Source: a bacterium (GTDB lineage: Bacteria > Patescibacteriota > Saccharimonadia > Saccharimonadales > Saccharimonadaceae). From it: a DNA stretch of 45,186 nucleotides. Under the pieces are notes generated by a model. That model was not told where the DNA came from. It did not search any database and was given only the letters and a program-made list of their open reading frames with translations. The position numbers and the translations under genes are program-made. Shown piece after piece: positions 1 through 45,186 of this stretch. The stretch is from the NCBI GenBank assembly GCA_030429445.1, contig JAUIFG010000008.1:1-45186 (forward strand). Reading direction: 5' to 3'. Each line of letters opens with the position of its first letter. Within the stretch, counting starts at the first letter, position 1.

Positions 1-461
1 TTACCTACATGCAAACCTACATCACCGTGATAACTCACCCTATGCACCTTTGCACCATCAACCGCCAATAGATTCGCTATCGTATCACCTAATACAGCAT
101 TAAACGCGTGTCCGATGTGCATTGCTTTGAATGGATTCGGATTATTTGTTTCAATGACTACCGTTTGTCCAGATTTTTTGGCAAGAGGTTTTTTGTGCGT
201 TAATCTCAGCAATGCCTGGTTGGATAATTTCAGATTAATAAATCCAGGTCCTGCGATAGTTACCTCTGAAAAATCCTCATCATCACCTAATTTCGCCACC
301 AACTGCTCTGCAACCTCGCGCGGAGATTTACCCAAAGAGCCCGCCAATTGCAATGCAACGTTCGTCGCATAATCACCAAATTGTGGCTCAGGGCGTGACA
401 ACCGAACATCCGCGTCAACGTCGAACGTATCATGAACTAACTGAGCAATTTTTGTATCCAT
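1..461 (-). CDS. argS: Arginyl-tRNA synthetase, N-terminal part (cut by window edge)
   Basis: Class I aminoacyl-tRNA synthetase that charges tRNA-Arg. About 153 N-terminal residues are visible; the rest lies beyond base 1. Residues about 25-85 match the ArgS N-terminal additional domain (GDYATNVALQLA), which recognises the tRNA D-loop. The catalytic domain starts with ETNNPNPFKAMHIGHAFNA, carrying the HIGH nucleotide-binding motif in the form typical of ArgS (PNPxKxxHIGH). The start is ATG at 461. A TATACT hexamer (469-474, preceded by TG) ends 7 nt upstream and there is no Shine-Dalgarno sequence, so the mRNA is probably leaderless. Confidence 0.93.
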   Translation of the reverse strand, partial: MDTKIAQLVHDTFDVDADVRLSRPEPQFGDYATNVALQLAGSLGKSPREVAEQLVAKLGDDEDFSEVTIAGPGFINLKLSNQALLRLTHKKPLAKKSGQTVVIETNNPNPFKAMHIGHAFNAVLGDTIANLLAVDGAKVHRVSYHGDVGLHVG

Positions 462-511
462 TACTCACAGTATACCAGATAACAGAGGTTGCGAGTCTGA
501 TAAATAGGACT

Positions 512-712
512 TTACGCTACTGCGTCAGAATCAAAGTCGAGTTCTTCGGCGACATGCGAACTTTCTTCGGCATCTCGCGCTTCTTCTTCTAGGACATCGC
601 CTAGAACACCGCCAGAAACAGGACTCGAACCATGAACACTCTGCAAAACATCGCGCAAGACACGATTGTCATCATGATAGTTTAGCAATTCGTCATTTTG
701 GTTGTTCGTCAT
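512..712 (-). CDS. Small acidic hypothetical protein
   Basis: 66-residue, strongly acidic, probably disordered protein with no cysteines, membrane segment or signal peptide; I do not recognise it. The middle is Gly/Ser/Val-rich (SSPVSGGVLGDVLEEE) and the C-terminus Asp/Glu-rich. It is called a gene because a purine-rich Shine-Dalgarno sequence (AAGGAAG) precedes ATG 712 and a perfect consensus promoter lies 26 bp upstream. It stands alone between argS and a pseudopilin gene on the same strand. Function unknown. Confidence 0.6.
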   Translation of the reverse strand: MTNNQNDELLNYHDDNRVLRDVLQSVHGSSPVSGGVLGDVLEEEARDAEESSHVAEELDFDSDAVA

Positions 713-737
713 TTTTTGTTTCTTCCTTTATACGTTC

Positions 738-766
738 ATTATAGCACTTATGCTAATAAGTGTCAA
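738..766 (-). promoter_or_regulatory. Perfect sigma70-type promoter for the 66-aa gene
   Basis: On the minus strand, TTGACA (761-766), a 17-nt spacer and TATAAT (738-743): consensus at both hexamers. The spacer holds an inverted repeat (CACTTA/TAAGTG). The transcript would have a leader of about 20 nt with a Shine-Dalgarno sequence. Confidence 0.75.
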
Positions 767-795
767 CAGATGTAGCTACACACAACCTACAGCTC

Positions 796-1353
796 TCAAG
801 AGTCAGGGAGCAGCGTCCTGCAATTCGTCGTACCAGACCACGTCGAGTAGAACGATGCAAGTGTATACACGTCACCCGACTTACTAACACTGTTCGGCGC
901 ATCGCAGTCCTGACTATCTCCTGGAATTGTCCAATAGAGCGTATACCTTGCGGGCTGTCCTGCAAAAGTATCATTCGCATCATAATAAAGTGTAAGCCCC
1001 CAATATCCAGAATGTACATCGTTTGGAAAACTAGGAATCGTGCCGACTGTTTGCAGTTCACTCTCTAGTGAGCTGTTACGAGCGGGATCATTACCCCCTG
1101 ATATATGACACGTTTGGGCTGCTTTCCAACCTGCCAAACATGTAGTTCCACCGACCGTTGGATAGCTCCCGTTTGTAGCAAGGTACACGCTGAATAGCTT
1201 CGTCATTTGAGATACACCTGACTTTATGGATGCCTGTTGTGCCCTCTGCGTTATCCCCGTATAAGCAACGGTAACAATAGCGGCAAGTATACCAATGACT
1301 ACGACGACGATGAGAAGTTCAACGATAGTGAAGCCAAATTGTCTTTTTGTCAT
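796..1353 (-). CDS. Type IV pseudopilin / major pilin-like protein
   Basis: 185-residue prepilin. A short basic leader MTKRQFG is followed by the class III prepilin peptidase site G|FTIVELL, with Glu at +5 and a hydrophobic helix running to about residue 35. This gives inner-membrane insertion, leader cleavage and N-methylation by PilD, and assembly into a type IV pilus. The C-terminal globular part is Ser/Thr/Gly-rich with four cysteines (two near residues 75-85, two near the C-terminus) that may form disulfides. The start is ATG 1353, after a GAGGGG Shine-Dalgarno sequence; a longer start at 1389 would bury the leader. Its first 30 mature residues are nearly identical to those of the pilin at 42622-43113. 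Confidence 0.88.
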   Translation of the reverse strand: MTKRQFGFTIVELLIVVVVIGILAAIVTVAYTGITQRAQQASIKSGVSQMTKLFSVYLATNGSYPTVGGTTCLAGWKAAQTCHISGGNDPARNSSLESELQTVGTIPSFPNDVHSGYWGLTLYYDANDTFAGQPARYTLYWTIPGDSQDCDAPNSVSKSGDVYTLASFYSTWSGTTNCRTLLPDS

Positions 1354-1406
1354 GAATTGCCCCCTCGTTTCTAGGAGCCAGTGTAACACATATTTATACC
1401 AACTCG

Positions 1407-3005
1407 CTAACGCTTAACTGCCCGAACAAGTCCCACAAAAAGCGGATGCGGTCGATTTGGCCGAGATTTCAATTCTGGATGAGCCTGCGTTGCCAACATA
1501 TAGGGGTGATCTATGGCTTCAACAAATTCAACTAATTTACCATTAGGTGAAGTACCGCTAATCATCAACCCACCCTTTTCGATAGCGTCTGTAAACGCCT
1601 GATTTACTTCATAGCGATGGCGATGGCGTTCAGTCACCTTTGTCGCACCATACGTTTTGGCCGTTCGTGTATCACGAATCAATTTTGCATCGTAATTACC
1701 TAAACGTAAGGTACCGCCCGTTGATTCTTTGCCCTCTTGACCTTCCATGATGTAAACCACGTTATTTTTTGTGTCCGCATCAAACTCGGTACTATTCGCA
1801 GTTTTTAGACCCGCCCGGCGCGCTGAAGCAATCACCGCAACCTGCAACCCCAAGCATAATCCCAGATATGGTTTTTTATACTCGAGTGCGTATTTTGCAG
1901 CCGCAATTTTGCCTGGAATACCACGACCACCGAAACCACCCGGTACCAATAGTGCATCGACCTTATCAAAATCCTTCTTGTTCGCCGTTTCGGCATTTAT
2001 CCAATGAATGTCCACGCCAACGCCTTCTTGCCAACCAGCCGCCTTGAGTGCCTCTAAAACGGAAATATACGTGTCTTCATTGTCAACATACTTTGCCACC
2101 AAACCAACACTTACACTTTTGCGATGTTTGGCAGTGTGTGCGGTGACTATTTTTTCCCATTTTGCTAATTTTGGCTTTTTAATATTGCCCGTAAATTGAC
2201 TGATGGCATCGTGAACGCCACTCTTTGCAATCGTCATTGGTACTTCAAACACCGTTGAAGCATTTGAAAGTAGTACAACAGCGTCCTGATTCACGCCACT
2301 AAACATACTAATTTTGCGCGCAACACTGTCAGGAGCTGGTGTATCGGTGCGTACAATCACACAATCAGGCACAATACCAAATCCACGCAAATCCATCAGG
2401 GCATTTTGCGCTGGTTTTGTCTTGAACTCCTTGCTGGTACTGATAAATGGCACATACACGACGTGAACATACAGACAATTCTCTCGTCCTACCCTACCCG
2501 CAAATTCACGAATCGCTTCAACAAAACTCAAACCTTCATAATCACCAACCGTCCCGCCAATTTCAACAATATGTACGTCAGCTCCATCCGCAGCCTCGGT
2601 AATCGCATCCTGAATCGCACCAGTCAAATGTGGAACCAGTTGTACCGTTTTGCCACCGAACTTGCCCGCTCGCTCGTCTGCAATGAGATTCTGCATCAAC
2701 TTGCCAGACAACGTTGCATTTTTCTGCGTCAGCTCCAAATCCAAAAAGCGCTCATAATGCCCCAAGTCCAAATCCGTTTCGGCACCATCAATCGTTACAA
2801 AACACTCGCCGTGTTCAGCCGGATTTAATAAACCCGCATCTACATTCAGATACGGATCACATTTTTGGATCGAAACACTCAAGCCTTTTGCCTGCAACAC
2901 TGCACCGATACTCGCCGCGCTAATACCTTTGCCGACGCCCGATAATACGCCCCCGGTCACAAATATAAATTTCTGTTTTTTACCCACAGGTTTTGTCTCT
3001 CCCAT
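1407..3005 (-). CDS. pyrG: CTP synthase
   Basis: 532 residues, the usual length for PyrG. It makes CTP from UTP, ATP and glutamine, the last step of pyrimidine nucleotide synthesis, in the cytoplasm. The N-terminal synthetase domain opens with the P-loop-like GGVLSGVGKGISAASIG. The C-terminal class I glutamine amidotransferase domain has the nucleophile Cys in YLGLCLGLQ and the His-Pro-Glu of QAHPELKSRP. The ATG at 3005 is preferred over the upstream in-frame TTG because a TATAAT (3014-3019) ends 8 nt before it; there is no Shine-Dalgarno sequence, so it is probably leaderless. Confidence 0.97.
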   Translation of the reverse strand: MGETKPVGKKQKFIFVTGGVLSGVGKGISAASIGAVLQAKGLSVSIQKCDPYLNVDAGLLNPAEHGECFVTIDGAETDLDLGHYERFLDLELTQKNATLSGKLMQNLIADERAGKFGGKTVQLVPHLTGAIQDAITEAADGADVHIVEIGGTVGDYEGLSFVEAIREFAGRVGRENCLYVHVVYVPFISTSKEFKTKPAQNALMDLRGFGIVPDCVIVRTDTPAPDSVARKISMFSGVNQDAVVLLSNASTVFEVPMTIAKSGVHDAISQFTGNIKKPKLAKWEKIVTAHTAKHRKSVSVGLVAKYVDNEDTYISVLEALKAAGWQEGVGVDIHWINAETANKKDFDKVDALLVPGGFGGRGIPGKIAAAKYALEYKKPYLGLCLGLQVAVIASARRAGLKTANSTEFDADTKNNVVYIMEGQEGKESTGGTLRLGNYDAKLIRDTRTAKTYGATKVTERHRHRYEVNQAFTDAIEKGGLMISGTSPNGKLVEFVEAIDHPYMLATQAHPELKSRPNRPHPLFVGLVRAVKR

Positions 3006-3062
3006 GGGGTTCAATTATACCATGAAGCTCTTAACTATAGTCGTAGCAAACAGAACTTACAC

Positions 3063-5159
3063 TTATGGTTTGACGATTATTCTGTTACCAAATGCATCAA
3101 CAATTTCTGAGGGCATATTTTTAGGCAAACCCGAATGTTGCCATTCGCTCATGTGCATCTCAGCAGGGCCAAAAAGCTCATTCCAAGTGTTATTCAAACC
3201 AAGTGCATCACCTGTTCGATCAAAACCAGCGACAGCTGAACCTAGATGATATCCTGCGGCAGCTGTTGCACCTACGCCAAGTGCCAAGCCACGCTTACCA
3301 AGTTCCCAGTTAATATCACCGTCAAACCGACGCAATGCTTCACGCATCGCAAAACGATACCTATAAAAATCACCATTTAATTCGGGAGGACGAGGTGGTA
3401 TAGCATCGCCAGCGGCTTTTGCCTTTTGGACCTCTTGCTCGTACTTTTTCTTACTCTTTGCGAGTTTTTTGTGAATTTCAAGAGCTCTCTGACCAATTCT
3501 TTTCTCTAGTTCTGCTGATGACATTCGCTTGGTTGCCTCGGGCATACCACGTACACTTTTGTCGATTTTTGCCGCAGTCAACAACGCAGCGGCAGCAGCA
3601 ACCGACAAGCCACCCGTAAATGGCGAGGCCATCAAACCAATGCCCGCAATCCAATAGTGTTTACTCTTCCAACTACGCCACTCGTACGTGCCAATCGCCT
3701 TACAGAATCTTCCAACCAGCGTATTTCGCATATGTTCCGATGTTTTTTGGCGCAGTTTGTTCTGCTCTGCTTCAACTGCCTCTACTAATGTTTCGGTTTT
3801 TTCCTCATGAGAAATACCTCGCAAAGTGTAGTAGTTTTCTAATCCAAACTTTCTCTCGGTTAGTTTGACGTATTTTTTCTCGAGAACCTTCATTTCCTGC
3901 GCAACATCAACGCCCAAAAGACCCATGACTTTCCTGCCAATTTTTGTATTGCGAAAGATTTTTGCCTTTGCCTCGGCCAACTCGTTTCGAACACCCTTGA
4001 TGTCTTGCCCATTACCATCAAGCCTCTCGGCAACTTTTTTGCGCTTCTTTTCGATTTGTTTTTCCAAATCTTTAACCCGACCCTCTGAAGTTGATTGTGG
4101 CTGAGGTTGAGATTGTGCGCTATTGTTTTCCGTTTTTTGTTCGCTCGGTTTTTTAGCCTGTTCAACTGGAGTCTGAGAAGGCGCTGGTTCAACCTGCTGA
4201 CTACTGTTAGTATCTGTGCTTTTCGTCTGGCTAGAAACAACTGTCACGGGTACCGCCGGCTTGCTCTTTTGTTGCGTCTGAGTGCTCGCTTTTGCCTTTG
4301 CCGCTGCCCGCGCCATTCGACGCTTCATCTTTCGTGCCTGACTTGTCGTATCCTTGTACTCAAAACGAGTGTCCATTTCAACATCATCAACACTTGGTTC
4401 TACGCCATATTGCTCGCCTGCATGTTCAGTTATTGCGTCCATAGCCTCAGCCTGAGTACGAAAGATGTGGCCTCTCGTTTTTAGTTCTCGAGCAACAGCA
4501 TCATATTCATCACGTACTTGCTTTTTCTCGTCATCAGATGCAACAACATGCTCGTCATAATAACGCGTCTTTTTCCATGCCTTCATAAACGCATCAGCAA
4601 TATATCCATCATCGCCATTAACTGATCCTGGCTCAGTAATATCCCTCGCTCCTTCGGAGCTACCAGCACTATGAAACCTCTGGTATTCTTCGAGGTGATA
4701 TATTTGACGCTTTAGACGTGCAGCTTCTTTGGTATCATTTGCCTTTTCAGCATCATTGATTTTTGCTTTGATGGTTTTTATAACACCAGTGACGTTTGAA
4801 GCAACAGCATCATTAGGATTATCGATACCCTCTGCTTCTTCTAAGGCTTCCATGTTGACATGCCCACCATGCTTCACGTTGTTGGCCTGATTGCTCATAT
4901 ACCAAACAAAGAGTTTTTCACCTTCATCCAAGTCAACACCGCTTCTCGCAACACTAATAAGGTTATACAGCTCTCGAGAACCATCAAATTTATCAAACAA
5001 CGTTTCTCTTTGCGAGGGGTCACTATAGGCGTAAATGTCGCGCAAACTATCAACCAAAGGAGCAGCTGCATCTTTTTCTCGCAATTGCTCGGATACATTA
5101 ACCACTGATTCGTGATTACGATTTTGAGGTGATTGGTTGTGATTTCGTTGTGGTGACAT
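3063..5159 (-). CDS. Large coiled-coil protein with two hydrophobic segments, lineage-specific
   Basis: 698 residues; not assignable to a named family. Residues 1-270 are hydrophilic and acidic. Residues 280-360 are disordered, rich in Ser/Thr/Gln/Pro (KPAVPVTVV... PSQTPVEQAKKPSEQ). A lysine-rich coiled coil follows at about 360-480. There are two Gly/Ala-rich hydrophobic stretches, at about 501-531 (IAGIGLMASPFTGGLSVAAA) and 622-646 (LALGVGATAAAGYHLGSAVA), separated by another charged helix. No signal peptide is visible. The order of parts (disordered N-terminus, Lys-rich coiled coil, two Gly/Ala hydrophobic segments) resembles the 738-aa protein at 20463-22679, so the two may be distant paralogues in the cell envelope. 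Transcribed alone from a good promoter. Confidence 0.8.
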   Translation of the reverse strand: MSPQRNHNQSPQNRNHESVVNVSEQLREKDAAAPLVDSLRDIYAYSDPSQRETLFDKFDGSRELYNLISVARSGVDLDEGEKLFVWYMSNQANNVKHGGHVNMEALEEAEGIDNPNDAVASNVTGVIKTIKAKINDAEKANDTKEAARLKRQIYHLEEYQRFHSAGSSEGARDITEPGSVNGDDGYIADAFMKAWKKTRYYDEHVVASDDEKKQVRDEYDAVARELKTRGHIFRTQAEAMDAITEHAGEQYGVEPSVDDVEMDTRFEYKDTTSQARKMKRRMARAAAKAKASTQTQQKSKPAVPVTVVSSQTKSTDTNSSQQVEPAPSQTPVEQAKKPSEQKTENNSAQSQPQPQSTSEGRVKDLEKQIEKKRKKVAERLDGNGQDIKGVRNELAEAKAKIFRNTKIGRKVMGLLGVDVAQEMKVLEKKYVKLTERKFGLENYYTLRGISHEEKTETLVEAVEAEQNKLRQKTSEHMRNTLVGRFCKAIGTYEWRSWKSKHYWIAGIGLMASPFTGGLSVAAAAALLTAAKIDKSVRGMPEATKRMSSAELEKRIGQRALEIHKKLAKSKKKYEQEVQKAKAAGDAIPPRPPELNGDFYRYRFAMREALRRFDGDINWELGKRGLALGVGATAAAGYHLGSAVAGFDRTGDALGLNNTWNELFGPAEMHMSEWQHSGLPKNMPSEIVDAFGNRIIVKP

Positions 5160-5187
5160 CTGATAAATAGCTTGTTATTTCATGCTT

Positions 5188-5216
5188 ATAATAGCAAAAA
5201 ATTGACAAAAAGTCAA
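5188..5216 (-). promoter_or_regulatory. Promoter of the 698-aa protein gene
   Basis: Minus strand TTGACT (5211-5216), 17-nt spacer ending in TGC (extended -10), TATTAT (5188-5193). The leader is about 25 nt and has no Shine-Dalgarno sequence. Confidence 0.7.
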
Positions 5217-5243
5217 TACTACTTATGTCTACTGATATCTGTT

Positions 5244-6524
5244 TTAGCTATTGTCGATAACGTTACGAGCGCGACTCCCCTTCGGATATGTCTTGATGTT
5301 GCTCTCTGCCTGCCACGCTTCCTGCAAAGGAGCAAGAATCTCCCATGAACGTAACACCTCACCGCTCGAAGCAAACAAACTCTTGCGACTACTAATGGCG
5401 TCAACAAGCACCTGTTCATACGCCTCTGGTAGACGAGTATCTGGTGGGTACATGTAACTAAGCTCTTGGTGCTCCACCTCACGTTCGTATCCCGCCTTTT
5501 TCGTCACTAGATTAATCAAGATACCCTCATTCGGTTGAATCTTGAAAATCAGGCAATTACTCTGTGCCTCATGTGTTCGCTTGAAATGCACGCGCACCTC
5601 TGTTTTTTTGCGATTCAATGCCTTGCCCGTTGTGAGTGCTAGCGGTACACCCCGCCAATTTTCATCGGTTGATTCTAGTGCCAACGACACAAACGTTTCT
5701 ACCTGAGTACTCGCATTGTTCACTTCATCCCGGTAACCCTCATACTGCGCATGGACACTTTTTGCAGGATCTGCCGGCTGAACTGATTCCAGCGCCATCA
5801 AGCGAAGTCCAGGCAACGTATCCCAGTCCAATTCATCAGGTATATCAGAGAGTGTTAGCGCTAACAATTGCATCAAATGACCCTGCACAATATCGCGCAG
5901 TGCACCCGTCTGGTCGTAAAAGCCCGCTCTACCCTCGATATCAACTGATTCCAGCGCAATTACCTCTATGCGCTCGATATATTTGCTACTCCATAAATGT
6001 CGAAAAATAGCGTTTGTCGCCCGAAACATCACAATATTTTGAGCCATTTCCTTCGCCAGATAGTGATCGATACGATAGACTTGTGACTCATCGAAGTGAT
6101 TAGCAGTATGGTCGATCATTGCCTGCGCACTGAGTAAATCTTTTCCAAACGGCTTTTCTAGTAGTAACTTGCTGTTTGGACCATTCAAACCAGCCTGCCC
6201 CAAACGCTCAATAATATTTGCTGCTGAATCCGGCGGAACCGATAGATAAAACAAAACTTGTTCATCCTGACCCACACTAATGTACTCGCGCAAACGCATA
6301 TAATCATCATTGTTATCAAGGTCCATCTGAAACAACGACGTAGTGCCTGTTAACTGATGGTGATGATCACCCAATACTTGGTATTGTTCAACTTCACGAC
6401 GAGACACGCCAATTATTGATATATCGTCAATGCTCTTTGATTCAATAATGTTTGCGAGCGCTGGCAATAGTTTGCTCTGTGCCAAGTGCCCCGTAATACC
6501 AAAGATGACCAATGTTGTCTTCAT
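5244..6524 (-). CDS. zwf: Glucose-6-phosphate 1-dehydrogenase
   Basis: Oxidises glucose-6-phosphate to 6-phosphogluconolactone with NAD(P)+, the entry to the oxidative pentose phosphate pathway. The N-terminal Rossmann motif is IFGITGHLAQSKLLPAL. The substrate loop LEKPFGKD is present. The active site is RIDHYLAKE, with the conserved catalytic His; Ala replaces the usual Gly of RIDHYLGKE. At 426 residues it is shorter than most G6PDHs (about 480-510), mainly through compact C-terminal loops. ATG 6524 lies 6 nt after a TATAAT (6531-6536), so it is probably leaderless. It supplies reducing power that the nrd system needs; that link is inferred. Confidence 0.93.
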   Translation of the reverse strand: MKTTLVIFGITGHLAQSKLLPALANIIESKSIDDISIIGVSRREVEQYQVLGDHHHQLTGTTSLFQMDLDNNDDYMRLREYISVGQDEQVLFYLSVPPDSAANIIERLGQAGLNGPNSKLLLEKPFGKDLLSAQAMIDHTANHFDESQVYRIDHYLAKEMAQNIVMFRATNAIFRHLWSSKYIERIEVIALESVDIEGRAGFYDQTGALRDIVQGHLMQLLALTLSDIPDELDWDTLPGLRLMALESVQPADPAKSVHAQYEGYRDEVNNASTQVETFVSLALESTDENWRGVPLALTTGKALNRKKTEVRVHFKRTHEAQSNCLIFKIQPNEGILINLVTKKAGYEREVEHQELSYMYPPDTRLPEAYEQVLVDAISSRKSLFASSGEVLRSWEILAPLQEAWQAESNIKTYPKGSRARNVIDNS

Positions 6525-6540
6525 ATCTTCATTATACCGA

Positions 6541-7245
6541 CTATAGTGACAATTTCATCTTTCGTAACAATGCAAGTGCCAGCAACCAAAACGTAACCGT
6601 CCACGTAAAGCCGTATAGGATATCAAAATCATTTAACCACGCAAAAACGACCCACCATGCCAATGCTAGTGGGATAAATACAACCACCCTGTCAAACGCG
6701 CGCATTGTATGCGAAAAATGCCGAACGACCAGCCAATATGCGCCTGCGCCAACCGGAGCCAATAGCATATGAAACTGCGCCAAACCCCAAGCAATAACCC
6801 CACCTACCAGCAAAAACATAATCAACAGCGTTGTTTTGTCAGTCACATTATAATTGCGATCAACATCGTATTGTTTCAATTGCTGAGTCAGATCAGCATA
6901 ATTCTTGTAAGTGATTATCTTTGACGCAATACCATCAAACACCTCTTTGTGTGTTACGCCAAGTTTTTGAACCACAATGACAGGCTTTCGCATTGCATAG
7001 GCGATACCCGCCTCGACCACTCGCCCACCCGTTGGGTGATCTGATACATCAATCAACAGCATGTCACAGGCACCGATCTCGTCGCGCACTCTGTCCCACA
7101 ATTCTTTTTGACTGGCAAACTTTTGTTCAACATCCCTGCTAAAACTAAAGTCATGTAATCGAGCACTCTTTACTGCCTTGCAAAGTGCTTCTAACTGATG
7201 TTTGTTTTCGGCACCTTTGTGCCGAGTGGTGACATATACCTTCAC
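6541..7245 (-). CDS. Nucleoside 2-deoxyribosyltransferase-like domain fused to a membrane domain
   Basis: 234 residues from the GTG at 7245. Residues 1-130 resemble nucleoside 2-deoxyribosyltransferases (PF05014-like). CDMLLIDVSDHPTGGRVVEA holds the Asp pair and the Glu (VVEAG) that is the nucleophile in that family, followed by AYAMRKPVIVV. Residues about 140-230 hold three or four hydrophobic segments (LLIMFLLVGGVIAWGLAQF; VVVFIPLALAWWVVFAWL; TWTVTFWLLALALL). A membrane-bound NDT-like enzyme is unusual. It could salvage or sense nucleosides at the membrane, or be a nucleotide-signal enzyme. The start is chosen because TGC-TATAGT (-10 at 7252-7257) ends 6 nt before GTG 7245; an ATG at 7275 would lie upstream of the promoter. 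It begins 32 bp after the glycosyltransferase gene and is followed by zwf. Confidence 0.7.
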   Translation of the reverse strand: MKVYVTTRHKGAENKHQLEALCKAVKSARLHDFSFSRDVEQKFASQKELWDRVRDEIGACDMLLIDVSDHPTGGRVVEAGIAYAMRKPVIVVQKLGVTHKEVFDGIASKIITYKNYADLTQQLKQYDVDRNYNVTDKTTLLIMFLLVGGVIAWGLAQFHMLLAPVGAGAYWLVVRHFSHTMRAFDRVVVFIPLALAWWVVFAWLNDFDILYGFTWTVTFWLLALALLRKMKLSL

Positions 7246-7277
7246 TCTATTACTATAGCAAACGCTCTTTGCCAAGC

Positions 7278-8624
7278 TTAAAAGTAACGTTGGATGACTT
7301 TGCGAGCAATTCGCGCCCGGTGACCCACAACGTGGGGACGACTGGAGTGCTCACTATTCAGCAAAAGGTTCATGTCAGTCGAGTTTACATCGCGGGCTTT
7401 TTTCTCGCCCCTCAGTTGATTCGCCAACTGCGTACCGTACTGCAACAATGCAATCGCACCACTCTGCCGTACCTGCTTGTGCATACGCCGAGCAGAGATT
7501 CCAGCCCTGCTGTTCGCAATATAGCCGAATAACTGCGTCGGCTGATCACTGGTAATCAAATTATCAGGGATGATGTTCCAACCCTTTGGATCCTCTGGAT
7601 TTTCTAAATTCTGTAACTTACCACGTGTATCCCGCACATCCGTAGCGCGCATCATCAAGCTGTTCGTCTCGCTGATTGCAGGCATTGGCATATTCGCAAA
7701 TTTCGGGTTCAAACCGCCACTCGACAGGTACGTACCGATCGCAAAACCCAGACCCGACTCTTCGTAATATCCTTTGTCCTCATTATCGCGATATGCTATC
7801 CGACGATTTATCTCGTCAACAGCGACAGCCTTGGTTGCATTATCGGCCTGTGACAGGGATTGATTCGCATCCAGCCAATCAATATCAAAATGTAATTTCA
7901 GATGTGGAAACAGCACTTGGCCCTTTTGCACTTGGTCCCTCATCATGGCAAGTGAACGAGGCTTTAGACTCGTTGTATCTGCGTCCAACCACAACACGGG
8001 ATGCATAAAACTATTGTTCTCTTTGAGAGCCATCATAGCGACAGCTTCCATATAATCACTGCGAACGTTAGTCATATGTATATTACCCTTATAGGCAGCC
8101 AGAGCAATCCGAACGCGGACATCATTCGATGAAAAACTCTCAAGTTCAGCCTGAAGATCAGCATATCTTTGATCTGCGCTCTCCAACACTGACTTTTTTT
8201 GCCGAGCACCTTTATAAAAAGCATTCGCCCATATAACGACATTTATCGATTCCCCAAAGTCTTTTTGAGCAACAGCAATGAGCTTTATGACATGTTTTAG
8301 ACCTTCAAAATCCTCACTGAGTACCGCCACCGGAATTGCTACTGTCAGACCCGCAGAACCAGCCTCGACATTGCCCAGCGTTTCTAGTTTTGCATAATTA
8401 TCTTCCATTGATTCATATGCCACCCTTGCGTCTCTATCATCACGCTCAACCTCTTTTTGGGGATAGGGTTTTTCATCCCGTAAATAGCGAAGGCGCTTAA
8501 CTTCCTCGTATCTCCGTAAATACTGTTCGGTGGCAACCTGCAAAGATTCGCGATCGATCACCTCATGTTCACCACTCGCCTCATGGCGTGAGTGTAAGAC
8601 AAGGCTTTCGTGATGGTTCGTCAT
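7278..8624 (-). CDS. GT-A-like glycosyltransferase (cytoplasmic)
   Basis: 448 residues. The N-terminal 90 residues are charged and helical. A GT-A-like core follows: LTVAIPVAVLSEDFEGLKHV (start of the nucleotide-sugar domain), a helix and strand with VVIWANAF, and HPVLWLDADTT, whose DxD would bind the metal and nucleotide sugar. Residues 290-380 look like an acceptor region, with a basic C-terminal helix (RARIARKVIQRYF). No membrane helix is seen. Acceptor and sugar are unknown; it may act in wall or pilin glycosylation. ATG 8624 is preceded by a consensus-like promoter, with a leader of about 25 nt and no clear Shine-Dalgarno sequence. Confidence 0.65.
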   Translation of the reverse strand: MTNHHESLVLHSRHEASGEHEVIDRESLQVATEQYLRRYEEVKRLRYLRDEKPYPQKEVERDDRDARVAYESMEDNYAKLETLGNVEAGSAGLTVAIPVAVLSEDFEGLKHVIKLIAVAQKDFGESINVVIWANAFYKGARQKKSVLESADQRYADLQAELESFSSNDVRVRIALAAYKGNIHMTNVRSDYMEAVAMMALKENNSFMHPVLWLDADTTSLKPRSLAMMRDQVQKGQVLFPHLKLHFDIDWLDANQSLSQADNATKAVAVDEINRRIAYRDNEDKGYYEESGLGFAIGTYLSSGGLNPKFANMPMPAISETNSLMMRATDVRDTRGKLQNLENPEDPKGWNIIPDNLITSDQPTQLFGYIANSRAGISARRMHKQVRQSGAIALLQYGTQLANQLRGEKKARDVNSTDMNLLLNSEHSSRPHVVGHRARIARKVIQRYF

Positions 8625-8655
8625 GTGTTTATATTTACAAATCTATTACTTTTTT

Positions 8656-8684
8656 AGTATATCACTAATTGCACTAAAAGTCAA
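8656..8684 (-). promoter_or_regulatory. Promoter of the glycosyltransferase gene
   Basis: Minus strand TTGACT (8679-8684), 17-nt spacer, TATACT (8656-8661). It sits back to back with the promoter of the plus-strand gene at 8797. Confidence 0.7.
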
Positions 8685-8725
8685 TTTATGACATCTGTTA
8701 GCACTGTGGAGTGACTGGTTCAAAA

Positions 8726-8754
8726 TTGACATATGTTGATTTTTTTGTTATAAT
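8726..8754 (+). promoter_or_regulatory. Promoter of the 124-aa orphan gene
   Basis: TTGACA (8726-8731), 17-nt spacer, TATAAT (8749-8754): a full consensus. The leader is about 35 nt and ends in a GAAAGG Shine-Dalgarno sequence. Confidence 0.78.
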
Positions 8755-8796
8755 TATGCTTATCCTATTGGCGTTCTTTTAGTGAAAGGTATCAAC

Positions 8797-9171
8797 ATGA
8801 CCGACATCGGTAGCACTCCCTGCTTGAAGGTTCACCCTCCATCTGTAGTGTACGATCTGGTCATGGACTGGTTCATCGGTAACTTCAACGCAAGTGCCGA
8901 GATCAAAGTCATAACAGATACCGGTTCGTGCTACACGTTTGACCTGAGGCCAGGTCAGTTTGCCGACGTAGAATTTCAGAATAACGAAGATGTAACTGAA
9001 TTCTACCATGTCCGACTCGCCTCGATTGAACGAGAAGGCACGCGGGTTGTTGGAAGTAAGTACCTCGGCTTTCACCTGTTGACAGGAAGTTTTGCGATCC
9101 TCAACGGTGATTTCGAAGTCATCAAGACAACGAGCGGCATCAGTAAGCTCGTATCGATTCACTCCAACTAA
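8797..9171 (+). CDS. Orphan hypothetical protein, 124 aa
   Basis: Unrecognised soluble protein with predicted beta-rich character (CYTFDLRPGQFADVEF; FYHVRLASIEREGTRVV; FHLLTGSFAILNGDFEVI). No signal peptide or membrane segment. ATG 8797 is chosen over GTG 8782 because GAAAGG sits 7 nt before it. A full consensus promoter and a downstream terminator make it a stand-alone transcription unit. Its wording looks slightly richer in G/C and CTC/ACG-type codons than the neighbours, which could mean transfer, but that is an impression and was not computed. Confidence 0.65.
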   Translation: MTDIGSTPCLKVHPPSVVYDLVMDWFIGNFNASAEIKVITDTGSCYTFDLRPGQFADVEFQNNEDVTEFYHVRLASIEREGTRVVGSKYLGFHLLTGSFAILNGDFEVIKTTSGISKLVSIHSN

Positions 9172-9221
9172 TCCGCAACTCACACGCCCCTCCGTGAGCT
9201 TTTCAATCTCCGTATTAATTT

Positions 9222-9244
9222 GAAAAGCCCGCGAGGGGCTTTTC
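9222..9244. terminator. Hairpin terminator between the 124-aa gene and nrdB
   Basis: GAAAAGCCC (9222-9230) pairs with GGGCTTTTC (9236-9244) around a short loop. It can serve both converging genes, the plus-strand orphan and minus-strand nrdB. An overlapping alternative stem (9198-9206 with 9220-9228) uses the same bases. Confidence 0.6.
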
Positions 9245-9271
9245 ATGTGCTCAAATATGAATTATCTATTG

Positions 9272-10264
9272 TTACTTTTTCTTTTTTGCAGCACCGTTTA
9301 CTTCATAGCTTGTGTTGGTTGCTTCAAAGAAGTTAACGAGTTGTAAAGTATCGTTTGCTGTTGCCATCCATTTTGCTGGATTACCTACATTATAGTGCGC
9401 GTCAAACCCAAGCTCTTCTAGCCGACGATCCGCCAAATATTTCACATATTGATTAATGTAATCGGCGTTTAGTCCCAAGATGCCATTTGGCAACAAATCC
9501 TTGTTGTACTGCTCTTCCATCTCGACACCGTCCAGAATCATTTGCTTGATTTCATCAGCAAATTCTTCGGTTTGTAAATCCTCGTTCTCTTCGAGAACCG
9601 TCAGAATCAGATTAATACCAAACTTCAAATGTAACGACTCATCACGAACTACCCAGTCAATCATTGTGCCAAAGTTACGCAACAAATTACGCTGGCGGAA
9701 TGACAACGCAACCATAAACCCGCTATAGAACCAGATGCCTTCGAGGATGATATTGTACGCAATCATATTACGAATGAAGTCCTTTTTGCCCTCAGTTGTC
9801 GTGATATCCAACGTATCCTCTGTCATACGCTTGATGAATTTCGTTTCAAATTCCTCTTTGCGTGCCATACTAGGCGTATCAACATGCGCCGCATACGATG
9901 CCTCACGATCAATCGGAAACGTCTCGAGTACATATTCAAATGACATACAGTGGTTAGCCTCTTCCCACATCTGCTTTGCCAGATACAGGTGACACTCGGC
10001 AGCATTGACGTATGGGTACACGCCAAAAGCAAGCGCCTTGTTAACCAGCAATTCATTTGGATTAAAGTAACTCATCAGGAATGTCACCGCATGACGCTCC
10101 TCATCGCTCATTTTTTTCCAATCAGCCAAATCTTGACCAAGCTGAATTTCGTTAGGAAACCATGTATTCGCAACGGCTTGATCATACAGATCCATCGCCC
10201 ATTGATAATGTACTGGTTTAAGTAATAATCCGTCCTGGATACCAGTGCCGAGAATGCCTGCCAT
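9272..10264 (-). CDS. nrdB: Ribonucleotide reductase small subunit, class Ic-like
   Basis: 330-residue ferritin-like R2 subunit that houses the metal site starting the radical for ribonucleotide reduction. Aligning by spacing to the E. coli R2 ligands gives E71, E102, H105, E175, E209 and H212 (the ExxH pairs are EANH and ESLH, and every spacing agrees). The position of the radical Tyr122 is Phe109 (HCMSF), and the first ligand is Glu rather than Asp. Both are hallmarks of class Ic (Mn/Fe) R2 from Chlamydia. Y320 near the C-terminus may serve radical transfer. The basic tail is KKKK. It is the last gene of the nrd operon, 105 bp after the 57-aa ORF, with an AAGGA-like sequence upstream of ATG 10264. 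Confidence 0.95.
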   Translation of the reverse strand: MAGILGTGIQDGLLLKPVHYQWAMDLYDQAVANTWFPNEIQLGQDLADWKKMSDEERHAVTFLMSYFNPNELLVNKALAFGVYPYVNAAECHLYLAKQMWEEANHCMSFEYVLETFPIDREASYAAHVDTPSMARKEEFETKFIKRMTEDTLDITTTEGKKDFIRNMIAYNIILEGIWFYSGFMVALSFRQRNLLRNFGTMIDWVVRDESLHLKFGINLILTVLEENEDLQTEEFADEIKQMILDGVEMEEQYNKDLLPNGILGLNADYINQYVKYLADRRLEELGFDAHYNVGNPAKWMATANDTLQLVNFFEATNTSYEVNGAAKKKK

Positions 10265-10369
10265 GATACTGTACCAATCCTTTCCTTAATAACTTTTGAA
10301 CTGTTGTCAAAATATTTGTGTGTACTCTTAATATACGTAATCTGCGCGCCATAATATAATGCCTACGGT

Positions 10370-10543
10370 TTACTGACAGCCTTCGCACATTGTCAGATCG
10401 GCTGGATCTAGAGGTGCCGAGACCATACCTTTCTTTGCTGCATCTTCGTCTGCCTGCTGTTGAGCGACCTTCATTGCTGCGTCGATAGCAGCCAGCTTCT
10501 CCTCGAGTGTCATATTTTCTTCGATGATTTTTGATGAGTTCAT
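10370..10543 (-). CDS. 57-aa ORF ending in an RNR-type redox tail (CEGCQ)
   Basis: A small gene between nrdA and nrdB. It encodes an Ala/Glu/Lys-rich helix (MTLEEKLAAIDAAMKVAQQQ), a short linker (GMVSAPLDPADL) and the C-terminus MCEGCQ. A Cys-x-x-Cys followed by Gln at the very end is what many class I NrdA large subunits carry as the swinging redox tail that re-reduces the active site. The NrdA encoded just upstream lacks any such tail. AAGGGG stands 8 nt before ATG 10543, so it is translated on its own. It lies in the same frame as nrdA but is separated by TGA, TGA and TAA codons. The role is inferred: a tail or thiol shuttle supplied in trans. Confidence 0.75.
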   Translation of the reverse strand: MNSSKIIEENMTLEEKLAAIDAAMKVAQQQADEDAAKKGMVSAPLDPADLTMCEGCQ

Positions 10544-10624
10544 TTGTTTATCCCCTTATACCCTTTCATTTGTTTTGATGTGGTGTGTTATTTGTGACTT
10601 GTATTCATATCGCTGTTTTCATAT

Positions 10625-13033
10625 TCATGTTCCCACCGTTTGCTTCTTAGCAAAACCAAAGCCTTTTTTGCGCGCACCCCCTTCGGACATTGATTCAGCC
10701 TTATTTACTTTCACTGTGCTCTGTTCAGCCGTATGACGAGGCTTTACGTGCAGGTAATAGGTCGTCTTGAGGCCTTTTTTCCATGCACTCATGTAAATAT
10801 TCTCGTATTCATCCAAGTCACGTGTTTCCAGATACATGTTACGGCTAATCGCCTGATCAACCCATTTCTGAGCACGACCTGCGACCTCGATAAATGCATA
10901 CGGACTCAACTGGAAGCTCGTCTTGTACACATTCTTGATGTGTTCAGGAATTCCATCAATCTGCTGAATATCACCTTGTCGTTGCAACACTTCATCCTTA
11001 ACTCTTTCCCATAGGCCAAGCTCTTGCAGGTCACGGATCATATTTACATTTACCTCAAGGAATTTACCGTTCAATGTCGCACGGCTAAAAATCTGTGCAA
11101 ATTGTGGATCCAAGCCTGGAGTCGTACCAGCGATATGTGCAATATTTGCAGTTGGTGCAATTGCCATAAGTGTTGCATTACGCATACCCTTCTTTACCTT
11201 GGGGCGTAGCTTTTCCCAGTCCATGCGCGCCTTGCGCTTGATATCAACACGAACGTTGCGATCTAGGTCGAGTTGGTCGATTGTATCAATCGGTAGCACG
11301 CCTTTACTCCAACCACTGCCACGGAATTCTGGATAACTGCCCAGTTCCTTTGCCATATCGGCACTAGCATCAATCGCGTGATAACTGATAAATTCAGTCA
11401 CTTGATCGATAAGGTCATAAGCTTCCTCTGATTCATAGCTATAACCTAGTTTTTCAATAACATCAGTAAAGCCCATCAATCCTAATCCCAATGCACGGTT
11501 TTGCTTGTTACTGTTCATTGCCTGCGGAATTGGCGTATTTGTAATGTCGCACAGATTATCTAGCTGACGAATCGCACTACGCGAGCTGCTGGCCAAACGA
11601 TCCCAATCCCACGTTTTATTCTCGGCATTGAAATGAGCCGACAAATTCACGCTAACAAGATTACACACAGACGTGTTCTCGCTATCCTGTGGCAACGTAA
11701 TTTCAGTGCAAAGGTTACTATGATGAATAGTTCCGGTGTTGTTGTTTAGCGCACGGACATTAATCGTATCTTTCCAGGTTAGCCACGGATGACTGGTTGC
11801 CTGTAGTACTGTCAGGATCTGACGATATTGCTCACGAGCACTCATCTTTGTAAAATCACGCATCTCGCCCTTTTCAGCCAACTTAACGTATTCGTTATAG
11901 CGCTTACTGAACTCTTCGCCATATAGTTCGGTTAGATCTGGCGTGTCAGCTGGATCAAACAAATACCAATCTTTGTCTTTTTGCACACGCTTCATGAACT
12001 CGTCACTCAAATATACTGCTGTATTTGCAATTCGTGTACGCAAATATGGATCACCGCTGTTTTGCTTTAGATCCAAAAACTGTGCAAAGTTGAGGTGCCA
12101 ATTTTCCATGTAAATAGCGGCTGCGCCTTGCTTTTTGCCCTTACGACTAACGGCAAATAACGCCGTATCAAGCATCTTGATAAATGGAATGGGGCCGGTT
12201 GATTCGGTATTTGTTGTCTTGACCGGACTACCTGCAGCGCGAAGTTTAGTGATACCAATGCCGATACCACCCGTACCCTTGGCAATCCACATTGTATCGC
12301 GAACACCCCTGGCAATTGATTCCATATCATCATCAATATTGAACAAGAAACAATTCGATAGTTGCGGAAATGAACCGCCAGCATTCACCCGAGTGCTACC
12401 GCCAGGTACGTATTCCAAGCGACTCATATGGTCATAAAAATCAAGCGCAGCTTTGGTTGGATTTTTTTCATTAAAACTCAAGCCCATTGCAATACGCATA
12501 TGCGTAAATTGTGGTACTTCAAGTGGCTCCCCGCTCTGCTTACGCAAAGCATAGCGATTTTTGTTTGTCACAACCCCTAGATATTTACTCAAGTGATCAC
12601 GTTCTGGGTCAATCGCTGCAGCTAGTTTCTTGATGTCGAAAACTTTGCTGTTCATACGCTTATCAAGCAAGCCATCGGCAATACCTTCACGCAAATACTT
12701 GGCGAAGTGTTTTTCATGCAACTTCTTTAGTTCATCAGCATTTTTATATTTACCGAGAATATTTTTGTAAATATTCTTTAGTAGTAGACGTGCTGCAATC
12801 TTGTCAAAATCGGGGTCATCTTTGACGTTTTGCAATGCCGTATGTATGAGCGCTTCGTCCAATTGTTGTGTTGTAATACCATCAAATAATGTCAGTTGTA
12901 GTTCGGTTGCCACCTGAACAACTTTTTGTATCTGATCAGCAAGCCCCTCACTGGCTTCGACCAGGGCGAGATTGACTTGATTGGCGTCGAACGGTTCGCG
13001 AGCGCCATCACGCTTCACTACAGATATGCCCAT
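10625..13033 (-). CDS. nrdA: Ribonucleotide reductase large subunit (class I), lacking the C-terminal Cys tail
   Basis: 802 residues. Reduces ribonucleoside diphosphates to deoxy forms. Residues 1-90 form an ATP-cone (VVKRDGAREPFDANQVNLAL), implying dATP feedback control. Catalytic cysteines are visible in LSNCFLFN, NLCTEI and SVCNLVSVNL (equivalents of E. coli C225, C439 and C462). The radical-transfer Tyr pair is TTYYLHVKP. After this the protein ends in a basic, cysteine-free tail (GGARKKGFGFAKKQ), so the usual redox CxxC is missing; the next ORF carries one. ATG 13033 follows an AGGGGG Shine-Dalgarno sequence. The operon is nrdA - 57-aa ORF - nrdB, expressed through a long structured leader. 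Confidence 0.97.
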   Translation of the reverse strand: MGISVVKRDGAREPFDANQVNLALVEASEGLADQIQKVVQVATELQLTLFDGITTQQLDEALIHTALQNVKDDPDFDKIAARLLLKNIYKNILGKYKNADELKKLHEKHFAKYLREGIADGLLDKRMNSKVFDIKKLAAAIDPERDHLSKYLGVVTNKNRYALRKQSGEPLEVPQFTHMRIAMGLSFNEKNPTKAALDFYDHMSRLEYVPGGSTRVNAGGSFPQLSNCFLFNIDDDMESIARGVRDTMWIAKGTGGIGIGITKLRAAGSPVKTTNTESTGPIPFIKMLDTALFAVSRKGKKQGAAAIYMENWHLNFAQFLDLKQNSGDPYLRTRIANTAVYLSDEFMKRVQKDKDWYLFDPADTPDLTELYGEEFSKRYNEYVKLAEKGEMRDFTKMSAREQYRQILTVLQATSHPWLTWKDTINVRALNNNTGTIHHSNLCTEITLPQDSENTSVCNLVSVNLSAHFNAENKTWDWDRLASSSRSAIRQLDNLCDITNTPIPQAMNSNKQNRALGLGLMGFTDVIEKLGYSYESEEAYDLIDQVTEFISYHAIDASADMAKELGSYPEFRGSGWSKGVLPIDTIDQLDLDRNVRVDIKRKARMDWEKLRPKVKKGMRNATLMAIAPTANIAHIAGTTPGLDPQFAQIFSRATLNGKFLEVNVNMIRDLQELGLWERVKDEVLQRQGDIQQIDGIPEHIKNVYKTSFQLSPYAFIEVAGRAQKWVDQAISRNMYLETRDLDEYENIYMSAWKKGLKTTYYLHVKPRHTAEQSTVKVNKAESMSEGGARKKGFGFAKKQTVGT

Positions 13034-13073
13034 GTTCCCCCTTTTGGTATTATTGTTTTCCTCTTACACCTTG

Positions 13074-13177
13074 ATCCCTGCTCCGACGTGTCTCTCAGGT
13101 ACGCCATTGAATTACTGGGATGCAAGAAAACGCCCTATCTATGCAGATGCTGGGCGGCGGTTTCCCTCCGTCTTGCA
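13074..13177 (-). ncRNA. Structured 5' leader of the nrd operon (candidate riboswitch or attenuator)
   Basis: The minus-strand leader of about 185 nt holds a compact three-way junction. P1 is 13171-13177 with 13121-13127 (7 bp). P2 is 13168-13170 with 13158-13160, closing a 7-nt purine loop (AGGGAAA). P3 is 13152-13156 with 13131-13135, extended by an ATCT/AGAT stem. A second domain pairs 13117-13121 with 13074-13078 and contains a stem of 13101-13105 with 13085-13089. I match it to no riboswitch class I know; cobalamin, TPP and T-box signatures are absent. The 40 nt to the start codon include the Shine-Dalgarno sequence. The pairing is seen; the regulatory role is inferred. Confidence 0.5.
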
Positions 13178-13223
13178 CGATGTGTATTTTTGTTGAACTA
13201 CTACTACGTAGCGTCTACATACG

Positions 13224-13252
13224 ACTATAGACCCTATATATGTGGGTTTCAA
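13224..13252 (-). promoter_or_regulatory. nrdA promoter with an NrdR-box-like motif in its spacer
   Basis: Minus strand TTGAAA (13247-13252), 17-nt spacer, TATAGT (13224-13229). The spacer (13231-13246) reads ACCCTATATATGTGGG on the plus strand, 11 of 16 positions of the NrdR-box consensus ACACTATATATAGTGT. NrdR is the ATP/dATP-responsive repressor of nrd genes in most bacteria. Confidence 0.55.
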
Positions 13253-13330
13253 GTCTTTTTATAGGTTTTTTTCACTACACGGCCATTTAGCTTACGTTAA
13301 CCCCTTATAGTGTTGTAAATAACAAACACT

Positions 13331-13346
13331 ACGCTATATATAGTGT
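13331..13346. promoter_or_regulatory. NrdR-box-like site
   Basis: ACGCTATATATAGTGT matches the NrdR consensus at 15 of 16 positions and centres on a 10-bp palindrome. A half-site (TATAGTGT, 13306-13313) lies about three helical turns away. It sits about 85 bp upstream of the nrdA promoter and overlaps a possible plus-strand -10 (TATATA, 13335-13340, with TTGTAA at 13313-13318). Confidence 0.5.
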
Positions 13347-13391
13347 GCGATGTTTCTGAAAAACAGCTTGAGAACAGGTTTCTAAATGGAC

Positions 13392-13430
13392 TAATATTCA
13401 TTAGCGTGTTAATAATTAACATGTTAACAT
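13392..13430 (+). promoter_or_regulatory. marR promoter -10 with palindromic operator
   Basis: TAATAT (13392-13397) lies 18 nt after TTGAGA (13368-13373). Just downstream are a perfect 15-bp palindrome, TGTTAATAATTAACA (13407-13421), and the overlapping 10-bp palindrome ATGTTAACAT (13421-13430). Their position at the expected transcription start suits autorepression by the MarR protein encoded 18 bp further on. Confidence 0.6.
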
Positions 13431-13447
13431 CTCAAAGGAGTCAAATA

Positions 13448-13885
13448 ATGTCAGTTGATTTTAGCCAGACATATCTATACAAAATGCACCGATTAACAAA
13501 CTCGTTGGATCAAGCGTTCGACACTGCCCTACGCCAACATTCTGGTATTGGATTATCGCAATTCACCCTACTATTGGCAGTCAAACAGCACCAACCAGCA
13601 ACACAGTCAACCATTGCACGCTTTTTGGATATATCGCCCGCTGCCGTCAGCCGTCAAGTTGAAGTAGCTGTCAAAAACGGCTGGATCAAAATCGTCCACA
13701 AAGACAACGATCAACGAACCCACCAACTACGCGTCACTACCAACGGCAAAGAAACAATCCAACAAGGAACCGAACAACTAGAAAACCACGTCTTTAACAT
13801 CTTTGCAGATGACGACCATCAAGCAAGCCTAATGGAACACATCGAGACATTGCAACGAAATATCGACTCCCTTGATAAAAAATAG
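13448..13885 (+). CDS. MarR-family transcriptional regulator
   Basis: 145-residue winged-helix repressor that would act as a dimer on DNA. N-terminal dimerisation helix (TYLYKMHRLTNSLDQAFDTA), then LSQFTLLLAVKQHQPATQST and the recognition helix region ISPAAVSRQVEVAVKNGWI. The beta wing holds DNDQRTHQLRVTTNGKE, the usual D-x-R-x-x-x-L-T-x-x-G of MarR proteins. The C-terminal helices complete the dimer interface. ATG 13448 follows AAAGGAG; the longer frame starting at 13343 runs through promoter and operator and is rejected. Ligand and targets other than its own operator are unknown. The next gene (SIMPL) has its own -10 region. Confidence 0.9.
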   Translation: MSVDFSQTYLYKMHRLTNSLDQAFDTALRQHSGIGLSQFTLLLAVKQHQPATQSTIARFLDISPAAVSRQVEVAVKNGWIKIVHKDNDQRTHQLRVTTNGKETIQQGTEQLENHVFNIFADDDHQASLMEHIETLQRNIDSLDKK

Positions 13886-13984
13886 TGTCCAGCCAATCTC
13901 GTGGCCCGGTTATTAGAATCCTTGATTTTACTGGTCATTTGTTCACAAAGTGGGTATTATTGAAGTAAACATAAGGGGCATAAT

Positions 13985-14749
13985 ATGAAGAATAGTTCGC
14001 AAAAAACTTACCGAGGAATCGTTTGGTTTAATATTATTAATCTATTACTACTCGTTGGCGTATTCCTTAGCGTACTGATGTTTTGGCAACCATGGGATCA
14101 AGCAATAACGGCAAATACTCGCAAGATCACCGTTACAGGTACGGCAACTGTTGAAGCCGAGCCCAACCAATTCCAATTCAGCCCAAGGTATACAAAAGAT
14201 TCGACTGATGAAATCACGAAACTCAACGACCAAATCATCGCAACACTTAAAAATATTGGGGTTGAGGATTCTCAGATCAAAAACAATGCAAGTCGCTATG
14301 GCTCAACTCGAGCTTATTACATAGTCGAGACGGAAGACGGTAAAGATGAAACAACGCTCAGCCTAACAATTACCGTTGACAGTAAGGACTTGGCGCAAAA
14401 GGTCCAGGATTATTTGATAACAACAAATCCTTCCGGAAGCATCACCCCCTATGCATCGTTTAGTACCGCCAAAGAAAAAGAACTTCAGGATAAAGCCCGG
14501 GGCAATGCTATCAAGGATGCTCGCAAGAAAGCTCGACAAACTGCCGACGGCCTTGGTGTCAAAATTGGTAAAGTCATCACCGTTAGTGAAGGCTCGAGCG
14601 GTGGCGGATGTGGCTATGGCTCGATCTGTCCCGTTGCCTTGGACTCAGTAGCCTCTAGTGAAGTTGGCGAGACAGAAGCAAGCATTACCGTTCAACCAGG
14701 CACAGACGAATACACTTACAGCTTTACAGTGGTGTTTGTTCTAGAATAG
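13985..14749 (+). CDS. SIMPL (DUF541) domain membrane-anchored protein
   Basis: 254 residues. A basic N-terminus and a membrane helix (IINLLLLVGVFLSVLMFW, about 18-36) anchor it with the rest outside. Then comes the SIMPL/DUF541 fold: ITVTGTATVEAEPNQFQF at the start, LKNIGVEDSQIKNNASRYG, TISLTITVDSKDL-type strands, and the segment NAIKDARKKARQTADGLGVKIGK typical of the family. A loop with two cysteines (GGGCGYGSIC) may form a disulfide. Function in this family is poorly defined (oxidative stress in E. coli YggE). ATG 13985 follows AAGGGG. Confidence 0.87.
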   Translation: MKNSSQKTYRGIVWFNIINLLLLVGVFLSVLMFWQPWDQAITANTRKITVTGTATVEAEPNQFQFSPRYTKDSTDEITKLNDQIIATLKNIGVEDSQIKNNASRYGSTRAYYIVETEDGKDETTLSLTITVDSKDLAQKVQDYLITTNPSGSITPYASFSTAKEKELQDKARGNAIKDARKKARQTADGLGVKIGKVITVSEGSSGGGCGYGSICPVALDSVASSEVGETEASITVQPGTDEYTYSFTVVFVLE

Positions 14750-14753
14750 TACC

Positions 14754-15065
14754 ATGAGAAAAGATATGATTCTTGGTGGCACAGAACACAAAATGCCATC
14801 TGATTTGCAAAAAGCACTCACAGCTAACAAATCAGCGCTGCATGCCTGGAATGACATCACATCACTCGCCCGTAATGAGTGGCTCTGCTGGGTTGAATCT
14901 GCAAAACTTATCGAAACCCGCAAGCGTCGCGTCGAAAGAGCGCAGGCTGAACTGGCCGAAGGAAAACGACGCCCCTGTTGCTGGATGGGCTGTATCCATC
15001 GAAGCGACAAACCAATGAGTCAATCCCAAAAATACATCACCAAAAAACAATCAAAGAAATCATAA
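14754..15065 (+). CDS. YdeI/OmdA-like (PF13376-type) small protein
   Basis: 103 residues. The pattern MPSDLQKALTANKSALHAWN, then SLARNEWLCWVESAKLIETR and KRRVERAQAELAEGK, is that of the C-terminal domain of YdeI/OmpD-associated proteins. In some bacteria these protect against cationic peptides or bacteriocins. A CCW motif and a Lys/Ser-rich tail follow. ATG 14754 lies 4 nt after the SIMPL stop. TAGAAT (14742-14747) ends 6 nt upstream, so it could also be expressed leaderless from an internal promoter. Start at M5 (14766) is possible. Confidence 0.7.
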   Translation: MRKDMILGGTEHKMPSDLQKALTANKSALHAWNDITSLARNEWLCWVESAKLIETRKRRVERAQAELAEGKRRPCCWMGCIHRSDKPMSQSQKYITKKQSKKS

Positions 15066-15084
15066 ATTAGAATCTATCCAAATT

Positions 15085-15108
15085 AATAATGCCCCTTTGG
15101 ACATTATT
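15085..15108. terminator. Hairpin between the OmdA-like gene and tRNA-Ser
   Basis: AATAATG (15085-15091) pairs with CATTATT (15102-15108), extended by two inner G-C pairs across one mismatch. It is flanked by T runs on both strands, so it may end both the plus-strand gene and the minus-strand tRNA. Confidence 0.5.
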
Positions 15109-15109
15109 T

Positions 15110-15199
15110 TGGCGGAGAGGATGGGATTCGAACCCACGGTACGATTGCTCGCACACACGCTTTCCAAGCGTGCTCCTTCAACCACTCGGACACCTCTCC
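15110..15199 (-). tRNA. tRNA-Ser(GGA)
   Basis: Class II tRNA with long variable arm. Acceptor GGAGAGG (15193-15199) pairs with 15114-15120; discriminator G; CCA encoded (15110-15112). The anticodon loop CTTGGAAAG gives GGA, reading UCC/UCU. The T-loop GGTTCGAATCC is present. Confidence 0.97.
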
Positions 15200-15301
15200 A
15201 CAGCTTCCTCTCGATATTTTATCAGACACAATACCTAGTTGTATAAATAACACCTCACATACGGTTGCGTATTCCCCAGTCTCATACCTATAATAGGAAT
15301 A

Positions 15302-16108
15302 ATGTCAAAAACCACCACACCGCCAGTTATTGCCCTAAAAAACGTCGTGAAAAGCTATGGGATTGGCGATGCCGAACACACAGTACTCGATGGTGTGAAT
15401 CTCAAAATCGAACGAGGTGAATTCATCGCCATAATGGGCCCGAGTGGTTGCGGTAAAACAACGCTTCTCAACATCCTCGGCCTGTTGGATCATGCTGATG
15501 ATGGCGACTACTTGCTGGACAATCGATCTGTCGATACGCTCTCGAGTGGACGTCGTGCACGTATTCGCAGTGAACAAATAGGCTTCGTTTTTCAAAGTTT
15601 CAATCTCATCGCACGACTCAATGTCATTGATAACGTTGCCCTACCCCTTACTTACAAAGGTGTTAGCAAAACAAAACGCCTACTCGAAGCCAGCAAAATG
15701 TTGAGCACCTTTCATTTATCAGAACGTGAGTATTATATGCCTTGGCAATTATCAGGCGGACAGTCACAGCGCGTTGCTATCGCACGAGCACTCGTCAATA
15801 ATCCATCGATTATTCTCGCCGATGAACCCACAGGTAACCTCGATAGTCGATCGTCACATGTCATTATGGAGGAATTGTCCGATATCCATCAGCGTGGCAA
15901 TACAATTATCATGGTAACCCACAACCCCAATCTCACCAGCTATGCCAGTCGTGTCATCACAATGCTTGATGGCAAGATTGCAACCGACACCAAAGCCCCT
16001 CGACGTAAAAAATCTAAGATAGCTCCAAAACGACGCCTAGATTCACAGAGTCAAACAAAAAAACGAAAAAACGTGAAGACAACAAAAAAGAAAAAAGGAG
16101 CTAAATAA
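15302..16108 (+). CDS. MacB/LolD-type ABC transporter ATP-binding protein
   Basis: 268 residues. ATPase of a MacB-type exporter paired with the permease gene that follows with a 1-nt overlap (TAATG). Walker A is [11 protein letters not shown] (about residue 46), the Q-loop lies in [10 protein letters not shown], the signature is [15 protein letters not shown], Walker B is [13 protein letters not shown], and the switch His is in VTHN. The family-typical core ends near residue 225. About 40 residues of Lys/Arg/Thr-rich tail ([11 protein letters not shown]... TTKKKKGAK) are unusual and may bind acidic lipid or RNA. ATG 15302 lies 7 nt after TATAAT (15289-15294), so it is probably leaderless. Confidence 0.94.
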
Positions 16109-17349
16109 TGCGATTACGTCTGCTTATCCTTTATCACCTCGGTTGCGCGTATGAATCGCTCCGTGCAAACCGATCACGAACAATTCTGACCGTCTCGGGC
16201 ATTGCGATTGGTGTTGCTAGTATTATCCTTATTTTGGCACTCAGCGCTGGTGCCTCCCGCATTATTAGCGACCAAGTCAACAACCTTGGTGGTGCTGTTG
16301 CCGTTGTCCGACCCGGCATGCCCGATCATCAGCCCCAGATTAACAATCTAACTGCTACACTCGCTGGTAGCAAAACTGCGAGTAATCTAACCGAGTTTGA
16401 CCTTGATGATATCAAAGAAATCAGCGGGATTAGCGCGGTGGCTCCGTTGATGCTGATTGGTGGCGATGTCACTGCCGGTGAAAATACACCGAAAGAAGTG
16501 TCAATCATTGCAACAACTCCTGAGCTCCTCGACGTAACGGACTTAACGGTGCGTGAAGGACAATTCATCGATGAAATTACTAGCAACAATACCGCCGTCA
16601 TCGGGGCGCAGTTGGCAGTTGATTTATTTGGCACCGAACAGGCTGCTGGACGCACCTTCCATACTCACGGCAAAACATTTACCGTTATCGGTATCCTCAG
16701 CCGAGCGAACAATCCGATCAACTATAACAATGTCGACTTTGATCACGCCGCTATTATTAGACTCGATAGTGGAAAATTGTTTAATCAAAATATTGCATCT
16801 ATTCAACAGATCAATATACGTGCGACTGACAACCAAGAGCTCTCGGACATCATCAAAAAGGTGAACAAAAAATTAGTCCAAAACCACTACGGCGAAAGAG
16901 ATTTCACAATTCTCGTCGGCAACGATTTGGCACGACCTGCAAATGAATTGTTTTATGCAATTGGTGCAACGTTAACTGTTGTTGCGGGGGTTTCATTGAT
17001 CGTTGGCGGTATCGGTATTATGAATATCATGCTCGTAAGTGTTGCCGAGCGAACACGTGAAATCGGTATCCGTAAAGCACTTGGTGCTTCGAATGGCCAT
17101 ATTGTTTGGCAATTTTTGTTAGAATCGCTGGTCATGAGTCTCGTTGGCGGACTACTGGGCTACGGTCTTGGGTATTTATCAGCATTTGCCGTTGCGCGTA
17201 CATTCTTGACGTTTAACCCTGTTTTTAACTGGGAAATTGCTGGTACGGCCTTTGGGATAGCATTGGTCGTTGGACTATTATTTGGACTCTACCCCGCTAT
17301 TCGTGCTGCCCGCAAAGATCCGATCGCATCACTTCGACAATACAATTAA
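16108..17349 (+). CDS. MacB-type ABC transporter permease
   Basis: 413 residues. One N-terminal membrane helix (TVSGIAIGVASIILILALSA), then a periplasmic-core-like (MacB_PCD) extracytoplasmic domain to about residue 280. A FtsX-type domain with three helices follows (ATLTVVAGVSLIVGGIGIMN; LVMSLVGGLLGYGLGYL; FGIALVVGLLFGLYPA). ERTREIGIRKALGAS is the coupling segment that docks on the ATPase. Such pairs move peptides, lipoproteins or antimicrobials mechanically rather than through a pore. The substrate cannot be told from sequence. No membrane-fusion partner is encoded nearby, as expected for a single-membrane cell. Confidence 0.94.
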   Translation: MRLRLLILYHLGCAYESLRANRSRTILTVSGIAIGVASIILILALSAGASRIISDQVNNLGGAVAVVRPGMPDHQPQINNLTATLAGSKTASNLTEFDLDDIKEISGISAVAPLMLIGGDVTAGENTPKEVSIIATTPELLDVTDLTVREGQFIDEITSNNTAVIGAQLAVDLFGTEQAAGRTFHTHGKTFTVIGILSRANNPINYNNVDFDHAAIIRLDSGKLFNQNIASIQQINIRATDNQELSDIIKKVNKKLVQNHYGERDFTILVGNDLARPANELFYAIGATLTVVAGVSLIVGGIGIMNIMLVSVAERTREIGIRKALGASNGHIVWQFLLESLVMSLVGGLLGYGLGYLSAFAVARTFLTFNPVFNWEIAGTAFGIALVVGLLFGLYPAIRAARKDPIASLRQYN

Positions 17350-17357
17350 TTTATTAT

Positions 17358-18401
17358 CTATTGGGCTAATTCATTTTTTAATTTTTCAACTAAATCAACA
17401 GGGGTTGGATCAACACCATTCAATATGGCGACGTAGATACTCGCAAAATCAGCAAAGATACAGCCCCAAAGTAGTTGTCGCAAAGGCGTATCCCCTACCA
17501 GATGAACAGGTACCGCTTTTGGTCGTAGACCGCTCAGCAATCGATCGCTGATTTCAAATCGTTTCAAAATCCGTGGATGCTCAAACGAGCTGAGGATATC
17601 AAAAACGATAAATGGCTTATCGACAGGATGTGACGCCCAGCCAACAAATTCATTATGATTCATTTCGGGATATACGTTCCAAACGGCCACATTTTTGGCA
17701 TTTTCATTCCAACTAATCTTCCACTTGTAGGCAACTGGTCCCGTCAAACGACCCCCGTAAAAAACAGGTGTTTTGCCAACCGATTCAAGCGCTAACTGTT
17801 TGGCTGGATTTTTTTCAGTCGGTACATCTGATAGCCAGTTTTTTGTCTCATCCTGTAACCAATCCGATGCCTCACCTATTTCGTCCAACAAAGAAGTCTC
17901 GACAACACCAAAATGTGACAACAATAGTATCAATGCGCGTAGGTTGAACAACATAGCCATGCGCGGTTGCATACCACTTGGTATAACAACACGGGCAATC
18001 TTGCCCTCCTCGGCACTTTGTACCAATTTTCCACCTGCTGCCAACACGCCTACTTGCGCTGAACATTTCTGCGCCTGTTCCAGACACGCCAAGGTTTCTT
18101 CGGTATTTCCAGAGTAACTACTCGCTATAACAAGTGTCGAGCTGTCTACATAGGCCGGTAAATCGTAATCTCTGACGACCTCAAATGATACTTTTAGCTT
18201 TTCAGATAGCCATGCTTTTGCCAGTAGTGCAGCAAGAGCACTTCCACCCATGCCAGCAACAACAACTTTTGTTATGACTTCTCCACTCTGCTCCCCATCA
18301 ACAACTTTTACATCAAATTTCACCTGCTGCCATTGATTGGCTGCCACCCCTAGTGCATCCTGTGGATCACGTTGTTTCAATACATTTGCATCGTCTAGCA
18401 T
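17358..18401 (-). CDS. Bifunctional phosphoglucose/phosphomannose isomerase
   Basis: 347 residues of the SIS-domain PGI/PMI family first known from archaea. It interconverts glucose-6-P or mannose-6-P with fructose-6-P. The first SIS domain has VVVAGMGGSALAALLAKAW and SSYSGNTEETLACLEQA (phosphosugar-binding Ser/Thr). The catalytic region has NVYPEMNHNEFVGW (Glu base). The C-terminal bact-PGI domain ends DPTPVDLVEKLK, the family signature. ATG 18401 follows TAGGAGG. It converges on the macB-type permease gene (8 bp apart) and diverges from the Pro-rich gene. With zwf it links hexose phosphates to the pentose pathway. Confidence 0.92.
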   Translation of the reverse strand: MLDDANVLKQRDPQDALGVAANQWQQVKFDVKVVDGEQSGEVITKVVVAGMGGSALAALLAKAWLSEKLKVSFEVVRDYDLPAYVDSSTLVIASSYSGNTEETLACLEQAQKCSAQVGVLAAGGKLVQSAEEGKIARVVIPSGMQPRMAMLFNLRALILLLSHFGVVETSLLDEIGEASDWLQDETKNWLSDVPTEKNPAKQLALESVGKTPVFYGGRLTGPVAYKWKISWNENAKNVAVWNVYPEMNHNEFVGWASHPVDKPFIVFDILSSFEHPRILKRFEISDRLLSGLRPKAVPVHLVGDTPLRQLLWGCIFADFASIYVAILNGVDPTPVDLVEKLKNELAQ

Positions 18402-18483
18402 ACTATCCTCCTACGGGCTGTGTATTGCAGTTCTTATTAATACTATGATACACTTTTTGTAGTTAAAGCATAAGAGGGTGGGC

Positions 18484-19089
18484 ATGTCAGAAACATCAAA
18501 AGACGAGCAAGAATTAGCAAGGGCACTTGAAGGTGTTGCGAATGCTGGTATCAAGCCAGCTGCAGGTAGTAGCGTACACAACGGCGTTATGCAGCCAATT
18601 GTGCCACCCAACTCACCTGTCGCTCCTCAGCCAGCTCAAGATAACAATCAAGCTACCGCCCCCGCTATTGGACAAGTTAAAGTTCAGTCATCGACATCTC
18701 AAAATGATGCTTCAGACAGTACTGGTGATGGCAAGGATGCCCCTCTTCCTGTCGTGCCTCCTATACCACCAACACCAGAGCCTGCCACTACAGATACCCC
18801 TGCCCCAGCCGCCGACACTTCGAGTGAAGACACTACAGCTTCTAAGCCACTTGATGCAATCAAGAACGCAGCGCTAGAAGAGCTCCGTCCACTTGTTGAC
18901 AAACTCGATGTCAAAGCTGAAGATAAATTTGATACTTACCTATTACTCATCCGTAGCACTGACGACATGAGCCTCATTGCACCTGCCCACGAGGCAGCAA
19001 AGGCTATCCAAGATGAAGCGCGTCGTGCACAAGCATTATTGGATATCGTCAAAGAAATCGACTACCTTTCTCATCAAAAAAATCAATAG
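18484..19089 (+). CDS. Pro/Ala-rich hypothetical protein with C-terminal helical domain
   Basis: 201 residues. Residues 1-20 are charged and helical. About 20-115 are disordered and Pro/Ala/Thr/Asp-rich. The C-terminal 80 residues (IKNAALEELRPLVDKLDVKA ... AKAIQDEARRAQALLDIVKE) form a compact helical domain that is probably the functional part. No signal peptide or membrane segment. The start is ATG 18484, not GTG 18478, because AGAGGG sits 5 nt before it. Divergent from pgi/pmi and followed by a strong terminator. Function unknown. Confidence 0.75.
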   Translation: MSETSKDEQELARALEGVANAGIKPAAGSSVHNGVMQPIVPPNSPVAPQPAQDNNQATAPAIGQVKVQSSTSQNDASDSTGDGKDAPLPVVPPIPPTPEPATTDTPAPAADTSSEDTTASKPLDAIKNAALEELRPLVDKLDVKAEDKFDTYLLLIRSTDDMSLIAPAHEAAKAIQDEARRAQALLDIVKEIDYLSHQKNQ

Positions 19090-19094
19090 CAACA

Positions 19095-19120
19095 AAAACT
19101 CCTCCAATCGGAGGAGTTTT
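19095..19120. terminator. Bidirectional intrinsic terminator
   Basis: AAAACTCCTCC and GGAGGAGTTTT form a perfect 11-bp stem with an AATC loop, between two converging genes. Confidence 0.92.
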
Positions 19121-19137
19121 CATATAGAACTCGTATC

Positions 19138-20442
19138 TTACTTTTTATGATCAGTGTGGTGGTGTACGGGCGGATCAATAGGCGCCTTTACTTTTGTATG
19201 TATTTGCGCATCCAATACAGCATGGTCTAGTTCGCGACGACTCTTGAAGTAATAAACGACTCCGAAAGTAATTGCTGCGACACCTAGCAAGCCAATCGCT
19301 ACTTCTACCGGACCAGTTGTCGGCAACTCACCAACACACTCTTTTGTAATTACTACTGTTGCAGTATCATTCTTGTCACCATTTTGCGTGCTAATCGTAC
19401 CTGTATTTACTAGTTTGTTTGTGCCACATTCTAGCTCACTTGCTTTTGGTAGTGTTGCAGTAAAGCGAACGTAGGCATTGCTATTTGGCGCATAGCTACC
19501 GATATTTAGACCGCTTGGAGCAACGATTTTGTCTTCCTTAATTGATAGGCCGTCACCATCTGGATATCCAATGTTTTTAAGTGTTGTCGAACCGGATACG
19601 AGCGTAACGCCTTTGGGTAATTTATCAAGGGCAACAACATCCATCTGATTAGCATTGCCGACATTGTCGTAATAAATTTGATAATCTACCTTTTGACCAG
19701 GTTTCGATGTAATACTCTGATGCCATTTGCCCTCACCGTGAGAACGTACACTTTTTTCGACAAGGAAGTTTGGTGAAGACATCGAAACTTTGACCTTAAA
19801 AATTGCATAGCCAGAATACTCATAGCAACCCTTCACCTTGCCGTCCATCGACTGATAACCGACAAGTGCACCAGTATTCGTTACAATATTGTCCGATAGC
19901 GCAAACCCGCCAGTTGGCTTGATGTTGTTGTAGTAACGAGCCGATCCTGCGACATAAGCGACGTTGAATTTTTTGTCACTCGTCATGACTGCATCGTCCC
20001 AAATTTCTTCTGGCGTTGCATTGTCAGCAGTCACGAATCCGTCAATCGAGATGCTATTACTATTGTCGTTTGGTACGTTGACGGCAATTCGAGTATTTGT
20101 TGCGGTCAAATTCAGCTGAGATTTTGCGTTATTGTGTACCAATACACGGACCCAGTATTCTTTGCCGTCCTCTACCTCTATGTTATTTTTCCAACTACCA
20201 GATGTAGAGATAGTACTGTCTTTGACCGTCAAAAAGTCACGTTCATCACCATACGCTTCATTGTTGGTAATAGAGTTAAACGTAATGTAGGTTGCTGCAT
20301 TTTGGATTGTAAACGTTGGACGTTCAGGACCATATGCCGATGCGACACTGGCACCCACAACCAACACCGCTATCATACTGAACACAATAGTAATTCGGTT
20401 CGTTAGAAAAGTTGTGATATTTTTTATTACTTTTGCGTTCAT
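19138..20442 (-). CDS. LPXTG-type surface protein with DUF11-like repeat
   Basis: 434 residues. Signal peptide with a hydrophobic core (ITIVFSMIAVLVVGASVASA), then an extracellular region of beta domains. About residues 240-360 resemble the DUF11/conserved-repeat domain (KPGQKVDYQIYYDNVGNA ... LDKLPKGVTLVSGSTTLK). The C-terminus has LPTTG (373-377), a membrane helix (VAIGLLGVAAITFGVVYYF) and KSRR, the layout of a sortase substrate. About 30 further residues with a His-rich end (PPVHHHTDHKK) follow, longer than in usual sorting signals. No sortase lies in the window. It starts 20 bp after the poly-Pro gene with an AAAGGA Shine-Dalgarno sequence, so the two form an operon. Likely a wall-linked adhesin or stalk protein. 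Confidence 0.82.
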   Translation of the reverse strand: MNAKVIKNITTFLTNRITIVFSMIAVLVVGASVASAYGPERPTFTIQNAATYITFNSITNNEAYGDERDFLTVKDSTISTSGSWKNNIEVEDGKEYWVRVLVHNNAKSQLNLTATNTRIAVNVPNDNSNSISIDGFVTADNATPEEIWDDAVMTSDKKFNVAYVAGSARYYNNIKPTGGFALSDNIVTNTGALVGYQSMDGKVKGCYEYSGYAIFKVKVSMSSPNFLVEKSVRSHGEGKWHQSITSKPGQKVDYQIYYDNVGNANQMDVVALDKLPKGVTLVSGSTTLKNIGYPDGDGLSIKEDKIVAPSGLNIGSYAPNSNAYVRFTATLPKASELECGTNKLVNTGTISTQNGDKNDTATVVITKECVGELPTTGPVEVAIGLLGVAAITFGVVYYFKSRRELDHAVLDAQIHTKVKAPIDPPVHHHTDHKK

Positions 20443-20462
20443 TATTATCCTTTTATCTACCT

Positions 20463-22679
20463 TTATACCCTACCATTGAATATACTGTCACCCGCTGGCG
20501 AAGGGCCAGCACTTGGGCGAGGAGGCCTGCTACTTGCACCAGGAGCAGGTGAATTGTCATTAAAACTTGGACGTGGTGGCGTGTAGCTGTCACTTGGTGA
20601 AGGTCCACTCGGCTTGAGCTCTGGCGTGCCCGGCTGACCACCCTGAAACGGAAGGTCTAATTTTGGCAATGGATTAAATTGCGGTAACTTGTCCAGCACC
20701 GGAGGTGGAGGTGGAGGTGGTGGCGGAGGAGGAGGTGGTGGAGGTGGTGGTGGCTCAACTGGTGGCGGAGGAGGAGGCAATTCTGGTGGATGATATGGTG
20801 GCGGAGGAGGCAATTCTGGTGGAGGTGCCACTGGTGGTGGCGGCGGAGGTGTTTCAATGACGGGCGGATGATACACAGGAGGAGGAGTGTGGGGACGCTC
20901 AACGACAGGAGGATGATATGTCGACTGCGGTTGATAGACGGGTTTTGGTGGAGGTGGAGATAATTCTTTGATTCGTTGACCACCACACTGTTCACGTAAT
21001 TCGATCGTCTCCATTGCGTGAGGGGGATTCGGATTCTTGAAAGTAATAACTGTCTTTGTGCCGTTACCTTCGGCATGATTCACATAATTATCCCAGGCAA
21101 TCTCATAATCACTACCTGGTGTTACCTGGCCTATTTGTTCAAAGCGTGGGTCAACACCCCATTCACTTTCATACGCATACTTGATTGGAACACCCGTTTC
21201 AATCTTTGTTGACGGATCGTTGAGGATATCAAGAACACGTCCGTGCATATCCTGCATCAACTCTGGCTTAATTTTAAATGTCTCAGCCAATGCATTTGCA
21301 GACTGCATATCATCTGGTAGATTATCTAAATGCATGGCATGAATAACAGATGATAGCTGATGTGGTGAATTTACCCAACGATTGTGCGTTAGATCATGCA
21401 AGCCAGGATGACCATTATCAAGTTCCGGATTTGCATTTAATTCTGGGCCTAGGCTGTGTACACTATCTTTGTCTAGATAGAATGGATTTTCATTTGAATG
21501 ATACTCAAAATCGCCAAGACTTAGCCCGTTAACTTCACCACTACCCTGCTCTTCCAGTACATCTTTTAGGGGTGGATTACCATCAGCATCAGGCTGATCT
21601 ACACCGCCACCTGGTACATTCTCGCCAGAGCCAGCACCAGAGCCGTTTGTATTACCACCGATACTAGGTAACCGATCGAAAGCGCCCAATTGATGCAGTG
21701 TACCGATGCCACCACCCAGACCTGCTGCCAGTCCCGCCCATGCCATCGACTTCCTTAGATTCTTTTGACGTTTATTGATTTGTTCGCCAAAGCCCGCAGA
21801 GAGAGTGTATGCTCCCCCTTTCAGTAATTCTTTCCAGTTACCAGGCAGGTCTTTTAAATCATCAAAAACTGTACCGTGTTCGTGCTCTTCTAACTTACGC
21901 CCTCGAGCCTTTTCGCGAATAGCGAGCGTGCGCATGCCTCGTATAAAGGTTGTGCCCGCTAGACCGAGTGCGACACCACCCGCAGCACCACCAGTCAATA
22001 GAGTGATACCGACACCGGCACCGACACCGGCACCCATGAACAAAAGTTGCCGCGCGGCCCCACCCTTGCTCAACCAGTTGATGACTGAGCCCATAGGACC
22101 TTTTTTCATAAATTCATTTGTTCTATTACGGACCCTTGTTTGTTCCGCATCCATGAACAACATACCTTTTTGAAATGCAAGAACGTTCAATCGCTGCACT
22201 TCTTCTGGATCACTTTGCTTTAATGCCGCAAGCTTTTCCTTGTCCCACAGAGTAGCCAGTTCTTCGTCTTGCTTTAGCTTGAGCTTTGCAAGTTTGCGCA
22301 GTGTTTTTCTATATTCACCCTGGATGACTTCAAACGGACGCTCTCGTCTCTTTTTACCAAAAAGACGCGTACCTCGCTGTGAACCGACTCGCGCCATTTC
22401 CTCGCGTAAAAGGGCAAGCTTTTTTTGCTTTTTGATGACACGTTCATTCAACGGCTTCTTCTGCTCGTTGGCATCTTCCTCTAACGTAGCCTCGGTCGAC
22501 AACGTGTTTGTTGGCACGCCATCAACTTTTGGTTCAGCTGACTCGTGTGTAGCCTCTGCATCCTTTTCTGTATTTTCATCTTCTACAGCATCAAAATCAT
22601 CATCACTTGGACGCCCAGAACCTGGCGTCTCGATACTTTTGGGCATATCATTTGGTGTTGGATTGGATTGTTCCGTCAT
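20463..22679 (-). CDS. Large poly-proline membrane-associated protein, lineage-specific
   Basis: 738 residues; no known family recognised. 1-75: acidic and disordered. 80-190: basic coiled coil. 211-246 and 311-334: Gly/Ala-rich hydrophobic stretches (LLFMGAGVGAGVGITLLTGG; AWAGLAAGLGGGIGTL). About 380-570: a folded-looking region (AYESEWGVDPRFEQIGQV). 575-738: Pro-rich, with a run of about 18 consecutive prolines and PPP(Y/V)HPPE-like repeats, which would need EF-P. The minus strand is almost pure C/A/T over 20695-20960. The layout recalls the 698-aa protein at 3063-5159. Transcribed with the LPXTG gene downstream; together they may build a surface structure (inference). Confidence 0.8.
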   Translation of the reverse strand: MTEQSNPTPNDMPKSIETPGSGRPSDDDFDAVEDENTEKDAEATHESAEPKVDGVPTNTLSTEATLEEDANEQKKPLNERVIKKQKKLALLREEMARVGSQRGTRLFGKKRRERPFEVIQGEYRKTLRKLAKLKLKQDEELATLWDKEKLAALKQSDPEEVQRLNVLAFQKGMLFMDAEQTRVRNRTNEFMKKGPMGSVINWLSKGGAARQLLFMGAGVGAGVGITLLTGGAAGGVALGLAGTTFIRGMRTLAIREKARGRKLEEHEHGTVFDDLKDLPGNWKELLKGGAYTLSAGFGEQINKRQKNLRKSMAWAGLAAGLGGGIGTLHQLGAFDRLPSIGGNTNGSGAGSGENVPGGGVDQPDADGNPPLKDVLEEQGSGEVNGLSLGDFEYHSNENPFYLDKDSVHSLGPELNANPELDNGHPGLHDLTHNRWVNSPHQLSSVIHAMHLDNLPDDMQSANALAETFKIKPELMQDMHGRVLDILNDPSTKIETGVPIKYAYESEWGVDPRFEQIGQVTPGSDYEIAWDNYVNHAEGNGTKTVITFKNPNPPHAMETIELREQCGGQRIKELSPPPPKPVYQPQSTYHPPVVERPHTPPPVYHPPVIETPPPPPPVAPPPELPPPPPYHPPELPPPPPPVEPPPPPPPPPPPPPPPPPPVLDKLPQFNPLPKLDLPFQGGQPGTPELKPSGPSPSDSYTPPRPSFNDNSPAPGASSRPPRPSAGPSPAGDSIFNGRV

Positions 22680-22724
22680 TTTGTGGTGGTCTTTTTTTGT
22701 TTTGGTGCGACTTACTCTGTTTGC

Positions 22725-22753
22725 ATGCTAGCATAACCTCTATAAATTGTCAA
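22725..22753 (-). promoter_or_regulatory. Promoter of the poly-Pro/LPXTG operon
   Basis: Minus strand TTGACA (22748-22753), 17-nt spacer ending TTATGC (extended -10), TAGCAT (22725-22730). The leader is about 40 nt and A-rich, without a Shine-Dalgarno sequence. Confidence 0.6.
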
Positions 22754-22775
22754 GTCTTCCGTGACAATAATGCAA

Positions 22776-22805
22776 AAAATACCCCGCTCTTTTGCGGGGT
22801 ATTTT
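22776..22805 (-). terminator. Intrinsic terminator of the 103-aa gene
   Basis: AAAATACCCCGC pairs with GCGGGGTATTTT (12 bp, 6-nt loop), with a T run on the minus strand. It lies 14 bp past the stop codon and just upstream of the next promoter. Confidence 0.9.
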
Positions 22806-22819
22806 GACAAAAATGTAGC

Positions 22820-23131
22820 CTATTGCTGTGGTTTTTGCTCGTCCGAACCAGGTGCTGGTGATGCGACACCTGGATCAACAGGAGGCACCTGTGTTGATGT
22901 ATCTGGTGCACTTGTTGGTTCAGGAGAAGTACCGCTATCAACACTGCCCGCGTCAACAGGGGATGCTCCAGGTGTAACAGGCTCGTCATTGCCAAGCTGT
23001 GGCGCAGGCGTGTGCGATTCGCGTGGTGGCACGGCTGGTGTCTTTGGTTTTTTACCGAATAACTTTGCCCAAAAGCTAACTTTTTCTTCTTTTTGCGGCT
23101 GGGGCGTTGGTTGACTATCTGATGGTTGCAT
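22820..23131 (-). CDS. Small disordered Pro-rich protein
   Basis: 103 residues. N-terminal SDSQPTPQPQKEEKVSFWAK contains a short amphipathic, aromatic/basic segment (VSFWAKLFGKKPKTP) that could touch a membrane. The rest is Pro/Ser/Thr/Asp-rich and disordered. No signal peptide or cysteines. An AGGA sequence (AACAGGATATAGTCT) precedes ATG 23131. A TTGACA-N17-TAGTGT promoter and a strong terminator make it a single-gene unit next to the poly-Pro protein gene, which it resembles in composition. Function unknown. Confidence 0.6.
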   Translation of the reverse strand: MQPSDSQPTPQPQKEEKVSFWAKLFGKKPKTPAVPPRESHTPAPQLGNDEPVTPGASPVDAGSVDSGTSPEPTSAPDTSTQVPPVDPGVASPAPGSDEQKPQQ

Positions 23132-23158
23132 AGACTATATCCTGTTTAGTTCCTTTTA

Positions 23159-23187
23159 ACACTAGCGGATTCCTGGATTTGTGTCAA
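23159..23187 (-). promoter_or_regulatory. Promoter of the 103-aa gene
   Basis: Minus strand TTGACA (23182-23187), 17-nt spacer, TAGTGT (23159-23164). The -35 overlaps the stop codon of the upstream ATPase gene. Confidence 0.55.
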
Positions 23188-24323
23188 ATCCATTCGCAAA
23201 TATTACCCGTATGGATGATAGTGGCGTGCGTATCCGGATACGTATCAAGGAAAAATTTAGGTGTTATGAGTTTTTTATCAGCTAGCGAAAAATCGTATGC
23301 ACTATAAGTATTGTTCTTTACTTCTACCAAATCAAGTTCATGTGACAATGATCGCCAATAGTACCGTTGGACACGTTCATCACGTGCTTGCCAGTGCTTC
23401 ATTCGCTCATTCATACAAAAATTCTCCCACAGCACGTCGCGATCGCCACGTAAATCGAGCGGTTGTAATGATTGGATAAGCGCGTTCCTAACGCCAAGGT
23501 CATAAAAGTACACCTTGCGCTTGCGATTGCTCAGGTTACCCTTGACCGTACCTGTTAACGCTGACAATCGGTAAACGACAAACGCCATCTCGAGGAGGGT
23601 TATGTAGCGTTCAATCGTCTCGACTTTCACCCCAAACGTATTTCCTAATTCGTGATAAGAGACTTCTTGCCCTATTTGTAATGCCAACGCCTGTAACAAA
23701 CGTGGTAATAGTTGACGCTGACGTAATTCGACAAGTTCCAAACTATCTTTGTATACATAATTGTTAGCAAGCGAGATTATTTCTTCGTCAGCACGAGCTT
23801 CATCCGTTAACACAATACCCGGATAACTACCTAGTCGGAGCAAGCGTGGTAGTATTGTCTGTAGTTGCAGATCGTTGTAACCAAAGTATTGCTTGACCTC
23901 CGCCAGCGACAGTGGCATCAACATAAATTCGTATGCTCGACCCGTCAATGGTTCCTTTACCTTTCCGGCCAAATCAAATGATGAACTGCCGGTTGCGATA
24001 ATATCGAGCTCGGGATGTGAATCAATGAGTAGCTTGAGCGTCAAACCAATATTTTCAACGCGCTGAGCTTCATCAATAACAATGCGCTTTGCCTGGCCTA
24101 TCACCTGTTCAAGCGCTGCAAGACTAGTCGGCCTGAGCGCATCTGCAGTTACCATCTCGTCGCAATTGAGATATAGCTGTTCATTATCTGGTACCTCGTC
24201 CAAAATCTGCCGAGCAATTGTTGTCTTACCAACACGACGAGGACCATAAATAACAATCACCCGCCCTCGCCCCAAATGGGAACGGATAAGCGGAGTGATT
24301 GTTCTTTCGATTATTGCCTTCAT
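23184..24323 (-). CDS. AAA ATPase with DUF4143 domain
   Basis: 379 residues. N-terminal P-loop domain with Walker A YGPRRVGKTTIA, Walker B KRIVIDEAQRVE and sensor IIATGSSSFDLA. The DUF4143-type C-terminal part has a winged-helix-like segment (YHELGNTFGVKVETIERYI) and a nuclease-like strand pattern ending YWRSLSHELDLVEVK, as in PD-(D/E)XK relatives. Such proteins are widespread and poorly understood; some belong to defence or toxin-like loci. The start is placed at ATG 24323 because TGC-TATTAT (24331-24336) ends 7 nt before it and no Shine-Dalgarno sequence exists; the upstream ATG at 24380 would cross the promoter. A large palindrome covers promoter and start. Confidence 0.88.
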   Translation of the reverse strand: MKAIIERTITPLIRSHLGRGRVIVIYGPRRVGKTTIARQILDEVPDNEQLYLNCDEMVTADALRPTSLAALEQVIGQAKRIVIDEAQRVENIGLTLKLLIDSHPELDIIATGSSSFDLAGKVKEPLTGRAYEFMLMPLSLAEVKQYFGYNDLQLQTILPRLLRLGSYPGIVLTDEARADEEIISLANNYVYKDSLELVELRQRQLLPRLLQALALQIGQEVSYHELGNTFGVKVETIERYITLLEMAFVVYRLSALTGTVKGNLSNRKRKVYFYDLGVRNALIQSLQPLDLRGDRDVLWENFCMNERMKHWQARDERVQRYYWRSLSHELDLVEVKNNTYSAYDFSLADKKLITPKFFLDTYPDTHATIIHTGNICEWI

Positions 24324-24355
24324 ACTGGAAATAATAGCATAAGTTATTTCCAGTA
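24323..24355. promoter_or_regulatory. 12-bp inverted repeat over the ATPase promoter and start codon
   Basis: TACTGGAAATAA (24323-24334) and TTATTTCCAGTA (24344-24355) are a perfect inverted repeat with a 9-nt spacer. It covers the extended -10 and the predicted transcription/translation start of the ATPase gene, so it is a likely operator. The same pairing would also place the mRNA start at the edge of one arm. Confidence 0.65.
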
Positions 24356-24410
24356 CGCCAGTGCTCTTCACGTTTTGCACTTGGACGTAATGCGATACGT
24401 AAAGCGTGGA

Positions 24411-26063
24411 TTACATCATTCCCATGCCAGGCATACCACCACCCATCGGTGGTGATGCAGGAGCCTCTGCCTCTGGGATTTCAACGACTAATGCACCCAT
24501 AGTAATAGCAGTTGCCGCAATTGATACTGCATTTAATACTGCTTCTTTTGTCACACGTGTCGGATCAATGACACCTGATTTCTTAACATCTACCAACTTG
24601 TTGCTAGGGTTATTTACATCAACGCCCATTCCCTGCTTGGCAGACTCAACTTGTGCCAAAAGTGCCTCACTGTTTAGACCAGCATTCGCAGTAATCAATG
24701 TAAATGGTACGCGCAAGGCAGATTTGAGAATCTGACGACCCGCATTGATACTGTCTGAACCTTCTGCAACAATTCCAGTTGCCAAATTAACCAATGTCAC
24801 ACCACCGCCAGCAACGATGCCTTCGGAAAGTGCCGCTTTGGTTGCTGCAACTGCATCATCAACACGGAATTTCTTTTCATCGATTTCTGTCTCCGTTGCG
24901 CCGCCAACTTTGATAACGCCAACCTTACCACTGAGTGCTGCTGCACGCTTTTCGTATTGCTCTTTATCGTATTCACTACTGGCATTTTCAGCTTGTGCAA
25001 CAATTTGGAAAATACGCTTTTTAACGGCACTCGCCTTGCCTGCACCCTCGATGATTGTCGTGCTGTCTTTGCCAACAATTACCTTGCGAGCACTCCCAAT
25101 AACATCCAATTCAACATTTTCAAACGTCAAACCATTGTCTTCACTAATCACAGTTGCGCCAGTCAGCGTTGCCATATCTTCAAGGATTTCTTTGCGACGA
25201 TCACCAAATGACGGCGCTTTGATTGCAACGGTATTTAACATTCCTTTCAGTTTATTGAGGATGAGTATGCTCATCGCTTCGCCCTCAACTTCTTCAGCAA
25301 CTAATACCAGATCTTTTTTACCCGCAGCTGCTAGTTTTTCGATAAGTGGTAAAAACTCCGATACGCTACTGATCTTTTTGTCAGTGATGACAATAGCCGG
25401 CTTTTCATAAACCGCCTCCTGGCGACCGGTGTCAGTGACAAAAAACGGCGATGACCAGCCACGATCAAGACTGAATCCCTCGACAACCTCAGCTTCGAGC
25501 TCCAAACCTTGACCCGCCTCTACAGACACTACCGCATCCTTACCTACTTTTTCGATCATACCAGCGATCGTATCGCCAATTTTTGAATCACCCGCACTAA
25601 TCGTTGCGACTTCAGCGACTCGTGCTGTTTTACCTGCAATACTTTCGCTCATTTTGTCCAATTTTTTAACGACTTCTGCGCCCGCAGATTCAATACCCTT
25701 GCGCAGTTCCATTGGATTATGACCAGCGGCAACCATACGGTTAGCTTGCTCGAGAATATTGTATGTTAGCACCGTTACGGTTGTCGTACCATCGCCTGCT
25801 GTTTTGTTCAGTTTACTCGCCGCTTGTTTGATCAATTCGGCACCCGTCTTGTATCCAAGTGTCTCGTCGTCTAGCTCGGGTAAATCAACTGCTTCAGCAA
25901 CGGTAACGCCATCGTGAGTCACTGTTGGACCACCGTAACCCTTTGCAATCACCACATTACGACCTTTTGGTCCGTATGTTACTTTTACCGCATCATACAA
26001 TGCTTTTGCTCCGCCGAGTACACGCTCGCGAGCATCATCGTCATAAAAAACTCTCTTTGCCAT
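24411..26063 (-). CDS. groEL: Chaperonin GroEL (Hsp60)
   Basis: 550 residues. ATP-dependent folding chamber working with GroES. The N-terminal equatorial domain contains GPKGRNVVI and the ATP site AGDGTTTVTVL. The apical domain contains RGWSSPFFVTD. Hinge and C-terminal equatorial segments include EGIVAGGGVTLVN. The C-terminus is the usual Gly/Met tail (GGGMPGMGMM). ATG 26063 follows AGGAGG, 12 bp after groES. Expressed from the CIRCE-controlled groES promoter. Confidence 0.99.
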   Translation of the reverse strand: MAKRVFYDDDARERVLGGAKALYDAVKVTYGPKGRNVVIAKGYGGPTVTHDGVTVAEAVDLPELDDETLGYKTGAELIKQAASKLNKTAGDGTTTVTVLTYNILEQANRMVAAGHNPMELRKGIESAGAEVVKKLDKMSESIAGKTARVAEVATISAGDSKIGDTIAGMIEKVGKDAVVSVEAGQGLELEAEVVEGFSLDRGWSSPFFVTDTGRQEAVYEKPAIVITDKKISSVSEFLPLIEKLAAAGKKDLVLVAEEVEGEAMSILILNKLKGMLNTVAIKAPSFGDRRKEILEDMATLTGATVISEDNGLTFENVELDVIGSARKVIVGKDSTTIIEGAGKASAVKKRIFQIVAQAENASSEYDKEQYEKRAAALSGKVGVIKVGGATETEIDEKKFRVDDAVAATKAALSEGIVAGGGVTLVNLATGIVAEGSDSINAGRQILKSALRVPFTLITANAGLNSEALLAQVESAKQGMGVDVNNPSNKLVDVKKSGVIDPTRVTKEAVLNAVSIAATAITMGALVVEIPEAEAPASPPMGGGMPGMGMM

Positions 26064-26075
26064 TTCTCGATCCTC

Positions 26076-26339
26076 CTAAACCGTCGCTAGAACGTCTTCT
26101 TCGTTAATAATTAGATATTCGGTATCACCGATTTTAAGTTCGGTCGTTGCATATTCTTTGTACACAATTTTGTCACCATTTTTAATGGTTTTTGCCTCTG
26201 GTCCAACAGCAACAACTGTCGCGACAACTGGCTTTTCTTTGGCTGTATCTGGTAAATAAATACCGCTGGCGGTTTTTGTCTGTGCTTTTTCGCGGACAGC
26301 AACCACACGCGCGGCAAGGGGTTTAATTGGCGCACTCAT
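26076..26339 (-). CDS. groES: Co-chaperonin GroES (Hsp10)
   Basis: 87 residues, slightly shorter than typical (about 95). It forms the heptameric lid of GroEL. IKPLAARVVAVREKAQTKTA begins the beta barrel; the mobile loop TKTASGIYLPDTAKEKP binds GroEL. The C-terminal part is YLIINEEDVLATV. ATG 26339 stands 12 nt after GGAGG, a rather long spacing. First gene of the groES-groEL operon. Confidence 0.97.
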   Translation of the reverse strand: MSAPIKPLAARVVAVREKAQTKTASGIYLPDTAKEKPVVATVVAVGPEAKTIKNGDKIVYKEYATTELKIGDTEYLIINEEDVLATV

Positions 26340-26386
26340 AATAAGCGTGTTCCTCCGTTTTATCTCGCATTAACTTTTGTAACCCC

Positions 26387-26429
26387 ATTGTAATCAAAAA
26401 AATTAGCACTTGCAAGTCGCGAGTGCTAA
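26387..26429 (-). promoter_or_regulatory. groES promoter with CIRCE operator
   Basis: CIRCE: TTAGCACTT-N9-GAGTGCTAA (26403-26429), one base off the perfect inverted repeat and the binding site of the heat-shock repressor HrcA. The minus-strand promoter has TTGCAA (26410-26415) inside CIRCE, a 17-nt spacer and TACAAT (26387-26392), so HrcA would cover the -35 box. Confidence 0.93.
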
Positions 26430-26450
26430 TTTGTAGTGTCTTTTCAGAGA

Positions 26451-26936
26451 CTAACGAATTCTGCGAACATGAACTGCAGACTCACGATCATCATCACCAA
26501 AATCATCTTCACTGTAATCGTCAGATGTTGCTCGGCGAGCTTCGGCATTTCGTCGTTCAGTCCTACTCTTAACTCCGAGTTCTGCCTCTGTAAAATTCAA
26601 ATGTTGATCATCACTTTGATGATCAAGTTCATAGTCTGTCTGTGTACCATCAGACTCACCAGAAAACTCACCAAACTCAACCTGTTGCGCATCATAATCC
26701 ACTTCAGGACCCTCTAAGACATCGGGGTTTTGATAACTATCCAATCCATCACGTATTACTTCTTTTAAATGTGTTTTATCTGCTTTTATAACACCCCTGC
26801 TTTCCCAGGTATTTTCCCAATAACCTTGGCTCTCGTGACCTTTGCGCTGACTAGCATCACCATGATCCTGCTTGCCATTGTGACGTTCGAATGTTTTTGC
26901 TTTTTTTGATTGCGGTTTTTCCATAAAAGTTGTCAT
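26451..26936 (-). CDS. Disordered, charged hypothetical protein
   Basis: 161 residues, very hydrophilic (Lys/Arg N-terminus, Asp/Glu/Gln-rich centre, Arg/Asp C-terminus), no hydrophobic core. Short helical stretch IKADKTHLKEVIRDGLDSYQ. I do not recognise it. ATG 26936 lies 7 nt after TATAAT (26944-26949), whose -35 is TTGACA (26966-26971); the mRNA should be leaderless. It diverges from the PD-(D/E)XK-like gene and ends just before CIRCE. The acidic, unstructured character and the divergent nuclease-like partner allow a binding or antidote role, but nothing proves it. Confidence 0.65.
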   Translation of the reverse strand: MTTFMEKPQSKKAKTFERHNGKQDHGDASQRKGHESQGYWENTWESRGVIKADKTHLKEVIRDGLDSYQNPDVLEGPEVDYDAQQVEFGEFSGESDGTQTDYELDHQSDDQHLNFTEAELGVKSRTERRNAEARRATSDDYSEDDFGDDDRESAVHVRRIR

Positions 26937-26943
26937 GTTTAAA

Positions 26944-26971
26944 ATTATACTGTTTTTTTATATTTTGTCAA
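26944..26971 (-). promoter_or_regulatory. Promoter of the 161-aa gene
   Basis: Minus strand TTGACA (26966-26971), 16-nt spacer, TATAAT (26944-26949), ending 7 nt before ATG. Confidence 0.75.
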
Positions 26972-26987
26972 TACCCTTATGCTTAGG

Positions 26988-27016
26988 TTGACTTTTGGCA
27001 AATTTTATGCTAATGT
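26988..27016 (+). promoter_or_regulatory. Promoter of the PD-(D/E)XK-like gene
   Basis: TTGACT (26988-26993), 17-nt spacer ending TTATGC (extended -10), TAATGT (27011-27016). It occupies the region that a naive start at 26979 would treat as coding. Confidence 0.65.
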
Positions 27017-27050
27017 ACAAACAGTTCAAAAACAATTCAAAAAAACAAAT

Positions 27051-27956
27051 ATGCACCGTAATCACAACAAATATCAGGGTCATGATCGCACTTCTCAGAC
27101 AAGGTATCTTGACGCCTTTCAACACACACATACTGCCGTCCGTCGAAACCTACATATGGCGAAACATGCAGCATCACATGTTACAGGTACATTTGGAGCA
27201 AGTCACGAGGATAGACAGGTATTCGCACGTGCAGCAGGTGATTTCGCAAGCAACCTCTCAAGCAACGATCCTCGTATGATTTCCTCGCGCCTAATGGCCC
27301 AACTTCCCGATTATGTTCATGCAATCCAGACCCTACCCGACAAACGCGACCCAAATCATCATGTACGACGAATCAGCAAAGAGGAACGAAAGCGAGAGGT
27401 TGCAAAGACAATCTCATATAACAATACTCTCCGCGATATCATAAATTACAATCCTCAGCTACAACCAAATACTCTTCTCAAACTCGTATCAGCCATCACA
27501 ATGCGTTATGGATATTCCAACAAGGAACGAGAGCAGGTCATCGAGAGAACAAGGGGTGACCTAAAGGGTCTACAGCATGAACTAGCATTTGAATCTGTTC
27601 TGTGTTACTTGCCCGAAGGGTTTGAAATGGTTGAAACCACTGACCAAGACGATGCGCATGGTGCTGATTATATGGTTCGCTGCCCAAACAACACAATTGT
27701 TTCTATTGACGTCAAAGCAACAGCGCGACTTCAGGATGAAGCCCGAGAACGAAAAGCATACTGGGCGTCCAATCATAATCAAGCAATACCCAAAAACGAA
27801 ATTATCCTTCATTCTGGCTTTGAGCGAGATGACTTCGAACGCCAAAACCCATGGCGACCTACGCATGACGCGATTATGCGCGTACTACCCGATGTTGAAG
27901 CCCAGTTACTACATGCATCTGGCGACACTTCCCACCCTGTTAAAGCCATTGTTTAA
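27051..27956 (+). CDS. PD-(D/E)XK nuclease-like protein
   Basis: 301 residues from ATG 27051. The N-terminal 90 residues are His/Arg-rich and helical; a middle helical region follows (NNTLRDIINYNPQLQPNTLL). About residues 175-235 have the restriction-endonuclease-like order: Glu in GLQHELAFESVL, Asp in DAHGADYMV, then VSIDVKAT, giving E...D...DxK. This suggests a metal-dependent nuclease or a relative; the exact substrate is unknown. The start at 27051 is chosen because the only promoter lies between 26988 and 27016; the leader is A-rich and has no Shine-Dalgarno sequence. Divergent from the 161-aa gene and upstream of a 91-aa gene. Confidence 0.68.
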   Translation: MHRNHNKYQGHDRTSQTRYLDAFQHTHTAVRRNLHMAKHAASHVTGTFGASHEDRQVFARAAGDFASNLSSNDPRMISSRLMAQLPDYVHAIQTLPDKRDPNHHVRRISKEERKREVAKTISYNNTLRDIINYNPQLQPNTLLKLVSAITMRYGYSNKEREQVIERTRGDLKGLQHELAFESVLCYLPEGFEMVETTDQDDAHGADYMVRCPNNTIVSIDVKATARLQDEARERKAYWASNHNQAIPKNEIILHSGFERDDFERQNPWRPTHDAIMRVLPDVEAQLLHASGDTSHPVKAIV

Positions 27957-27995
27957 TAGTATTTAGTATGTTATAATATTATTAGGAAATAAGAG

Positions 27996-28271
27996 ATGGC
28001 CGAGTTTATTGTAGCTACCGATAACACCGAAGGGCTCCGAGAAGAGCTCACTCTTAATGTTCTCTCGAAGACCGCTATTCTTTTAACAATTGCATCTGCT
28101 AAGGAAAGTAAAGACATCTGGTTCTTGCCTCAGGAAGTAGCCAGCAAAGGCATTGATAGAGGGGAAATCTTTTACGGTCAAGCTGGCGCCAGTAACGACG
28201 TAGAAGAAATGCTACCCTCTTTGATCGATACCGAGGGACGCTTACTTATTCTTCAGATTGATGAAATCTAA
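27996..28271 (+). CDS. Hypothetical protein, 91 aa
   Basis: Small acidic alpha/beta-looking protein (TLNVLSKTAILLTIASAKES; KDIWFLPQEVASKGIDRGEI), not recognised. ATG 27996 has AGGAAATAAGAG upstream, and TATAAT (within 27970-27985) gives it its own promoter. It ends overlapping by 4 bp, tail to tail, with the phosphohexomutase-like gene. Function unknown. Confidence 0.65.
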   Translation: MAEFIVATDNTEGLREELTLNVLSKTAILLTIASAKESKDIWFLPQEVASKGIDRGEIFYGQAGASNDVEEMLPSLIDTEGRLLILQIDEI

Positions 28272-28708
28272 TCAGACTTCGAAGAAACGGTTCCTTTTTT
28301 CGCAGCAGGCAACAGATTACCAGATTCCATTAACTGGGCGATATCATTGAGCCCATTTTTGTCCGTAATGCTATTGCCGCTCATGTCGAACAACGTGATG
28401 ACCACAAGGTCATCTGCATCATTATGACTCACCACCACTGCTCCGGCCGCATGCTTTTCGTTCATATAATTAATAGTGCTTTGAGGCTCATCCACACCCG
28501 CATTAATGACGTCTCGGCCCTGCAAAAGGACTCCTTCTGTCAATGCACTTGCTATCTCCGAGTCATCTATAGATGTTCTCGCGATAACTACTGCGCCATC
28601 ATCCGGTAACCACTCGGCGAACGCTTTGCCGACATTCCATACATGTTCGGTTGATAGAGTGTCGCCCGCACGGCCACGAATGTCATCTGTAGAAAAAGTT
28701 GTATTCAT
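28268..28708 (-). CDS. Degenerate stand-alone phosphohexomutase domain I
   Basis: 146 residues resembling only the first domain of phosphomannomutase/phosphoglucomutase/GlmM: FSTDDIRGRAGDTLSTEHVW (usually F-G-T-D-G-I-R-G), GKAFAEWLPDDGAVVIART (usually VVIGRDTR), SALTEGVLLQGRDVINAGVD, and AAGAVVVSHNDADDLV where the enzyme has TASHNP. The phosphoserine-loop Ser-His-Asn is kept, but the Arg-Asp and Pro around it are lost and domains II-IV are absent. It cannot be a complete mutase, so a binding, regulatory or moonlighting role is more likely. ATG 28708 lies 8 nt after TATAGT (28717-28722). Confidence 0.7.
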   Translation of the reverse strand: MNTTFSTDDIRGRAGDTLSTEHVWNVGKAFAEWLPDDGAVVIARTSIDDSEIASALTEGVLLQGRDVINAGVDEPQSTINYMNEKHAAGAVVVSHNDADDLVVITLFDMSGNSITDKNGLNDIAQLMESGNLLPAAKKGTVSSKSD

Positions 28709-28806
28709 GTCTATCAACTATACAGACTTTGTCTCACAGGGTGAAATCTTTTTATAAAAAATATATAATACTGGTCGATTAAAACACTGCTGGTTATACT
28801 AAAGGT

Positions 28807-29850
28807 ATGGATATTAGATTTGCCACACCAGATGAAGTAGGTGCTTGGAATACACACATCCTCGCTAACCCTGATGAGGGCAATGTATTTCAGGGTGATG
28901 AGTTTGCCGAGCAAAAAAAGCTCGGTAACTGGACACCTCGACACATTGTGGCACACAAAATTGCCATAACGGTGCTGGAAAAGCCCGTTCTAGCCATCGG
29001 CAAGATGTGGTATATACCCAAGGGCCCCGGTATTGAATCCACCTCCGCCCTCAATGATTTGTTACCCAGTTTGACTACTTTTGCCAGGAAAAACGGGGTA
29101 TTTGCAGTGAAAATTGAGCCCGAATTGGAAAAATCTAACGAATCAATGAGACTCATCGATGAAATGGGGTTGCTATCTGTAAAACCGATACAACCTCATA
29201 ACTCAACGGTTTTGCTGGATATATCACCAAAACTCGACGACATCATGGCGGGATTAAATCAAAAAGGACGCCATGCTTTGCGTCGTGCTGAACGTGACGG
29301 CGTCACGGTTGAACAGGTCGATACGAACGACAAAAACTGTCGGCTATTCTACAAAATGCTCGCCGAAACAGCAAAGGCGCACAGTTTTGTTGTCCGTCCC
29401 TATGATTATCAATCTTCATTTTGGCGTCGATATACCAATGCTGGTCTGGGACAGTTATTTTTTGCATATCATGAAGGCACCCTAATCACCTGCGGATTTG
29501 CAATGGTGTTTGGCAAAAAAAGCCTCTACAAAGACGGTGCGAGTATTCGCGAAAAAACAGTGTATGGAGCAAGCCATTTGTTGCAATGGCACATGATTCA
29601 ATGGGCAAAAAAGCAGGGTTCAAAAACACACGACCTAGGAGGAGCACCTCCGAGCGACAAGGTTCATGATGAAAAACACCACCACTACGGCATCGGTCGG
29701 TTCAAAACGAGCTTTAACAAACAGGTTACCGATTATGTCGGTGCCTACGACCTACCTATCAAGCCAATTCATTACAAACTATGGCAGATATTTGCTGAGC
29801 GCCTAACCCTTCGCCACTGGTGGCGTAAACACCATCAGAGCTGGTATTAA
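28807..29850 (+). CDS. FemAB-like peptidoglycan bridge transferase (first copy)
   Basis: 347 residues, twin GNAT domains of the FemXAB family, which use aminoacyl-tRNA to add amino acids to the stem peptide of lipid II. Seen: NVFQGDEFAEQKKLGNWTPR, IGKMWYIPKGPGI, LNQKGRHALRRAERDGVTVE (family signature KxRxxIRKAxxxG), LITCGFAMVFGKKSLYKDGA, and ITHDLGG-type KTHDLGGAPPS, FKTSFNKQVTDYVGAYDLPI. The Lys/Arg-rich C-terminus may bind tRNA. TATACT (28795-28800) ends 6 nt before ATG 28807: leaderless. A second homologue lies at 35860-36843. It converges with the kinase gene, overlapping by 4 bp. Confidence 0.88.
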   Translation: MDIRFATPDEVGAWNTHILANPDEGNVFQGDEFAEQKKLGNWTPRHIVAHKIAITVLEKPVLAIGKMWYIPKGPGIESTSALNDLLPSLTTFARKNGVFAVKIEPELEKSNESMRLIDEMGLLSVKPIQPHNSTVLLDISPKLDDIMAGLNQKGRHALRRAERDGVTVEQVDTNDKNCRLFYKMLAETAKAHSFVVRPYDYQSSFWRRYTNAGLGQLFFAYHEGTLITCGFAMVFGKKSLYKDGASIREKTVYGASHLLQWHMIQWAKKQGSKTHDLGGAPPSDKVHDEKHHHYGIGRFKTSFNKQVTDYVGAYDLPIKPIHYKLWQIFAERLTLRHWWRKHHQSWY

Positions 29851-31859
29851 TTCATCGGGATTGTCTTCGTTACGGTAGAGGCCGATTTATTTGTAGCCAG
29901 CGGTAGAGTGAAATGGAACACTGTCCCCTTGCCCGCCTCTGATTCAAACCATAGCTTGCCACCCATTCCTTCAATAAACTGTTTCGTGATAAACATGCCC
30001 AGACCGGTCCCTGGAATATTTGCACGATCCGATCCCTCGACACGGAAAAATTTCTGGAACATTTTTGCTTGTTGTTCGGCCGGAATACCGAGGCCTGTGT
30101 CCTGTATGTTAATTTGGGCTTTATCTCCAATTATCTGGCACGAGACAACAACCTTACCCTGTGGACGATTGTATTTGATTCCATTACTTATAAAGTTCGT
30201 GAGTATGATTTCAAACTTTGTCTTGTCGGCAATTATCGTAATTGGCTCTTTTGGTGGCTGGAATTGTATATCGATGCCTTGTTCGACGGCGGGCGTCCTC
30301 TGTACCTCAATCATTTCCTTGATTTCACTAACCGCATCAATTTTAACCAACTCAAACTTGGTGCTTCCCGACTCTAACCGGGCAATATCAAGTAGCTCGT
30401 TAACGAGATTGCGTAGACGAATAGTGCCCTTGTATGCCTGAGTAGACAGGTTTCTTGCCATATCATCGATAACGCCCATTCCATCATCGAGCATCATCGA
30501 CAGACTACCGATTATGGCCGTTATTGGTGCTTTTATCTCGTGCGTCGCAACGTTAATGAATTCTTTATTCTTTCGATCAATAGCTTTCTCGGCCTCTTGA
30601 ATCTTGCCAGCCATATGATTCATCGTCTCTGCCAACTGCGAAAACTCCTTGTCACTCATCCGCTCTGCATCAATTCGATGGCTTAAACTACCCGATGAAA
30701 AGATAACTGCTCCACCAACTAATCCTACGATGCTACCGACTGTTCGACGTATAAATGCCGAGCCCACCCACAAAAAACTTACCAGCATGACTCCACCGAC
30801 CAAAACAGCAACAATCTGGGCATTCGCCAGTGAACCCAGCGCTATCGCCGAAGGTGATGCCGCTACAACCTCCCATCCCGTTTTGCCTACCGGGTCAGTT
30901 GCTGCCAGATAATTGACATCCGAATTATTAAAGCTACCCTTGCTATCAGCCTTGAGCGCTGGCCTGTACAAGCCCGCTTCAACCTCTGGATAACTTGTGT
31001 CACTGTCTGTATCTGCTATTACTATGAATACTTTTGAGTTATCTATGGGCGTACTCTTCCATGAAGGGTAGATGAACCCTTCATGATTGAGGTTGTACGT
31101 TGCTAGCACGGCACCGTTTTCTATAGGATACGCAAACATCACATCCTTTGTATCACGATCTTGCACGGTCAACGCCTCGACAGATTCGTCCTCGTCTATG
31201 GCACGTACGATCGCTTGTTGAACCTTTGCGTTATAGGCATTGGTCTTTATTCCACCGGTTTCAGACTTGCTGATAATTTCCTTTTCATCATTGATGATCA
31301 ACAACTGTGATGTTTCTGGAAAAAACGTCACAAATTCTTTCATTTTGTCATTTACAAACTCTTGTTCTTGAGTAACTAATTCACTTGTTTTTGTCTGATA
31401 AGCAGTGACGATTGCTGCCTGCAGGCTCGTGCTTTTTTGTAATGCAATAGCTATCTCACCATAGAATGGCTCGCAGGCCTTGCCCGGTGCCTGCGTAAAA
31501 TCACTGTTTGTCTCGATAAAGGTCTCACAAGCTTTATAGTCTTTGTTCAGCTCACTACGTTCTGCTCTGTTTTCACTTTTTATCTCAAACAGCCTCTCGC
31601 CCGTATTTTTTAGAATAGTTTCGCGGATTTCAAACTCTTGACCCAGTTTTGCCGAGGTCGCGACTGCAACACGTTTGAGGTTAGCAACCTCTGCTTCGCG
31701 GACTGTAGAGCTGAGAATCACATAAGTAGCAATCCCCGCGATGAGGAGGATGAAAAATGGCGGCAACAAAACCCGCAATAAAAACCTACCCTGTAGACTA
31801 GGGTGACGAAGGGCTTTGACGACGTTTATGAATAAGTTTGTCACAAAGTCCACCCGCAT
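29847..31859 (-). CDS. Membrane-bound sensor histidine kinase
   Basis: 670 residues. Membrane helix about 30-50 (LLPPFFILLIAGIATYVIL). A large extracellular sensor about 52-343 with a Cache-like C-terminal half (FIYPSWKSTP; DPVGKTGWEVVAASPS). Membrane helix about 347-370, HAMP region (RIDAERMSDKEFSQLAETMN). HisKA with phospho-acceptor His440 (VATHEIKAPITAII). HATPase_c with NFISNGIKYNRPQG, DTGLGIP and GTGLGMFITKQ. No response regulator gene is in the window, so its partner is elsewhere. It is translationally coupled (19-nt overlap) to the 106-aa ORF and sits in the murE-like operon, which suggests it senses the cell envelope (inference). Confidence 0.93.
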   Translation of the reverse strand: MRVDFVTNLFINVVKALRHPSLQGRFLLRVLLPPFFILLIAGIATYVILSSTVREAEVANLKRVAVATSAKLGQEFEIRETILKNTGERLFEIKSENRAERSELNKDYKACETFIETNSDFTQAPGKACEPFYGEIAIALQKSTSLQAAIVTAYQTKTSELVTQEQEFVNDKMKEFVTFFPETSQLLIINDEKEIISKSETGGIKTNAYNAKVQQAIVRAIDEDESVEALTVQDRDTKDVMFAYPIENGAVLATYNLNHEGFIYPSWKSTPIDNSKVFIVIADTDSDTSYPEVEAGLYRPALKADSKGSFNNSDVNYLAATDPVGKTGWEVVAASPSAIALGSLANAQIVAVLVGGVMLVSFLWVGSAFIRRTVGSIVGLVGGAVIFSSGSLSHRIDAERMSDKEFSQLAETMNHMAGKIQEAEKAIDRKNKEFINVATHEIKAPITAIIGSLSMMLDDGMGVIDDMARNLSTQAYKGTIRLRNLVNELLDIARLESGSTKFELVKIDAVSEIKEMIEVQRTPAVEQGIDIQFQPPKEPITIIADKTKFEIILTNFISNGIKYNRPQGKVVVSCQIIGDKAQINIQDTGLGIPAEQQAKMFQKFFRVEGSDRANIPGTGLGMFITKQFIEGMGGKLWFESEAGKGTVFHFTLPLATNKSASTVTKTIPMN

Positions 31860-32161
31860 GAATGAGTAAATGGATATACCTTTGTCTGTTGATTTGGAGT
31901 CATAGTCCTAAGTGTAATCGTGTGATCACCCACGTGATTACGATTCAGTTGCCAATCACTATAGGCTACCTCTTTCTCGGTTTGACCAGGATTAAACTCT
32001 ACAGATTCCTGCCCGTGCCAATTCCCATTATCCCTTTTCCACTTGTATTCAACCTCACCAGGAGCATTCTCACCAATTATTGTAAAGATGAACTCATAAG
32101 TTATTCTGCAGTACTTTGTAAGGTCATATGAGGTGTTCTTAGTTACGTTGTCACTTATCAT
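31841..32161 (-). CDS. Ig-like extracellular-type domain without its own signal peptide
   Basis: 106 residues with beta-sandwich wording (YEFIFTIIGENAPGEVEYKW; VGDHTITLRTMTPNQQTKVY) and two cysteines (18, 102) that could bridge. These are traits of a secreted domain, yet there is no signal or membrane segment. ATG 32161 overlaps the stop of the upstream ORF (TAATG), so translation is coupled. The upstream ORF supplies a membrane anchor and linker. The two ORFs may therefore be one split or frameshifted protein; see findings. Its end overlaps the kinase gene by 19 nt. Confidence 0.65.
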   Translation of the reverse strand: MISDNVTKNTSYDLTKYCRITYEFIFTIIGENAPGEVEYKWKRDNGNWHGQESVEFNPGQTEKEVAYSDWQLNRNHVGDHTITLRTMTPNQQTKVYPFTHSCGWTL

Positions 32162-32604
32162 TACGTAAAGGGTGGAGGGGGTGGAGGGGGTGGAGTTCCA
32201 CCACCAGAGGAACCACCATCATCGCCACCATTTCCGCTACCTCCCGACGACCCGCCACCAGAGGAACCACCGCTAGACCCGCCACTGCTACCCCCGCTGG
32301 AACTTTTTGTATCATCTTTTTGCGAATCCGTGCTCGTATTGTCCTCGTTGTCAGAGCTACTTGTATCCTTTTTGTCTTTTTGAGAAATTGTCAGAACTCC
32401 TGTCGAGTCCCTGCTGGCTACTAATTCGTTTTGCTCGGAGGTAATCAAGGGGTTGATCTTTGATATATCACTAATACTTGCCAATGAGGTGTATCGAAAA
32501 GTAACCAGTGTCAGCAAAGCAACGACAAGCAAAAACGTGCCCACAATAGCCATGGCGTAATCTTTTAGGTATTTCTTTATTGCTTGTTTTCTGTTGCCAC
32601 CCAT
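32161..32604 (-). CDS. Membrane anchor with Ser/Gly linker and poly-Pro end
   Basis: 147 residues. Basic N-terminus and one membrane helix (AIVGTFLLVVALLTLVTF, about 18-36). A short extracellular segment follows (INPLITSEQNELVASRDSTG), then an Asp/Ser/Thr-rich stretch, a long Gly/Ser linker (SSGGSSGGSSGG repeats) and eight prolines, ending FT. It has the build of a tethered stalk lacking a head domain; the head may be the coupled 106-aa ORF. It starts 11 bp after the murE-like stop. C-tracts encoding the prolines could slip. Confidence 0.68.
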   Translation of the reverse strand: MGGNRKQAIKKYLKDYAMAIVGTFLLVVALLTLVTFRYTSLASISDISKINPLITSEQNELVASRDSTGVLTISQKDKKDTSSSDNEDNTSTDSQKDDTKSSSGGSSGGSSGGSSGGGSSGGSGNGGDDGGSSGGGTPPPPPPPPFT

Positions 32605-32615
32605 ATTATTGTCAC

Positions 32616-33899
32616 TTACTGTGATAGCTCACGGACGACATCTGCGTCGTTCCATGGCTCTTTATTACCTTTGATGACTCGGAATTTTTCGTGCCCCATA
32701 CCCGTAATCAGCACCATATCGCCCTTTTTGGCAACATCTAGGGCTTTTCGGATAGCCTCACGTCGATCTGCAACTTCGGTTGTTTTGCCGTCACCCTTGG
32801 CAGACTGAATGCCCTGCATGATTTCAGCACGAATAGTATCGGGGTCTTCGTTATAGCTCTCTTCGTCAGTCAAAATAATCCTGTCCGCGAGTTTTGCTGC
32901 AATTTCGCCCATAATCGGTCGCTTTACCTTATCGCGATCACCACACGCCCCAAATACTAAAATAATGCGATTTTTAGTAATCGCCTTTGCTGCCGTAAGG
33001 AATTTCTCGAGACCATCAGGTGTATGAGCATAGTCAACAATCACATCATACCCCTTGTTTGTCTCGACACGCTCAAACCGCCCCGGTATACTTTCTACGT
33101 TTGCAACGCCTTCAATGATGTCGTTTACTTTTAGTCCCAGTAAATACGCGGTTGCCGTAGCAGCCGTCATATTGTAGACATTGAATTCACCCGGAAGTGC
33201 CGTCGCCAGATTAACGGTCGTCTGGTGATCAATAACCACTCGCGCCTCACTACCCTTTCGGTATAGCTTTGTGTGCACAATCTTTGCTTCGGCTTCGTCA
33301 TGTTTACCATAGGTGATCTTTTGTGCACCTGCATAAAATTTGTCGAAGTATTCGTACCACTCATCGTCACGATTCAAAATGATAAACTCTGGTTCACCTT
33401 GAAATAATTTTGATTTTGCAGCAGCGTAATTTTCCATCGTCTTGTGATAATCCAAGTGATCTTGCGTCAAATTGGTCATGATAGCAGCCTTTATTGGCAC
33501 GCCGTCTAGTTTGTGCTGATGAAGCGAATGGCTCGTTACTTCTAGCAGAGTGTAATCGACCTTTGCCTTTTTTGCGTCACGGAAAAATCGTTGCATCTGT
33601 GATGTCAAAGCCACCGTTGCATTCAAATCATTAATTCTGCTATCACCCGCAACTTCGATAACAGCAGTTGTGAACAGTGCTGTTTTGAACCCAGCTTCTT
33701 TCAGAATCTCATTCAGATAGTAAAGAGTTGTTGTTTTGCCATTTGTGCCAGTTGCCGCGATAACTTGCAGATCTTTTGCCGGATTGCCGTATCGAGCACT
33801 AACAAGTCGCACGCGACTCTTGCGATAGCCCTCCTCTAATCGACGTACCGCCCCCATTGGCAACGCTTTTCGTGCTACCCCAACTAATAGCCTTTTCAT
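32616..33899 (-). CDS. MurE-like Mur ligase without the N-terminal domain
   Basis: 427 residues. ATP-dependent ligase of the MurE branch of the Mur family. P-loop IAATGTNGKTTTLYYL at about residue 49, where full MurE has it near 110, so the UDP-binding first domain is absent or reduced. Central domain with TSHSLHQHKLDGV, TNLTQDHLDYHKTM and the carbamyl-Lys region. C-terminal domain VDYAHTPDGLEK, FGACGDRDKVKRPIMGEI, and GMGHEKF. The amino-acid selectivity motif (DNPR for diaminopimelate) reads EESYNEDP here. It probably adds the third stem-peptide residue, or a different amino acid. ATG 33899 lies 7 nt after TGA-TAGAAT (33907-33912): leaderless. Heads an operon with the two envelope ORFs and the kinase. 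Confidence 0.85.
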   Translation of the reverse strand: MKRLLVGVARKALPMGAVRRLEEGYRKSRVRLVSARYGNPAKDLQVIAATGTNGKTTTLYYLNEILKEAGFKTALFTTAVIEVAGDSRINDLNATVALTSQMQRFFRDAKKAKVDYTLLEVTSHSLHQHKLDGVPIKAAIMTNLTQDHLDYHKTMENYAAAKSKLFQGEPEFIILNRDDEWYEYFDKFYAGAQKITYGKHDEAEAKIVHTKLYRKGSEARVVIDHQTTVNLATALPGEFNVYNMTAATATAYLLGLKVNDIIEGVANVESIPGRFERVETNKGYDVIVDYAHTPDGLEKFLTAAKAITKNRIILVFGACGDRDKVKRPIMGEIAAKLADRIILTDEESYNEDPDTIRAEIMQGIQSAKGDGKTTEVADRREAIRKALDVAKKGDMVLITGMGHEKFRVIKGNKEPWNDADVVRELSQ

Positions 33900-33965
33900 A
33901 CTTTTTATTCTATCACCTGTCGCTACATGTAACCACTGGTATTTTGCTGTGATACGATGGTTTCG

Positions 33966-34523
33966 ATGAACAGTGTCACGCAGGAACAAGCAAAAAAACT
34001 ACTGATAGCAGGAAAAATCGGTGTTATGCCGACAGATACGGTTTATGGGCTAGTTGCACGCGCACATGATGTATCTGCCGTGCAAAGAATGTACGCTCTA
34101 AAAAAACGTGAACAAAAGCCCGGTACGCTTATCGCAGCCTCAACTAAACAGCTGATTGAACTGGGTGTTTCACAATCAGAAATCAACAAAGTAAAAAAAT
34201 GGTGGCCAAACCCCCTCAGTGCAGTACTTCCGATTAATGAACGAAATTACTTGCACCAAGGAGTAAACACCCTCGCAATGCGCGTTGTTGCGCACCCAGA
34301 GCTAATTGCACTACTCCAACAAACTGGGCCATTAATAACATCGAGCGCCAATCAGCCCGGTGAACCACCAGCCACAAATATTAATGAAGCCTTTGCCTAT
34401 TTTGGTGATGATGTCGATTTTTATGTTGATGGCGGCACAATCGTGAACGGCACACCGTCAACTATTATCCGCCCCGTTAATAATGGCGTTGAAATTCTCC
34501 GCAAAGGTAGCATTGCACCGTAA
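33966..34523 (+). CDS. tsaC: Threonylcarbamoyl-AMP synthase (TsaC/YrdC)
   Basis: 185 residues. Makes threonylcarbamoyl-AMP from Thr, bicarbonate and ATP for the t6A37 modification of tRNAs that read ANN codons. YrdC-fold motifs: GKIGVMPTDTVYGLVARAHD, ALKKREQKPGTLIA (KxR substrate motif), WWPNPLSAVLP, NTLAMRVVAHPELIALL, and TGPLITSSANQPGEPPA. ATG 33966 rather than 33957: an extended -10 (TGA-TACGAT, 33953-33958) ends 7 nt before it, with no Shine-Dalgarno sequence. It diverges from the murE-like gene (66 bp between starts) and precedes tsaD by 39 bp, so the pathway genes are neighbours. Confidence 0.93.
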   Translation: MNSVTQEQAKKLLIAGKIGVMPTDTVYGLVARAHDVSAVQRMYALKKREQKPGTLIAASTKQLIELGVSQSEINKVKKWWPNPLSAVLPINERNYLHQGVNTLAMRVVAHPELIALLQQTGPLITSSANQPGEPPATNINEAFAYFGDDVDFYVDGGTIVNGTPSTIIRPVNNGVEILRKGSIAP

Positions 34524-34562
34524 ACCTTTACTTGCGCTCGTGCGACCTCTATACTGACAGAG

Positions 34563-35882
34563 ATGAAAATACTTGGAATTGAAAGTAGTTGTGACGAGAC
34601 GGCGGCCTCTGTTGTAGAGGATGGTCGAAAATTATTATCTTTTGTCGTTCAAACTCAGATTGATATTCACAAACAATACGGCGGAGTTGTACCAGAAGTC
34701 GCAGCCCGCAGTCACATCGAAGTTATCAACCCCGTCATCAATCAAGCCCTGACAGACGCAAACTGCACATGGGATGACATTGATGCAATCGCCGTCACCT
34801 ACGCCCCGGGGCTCATTGGTTCTCTGTTAGTCGGCACTCTCGCCGCTCGAACCCTCGCGATCATTCATGACAAACCGTTGTATCCAATACATCATGTTGA
34901 GGCTCATGTATATGCAAATTTTATCGTAGAACAGTCGAGCCGTTCGTCCATCTCATCAGGGGTAACATCTGATGACAGTGGCGAAAAGGCGAACACGACA
35001 ACATTTAGTCCGAATGGTAGCCGAAAAGGTGACCTGGAACTGCCTAAACAACAACCAAAGTTTCCCATGCTTGCCCTCATTGTCAGTGGTGGCCATACAC
35101 AATTGGTACTATTCCACGACCATGGAGACTATGAACTACTGGGGCAAACACAAGACGATGCCGTTGGTGAAGCATTTGATAAAGTGGCAAAGATCATCGG
35201 CCTACCCTATCCTGGTGGACCGTCAATTGCTAGTGCCGCTAAACAAGGTGATCCGCATCGCTACAGACTACCAAAAGCAAAATTATCCTGTAAGCACAAA
35301 GGTCCTCATGACGTGCATCGTCGGATGGACAACAAGGCAACGGCGAGTAGCGGACTGAGTCGTACCCAAAAGTACAACGAAGGAGCAACACAGCCGGTAA
35401 CGCAGTTGGGCGTCGATGAGGTATGTCATGCTTATGATTTTTCCTTCTCAGGCCTAAAGACAGCCCTCCTACGCGCCGTTCAACACGAAACTGGTCATGA
35501 TTACACATTTCCATCACACGAGCTTTCTGCGCTCTTAGACGACGTCCAGCGTAATGATTTTGCGGCAAGCTTTCAATACACTGCCGTCGAAACCCTGGTT
35601 GATAAGACAGAAAAGGCATTCAACGACTATTCACCTACTAGCGTTGTCATTGCTGGCGGTGTTGCTGCCAACCAGGAACTTCGCAAACAATTACAAAAAC
35701 GACTATCCATCGACATTGAATACGCTCCCCCGCAGCTGTGTACTGATAATGCTGCCATGATCGCAACACTGGGCTACTACGTTGCACAAAAAAAGATGCC
35801 ATCAAACCCCTATAATTTCGAAGTAGTTCCTAGTCTATCTATGACAAAGACGGCATGGGCTAACGCTTTATCAAACGAATGA
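34563..35882 (+). CDS. tsaD: tRNA t6A threonylcarbamoyltransferase TsaD, with two insertions
   Basis: 439 residues, about 100 longer than usual. Transfers threonylcarbamoyl to A37 of tRNA. Core motifs are intact: GIESSCDETAASVV, EVAARSHIE, metal-binding HHVEAHVYAN, SGGHTQLVLF, GEAFDKVAKIIGLPYPGGPS, FSFSGLKTALLR, IAGGVAANQELR, LCTDNAAMIA. The surplus lies in two hydrophilic inserts, about residues 124-164 (SSRSSISSGVTSDDSGEKAN ...) and 240-290 (SCKHKGPHDVHRRMDNKATA ...), placed between conserved motifs. TATACT (34550-34555) ends 7 nt before ATG 34563: leaderless. Its end overlaps the converging FemAB-like gene by 23 bp. Confidence 0.95.
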   Translation: MKILGIESSCDETAASVVEDGRKLLSFVVQTQIDIHKQYGGVVPEVAARSHIEVINPVINQALTDANCTWDDIDAIAVTYAPGLIGSLLVGTLAARTLAIIHDKPLYPIHHVEAHVYANFIVEQSSRSSISSGVTSDDSGEKANTTTFSPNGSRKGDLELPKQQPKFPMLALIVSGGHTQLVLFHDHGDYELLGQTQDDAVGEAFDKVAKIIGLPYPGGPSIASAAKQGDPHRYRLPKAKLSCKHKGPHDVHRRMDNKATASSGLSRTQKYNEGATQPVTQLGVDEVCHAYDFSFSGLKTALLRAVQHETGHDYTFPSHELSALLDDVQRNDFAASFQYTAVETLVDKTEKAFNDYSPTSVVIAGGVAANQELRKQLQKRLSIDIEYAPPQLCTDNAAMIATLGYYVAQKKMPSNPYNFEVVPSLSMTKTAWANALSNE

Positions 35883-36843
35883 TCTTTTTCGCCAACGGCA
35901 GACCCTTTGTCCAAACAATATATAGCGGTGAAAGTGACTTATCGTAGGTTCCAACCAACCGATCTTCGTGATCGGCAAAGCTTCGCTTAAAATTACTGAC
36001 ACCGTCAGAAACTAATCCGTTCATATCATAACGTTCTAGACCCCATTCGCGCATTTTGCAAATCGCATGCCACTTCAACGCATAGTTAGCGCGAAGCTCC
36101 TGGCCAGTACCATTCATGCCCCCGTATAGTTCAAAAGCAACATTGGTGCTAATCGCCAACCACAAGAATGCAATCGGCCAACCATCTTTGTATGCTGCAA
36201 ACACCGGTGAAGCATCACCGAGATTTTCAAAAACATCAATATAGTACTGGTTGTCGTGAAGTGCAAAGTCTGCCCTATTCGCCGTCTCTCGATAGATCTG
36301 TAGGCATTTTTCCAGCTCTTCCCTATCTCTTACCTGACGAATTTCCACTCCATCTTCATTATTTGATTTGCGAATATATTGCCTTGTTTTCTTGCTCATT
36401 GGCCCTAGCAACTCTTCTTCTGATTTACTGAGGTCGAGAATGAGAGTGTCGGGTATAAGAATCGTGTTTTTTGATTTTCTCCATCCGTGCGGCAATGCCG
36501 GTAATTCTGCCCAGTCTGGTTCGATACTAATAACCACAGCACCGTAGTGAGATTTGGCGTAACTAGCGACAGCCTCTAGCACGTTTGCTGCATAACGAAC
36601 ATCTCCAACTGGACCCCTGGGAACATACGCCAATGCCTTGAATGGCCAAGGCAACTGTTTTACTAAAATCTGAGCCGCCCCTACCCTGTTGTCGTTCATA
36701 CCATACGCAAACAATCGTTCAGCCTTCCAGCCGTGCGCCGCCTTTGTCTGACCCCAGCCCCAAAGTTGAAGGGGATGCCCCTCCCGCTCCAAGACAAAAT
36801 CATCCCAATCTTCCCTGTCAGTACATGTTTTTAACGAAATCAT
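35860..36843 (-). CDS. FemAB-like peptidoglycan bridge transferase (second copy)
   Basis: 327 residues of the FemXAB family (GNAT-fold, aminoacyl-tRNA-dependent branching of peptidoglycan). Seen: HPLQLWGWGQTKAAHGWKAE, LAYVPRGPVGD, MSKKTRQYIRKSNNEDGVEI (family signature), WPIAFLWLAIS, FELYGGMNGTGQELRANYAL, YDMNGLVSDGVSNFKRSFAD and the Lys/Arg-rich end. Closer to Gram-positive FemX-like proteins than the first copy at 28807. ATG 36843 lies 6 nt after TATAAT (36850-36855) with no Shine-Dalgarno sequence; the longer start at 36858 would overlap the -10. Two paralogues suggest successive additions to an interpeptide bridge. Confidence 0.88.
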   Translation of the reverse strand: MISLKTCTDREDWDDFVLEREGHPLQLWGWGQTKAAHGWKAERLFAYGMNDNRVGAAQILVKQLPWPFKALAYVPRGPVGDVRYAANVLEAVASYAKSHYGAVVISIEPDWAELPALPHGWRKSKNTILIPDTLILDLSKSEEELLGPMSKKTRQYIRKSNNEDGVEIRQVRDREELEKCLQIYRETANRADFALHDNQYYIDVFENLGDASPVFAAYKDGWPIAFLWLAISTNVAFELYGGMNGTGQELRANYALKWHAICKMREWGLERYDMNGLVSDGVSNFKRSFADHEDRLVGTYDKSLSPLYIVWTKGLPLAKKIIRLIKR

Positions 36844-36873
36844 ACCCTCATTATACAACGGCAGTGCCTGTGT

Positions 36874-37001
36874 TATAATTACAGATAGAGATACACGTGT
36901 GAAAACAGCTATGCTTGCAAAATACCAGATATCTGTCTTTGCACGTGAAAATATTTGAAAAAGTGATTTAGTAGTACTAATACGGTAAAAGTCAGGAAAA
37001 G
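36874..37001 (+). promoter_or_regulatory. valS promoter and structured leader
   Basis: An extended -10 (TGT-TATAAT, 36871-36879) would give a leader of about 115 nt with nested stems: CACGTG (36894-36899) with 36942-36947, GCAAA (36917-36921) with TTTGC (36938-36942, sharing one base), and CAGAT/ATCTG (36926-36935). A second, closer promoter is TTGAAA-N17-TAATAC just before the Shine-Dalgarno sequence. No T-box sequence is present. Confidence 0.45.
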
Positions 37002-39563
37002 ATGCGCCTTATGAAGCTTGGCAAAATGTATAATCCCAAAGATTTTGAACCAACAATCTATCAGATGTGGGAGACTTCTGGTGCATTCAAGCCGAGTGGA
37101 AAGGGTAGTCCTTATAGTGTTGTTATGCCTCCTGCCAATGCAAACGGCAATTTACACATTGGTCATGCACTAACCATTGGGCTCGAGGATATCCTTGCTC
37201 GCTTTTATCGAATGCAGGGTAGGGATGTCATCTACATCCCCGGTGAGGATCATGCCGGTCTCGAAACATGGGTTGTATATGAAAAAGAGCTTGAAAAAAA
37301 CGATCGATCCCGCACTCAGTTTAGTAGGGAAGAGAACTACGCAAATGTTCGTGACTTCGTAAACGGACACCGAAAAAACACCGAATCTCAGATACGCGCA
37401 CTTGGTGCGAGCGTTTCTTGGGATAATCTCGTTTATACCTTGGACGAAAAGGTTGTTGATAGGACATACAAGACATTCAAAAAACTTTGGGATGAAGGTC
37501 TCGTTTACAGAGATGAGCGCATCGTTAATTACAGTACAAAATACCAGACAGGGTATGCCGATATCGAGGTGAAGTACAAGACAGAAAAGGGCACATTGTG
37601 GCGCATCGCATATCCCGTCCTTGACCATGTTGACGAAATTGTTGTTGCGACAACTCGTCCCGAAACACTACTGGGTGATACAGCTGTCGCAGTGCATCCG
37701 GATGATGCACGTTACAAGCACCTCATAGGCTCACACGTTGTTGTACCCCTGACAAATCGTGAAGTTCCCGTCATTGCCGACGAACATGTTGACCCTGCAT
37801 TTGGTACCGGTGCCGTCAAAGTAACCCCCGCACACGATCCAAATGATTTCGAAATCGGCAATCGACATGACCTTGAGCGGATTCAAGTCATAGGTTTTGA
37901 CGGAAAGATGATGAATGTTCCTCAGCAATTTGAAGGTCTCGAAGTGCAAGAAGCGCGCAAGCGTGTATTAGCAGCGCTTGACTCCGCCGAACTACGTCGT
38001 GGTGAAGACGAAATTGAACACAGTGTTGGATACGATTACAAGAGTGGTCTTCCGATCCAACCACTCCTCAAAAAACAATGGTTTCTAAAGATAAAGCCTC
38101 TTGCCCAACGTGCAACTGAAGCAATAAAAGCGGGTGAGATAACATTTTATCCCGCCAGTAAGCAATCAGCACTCATCAACTATCTAGAAAACATTCATGA
38201 TTGGAACTTATCGCGACAGATTCCTTGGGGCATTCCCATCCCAGCATTCCAAAACACCAAAAATCCAGATGACTGGATATTTGATAATAGGGTAGACCAA
38301 AAAACAATCGATGTAAATGGCACAACATACAAGCGTGAGGAAGATACCTTTGATACGTGGTTCTCAAGTGGTCAATGGCCCTATATCACGACCGATTTTC
38401 TCGAAGAAGGGGAATTATCAAAATATTACCCTCTATCTGTCATGGAAACAGGCTACGACATCCTCTTTCCATGGGTGAGCCGGATGATTATGTTCGGTCT
38501 CCATATTACTGGCAAAGTTCCCTTCAAAGAAGTCTATCTCCACGGCCTCGTTCTTGATGAACACGGTCAAAAAATGAGTAAGAGCAAGGGTAATGTCGTC
38601 AATCCAATGGATATGGTTTTTAGTCATGGATCCGATGCGCTTCGCCTTGGCTTGGTGACAAGTCGTAGCGCTGGTCAAAATCAAGCTTTCAGCGAATCAC
38701 GCGTCGTCACTGGTCGCAACTTCTGCAACAAACTGTGGAACATTGCGCGCTATATAGAAGGTGCGCTGCCTAATGACTTCACACTTGGCAAGCCTATTCC
38801 TGTCAGCCTTGCCGATCACTGGATTATCAGACAACTCAATGTCGCTTCTGAATCTATCACCGAACAACTCCAAAACTATCGTTTTGCAGAGGCAAGCGAA
38901 ATTGTCTATCACGTCATCTGGGATGATGTCGCAGATTGGTATATCGAAGCCAGTAAAAAACAGGTAAACCCACAGCTACTTGGCTGGGTACTAGATACAG
39001 CTCTTCGTATCATGCATCCGTTTGCTCCTTTCGTAACAGAGGCTATTTGGCAAACACTCGGATGGCACAAAGACGAGACACTCATCCAAAGTACATGGCC
39101 TGAAGCGGTTAAATTTGATGAAATTACCGCCTCCGAGTTTGAACAACTACAAAAACTGATTATTGAAACTCGCTATGTCCTCAGTGAACTGCCTACCAAA
39201 AAGCGCTACACTCTGGTATTCCAAAATGATTCACTCATCGCAGACAACGCCGAACTCATTACCTGGCTGACTCGATTGGAAAAGGTCGAAAAGACCGATC
39301 AACCGTCGGGATTGCGCCTTGCAGCCTCAAACCGAGAAGCATGGCTAGATATTGACCAAGAAACCCTCTACGAACACCAGTCAAACCTTGAAAATCGCCT
39401 TGGTGAAACAAAAGAAGACCTTGCCACTCTCTCGGCACGCCTGGAAAACCCCAACTATATAGCAAAGGCACCAGACCATCTTGTCGAGGAAACTCGCAAA
39501 CAACTAGATGAAAAGAAAGCTCTCATCGCTCAATTAGAGCGTGAGCTCGACGTTCTCGACTAA
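37002..39563 (+). CDS. valS: Valyl-tRNA synthetase
   Basis: 853 residues, class I synthetase charging tRNA-Val. HIGH motif in PPANANGNLHIGHALTIG; editing domain (VATTRPETLLGDTAVAVHPD, VTPAHDPNDFEIG) that removes mischarged Thr; KMSKS motif (GQKMSKSKGNVVNPMDM); anticodon-binding helices; and the C-terminal coiled-coil arm (LENRLGETKEDLATLSARLE) specific to ValRS. ATG 37002 follows AGGAAAAG; nearby in-frame ATGs at 37011 and 37026 are possible. Confidence 0.97.
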   Translation: MRLMKLGKMYNPKDFEPTIYQMWETSGAFKPSGKGSPYSVVMPPANANGNLHIGHALTIGLEDILARFYRMQGRDVIYIPGEDHAGLETWVVYEKELEKNDRSRTQFSREENYANVRDFVNGHRKNTESQIRALGASVSWDNLVYTLDEKVVDRTYKTFKKLWDEGLVYRDERIVNYSTKYQTGYADIEVKYKTEKGTLWRIAYPVLDHVDEIVVATTRPETLLGDTAVAVHPDDARYKHLIGSHVVVPLTNREVPVIADEHVDPAFGTGAVKVTPAHDPNDFEIGNRHDLERIQVIGFDGKMMNVPQQFEGLEVQEARKRVLAALDSAELRRGEDEIEHSVGYDYKSGLPIQPLLKKQWFLKIKPLAQRATEAIKAGEITFYPASKQSALINYLENIHDWNLSRQIPWGIPIPAFQNTKNPDDWIFDNRVDQKTIDVNGTTYKREEDTFDTWFSSGQWPYITTDFLEEGELSKYYPLSVMETGYDILFPWVSRMIMFGLHITGKVPFKEVYLHGLVLDEHGQKMSKSKGNVVNPMDMVFSHGSDALRLGLVTSRSAGQNQAFSESRVVTGRNFCNKLWNIARYIEGALPNDFTLGKPIPVSLADHWIIRQLNVASESITEQLQNYRFAEASEIVYHVIWDDVADWYIEASKKQVNPQLLGWVLDTALRIMHPFAPFVTEAIWQTLGWHKDETLIQSTWPEAVKFDEITASEFEQLQKLIIETRYVLSELPTKKRYTLVFQNDSLIADNAELITWLTRLEKVEKTDQPSGLRLAASNREAWLDIDQETLYEHQSNLENRLGETKEDLATLSARLENPNYIAKAPDHLVEETRKQLDEKKALIAQLERELDVLD

Positions 39564-39568
39564 AACTC

Positions 39569-39892
39569 TTAGACGTTTGGCCAAATAATACCGCTACCAC
39601 CAAAGTAGCTGTTACGGCCAAAGTATTTTGCTATGTCGTATTTTCGGTGGTCATCACGGGCTTGCACCCTAGGAATTCCTGAAAATGCATGTTGCAAAGA
39701 AGCACGTTCAACGTGCGTATGAGAACCACCATCACCGTGATCTAATGCGTGAGCACCCAATCCAAACGTTGCTACCGCAACGGGTAGGGATAGGGCAACG
39801 GCTTGGTCAAACTTGGTATCGTGAACCAAAATACCGAGCGCTATGATGACGCCGATACCGATAAATATTCGCTGGAATAGTGTTTTTAACAT
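39569..39892 (-). CDS. Small membrane protein, 107 aa
   Basis: Two hydrophobic segments (QRIFIGIGVIIALGILV, about 7-23; FDQAVALSLPVAVATFGLGA, about 28-47), then a His/Gly/Asp-rich soluble part (HALDHGDGGSHTHVERASLQ) and aromatic end (YFGRNSYFGGSGIIW). The HxxDHGDGGSHTH stretch could bind metal. I do not recognise the family. ATG 39892 has a full promoter but no Shine-Dalgarno sequence. The leader holds a GGTGTT/AACACC hairpin directly before the start codon. Converges with valS. Confidence 0.68.
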   Translation of the reverse strand: MLKTLFQRIFIGIGVIIALGILVHDTKFDQAVALSLPVAVATFGLGAHALDHGDGGSHTHVERASLQHAFSGIPRVQARDDHRKYDIAKYFGRNSYFGGSGIIWPNV

Positions 39893-39918
39893 GTTGGTGT
39901 TTTATTAGTAACACCTTC

Positions 39919-39947
39919 ATATTAGCATAAGTTGTATAAAAAGTCAA
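39919..39947 (-). promoter_or_regulatory. Promoter of the 107-aa membrane protein gene
   Basis: Minus strand TTGACT (39942-39947), 17-nt spacer ending TTATGC (extended -10), TAATAT (39919-39924). Confidence 0.68.
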
Positions 39948-39954
39948 TTATATG

Positions 39955-40410
39955 TTACTTGTGATGATAGGGGTGGTTCAAGCTAATTTGCTGGGCACGA
40001 TAGAGTTGTTCTGTCAGTATTAATCGTACGAGTTGATGTGGAAACACGAGAGGGGAGAGCGACCAGACAAAATCAGCCCGTTGGTGCAGTCGATCATCAA
40101 TACCATACGCACCACCGATAACAATCACCACTTTTTTCGATGAGGTAAATGTATCGTTCAGAAGTTTTGCCAGAGAAGGGGAGTCGATTGATTTACCCCT
40201 CTCATCCAACAATATGACAAAACTGCTACTGTCCAAACGTGAAAGTATACGCCCAGACTCATCTTGACACGCCGCAGCATCCCGCAAGGAGCTGTGTGGT
40301 AAAAGTATCCATTCGATATCAAACGGCTTTTTCAGACGATTCTGGTAGTGCGCAATGCCTTCATCGACCCATTGTTCGTGCTTTTTGCCGACTGCAACAA
40401 TGGTAATCAT
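39955..40410 (-). CDS. rlmH: 23S rRNA (pseudouridine1915-N3)-methyltransferase RlmH
   Basis: 151 residues, SPOUT-type knotted methyltransferase acting on pseudouridine 1915 of 23S rRNA in the 70S ribosome. MITIVAVGKKHEQWVDEGIA opens the protein; LDERGKSIDSPSLAKLL, VIGGAYGIDDRLHQRAD (SAM-binding knot) and the terminal FPHQLVRLILTEQLYRA plus NHPYHHK are the family signature. ATG 40410 overlaps the stop of the HIT gene (ATGA), so translation is coupled. The longer frame starting at 40485 lies inside the HIT gene and is rejected. Confidence 0.95.
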   Translation of the reverse strand: MITIVAVGKKHEQWVDEGIAHYQNRLKKPFDIEWILLPHSSLRDAAACQDESGRILSRLDSSSFVILLDERGKSIDSPSLAKLLNDTFTSSKKVVIVIGGAYGIDDRLHQRADFVWSLSPLVFPHQLVRLILTEQLYRAQQISLNHPYHHK

Positions 40411-40826
40411 GCAACACGCAACTTTTCGGCAACAACACGTAAAACATCGCCAGAGACAGCAGACCCCTCCGCGCTTTCTTTCCACGCAGTATGTTTTTCG
40501 AGAGTCTCCTCTAAAGCCTCGTGGAATCCAAACACATGGATATGAGCATGGGGTACGCCAAAACCCTCTACGAGTAGTCCAATTCTCTTGTAATCTGGGT
40601 ATGTATCGCTCAGCCTTGTTTGCATCTGTTTTGATACATCAAAAAGATGTTGATACGTCTGATCGTCTACGTCCCATAGGCTGTCAATCTGTTCATTTGG
40701 GATGACAAGCATATGACCTTCTGTAAACGGTTGAATTGTCAGTAATACAAAGCAAACATCATCCTGATAGATAATTTCACCCGGTATCTGACCTTTACGT
40801 ATTTTAGTAAAAATTGAATCTTGCAT
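40407..40826 (-). CDS. HIT-family nucleotide-binding hydrolase
   Basis: 139 residues. Histidine-triad motif HAHIH (GVPHAHIHVFGF) with the catalytic central His; typical opening DSIFTKIRKGQIPGEIIYQD and nucleotide-binding FTEGHMLVIPNEQID. Hydrolyses nucleoside phosphoramidates, AMP-lysine or ApnA-type substrates; the physiological one is unknown. ATG 40826 lies 6 nt after TACAAT (40833-40838), so it is probably leaderless. Coupled to rlmH by ATGA. Divergent from the GNAT gene (55 bp between starts). Confidence 0.93.
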   Translation of the reverse strand: MQDSIFTKIRKGQIPGEIIYQDDVCFVLLTIQPFTEGHMLVIPNEQIDSLWDVDDQTYQHLFDVSKQMQTRLSDTYPDYKRIGLLVEGFGVPHAHIHVFGFHEALEETLEKHTAWKESAEGSAVSGDVLRVVAEKLRVA

Positions 40827-40846
40827 AATTCTATTGTATCTCAAAA

Positions 40847-40875
40847 TTGACAATATATTATACTTATGTTAAAAT
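40847..40875 (+). promoter_or_regulatory. GNAT gene promoter
   Basis: TTGACA (40847-40852), 17-nt spacer ending ATGT, TAAAAT (40870-40875), ending exactly 6 nt before ATG 40882: a full promoter serving a leaderless start. Confidence 0.75.
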
Positions 40876-40881
40876 TAGAAT

Positions 40882-41421
40882 ATGAGTTCTTTCGAAAAAC
40901 AAAAATCGACAACCTCTACCAACGACGCAAAAAACATAGAACTTCGAAATATAAACGCTTCACATTTGCCAGCGCTCAAAGAATTATTCAGCAAAAATCA
41001 AGATTTTTTTGGTAAAGGAGGCATCATAGCCGATGATCTGTACGACAGAATCGAAGATGAAATATCCTCAAACCAACCCGATGGCATACGAAGAATGGGA
41101 ATTTGGCTGGCCGATCGAATGATCGGATATGTTGGACTTATCCAGGAAGACATGAATGCAAACGAAATTGAAGTTTCGTATGCGCTCGACAAAGAATTTA
41201 CAAAGCGTGGTATTGCCCGTGCAGCTATACAAACTGTCACCGATCACGAAACTGATGATGGTAATCAAGTGATTGCCGAAGTTGAAGCACGCAATCACAA
41301 GAGCATGCAATTGCTCGAAGATCTGGGATACAAACGGCAACAACGCATGCGAGATGGTCGATTTGTATTCAAAAAAGATGCCACAGATGTCGAAAGTCTG
41401 ATGCACCGACTCGAATTCTAA
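40882..41421 (+). CDS. GNAT-family N-acetyltransferase (RimJ/RimL-like)
   Basis: 179 residues. After a disordered 17-residue N-terminus: IELRNINASHLPALKELFSK, MIGYVGLIQEDMNANEIEVS, then YALDKEFTKRGIARAAIQTV (acetyl-CoA motif A, K-R-G-I-A) and EVEARNHKSMQLLEDLGYKR (motif B). This is the ribosomal-protein/aminoacyl acetyltransferase type; the substrate is unknown. ATG 40882 is predicted to be leaderless. Confidence 0.9.
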   Translation: MSSFEKQKSTTSTNDAKNIELRNINASHLPALKELFSKNQDFFGKGGIIADDLYDRIEDEISSNQPDGIRRMGIWLADRMIGYVGLIQEDMNANEIEVSYALDKEFTKRGIARAAIQTVTDHETDDGNQVIAEVEARNHKSMQLLEDLGYKRQQRMRDGRFVFKKDATDVESLMHRLEF

Positions 41422-41459
41422 TCTGTTAAAATGATTAGTGTCGAGTGAACATCGGACAT

Positions 41460-41547
41460 GGAGAGGTGCAGGAGTGGTTGAACTGGCCGCTCTCGAAAAG
41501 CGGTATGGGGCAACTCATCGAGGGTTCGAATCCCTCTCTCTCCGCCA
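41460..41547 (+). tRNA. tRNA-Ser(CGA)
   Basis: Acceptor GGAGAGG pairs with 41537-41543 (one G-U); discriminator G; CCA encoded (41545-41547). The anticodon loop CTCGAAA gives CGA, reading UCG. Long variable arm; T-loop GGTTCGAATCC. Confidence 0.97.
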
Positions 41548-41548
41548 T

Positions 41549-41580
41549 AAAAAATGGCCCATACAGATGGGCTATTTTTT
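41549..41580. terminator. Bidirectional terminator between tRNA-Ser and tRNA-Arg
   Basis: A-rich arm, GCCCAT (41557-41562), ACAG loop, ATGGGC (41567-41572), then T6. Arms pair over 14 bp including one G-U. Serves both converging tRNAs. Confidence 0.9.
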
Positions 41581-41581
41581 A

Positions 41582-41658
41582 TGGTACACCCGATACGATT
41601 CGAACGTACGACCTTCGGCTCCGCAAGCCGACGCTCTATCCAGCTGAGCTACGGGTGC
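41582..41658 (-). tRNA. tRNA-Arg(GCG)
   Basis: Acceptor GCACCCG (41652-41658) pairs with 41586-41592; D-arm GCTC/GAGC; anticodon stem TCGGC/GCCGA with loop TTGCGGA, giving anticodon GCG (reads CGC/CGU). Discriminator A and encoded CCA (41582-41584). GCG instead of the usual bacterial ACG means no inosine is needed. Confidence 0.95.
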
Positions 41659-41713
41659 GCGTCGGCGCAACCATGCAAGCATATCATAATTTTACAGAGG
41701 TGACAAGATGAAA

Positions 41714-42412
41714 CTAGAGTCGAAGCATGCGAACCAAACGATCAACAGCATCGAGTTTGAGATCTTTCATTGGCAAAATTTCACCCAAAACATCAACAAT
41801 ATCCTCACCAGCTTCCTCGGGAAAATACACTGTTATGCTTGGCTGGAACCGTTGTGTTGGAATGAGCATTATCGAAAAATCTTCACCATCCCGAATAACT
41901 CCAAATGACTTGAAATCATCGTATTTATACAACTTGTTATCTATCGTTAGCCCGTCCTCGGTCAGTGAATAATTAAGCTCGCGAGGTGCACGGCGCAAAT
42001 AAACCACAATAATAAACACTACGACAGCAATCAGCGCAGTAAATGACCAGGCTTGCGTCCACACAGACAGGACAACAAAGCCTACTGTAATGAGCGCAAA
42101 CAACACAAACCACTTTGTGCCTTTTTCTTGATGAATGTATTCGTGGGCTGTCCATGATACGGATTCATCATCACCAAAAACCCCTTCATCTTGACCTTGA
42201 GTAGAAGGTTGCCCCGTAACAACTTTATTGTCAGAAACGGGCTCGTCAAGCGCAGCCTGAAAAGCAGCTGGATCAACTGGACCCGAGACAGCAGGTGTTG
42301 TTGGTGAGGTCACTTGATCAAACTGTGACGTAGAAAATTGCGGTGGCTCGGAAGGCGAAACGACCTGATTCTGATCAGGACGCTGCAAATCAGGCGACTG
42401 GTTCGGTTGCAT
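41714..42412 (-). CDS. Membrane protein with disordered N-terminus and PH-like C-terminus
   Basis: 232 residues. Residues 1-90 are Pro/Gln/Ser-rich and disordered. Two adjacent membrane helices (WFVLFALITVGFVVLSVW; FTALIAVVVFIIVVYL, about 107-145). Then a beta-rich domain (RELNYSLTEDGLTIDNKLYK ... FKSFGVIRDGEDFSIMLIPT ... SITVYFPEE) that resembles the bacterial PH-like part of DUF5673-type proteins. ATG 42412 lies 6 nt after TGC-TATAAT (42419-42424): leaderless. Similar helix-pair plus PH-like proteins are common in CPR genomes; function unknown. Confidence 0.82.
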   Translation of the reverse strand: MQPNQSPDLQRPDQNQVVSPSEPPQFSTSQFDQVTSPTTPAVSGPVDPAAFQAALDEPVSDNKVVTGQPSTQGQDEGVFGDDESVSWTAHEYIHQEKGTKWFVLFALITVGFVVLSVWTQAWSFTALIAVVVFIIVVYLRRAPRELNYSLTEDGLTIDNKLYKYDDFKSFGVIRDGEDFSIMLIPTQRFQPSITVYFPEEAGEDIVDVLGEILPMKDLKLDAVDRLVRMLRL

Positions 42413-42467
42413 GATAACATTATAGCATGAGCGAAATAAACGCTATTCTCGAAAATAACTCGCTTTT

Positions 42468-42608
42468 TTAATCTGTCACGTTCAGGTAAATACCCCAAAA
42501 ATATACAGTCAACACCAGGACAACAAGACTGACGATAAGCGCGCCCGTGGCTATAGCGAGAGCAAGGTTGCTTTTTGTCAGAAGTTTTTTGATTCTTTTC
42601 TTCTTCAT
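42468..42608 (-). CDS. 46-aa basic single-helix membrane protein
   Basis: MKKKRIKKLLTKSNLALAIA begins a Lys-rich cytoplasmic end followed by one membrane helix (LALAIATGALIVSLVVLVLTVYF). GGAAG lies 4 nt before ATG 42608, and the gene starts 13 bp after the pilin stop on the same strand, so it is co-transcribed with the pilin. It may be a small pilus-associated or assembly peptide; that is inference. Confidence 0.6.
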   Translation of the reverse strand: MKKKRIKKLLTKSNLALAIATGALIVSLVVLVLTVYFWGIYLNVTD

Positions 42609-42621
42609 AAACTTCCGGTCC

Positions 42622-43113
42622 CTAGCTACCCCCGAGATACGTATAGTAGGCGGGTGATGTCCAGCCACTTACTAAGGTCGATTCGGTTTCTAGCTTCATT
42701 CCAGTGATAAAATTATCTGACTGATTAGTACTAAATCCGGTGGCACTCGTTTTTTGATAACCAACACCGTATCTATATCGATCGTTCCCACTGTTCACTG
42801 GGTCTGTTGGCAAATCTGCCATATACTCTGGTACAAGTGAGCTTTCAATTGAATCCATAAAGCATGCGCTCTGAGTAGCTCCTGGTACATATGTCGTATT
42901 ACTGCAAGTGGGGTAGCCACCATTGTCTACGTGGTACAAAAACAATGCTTTTTCGATTGATTTCATCTCTGAAAGACGCTCAGAGTCCCTTGCTCGCTGG
43001 GTTATCCCGGAATAGGCAACTGTCACAATCGCTGCCAAAATACCAATCACAACCACGACAATGAGGAGTTCAACGATGGTGAAGCCGTTTTGTTTATTTT
43101 TTGCCCACTTCAT
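42622..43113 (-). CDS. Type IV pseudopilin / major pilin-like protein (second copy)
   Basis: 163 residues. Leader MKWAKNKQNG, then G|FTIVELLIVVVVIGILAA with Glu5 and a hydrophobic helix. The region to about residue 45 (IVTVAYSGITQRARDSERLS) nearly repeats that of the pilin at 796-1353, while the globular part differs (two cysteines bracketing SNTTYVPGATQSA, a D-region loop with NPVNSGNDRYRYGVGYQ). The latter resembles the minor-pilin or GspG-like pattern DPVN..DRY. ATG 43113 is preferred over 43122 because TATAAT (43121-43126) ends 7 nt before it. A 46-aa membrane peptide follows. Confidence 0.88.
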   Translation of the reverse strand: MKWAKNKQNGFTIVELLIVVVVIGILAAIVTVAYSGITQRARDSERLSEMKSIEKALFLYHVDNGGYPTCSNTTYVPGATQSACFMDSIESSLVPEYMADLPTDPVNSGNDRYRYGVGYQKTSATGFSTNQSDNFITGMKLETESTLVSGWTSPAYYTYLGGS

Positions 43114-43136
43114 ATGCTTCATTATACACGCCCACG

Positions 43137-43163
43137 AAAAGAGCCCGACCTTTTGGTCGAGCT
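43137..43163 (-). terminator. Intrinsic terminator after the tRNA-like remnant
   Basis: Minus strand AGCTCGACC-AAAA-GGTCGGGCT (one U-G pair), followed by CTTTT. It lies just past the CCA of the remnant at 43173-43227. Confidence 0.75.
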
Positions 43164-43172
43164 GTTTTCATT

Positions 43173-43227
43173 TGGCGGAGGAGGGGAGGTATCGCTCCAT
43201 CCGCCAGCTGACGGATTCCGCTCCTCC
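43173..43227 (-). other. Mini tRNA-like remnant of tRNA-Ser
   Basis: GGAGGAG (43221-43227) pairs with CTCCTCC (43177-43183), followed by discriminator G and CCA, exactly as in tRNA-Ser(GCT). Only 37 nt lie between, folding as two small hairpins (ATCCG/CGGAT; GGAG/CTCC), with no anticodon arm or T-loop sequence. 18 bp at its 3' end (43171-43188) repeat 43374-43391. It is a deletion remnant or an active tRNA-like structure. Confidence 0.55.
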
Positions 43228-43235
43228 GCTTGCTT

Positions 43236-43327
43236 GAAAAGAAAATAGCTACGCTGCTTTCTTTTCTGCGCTTCGCTACGCCGAACCCCCGCTTTGTTTT
43301 GTCTTACGACAAAACGCGGGAGTTCGG
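43236..43327. repeat. Hairpin-rich spacer between tRNA-like elements
   Basis: GAAAAGAAA/TTTCTTTTC (43236-43244/43258-43266) and a long stem CCGAAC...GTTCGG with CCCGC/GCGGG and TTTTGTC/GACAAAA inside (43281-43327). No credible ORF. It may encode a small structured RNA or be remnant sequence. Confidence 0.45.
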
Positions 43328-43340
43328 ATCTCGCCACAGC

Positions 43341-43367
43341 AAAAAGAAACGAGCCCAGATGGACTCG
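43341..43367 (-). terminator. Terminator of tRNA-Ser(GCT)
   Basis: Minus strand CGAGTCC-ATCT-GGGCTCG (one U-G pair), followed by TTTCTTTTT. Confidence 0.8.
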
Positions 43368-43375
43368 ATTCTTTT

Positions 43376-43468
43376 TGGCGGAGGAGGGGAGATTCGAACT
43401 CCCGCTGCAGGTCTCCCCACACTAACGATTTAGCAAACCGTCCCCTTCAGCCACTTGGGTACTCCTCC
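43376..43468 (-). tRNA. tRNA-Ser(GCT)
   Basis: Acceptor GGAGGAG (43462-43468) pairs with 43380-43386; discriminator G; CCA encoded. The anticodon loop TTGCTAA gives GCT, reading AGC/AGU. Long variable arm; T-loop AGTTCGAATCT. Confidence 0.97.
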
Positions 43469-43584
43469 ATATTTGATTGTAGAGTCTCTATCGTGATACT
43501 CCTACGTTCTGCAAAGTTCGGGGACGGTTTCCGTCCATACATTTGCGTTTCACGCAGCAGCCACTTGAGCTATTTTAGCACTCT

Positions 43585-43674
<90 letters not shown>

Positions 43675-43721
43675 GTTCATACTACTGAGTACTCAACAGA
43701 CATTTTAGCAGATTACCACTG

Positions 43722-44390
43722 TTAATCCAATGGTTGTCGACTAATCGAAGCGACCCAGACAGTTTGAGCACCTGCGTCTTTGAGTTTTTGGGATACGTAG
43801 TTTATCGTCGCCCCCGTTGTTACAACATCGTCAATTAACAAATATGTCTTTTGAGGGTTGATGGAACCTTCGTAAATAAACGCTGCCTGCGCCTGTCTGA
43901 TCCGCTGTTGCCTTCCTGCTGAACGCTGTTTGGTTGATTGAGCACGTTTCAAACTCGTCTCGACGGGAAGATTTCTTAATTTGCCCAACTGTCGAGCGAT
44001 CAACAGCATATGATCATAACCCCTCTGGCGAATATGTGAACTAACCGTTGGAACGGGAATAATAACCGTTTCTAGCGGTAATTCCGGTAAATAGTCGTGA
44101 AGTAATTCCGCAAGAGGACGGTAGGCTGCGCGTGCATTTGTAAACTTGAAATTTCCAATCAGACGTTGGATATGTTCGCGCCTATCGGCGACACACCAAG
44201 CTCGATCATAAAAAACATTGCATTCACCACACACCCCACTCTTACCCGGTAAACCCTTGCCACATGCAACACAGCGTAAAAATGGCTCATCTAAGATGTC
44301 GTTTTTACAACCATAACACAATAAGCCGCCTTCATTTCCACAACCAGAACAGAGGTGGGGCGCCAAAAAAGCAATACTGTTATCAATCAT
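43722..44390 (-). CDS. comF: ComF-family phosphoribosyltransferase-like protein
   Basis: 222 residues. N-terminal double zinc-ribbon (CSGCGNEGGLLCYGC; CVACGKGLPGKSGVCGEC), then the PRTase fold: TVIIPVPTVSSHIRQRGYDH, ARQL, RAQSTKQRSAGRQQRI, and the PRPP loop YLLIDDVVTTGATI. In naturally transformable bacteria ComF works at the inner face of the DNA uptake machine. With two type IV pilins in the window it supports DNA uptake competence. ATG 44390 has no Shine-Dalgarno sequence. Transcribed toward the tRNA-Ser genes. Confidence 0.94.
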   Translation of the reverse strand: MIDNSIAFLAPHLCSGCGNEGGLLCYGCKNDILDEPFLRCVACGKGLPGKSGVCGECNVFYDRAWCVADRREHIQRLIGNFKFTNARAAYRPLAELLHDYLPELPLETVIIPVPTVSSHIRQRGYDHMLLIARQLGKLRNLPVETSLKRAQSTKQRSAGRQQRIRQAQAAFIYEGSINPQKTYLLIDDVVTTGATINYVSQKLKDAGAQTVWVASISRQPLD

Positions 44391-44421
44391 TGTAATTTTT
44401 ACGTATTTACACGTCCTCTGG

Positions 44422-44450
44422 TTGATTATCCTAGTAGTATTAGTTATACT
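44422..44450 (+). promoter_or_regulatory. hsp20 promoter
   Basis: TTGATT (44422-44427), 17-nt spacer, TATACT (44445-44450), with a leader of about 40 nt. No CIRCE is present here. Confidence 0.65.
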
Positions 44451-44496
44451 GTAAGGGACTAATTGTCAAGAGCCAAGAGTAAAAGTGGAGGATACG

Positions 44497-44967
44497 ATGG
44501 CCCGTAAACAAAATAACGATGATCTCTTAATTGAGGACGAGTTGGCCGCAGCGTTTCTGAACGACGATGACGACCTAAGCAATAGCGACGAGACCGCTAC
44601 CGTCACGACAACAGCCGAAGATGAATCTACTGATGATGACTTTCCGGGTCAGCTTGCTGTAGATGTCTACGAGACTGAGGATAGACTAGTCGTAAAAGCT
44701 CGAACAGCTGGTGTAAACAAAGACGACCTAGATGTCAGTATCAGTGATGGTATTTTAACTGTCAGTGGCACTCTGAGTAGTGGCGACGAGACAGGAACAA
44801 CAAACTGGCACATTCAAGAATGCTATTGGGGCGAATTCAGTCGCACCTTGGCTCTACCTGTTGCCGTCAAAGAAGATGAAGTAGAGGCCGTTCTAAAAGA
44901 CGGTGTTCTGACAATCAGCTTTAATAAGGTCAAGCAAGAACAAGCAAAGAAGATCCAGGTTCTATAA
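44497..44967 (+). CDS. Small heat-shock protein, Hsp20 family
   Basis: 156 residues. The N-terminal 50 residues are highly acidic and disordered (LIEDELAAAFLNDDDDLSNS), unusual for Hsp20. The alpha-crystallin domain runs about 52-145: LAVDVYETEDRLVVKARTAG, KDDLDVSISDGILTVSGTLS, ECYWGEFSRTLALPVAV, then AVLKDGVLTISF with the A-x-x-x-D-G-V-L-T signature. It holds unfolding proteins for refolding. ATG 44497 follows GGAGG; the upstream GTG 44485 lies before the Shine-Dalgarno sequence and is rejected. Confidence 0.93.
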   Translation: MARKQNNDDLLIEDELAAAFLNDDDDLSNSDETATVTTTAEDESTDDDFPGQLAVDVYETEDRLVVKARTAGVNKDDLDVSISDGILTVSGTLSSGDETGTTNWHIQECYWGEFSRTLALPVAVKEDEVEAVLKDGVLTISFNKVKQEQAKKIQVL

Positions 44968-44984
44968 ATAGAATCGTCGGTAAT

Positions 44985-45014
44985 AAAAACTCCCGCTAAT
45001 TGGCGGGAGTTTTT
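44985..45014. terminator. Bidirectional intrinsic terminator
   Basis: AAAAACTCCCGC and GCGGGAGTTTTT, 12-bp arms with a 6-nt loop, between hsp20 and the converging VirB2-like gene. Confidence 0.93.
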
Positions 45015-45035
45015 ATGTGATTCAGAGTAACTCTA

Positions 45036-45186
45036 TTAGTTTCCGTCTGTGAAACTTTGAATAACAAAGTTGACAACAGCGTAGGCAAGGATTGCCACCA
45101 CAACACCAACGATGGCATACAAAATTGTGTTCTTTGCATCTGCGACTTTTGTCGAGTCACCACCAGACACAACATAACGAACACCA
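45036..45186 (-). CDS. VirB2/TrbC-like small membrane protein, C-terminal part
   Basis: The last 49 residues of a gene that begins beyond the window. VVSGGDSTKVADAKNTILYA leads into one hydrophobic helix (ILYAIVGVVVAILAYAVVNF) and ends VIQSFTDGN. The wording (GGDxxKVxxAKxxILYAIVG) is that of TrbC/VirB2-type pilin-like proteins that occur in several copies in Saccharibacteria and are linked to type IV secretion. The start and first helix are not visible, so family membership is probable, not proven. Confidence 0.7.
   Translation of the reverse strand, partial: GVRYVVSGGDSTKVADAKNTILYAIVGVVVAILAYAVVNFVIQSFTDGN

Follow-up and report, generated by a model that had tools for sequence, protein, structure and literature searches.

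What kind of RNA lies ahead of the ribonucleotide reductase genes of a Saccharimonadaceae bacterium, and on which step of their expression would it act? Ribonucleotide reductase (RNR) makes DNA precursors, the class I enzymes are metal enzymes, and many bacteria regulate RNR through NrdR, through allostery and in some cases through cobalamin riboswitches. The window, by which we mean the whole analysed stretch of 45,186 nt (contig JAUIFG010000008.1, GCA_030429445.1), carries nrdA and nrdB on its minus strand. A sequence-only reading had singled out the leader of this operon as an unassigned structured RNA fitting no riboswitch signature known to it. Both statements are borne out here, as the leader shows covariation and has no match to any Rfam family. 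We consider it likely that the leader is a conserved structured cis-regulatory element of the nrdAB mRNA, belonging to one Saccharibacteria family, which acts on the translation of nrdA. A structured RNA of this kind, dedicated to RNR and shared within a family of reduced, host-dependent bacteria, would add a further layer to the control of the enzyme, and if a ligand were found it would represent a new sensor class.

Results

Gene setting and promoter region

The features of the locus are collected in Table 1. Close database relatives whose titles are informative belong mostly to Candidatus Saccharibacteria or Saccharimonadia, and the nearest NrdA proteins outside Saccharibacteria are those of Microbacteriaceae (Actinobacteria), 66-71% identical over the N-terminus, a likeness that suggests gene exchange with actinobacteria. 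The divergent neighbouring gene (13448-13885) encodes a MarR-type regulator according to Pfam. The 16S 3' end reads GGATTACC in these bacteria, which is why a search pattern for its usual form gave no match; the 16S 3' ends compared with the ribosome-binding site (RBS) of nrdA were taken by direct reading of the sequence in two family genomes.

The element had been placed between the predicted transcription start and nrdA. It does lie upstream of nrdA on the minus strand; the start, like the promoter, is a consensus match only, and a like arrangement is visible in most family leaders. We infer a transcription start at about 13217, and a promoter at 13252-13224 would therefore give the nrdA transcript a leader of about 180 bases. 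An element on the plus strand was rejected, as promoter, gene order and conserved helices are all on the minus strand.

The NrdR-box-like sites at the promoter and the presence of nrdR in 14 of 14 genomes tested resemble what is seen in NrdR-regulated nrd operons, but NrdR acts on promoter DNA and leaves an RNA element downstream of the promoter unexplained. Between both NrdR-box-like sites, a block TGTTATTTACAACACTA..TAAGGTGTT (about 13290-13325) is strongly conserved in the genus and its relatives, and is possibly a further operator or a DnaA-type site. The palindrome at 13198-13212 could be either an RNA hairpin or a DNA/protein operator.

Table 1. Features of the nrdAB locus and of its leader, ordered by position in the window.
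Feature	Positions	Strand	Basis
nrdB, small chain	9272..10264	-	Pfam
nrdA, class I ribonucleotide reductase large chain	10625..13033	-	Pfam RNR barrel and ATP-cone
Ribosome-binding site AGGGGG of nrdA	13037..13042	-	compared with 16S 3' ends ACCTCCTTTCT, two family genomes
Whole structured element, P0 to P0	about 13065..13186	-	R1 and R2 covariance matches span 13063-13188
P0, 3' strand GUGUA	13065..13069	-	swap test; RNAalifold
P5, 3' strand GGGAU	13074..13078	-	genus pair counts
P4 hairpin GGCGU-ACCUGAGAGAC-ACGUC	13085..13105	-	genus pair counts; swap test
Loop GAGAGAC of P4 hairpin	13090..13096	-	invariant in genus
P5, 5' strand AUCCC (base 13121 common to P1)	13117..13121	-	genus pair counts
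P1, 3' strand UCUUGCA	13121..13127	-	genus pair counts; RNAalifold
P3 hairpin	13133..13154	-	two pairs with two-sided changes
P2 hairpin CGGaGGgaaaCCgCCG, genus-specific	13155..13170	-	genus pair counts
P1, 5' strand UGCAAGA	13171..13177	-	genus pair counts; RNAalifold
P0, 5' strand UACAC	13182..13186	-	swap test, 0/5000 permutations (phylogeny ignored); RNAalifold
5' hairpin or palindrome CTAC..GTAG near transcript start, near-palindromic CTACATATGTAG-type	13198..13212	-	read in nearly all family leaders
Predicted promoter TTGAAA-17-TATAGT, sigma-70-like	13224..13252	-	consensus scan; kept in family leaders
NrdR-box-like palindrome ACCCACATATATAGGGT, promoter spacer	13231..13247	-	conserved
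NrdR-box-like palindrome, distal, ACACTATATATAGCGT	13331..13346	-	conserved in family leaders

Architecture of the leader RNA

The outer stem P0 joins two arms, one formed by P1 and the other by a hairpin with a purine loop. The first arm consists, in the window's genus, of P1 bearing the hairpins P2 and P3, and in many other genera of a P1 extended to 9-14 pairs whose terminal loop often contains GCUAC. The stem of the hairpin in the second arm differs between genera, and its purine loop reads GAGAGAC (the window's genus and some others) or is GGGGAGG-like; in several genera, for example in leaders L101, L105, L111, L113 and L123, the purine loop is located in the first arm. This loop motif is present in 75 of 86 leaders, not corrected for relatedness, compared with 10.9 in dinucleotide shuffles. 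Across genera, only a few of the unpaired positions are invariant, in contrast to most known metabolite aptamers.

These comparisons modify the fold that had been proposed for 13074-13177. Its core stems P1, P2 and P3 are predicted on the genus alignment, but its extent was too short, the outer stem P0 (about 13065-13186) having been missed. The AGGGAAA loop of P2 had been offered as a signature and has to be given up as one: the loop also reads GUAU, GUAAA or GCAGU within the genus, and no P2 hairpin was seen in the directly read leaders outside it. A second domain is present as suggested, yet it is not a pseudosymmetric copy of the first but the P5/P4 hairpin, with a covarying stem and the GAGAGAC loop.

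Covariation of the helices

Single-sequence folding energy is ordinary and lends the element no support. The segment 13177-13074 folds with -30.7 kcal/mol compared to a shuffled mean of -28.3 (z -0.73), 41 of 200 shuffles being as good, and a longer stretch of the leader gives a z of -0.53. On the genus alignment, RNAalifold predicts P0, P1, P2, P3 and P4. Standard pairs occupy 94.9% of the pair cells in this alignment compared to 86.7% after shuffling, and two-sided changes are found at 10 pairs and in 25 cells compared to 4.9 and 6.4, values that 0 of 500 shuffles reach in either case; a wider set of 21 leaders agrees with these counts. Two-sided changes affect 5/5 pairs of P4 and 3/3 modelled pairs of P5, while P2, paired in 96% of its cells yet nearly invariant, is only weakly tested.

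The alignments used for pair counting were fitted to a model already holding those pairs, and alignment-free swap tests were therefore added, in which the 5' strand of a helix is paired, leader by leader, with its own 3' strand and with those of other species. In permutations that ignore phylogeny, the own partner scored higher for P0 (12.54 vs 10.85; 0/5000), for the inner P1 extension outside the genus (3.28 vs 1.31; 1/20000) and for P4 in 47 leaders (11.98 vs 9.21; 0/20000). Because phylogeny is ignored and a small number of leaders with faulty parsing were omitted, we read these figures as strong support and not as exact probabilities. A MAFFT alignment of the other genera was excluded, as P0 was out of register. 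Judged by these sequence comparisons, P0, P1 and P4 covary. A covariance model built from relatives was the check that the sequence-only reading had proposed, and it came out in favour of the element: covariation was found and relatives retain the stems ahead of nrdA.

Distribution and link to nrdA

By DNA similarity, the leader was found just before nrdA in 10 of 10 genomes of the window's genus. A first covariance model (R1), built from three sequences and searched against 245 family genomes, gave 14 matches outside the genus, which were mostly weak and of which 11 lie directly upstream of nrdA. The second model (R2), built from 21 sequences, matched 54 of the 245 genomes, from 18 genera, with one match per genome, and 52 of these 54 matches are directly 5' of nrdA, a consistent association with one gene as is expected of a riboswitch. 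Among them, 47 are on the same strand and at most 71 bases from the nrdA place (29 outside the training set), and reading of the sequence showed nrdA downstream of five more (three genus members and two others); the last two are a match cut at a contig end and one without an assigned place. Upstream regions were also gathered independently of the RNA, by a search with the nrdA protein that gave matches in 89 of 246 genomes, from 27 genera, and were read directly.

In the search with the NrdA N-terminus, 157 of the 246 family genomes had no match (G010 and G020 among them), and the RNR large chain is absent from two near-complete family genomes tested; family genomes without RNR may import deoxynucleotides. 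The nrdA leaders of Microbacteriaceae gave no match to the model, and inheritance of the element together with an actinobacterial nrdA was rejected on this ground. Viral contigs gave no match to the genus motif.

Comparison with known families

In Rfam 15, the window leader has no match at the gathering score, and raising E up to 5 yields only chance-level matches on the opposite strand. Literature searches on riboswitches and structured RNA in connection with Saccharibacteria, CPR or nrdA yielded no paper with a title or abstract describing the element. The closest parallel in position is provided by the cobalamin riboswitches (clan CL00101: RF00174, RF01689), which in two relatives occupy the same place, as a structured leader immediately before nrdA: L124 has an AdoCbl-II match (213-266 minus, 37.6 bits, above gathering) and L084 a Cobalamin match (146-282 minus, 27.7 bits, below gathering). 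Control of nrdA by RNA therefore occurs in this group. However, the window leader matches neither RF00174 nor RF01689, and an identity as a cobalamin riboswitch was rejected, since the scan that detects L084 and L124 finds no cobalamin core in it. The genomes of L124 and L084 carry a second RNR large chain, whereas the tested genomes with the nrdA leader element have one.

Two further types of riboswitch share single traits with the leader. The yybP-ykoY manganese riboswitch (RF00080) has a purine-rich GGGGAG-type loop similar to the one seen here, but the window leader has no Rfam match to it at E up to 5, nor have the other leaders that were scanned at E up to 0.1. SAM-II and preQ1 are translational riboswitches with a pseudoknot next to the RBS, and many of the other genera likewise have a leader loop that pairs beside the RBS; the architecture is different, though, no Rfam match was obtained and the contact is not found in the window's genus. 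A leader-peptide attenuator was rejected for the genus, as the sole shared frame, MQDGGKPPP, has no start or an early stop in several members and varies in its ends.

Pairing near the ribosome-binding site in other genera

Outside the window's genus, the loop of P1 in many genera pairs within the 16-base stretch ahead of the nrdA RBS, with a swap-test score of 11.00 for the own partner compared to 8.43 for others (0/20000 permutations, phylogeny ignored), and a looser form of the test gave 3/5000. The paired segments differ from genus to genus, for example GCUAC/GUAGC (L083, L063), GCUACAU/AUGUAGC (L061), GCUCCA/UGGAGC (L114), GGCUACGU/ACGUAGCC (L079, L087, L094) and GGUUAG/CUAACC (L074). A covarying contact immediately 5' of the RBS points to translational control. 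In the window's genus, thermodynamic folds and helix lists offered no consistent partner for such a contact or for sequestration of the RBS. An anti-P1 helix, in which the 3' strand of P1 pairs alternatively, was non-significant in this genus (swap test 0.19).

In leaders L086, L093, L095, L099, L076 and L032, a short frame begins behind the purine loop and runs up to the start codon of nrdA, with which its stop overlaps (ATGA), an arrangement that suggests translational coupling in those genera. No frame overlapping the nrdA start was seen in the window's genus.

Discussion

Genus-wide conservation, pair counts, swap tests, linkage to nrdA, a purine loop well above its frequency in shuffles and a single match per genome all support the view that the leader, on comparative evidence, is a real cis-regulatory RNA family tied to nrdA, undescribed within the reach of Rfam and of the literature searches. 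A ligand, either a small molecule or a protein, would stabilise or loosen the junction of P0, P1 and P4, and the purine loop, carried on a freely changing stem, would be its likeliest contact. Depending on the state of the junction, the P1-loop contact of many other genera could then hide or free the nrdA RBS. The output of NrdAB would thus be set by the leader on top of the control of transcription by NrdR.

Whether the leader is a true riboswitch is a narrower form of this explanation, in which the junction binds a small molecule, most plausibly a (deoxy)nucleotide reporting the DNA-precursor pool, and switches nrdA translation. We regard this as possible though short of probable. A conserved structured leader with covariation is what a riboswitch should present, and this reading also fits the single copy per genome, the tie to the RNR operon, the covarying pairing near the RBS in other genera and the cobalamin riboswitches that occupy this position in relatives possessing a second RNR, but the core is variable between genera and the purine loop switches arm in some of them. 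The label of candidate riboswitch given by the sequence-only reading is reasonable, as the element is structured, is present in one copy per genome at one operon and in many other genera has a covarying RBS-side contact. A new class of riboswitch in Saccharibacteria, sensing a (deoxy)nucleotide directly and tuning the translation of the sole ribonucleotide reductase of the cell, appears unlikely to us, the nature of the ligand being a guess from the identity of the gene; if true, DNA precursors would be under feedback at the RNA level as well as under control by NrdR.

With its fixed purine loop, the element would fit recognition by a protein or the ribosome no less well than by a metabolite. 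Recognition of the P4 purine loop by a Saccharibacteria RNA-binding protein that controls translation would account for a fixed loop on a freely covarying stem and for its occurrence in either arm, as expected of a transferable protein site, but the loop is of two types (GAGAGAC vs GGGGAGG), no candidate protein can be named and the remaining architecture would be superfluous, so that we hold such an operator to be somewhat unlikely. Loops of the GGAGG type show complementarity to the 16S 3' end ACCUCCUUUCU and could serve as a standby or decoy site that brings ribosomes to nrdA or to short upstream frames, such as those ending on the nrdA start codon in L086, L095 and L099; with a GAGAGAC loop in the window's genus that lacks this complementarity, and with no conserved upstream frame in that genus, this seems quite improbable. 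A leader without any sensing role, which would only shield the mRNA or hold it open, would be in keeping with an AT-rich sequence, a 5' hairpin and the output contact not being found in the window's genus, yet strict linkage to nrdA and the covarying RBS-side contact of other genera would be unexpected of a generic stabiliser, and we judge a passive role highly improbable. Regulation of nrdA translation through the structured leader is the reading that we prefer.

Leaders from lineages without the element have a feature of their own. Rfam gave no separate match for a CCGAGGATCAGATCTCGG-like hairpin; a small hairpin near CCGAGGATCAGATCTCGG recurs upstream of nrdA in L084, L116, L124 and L127.
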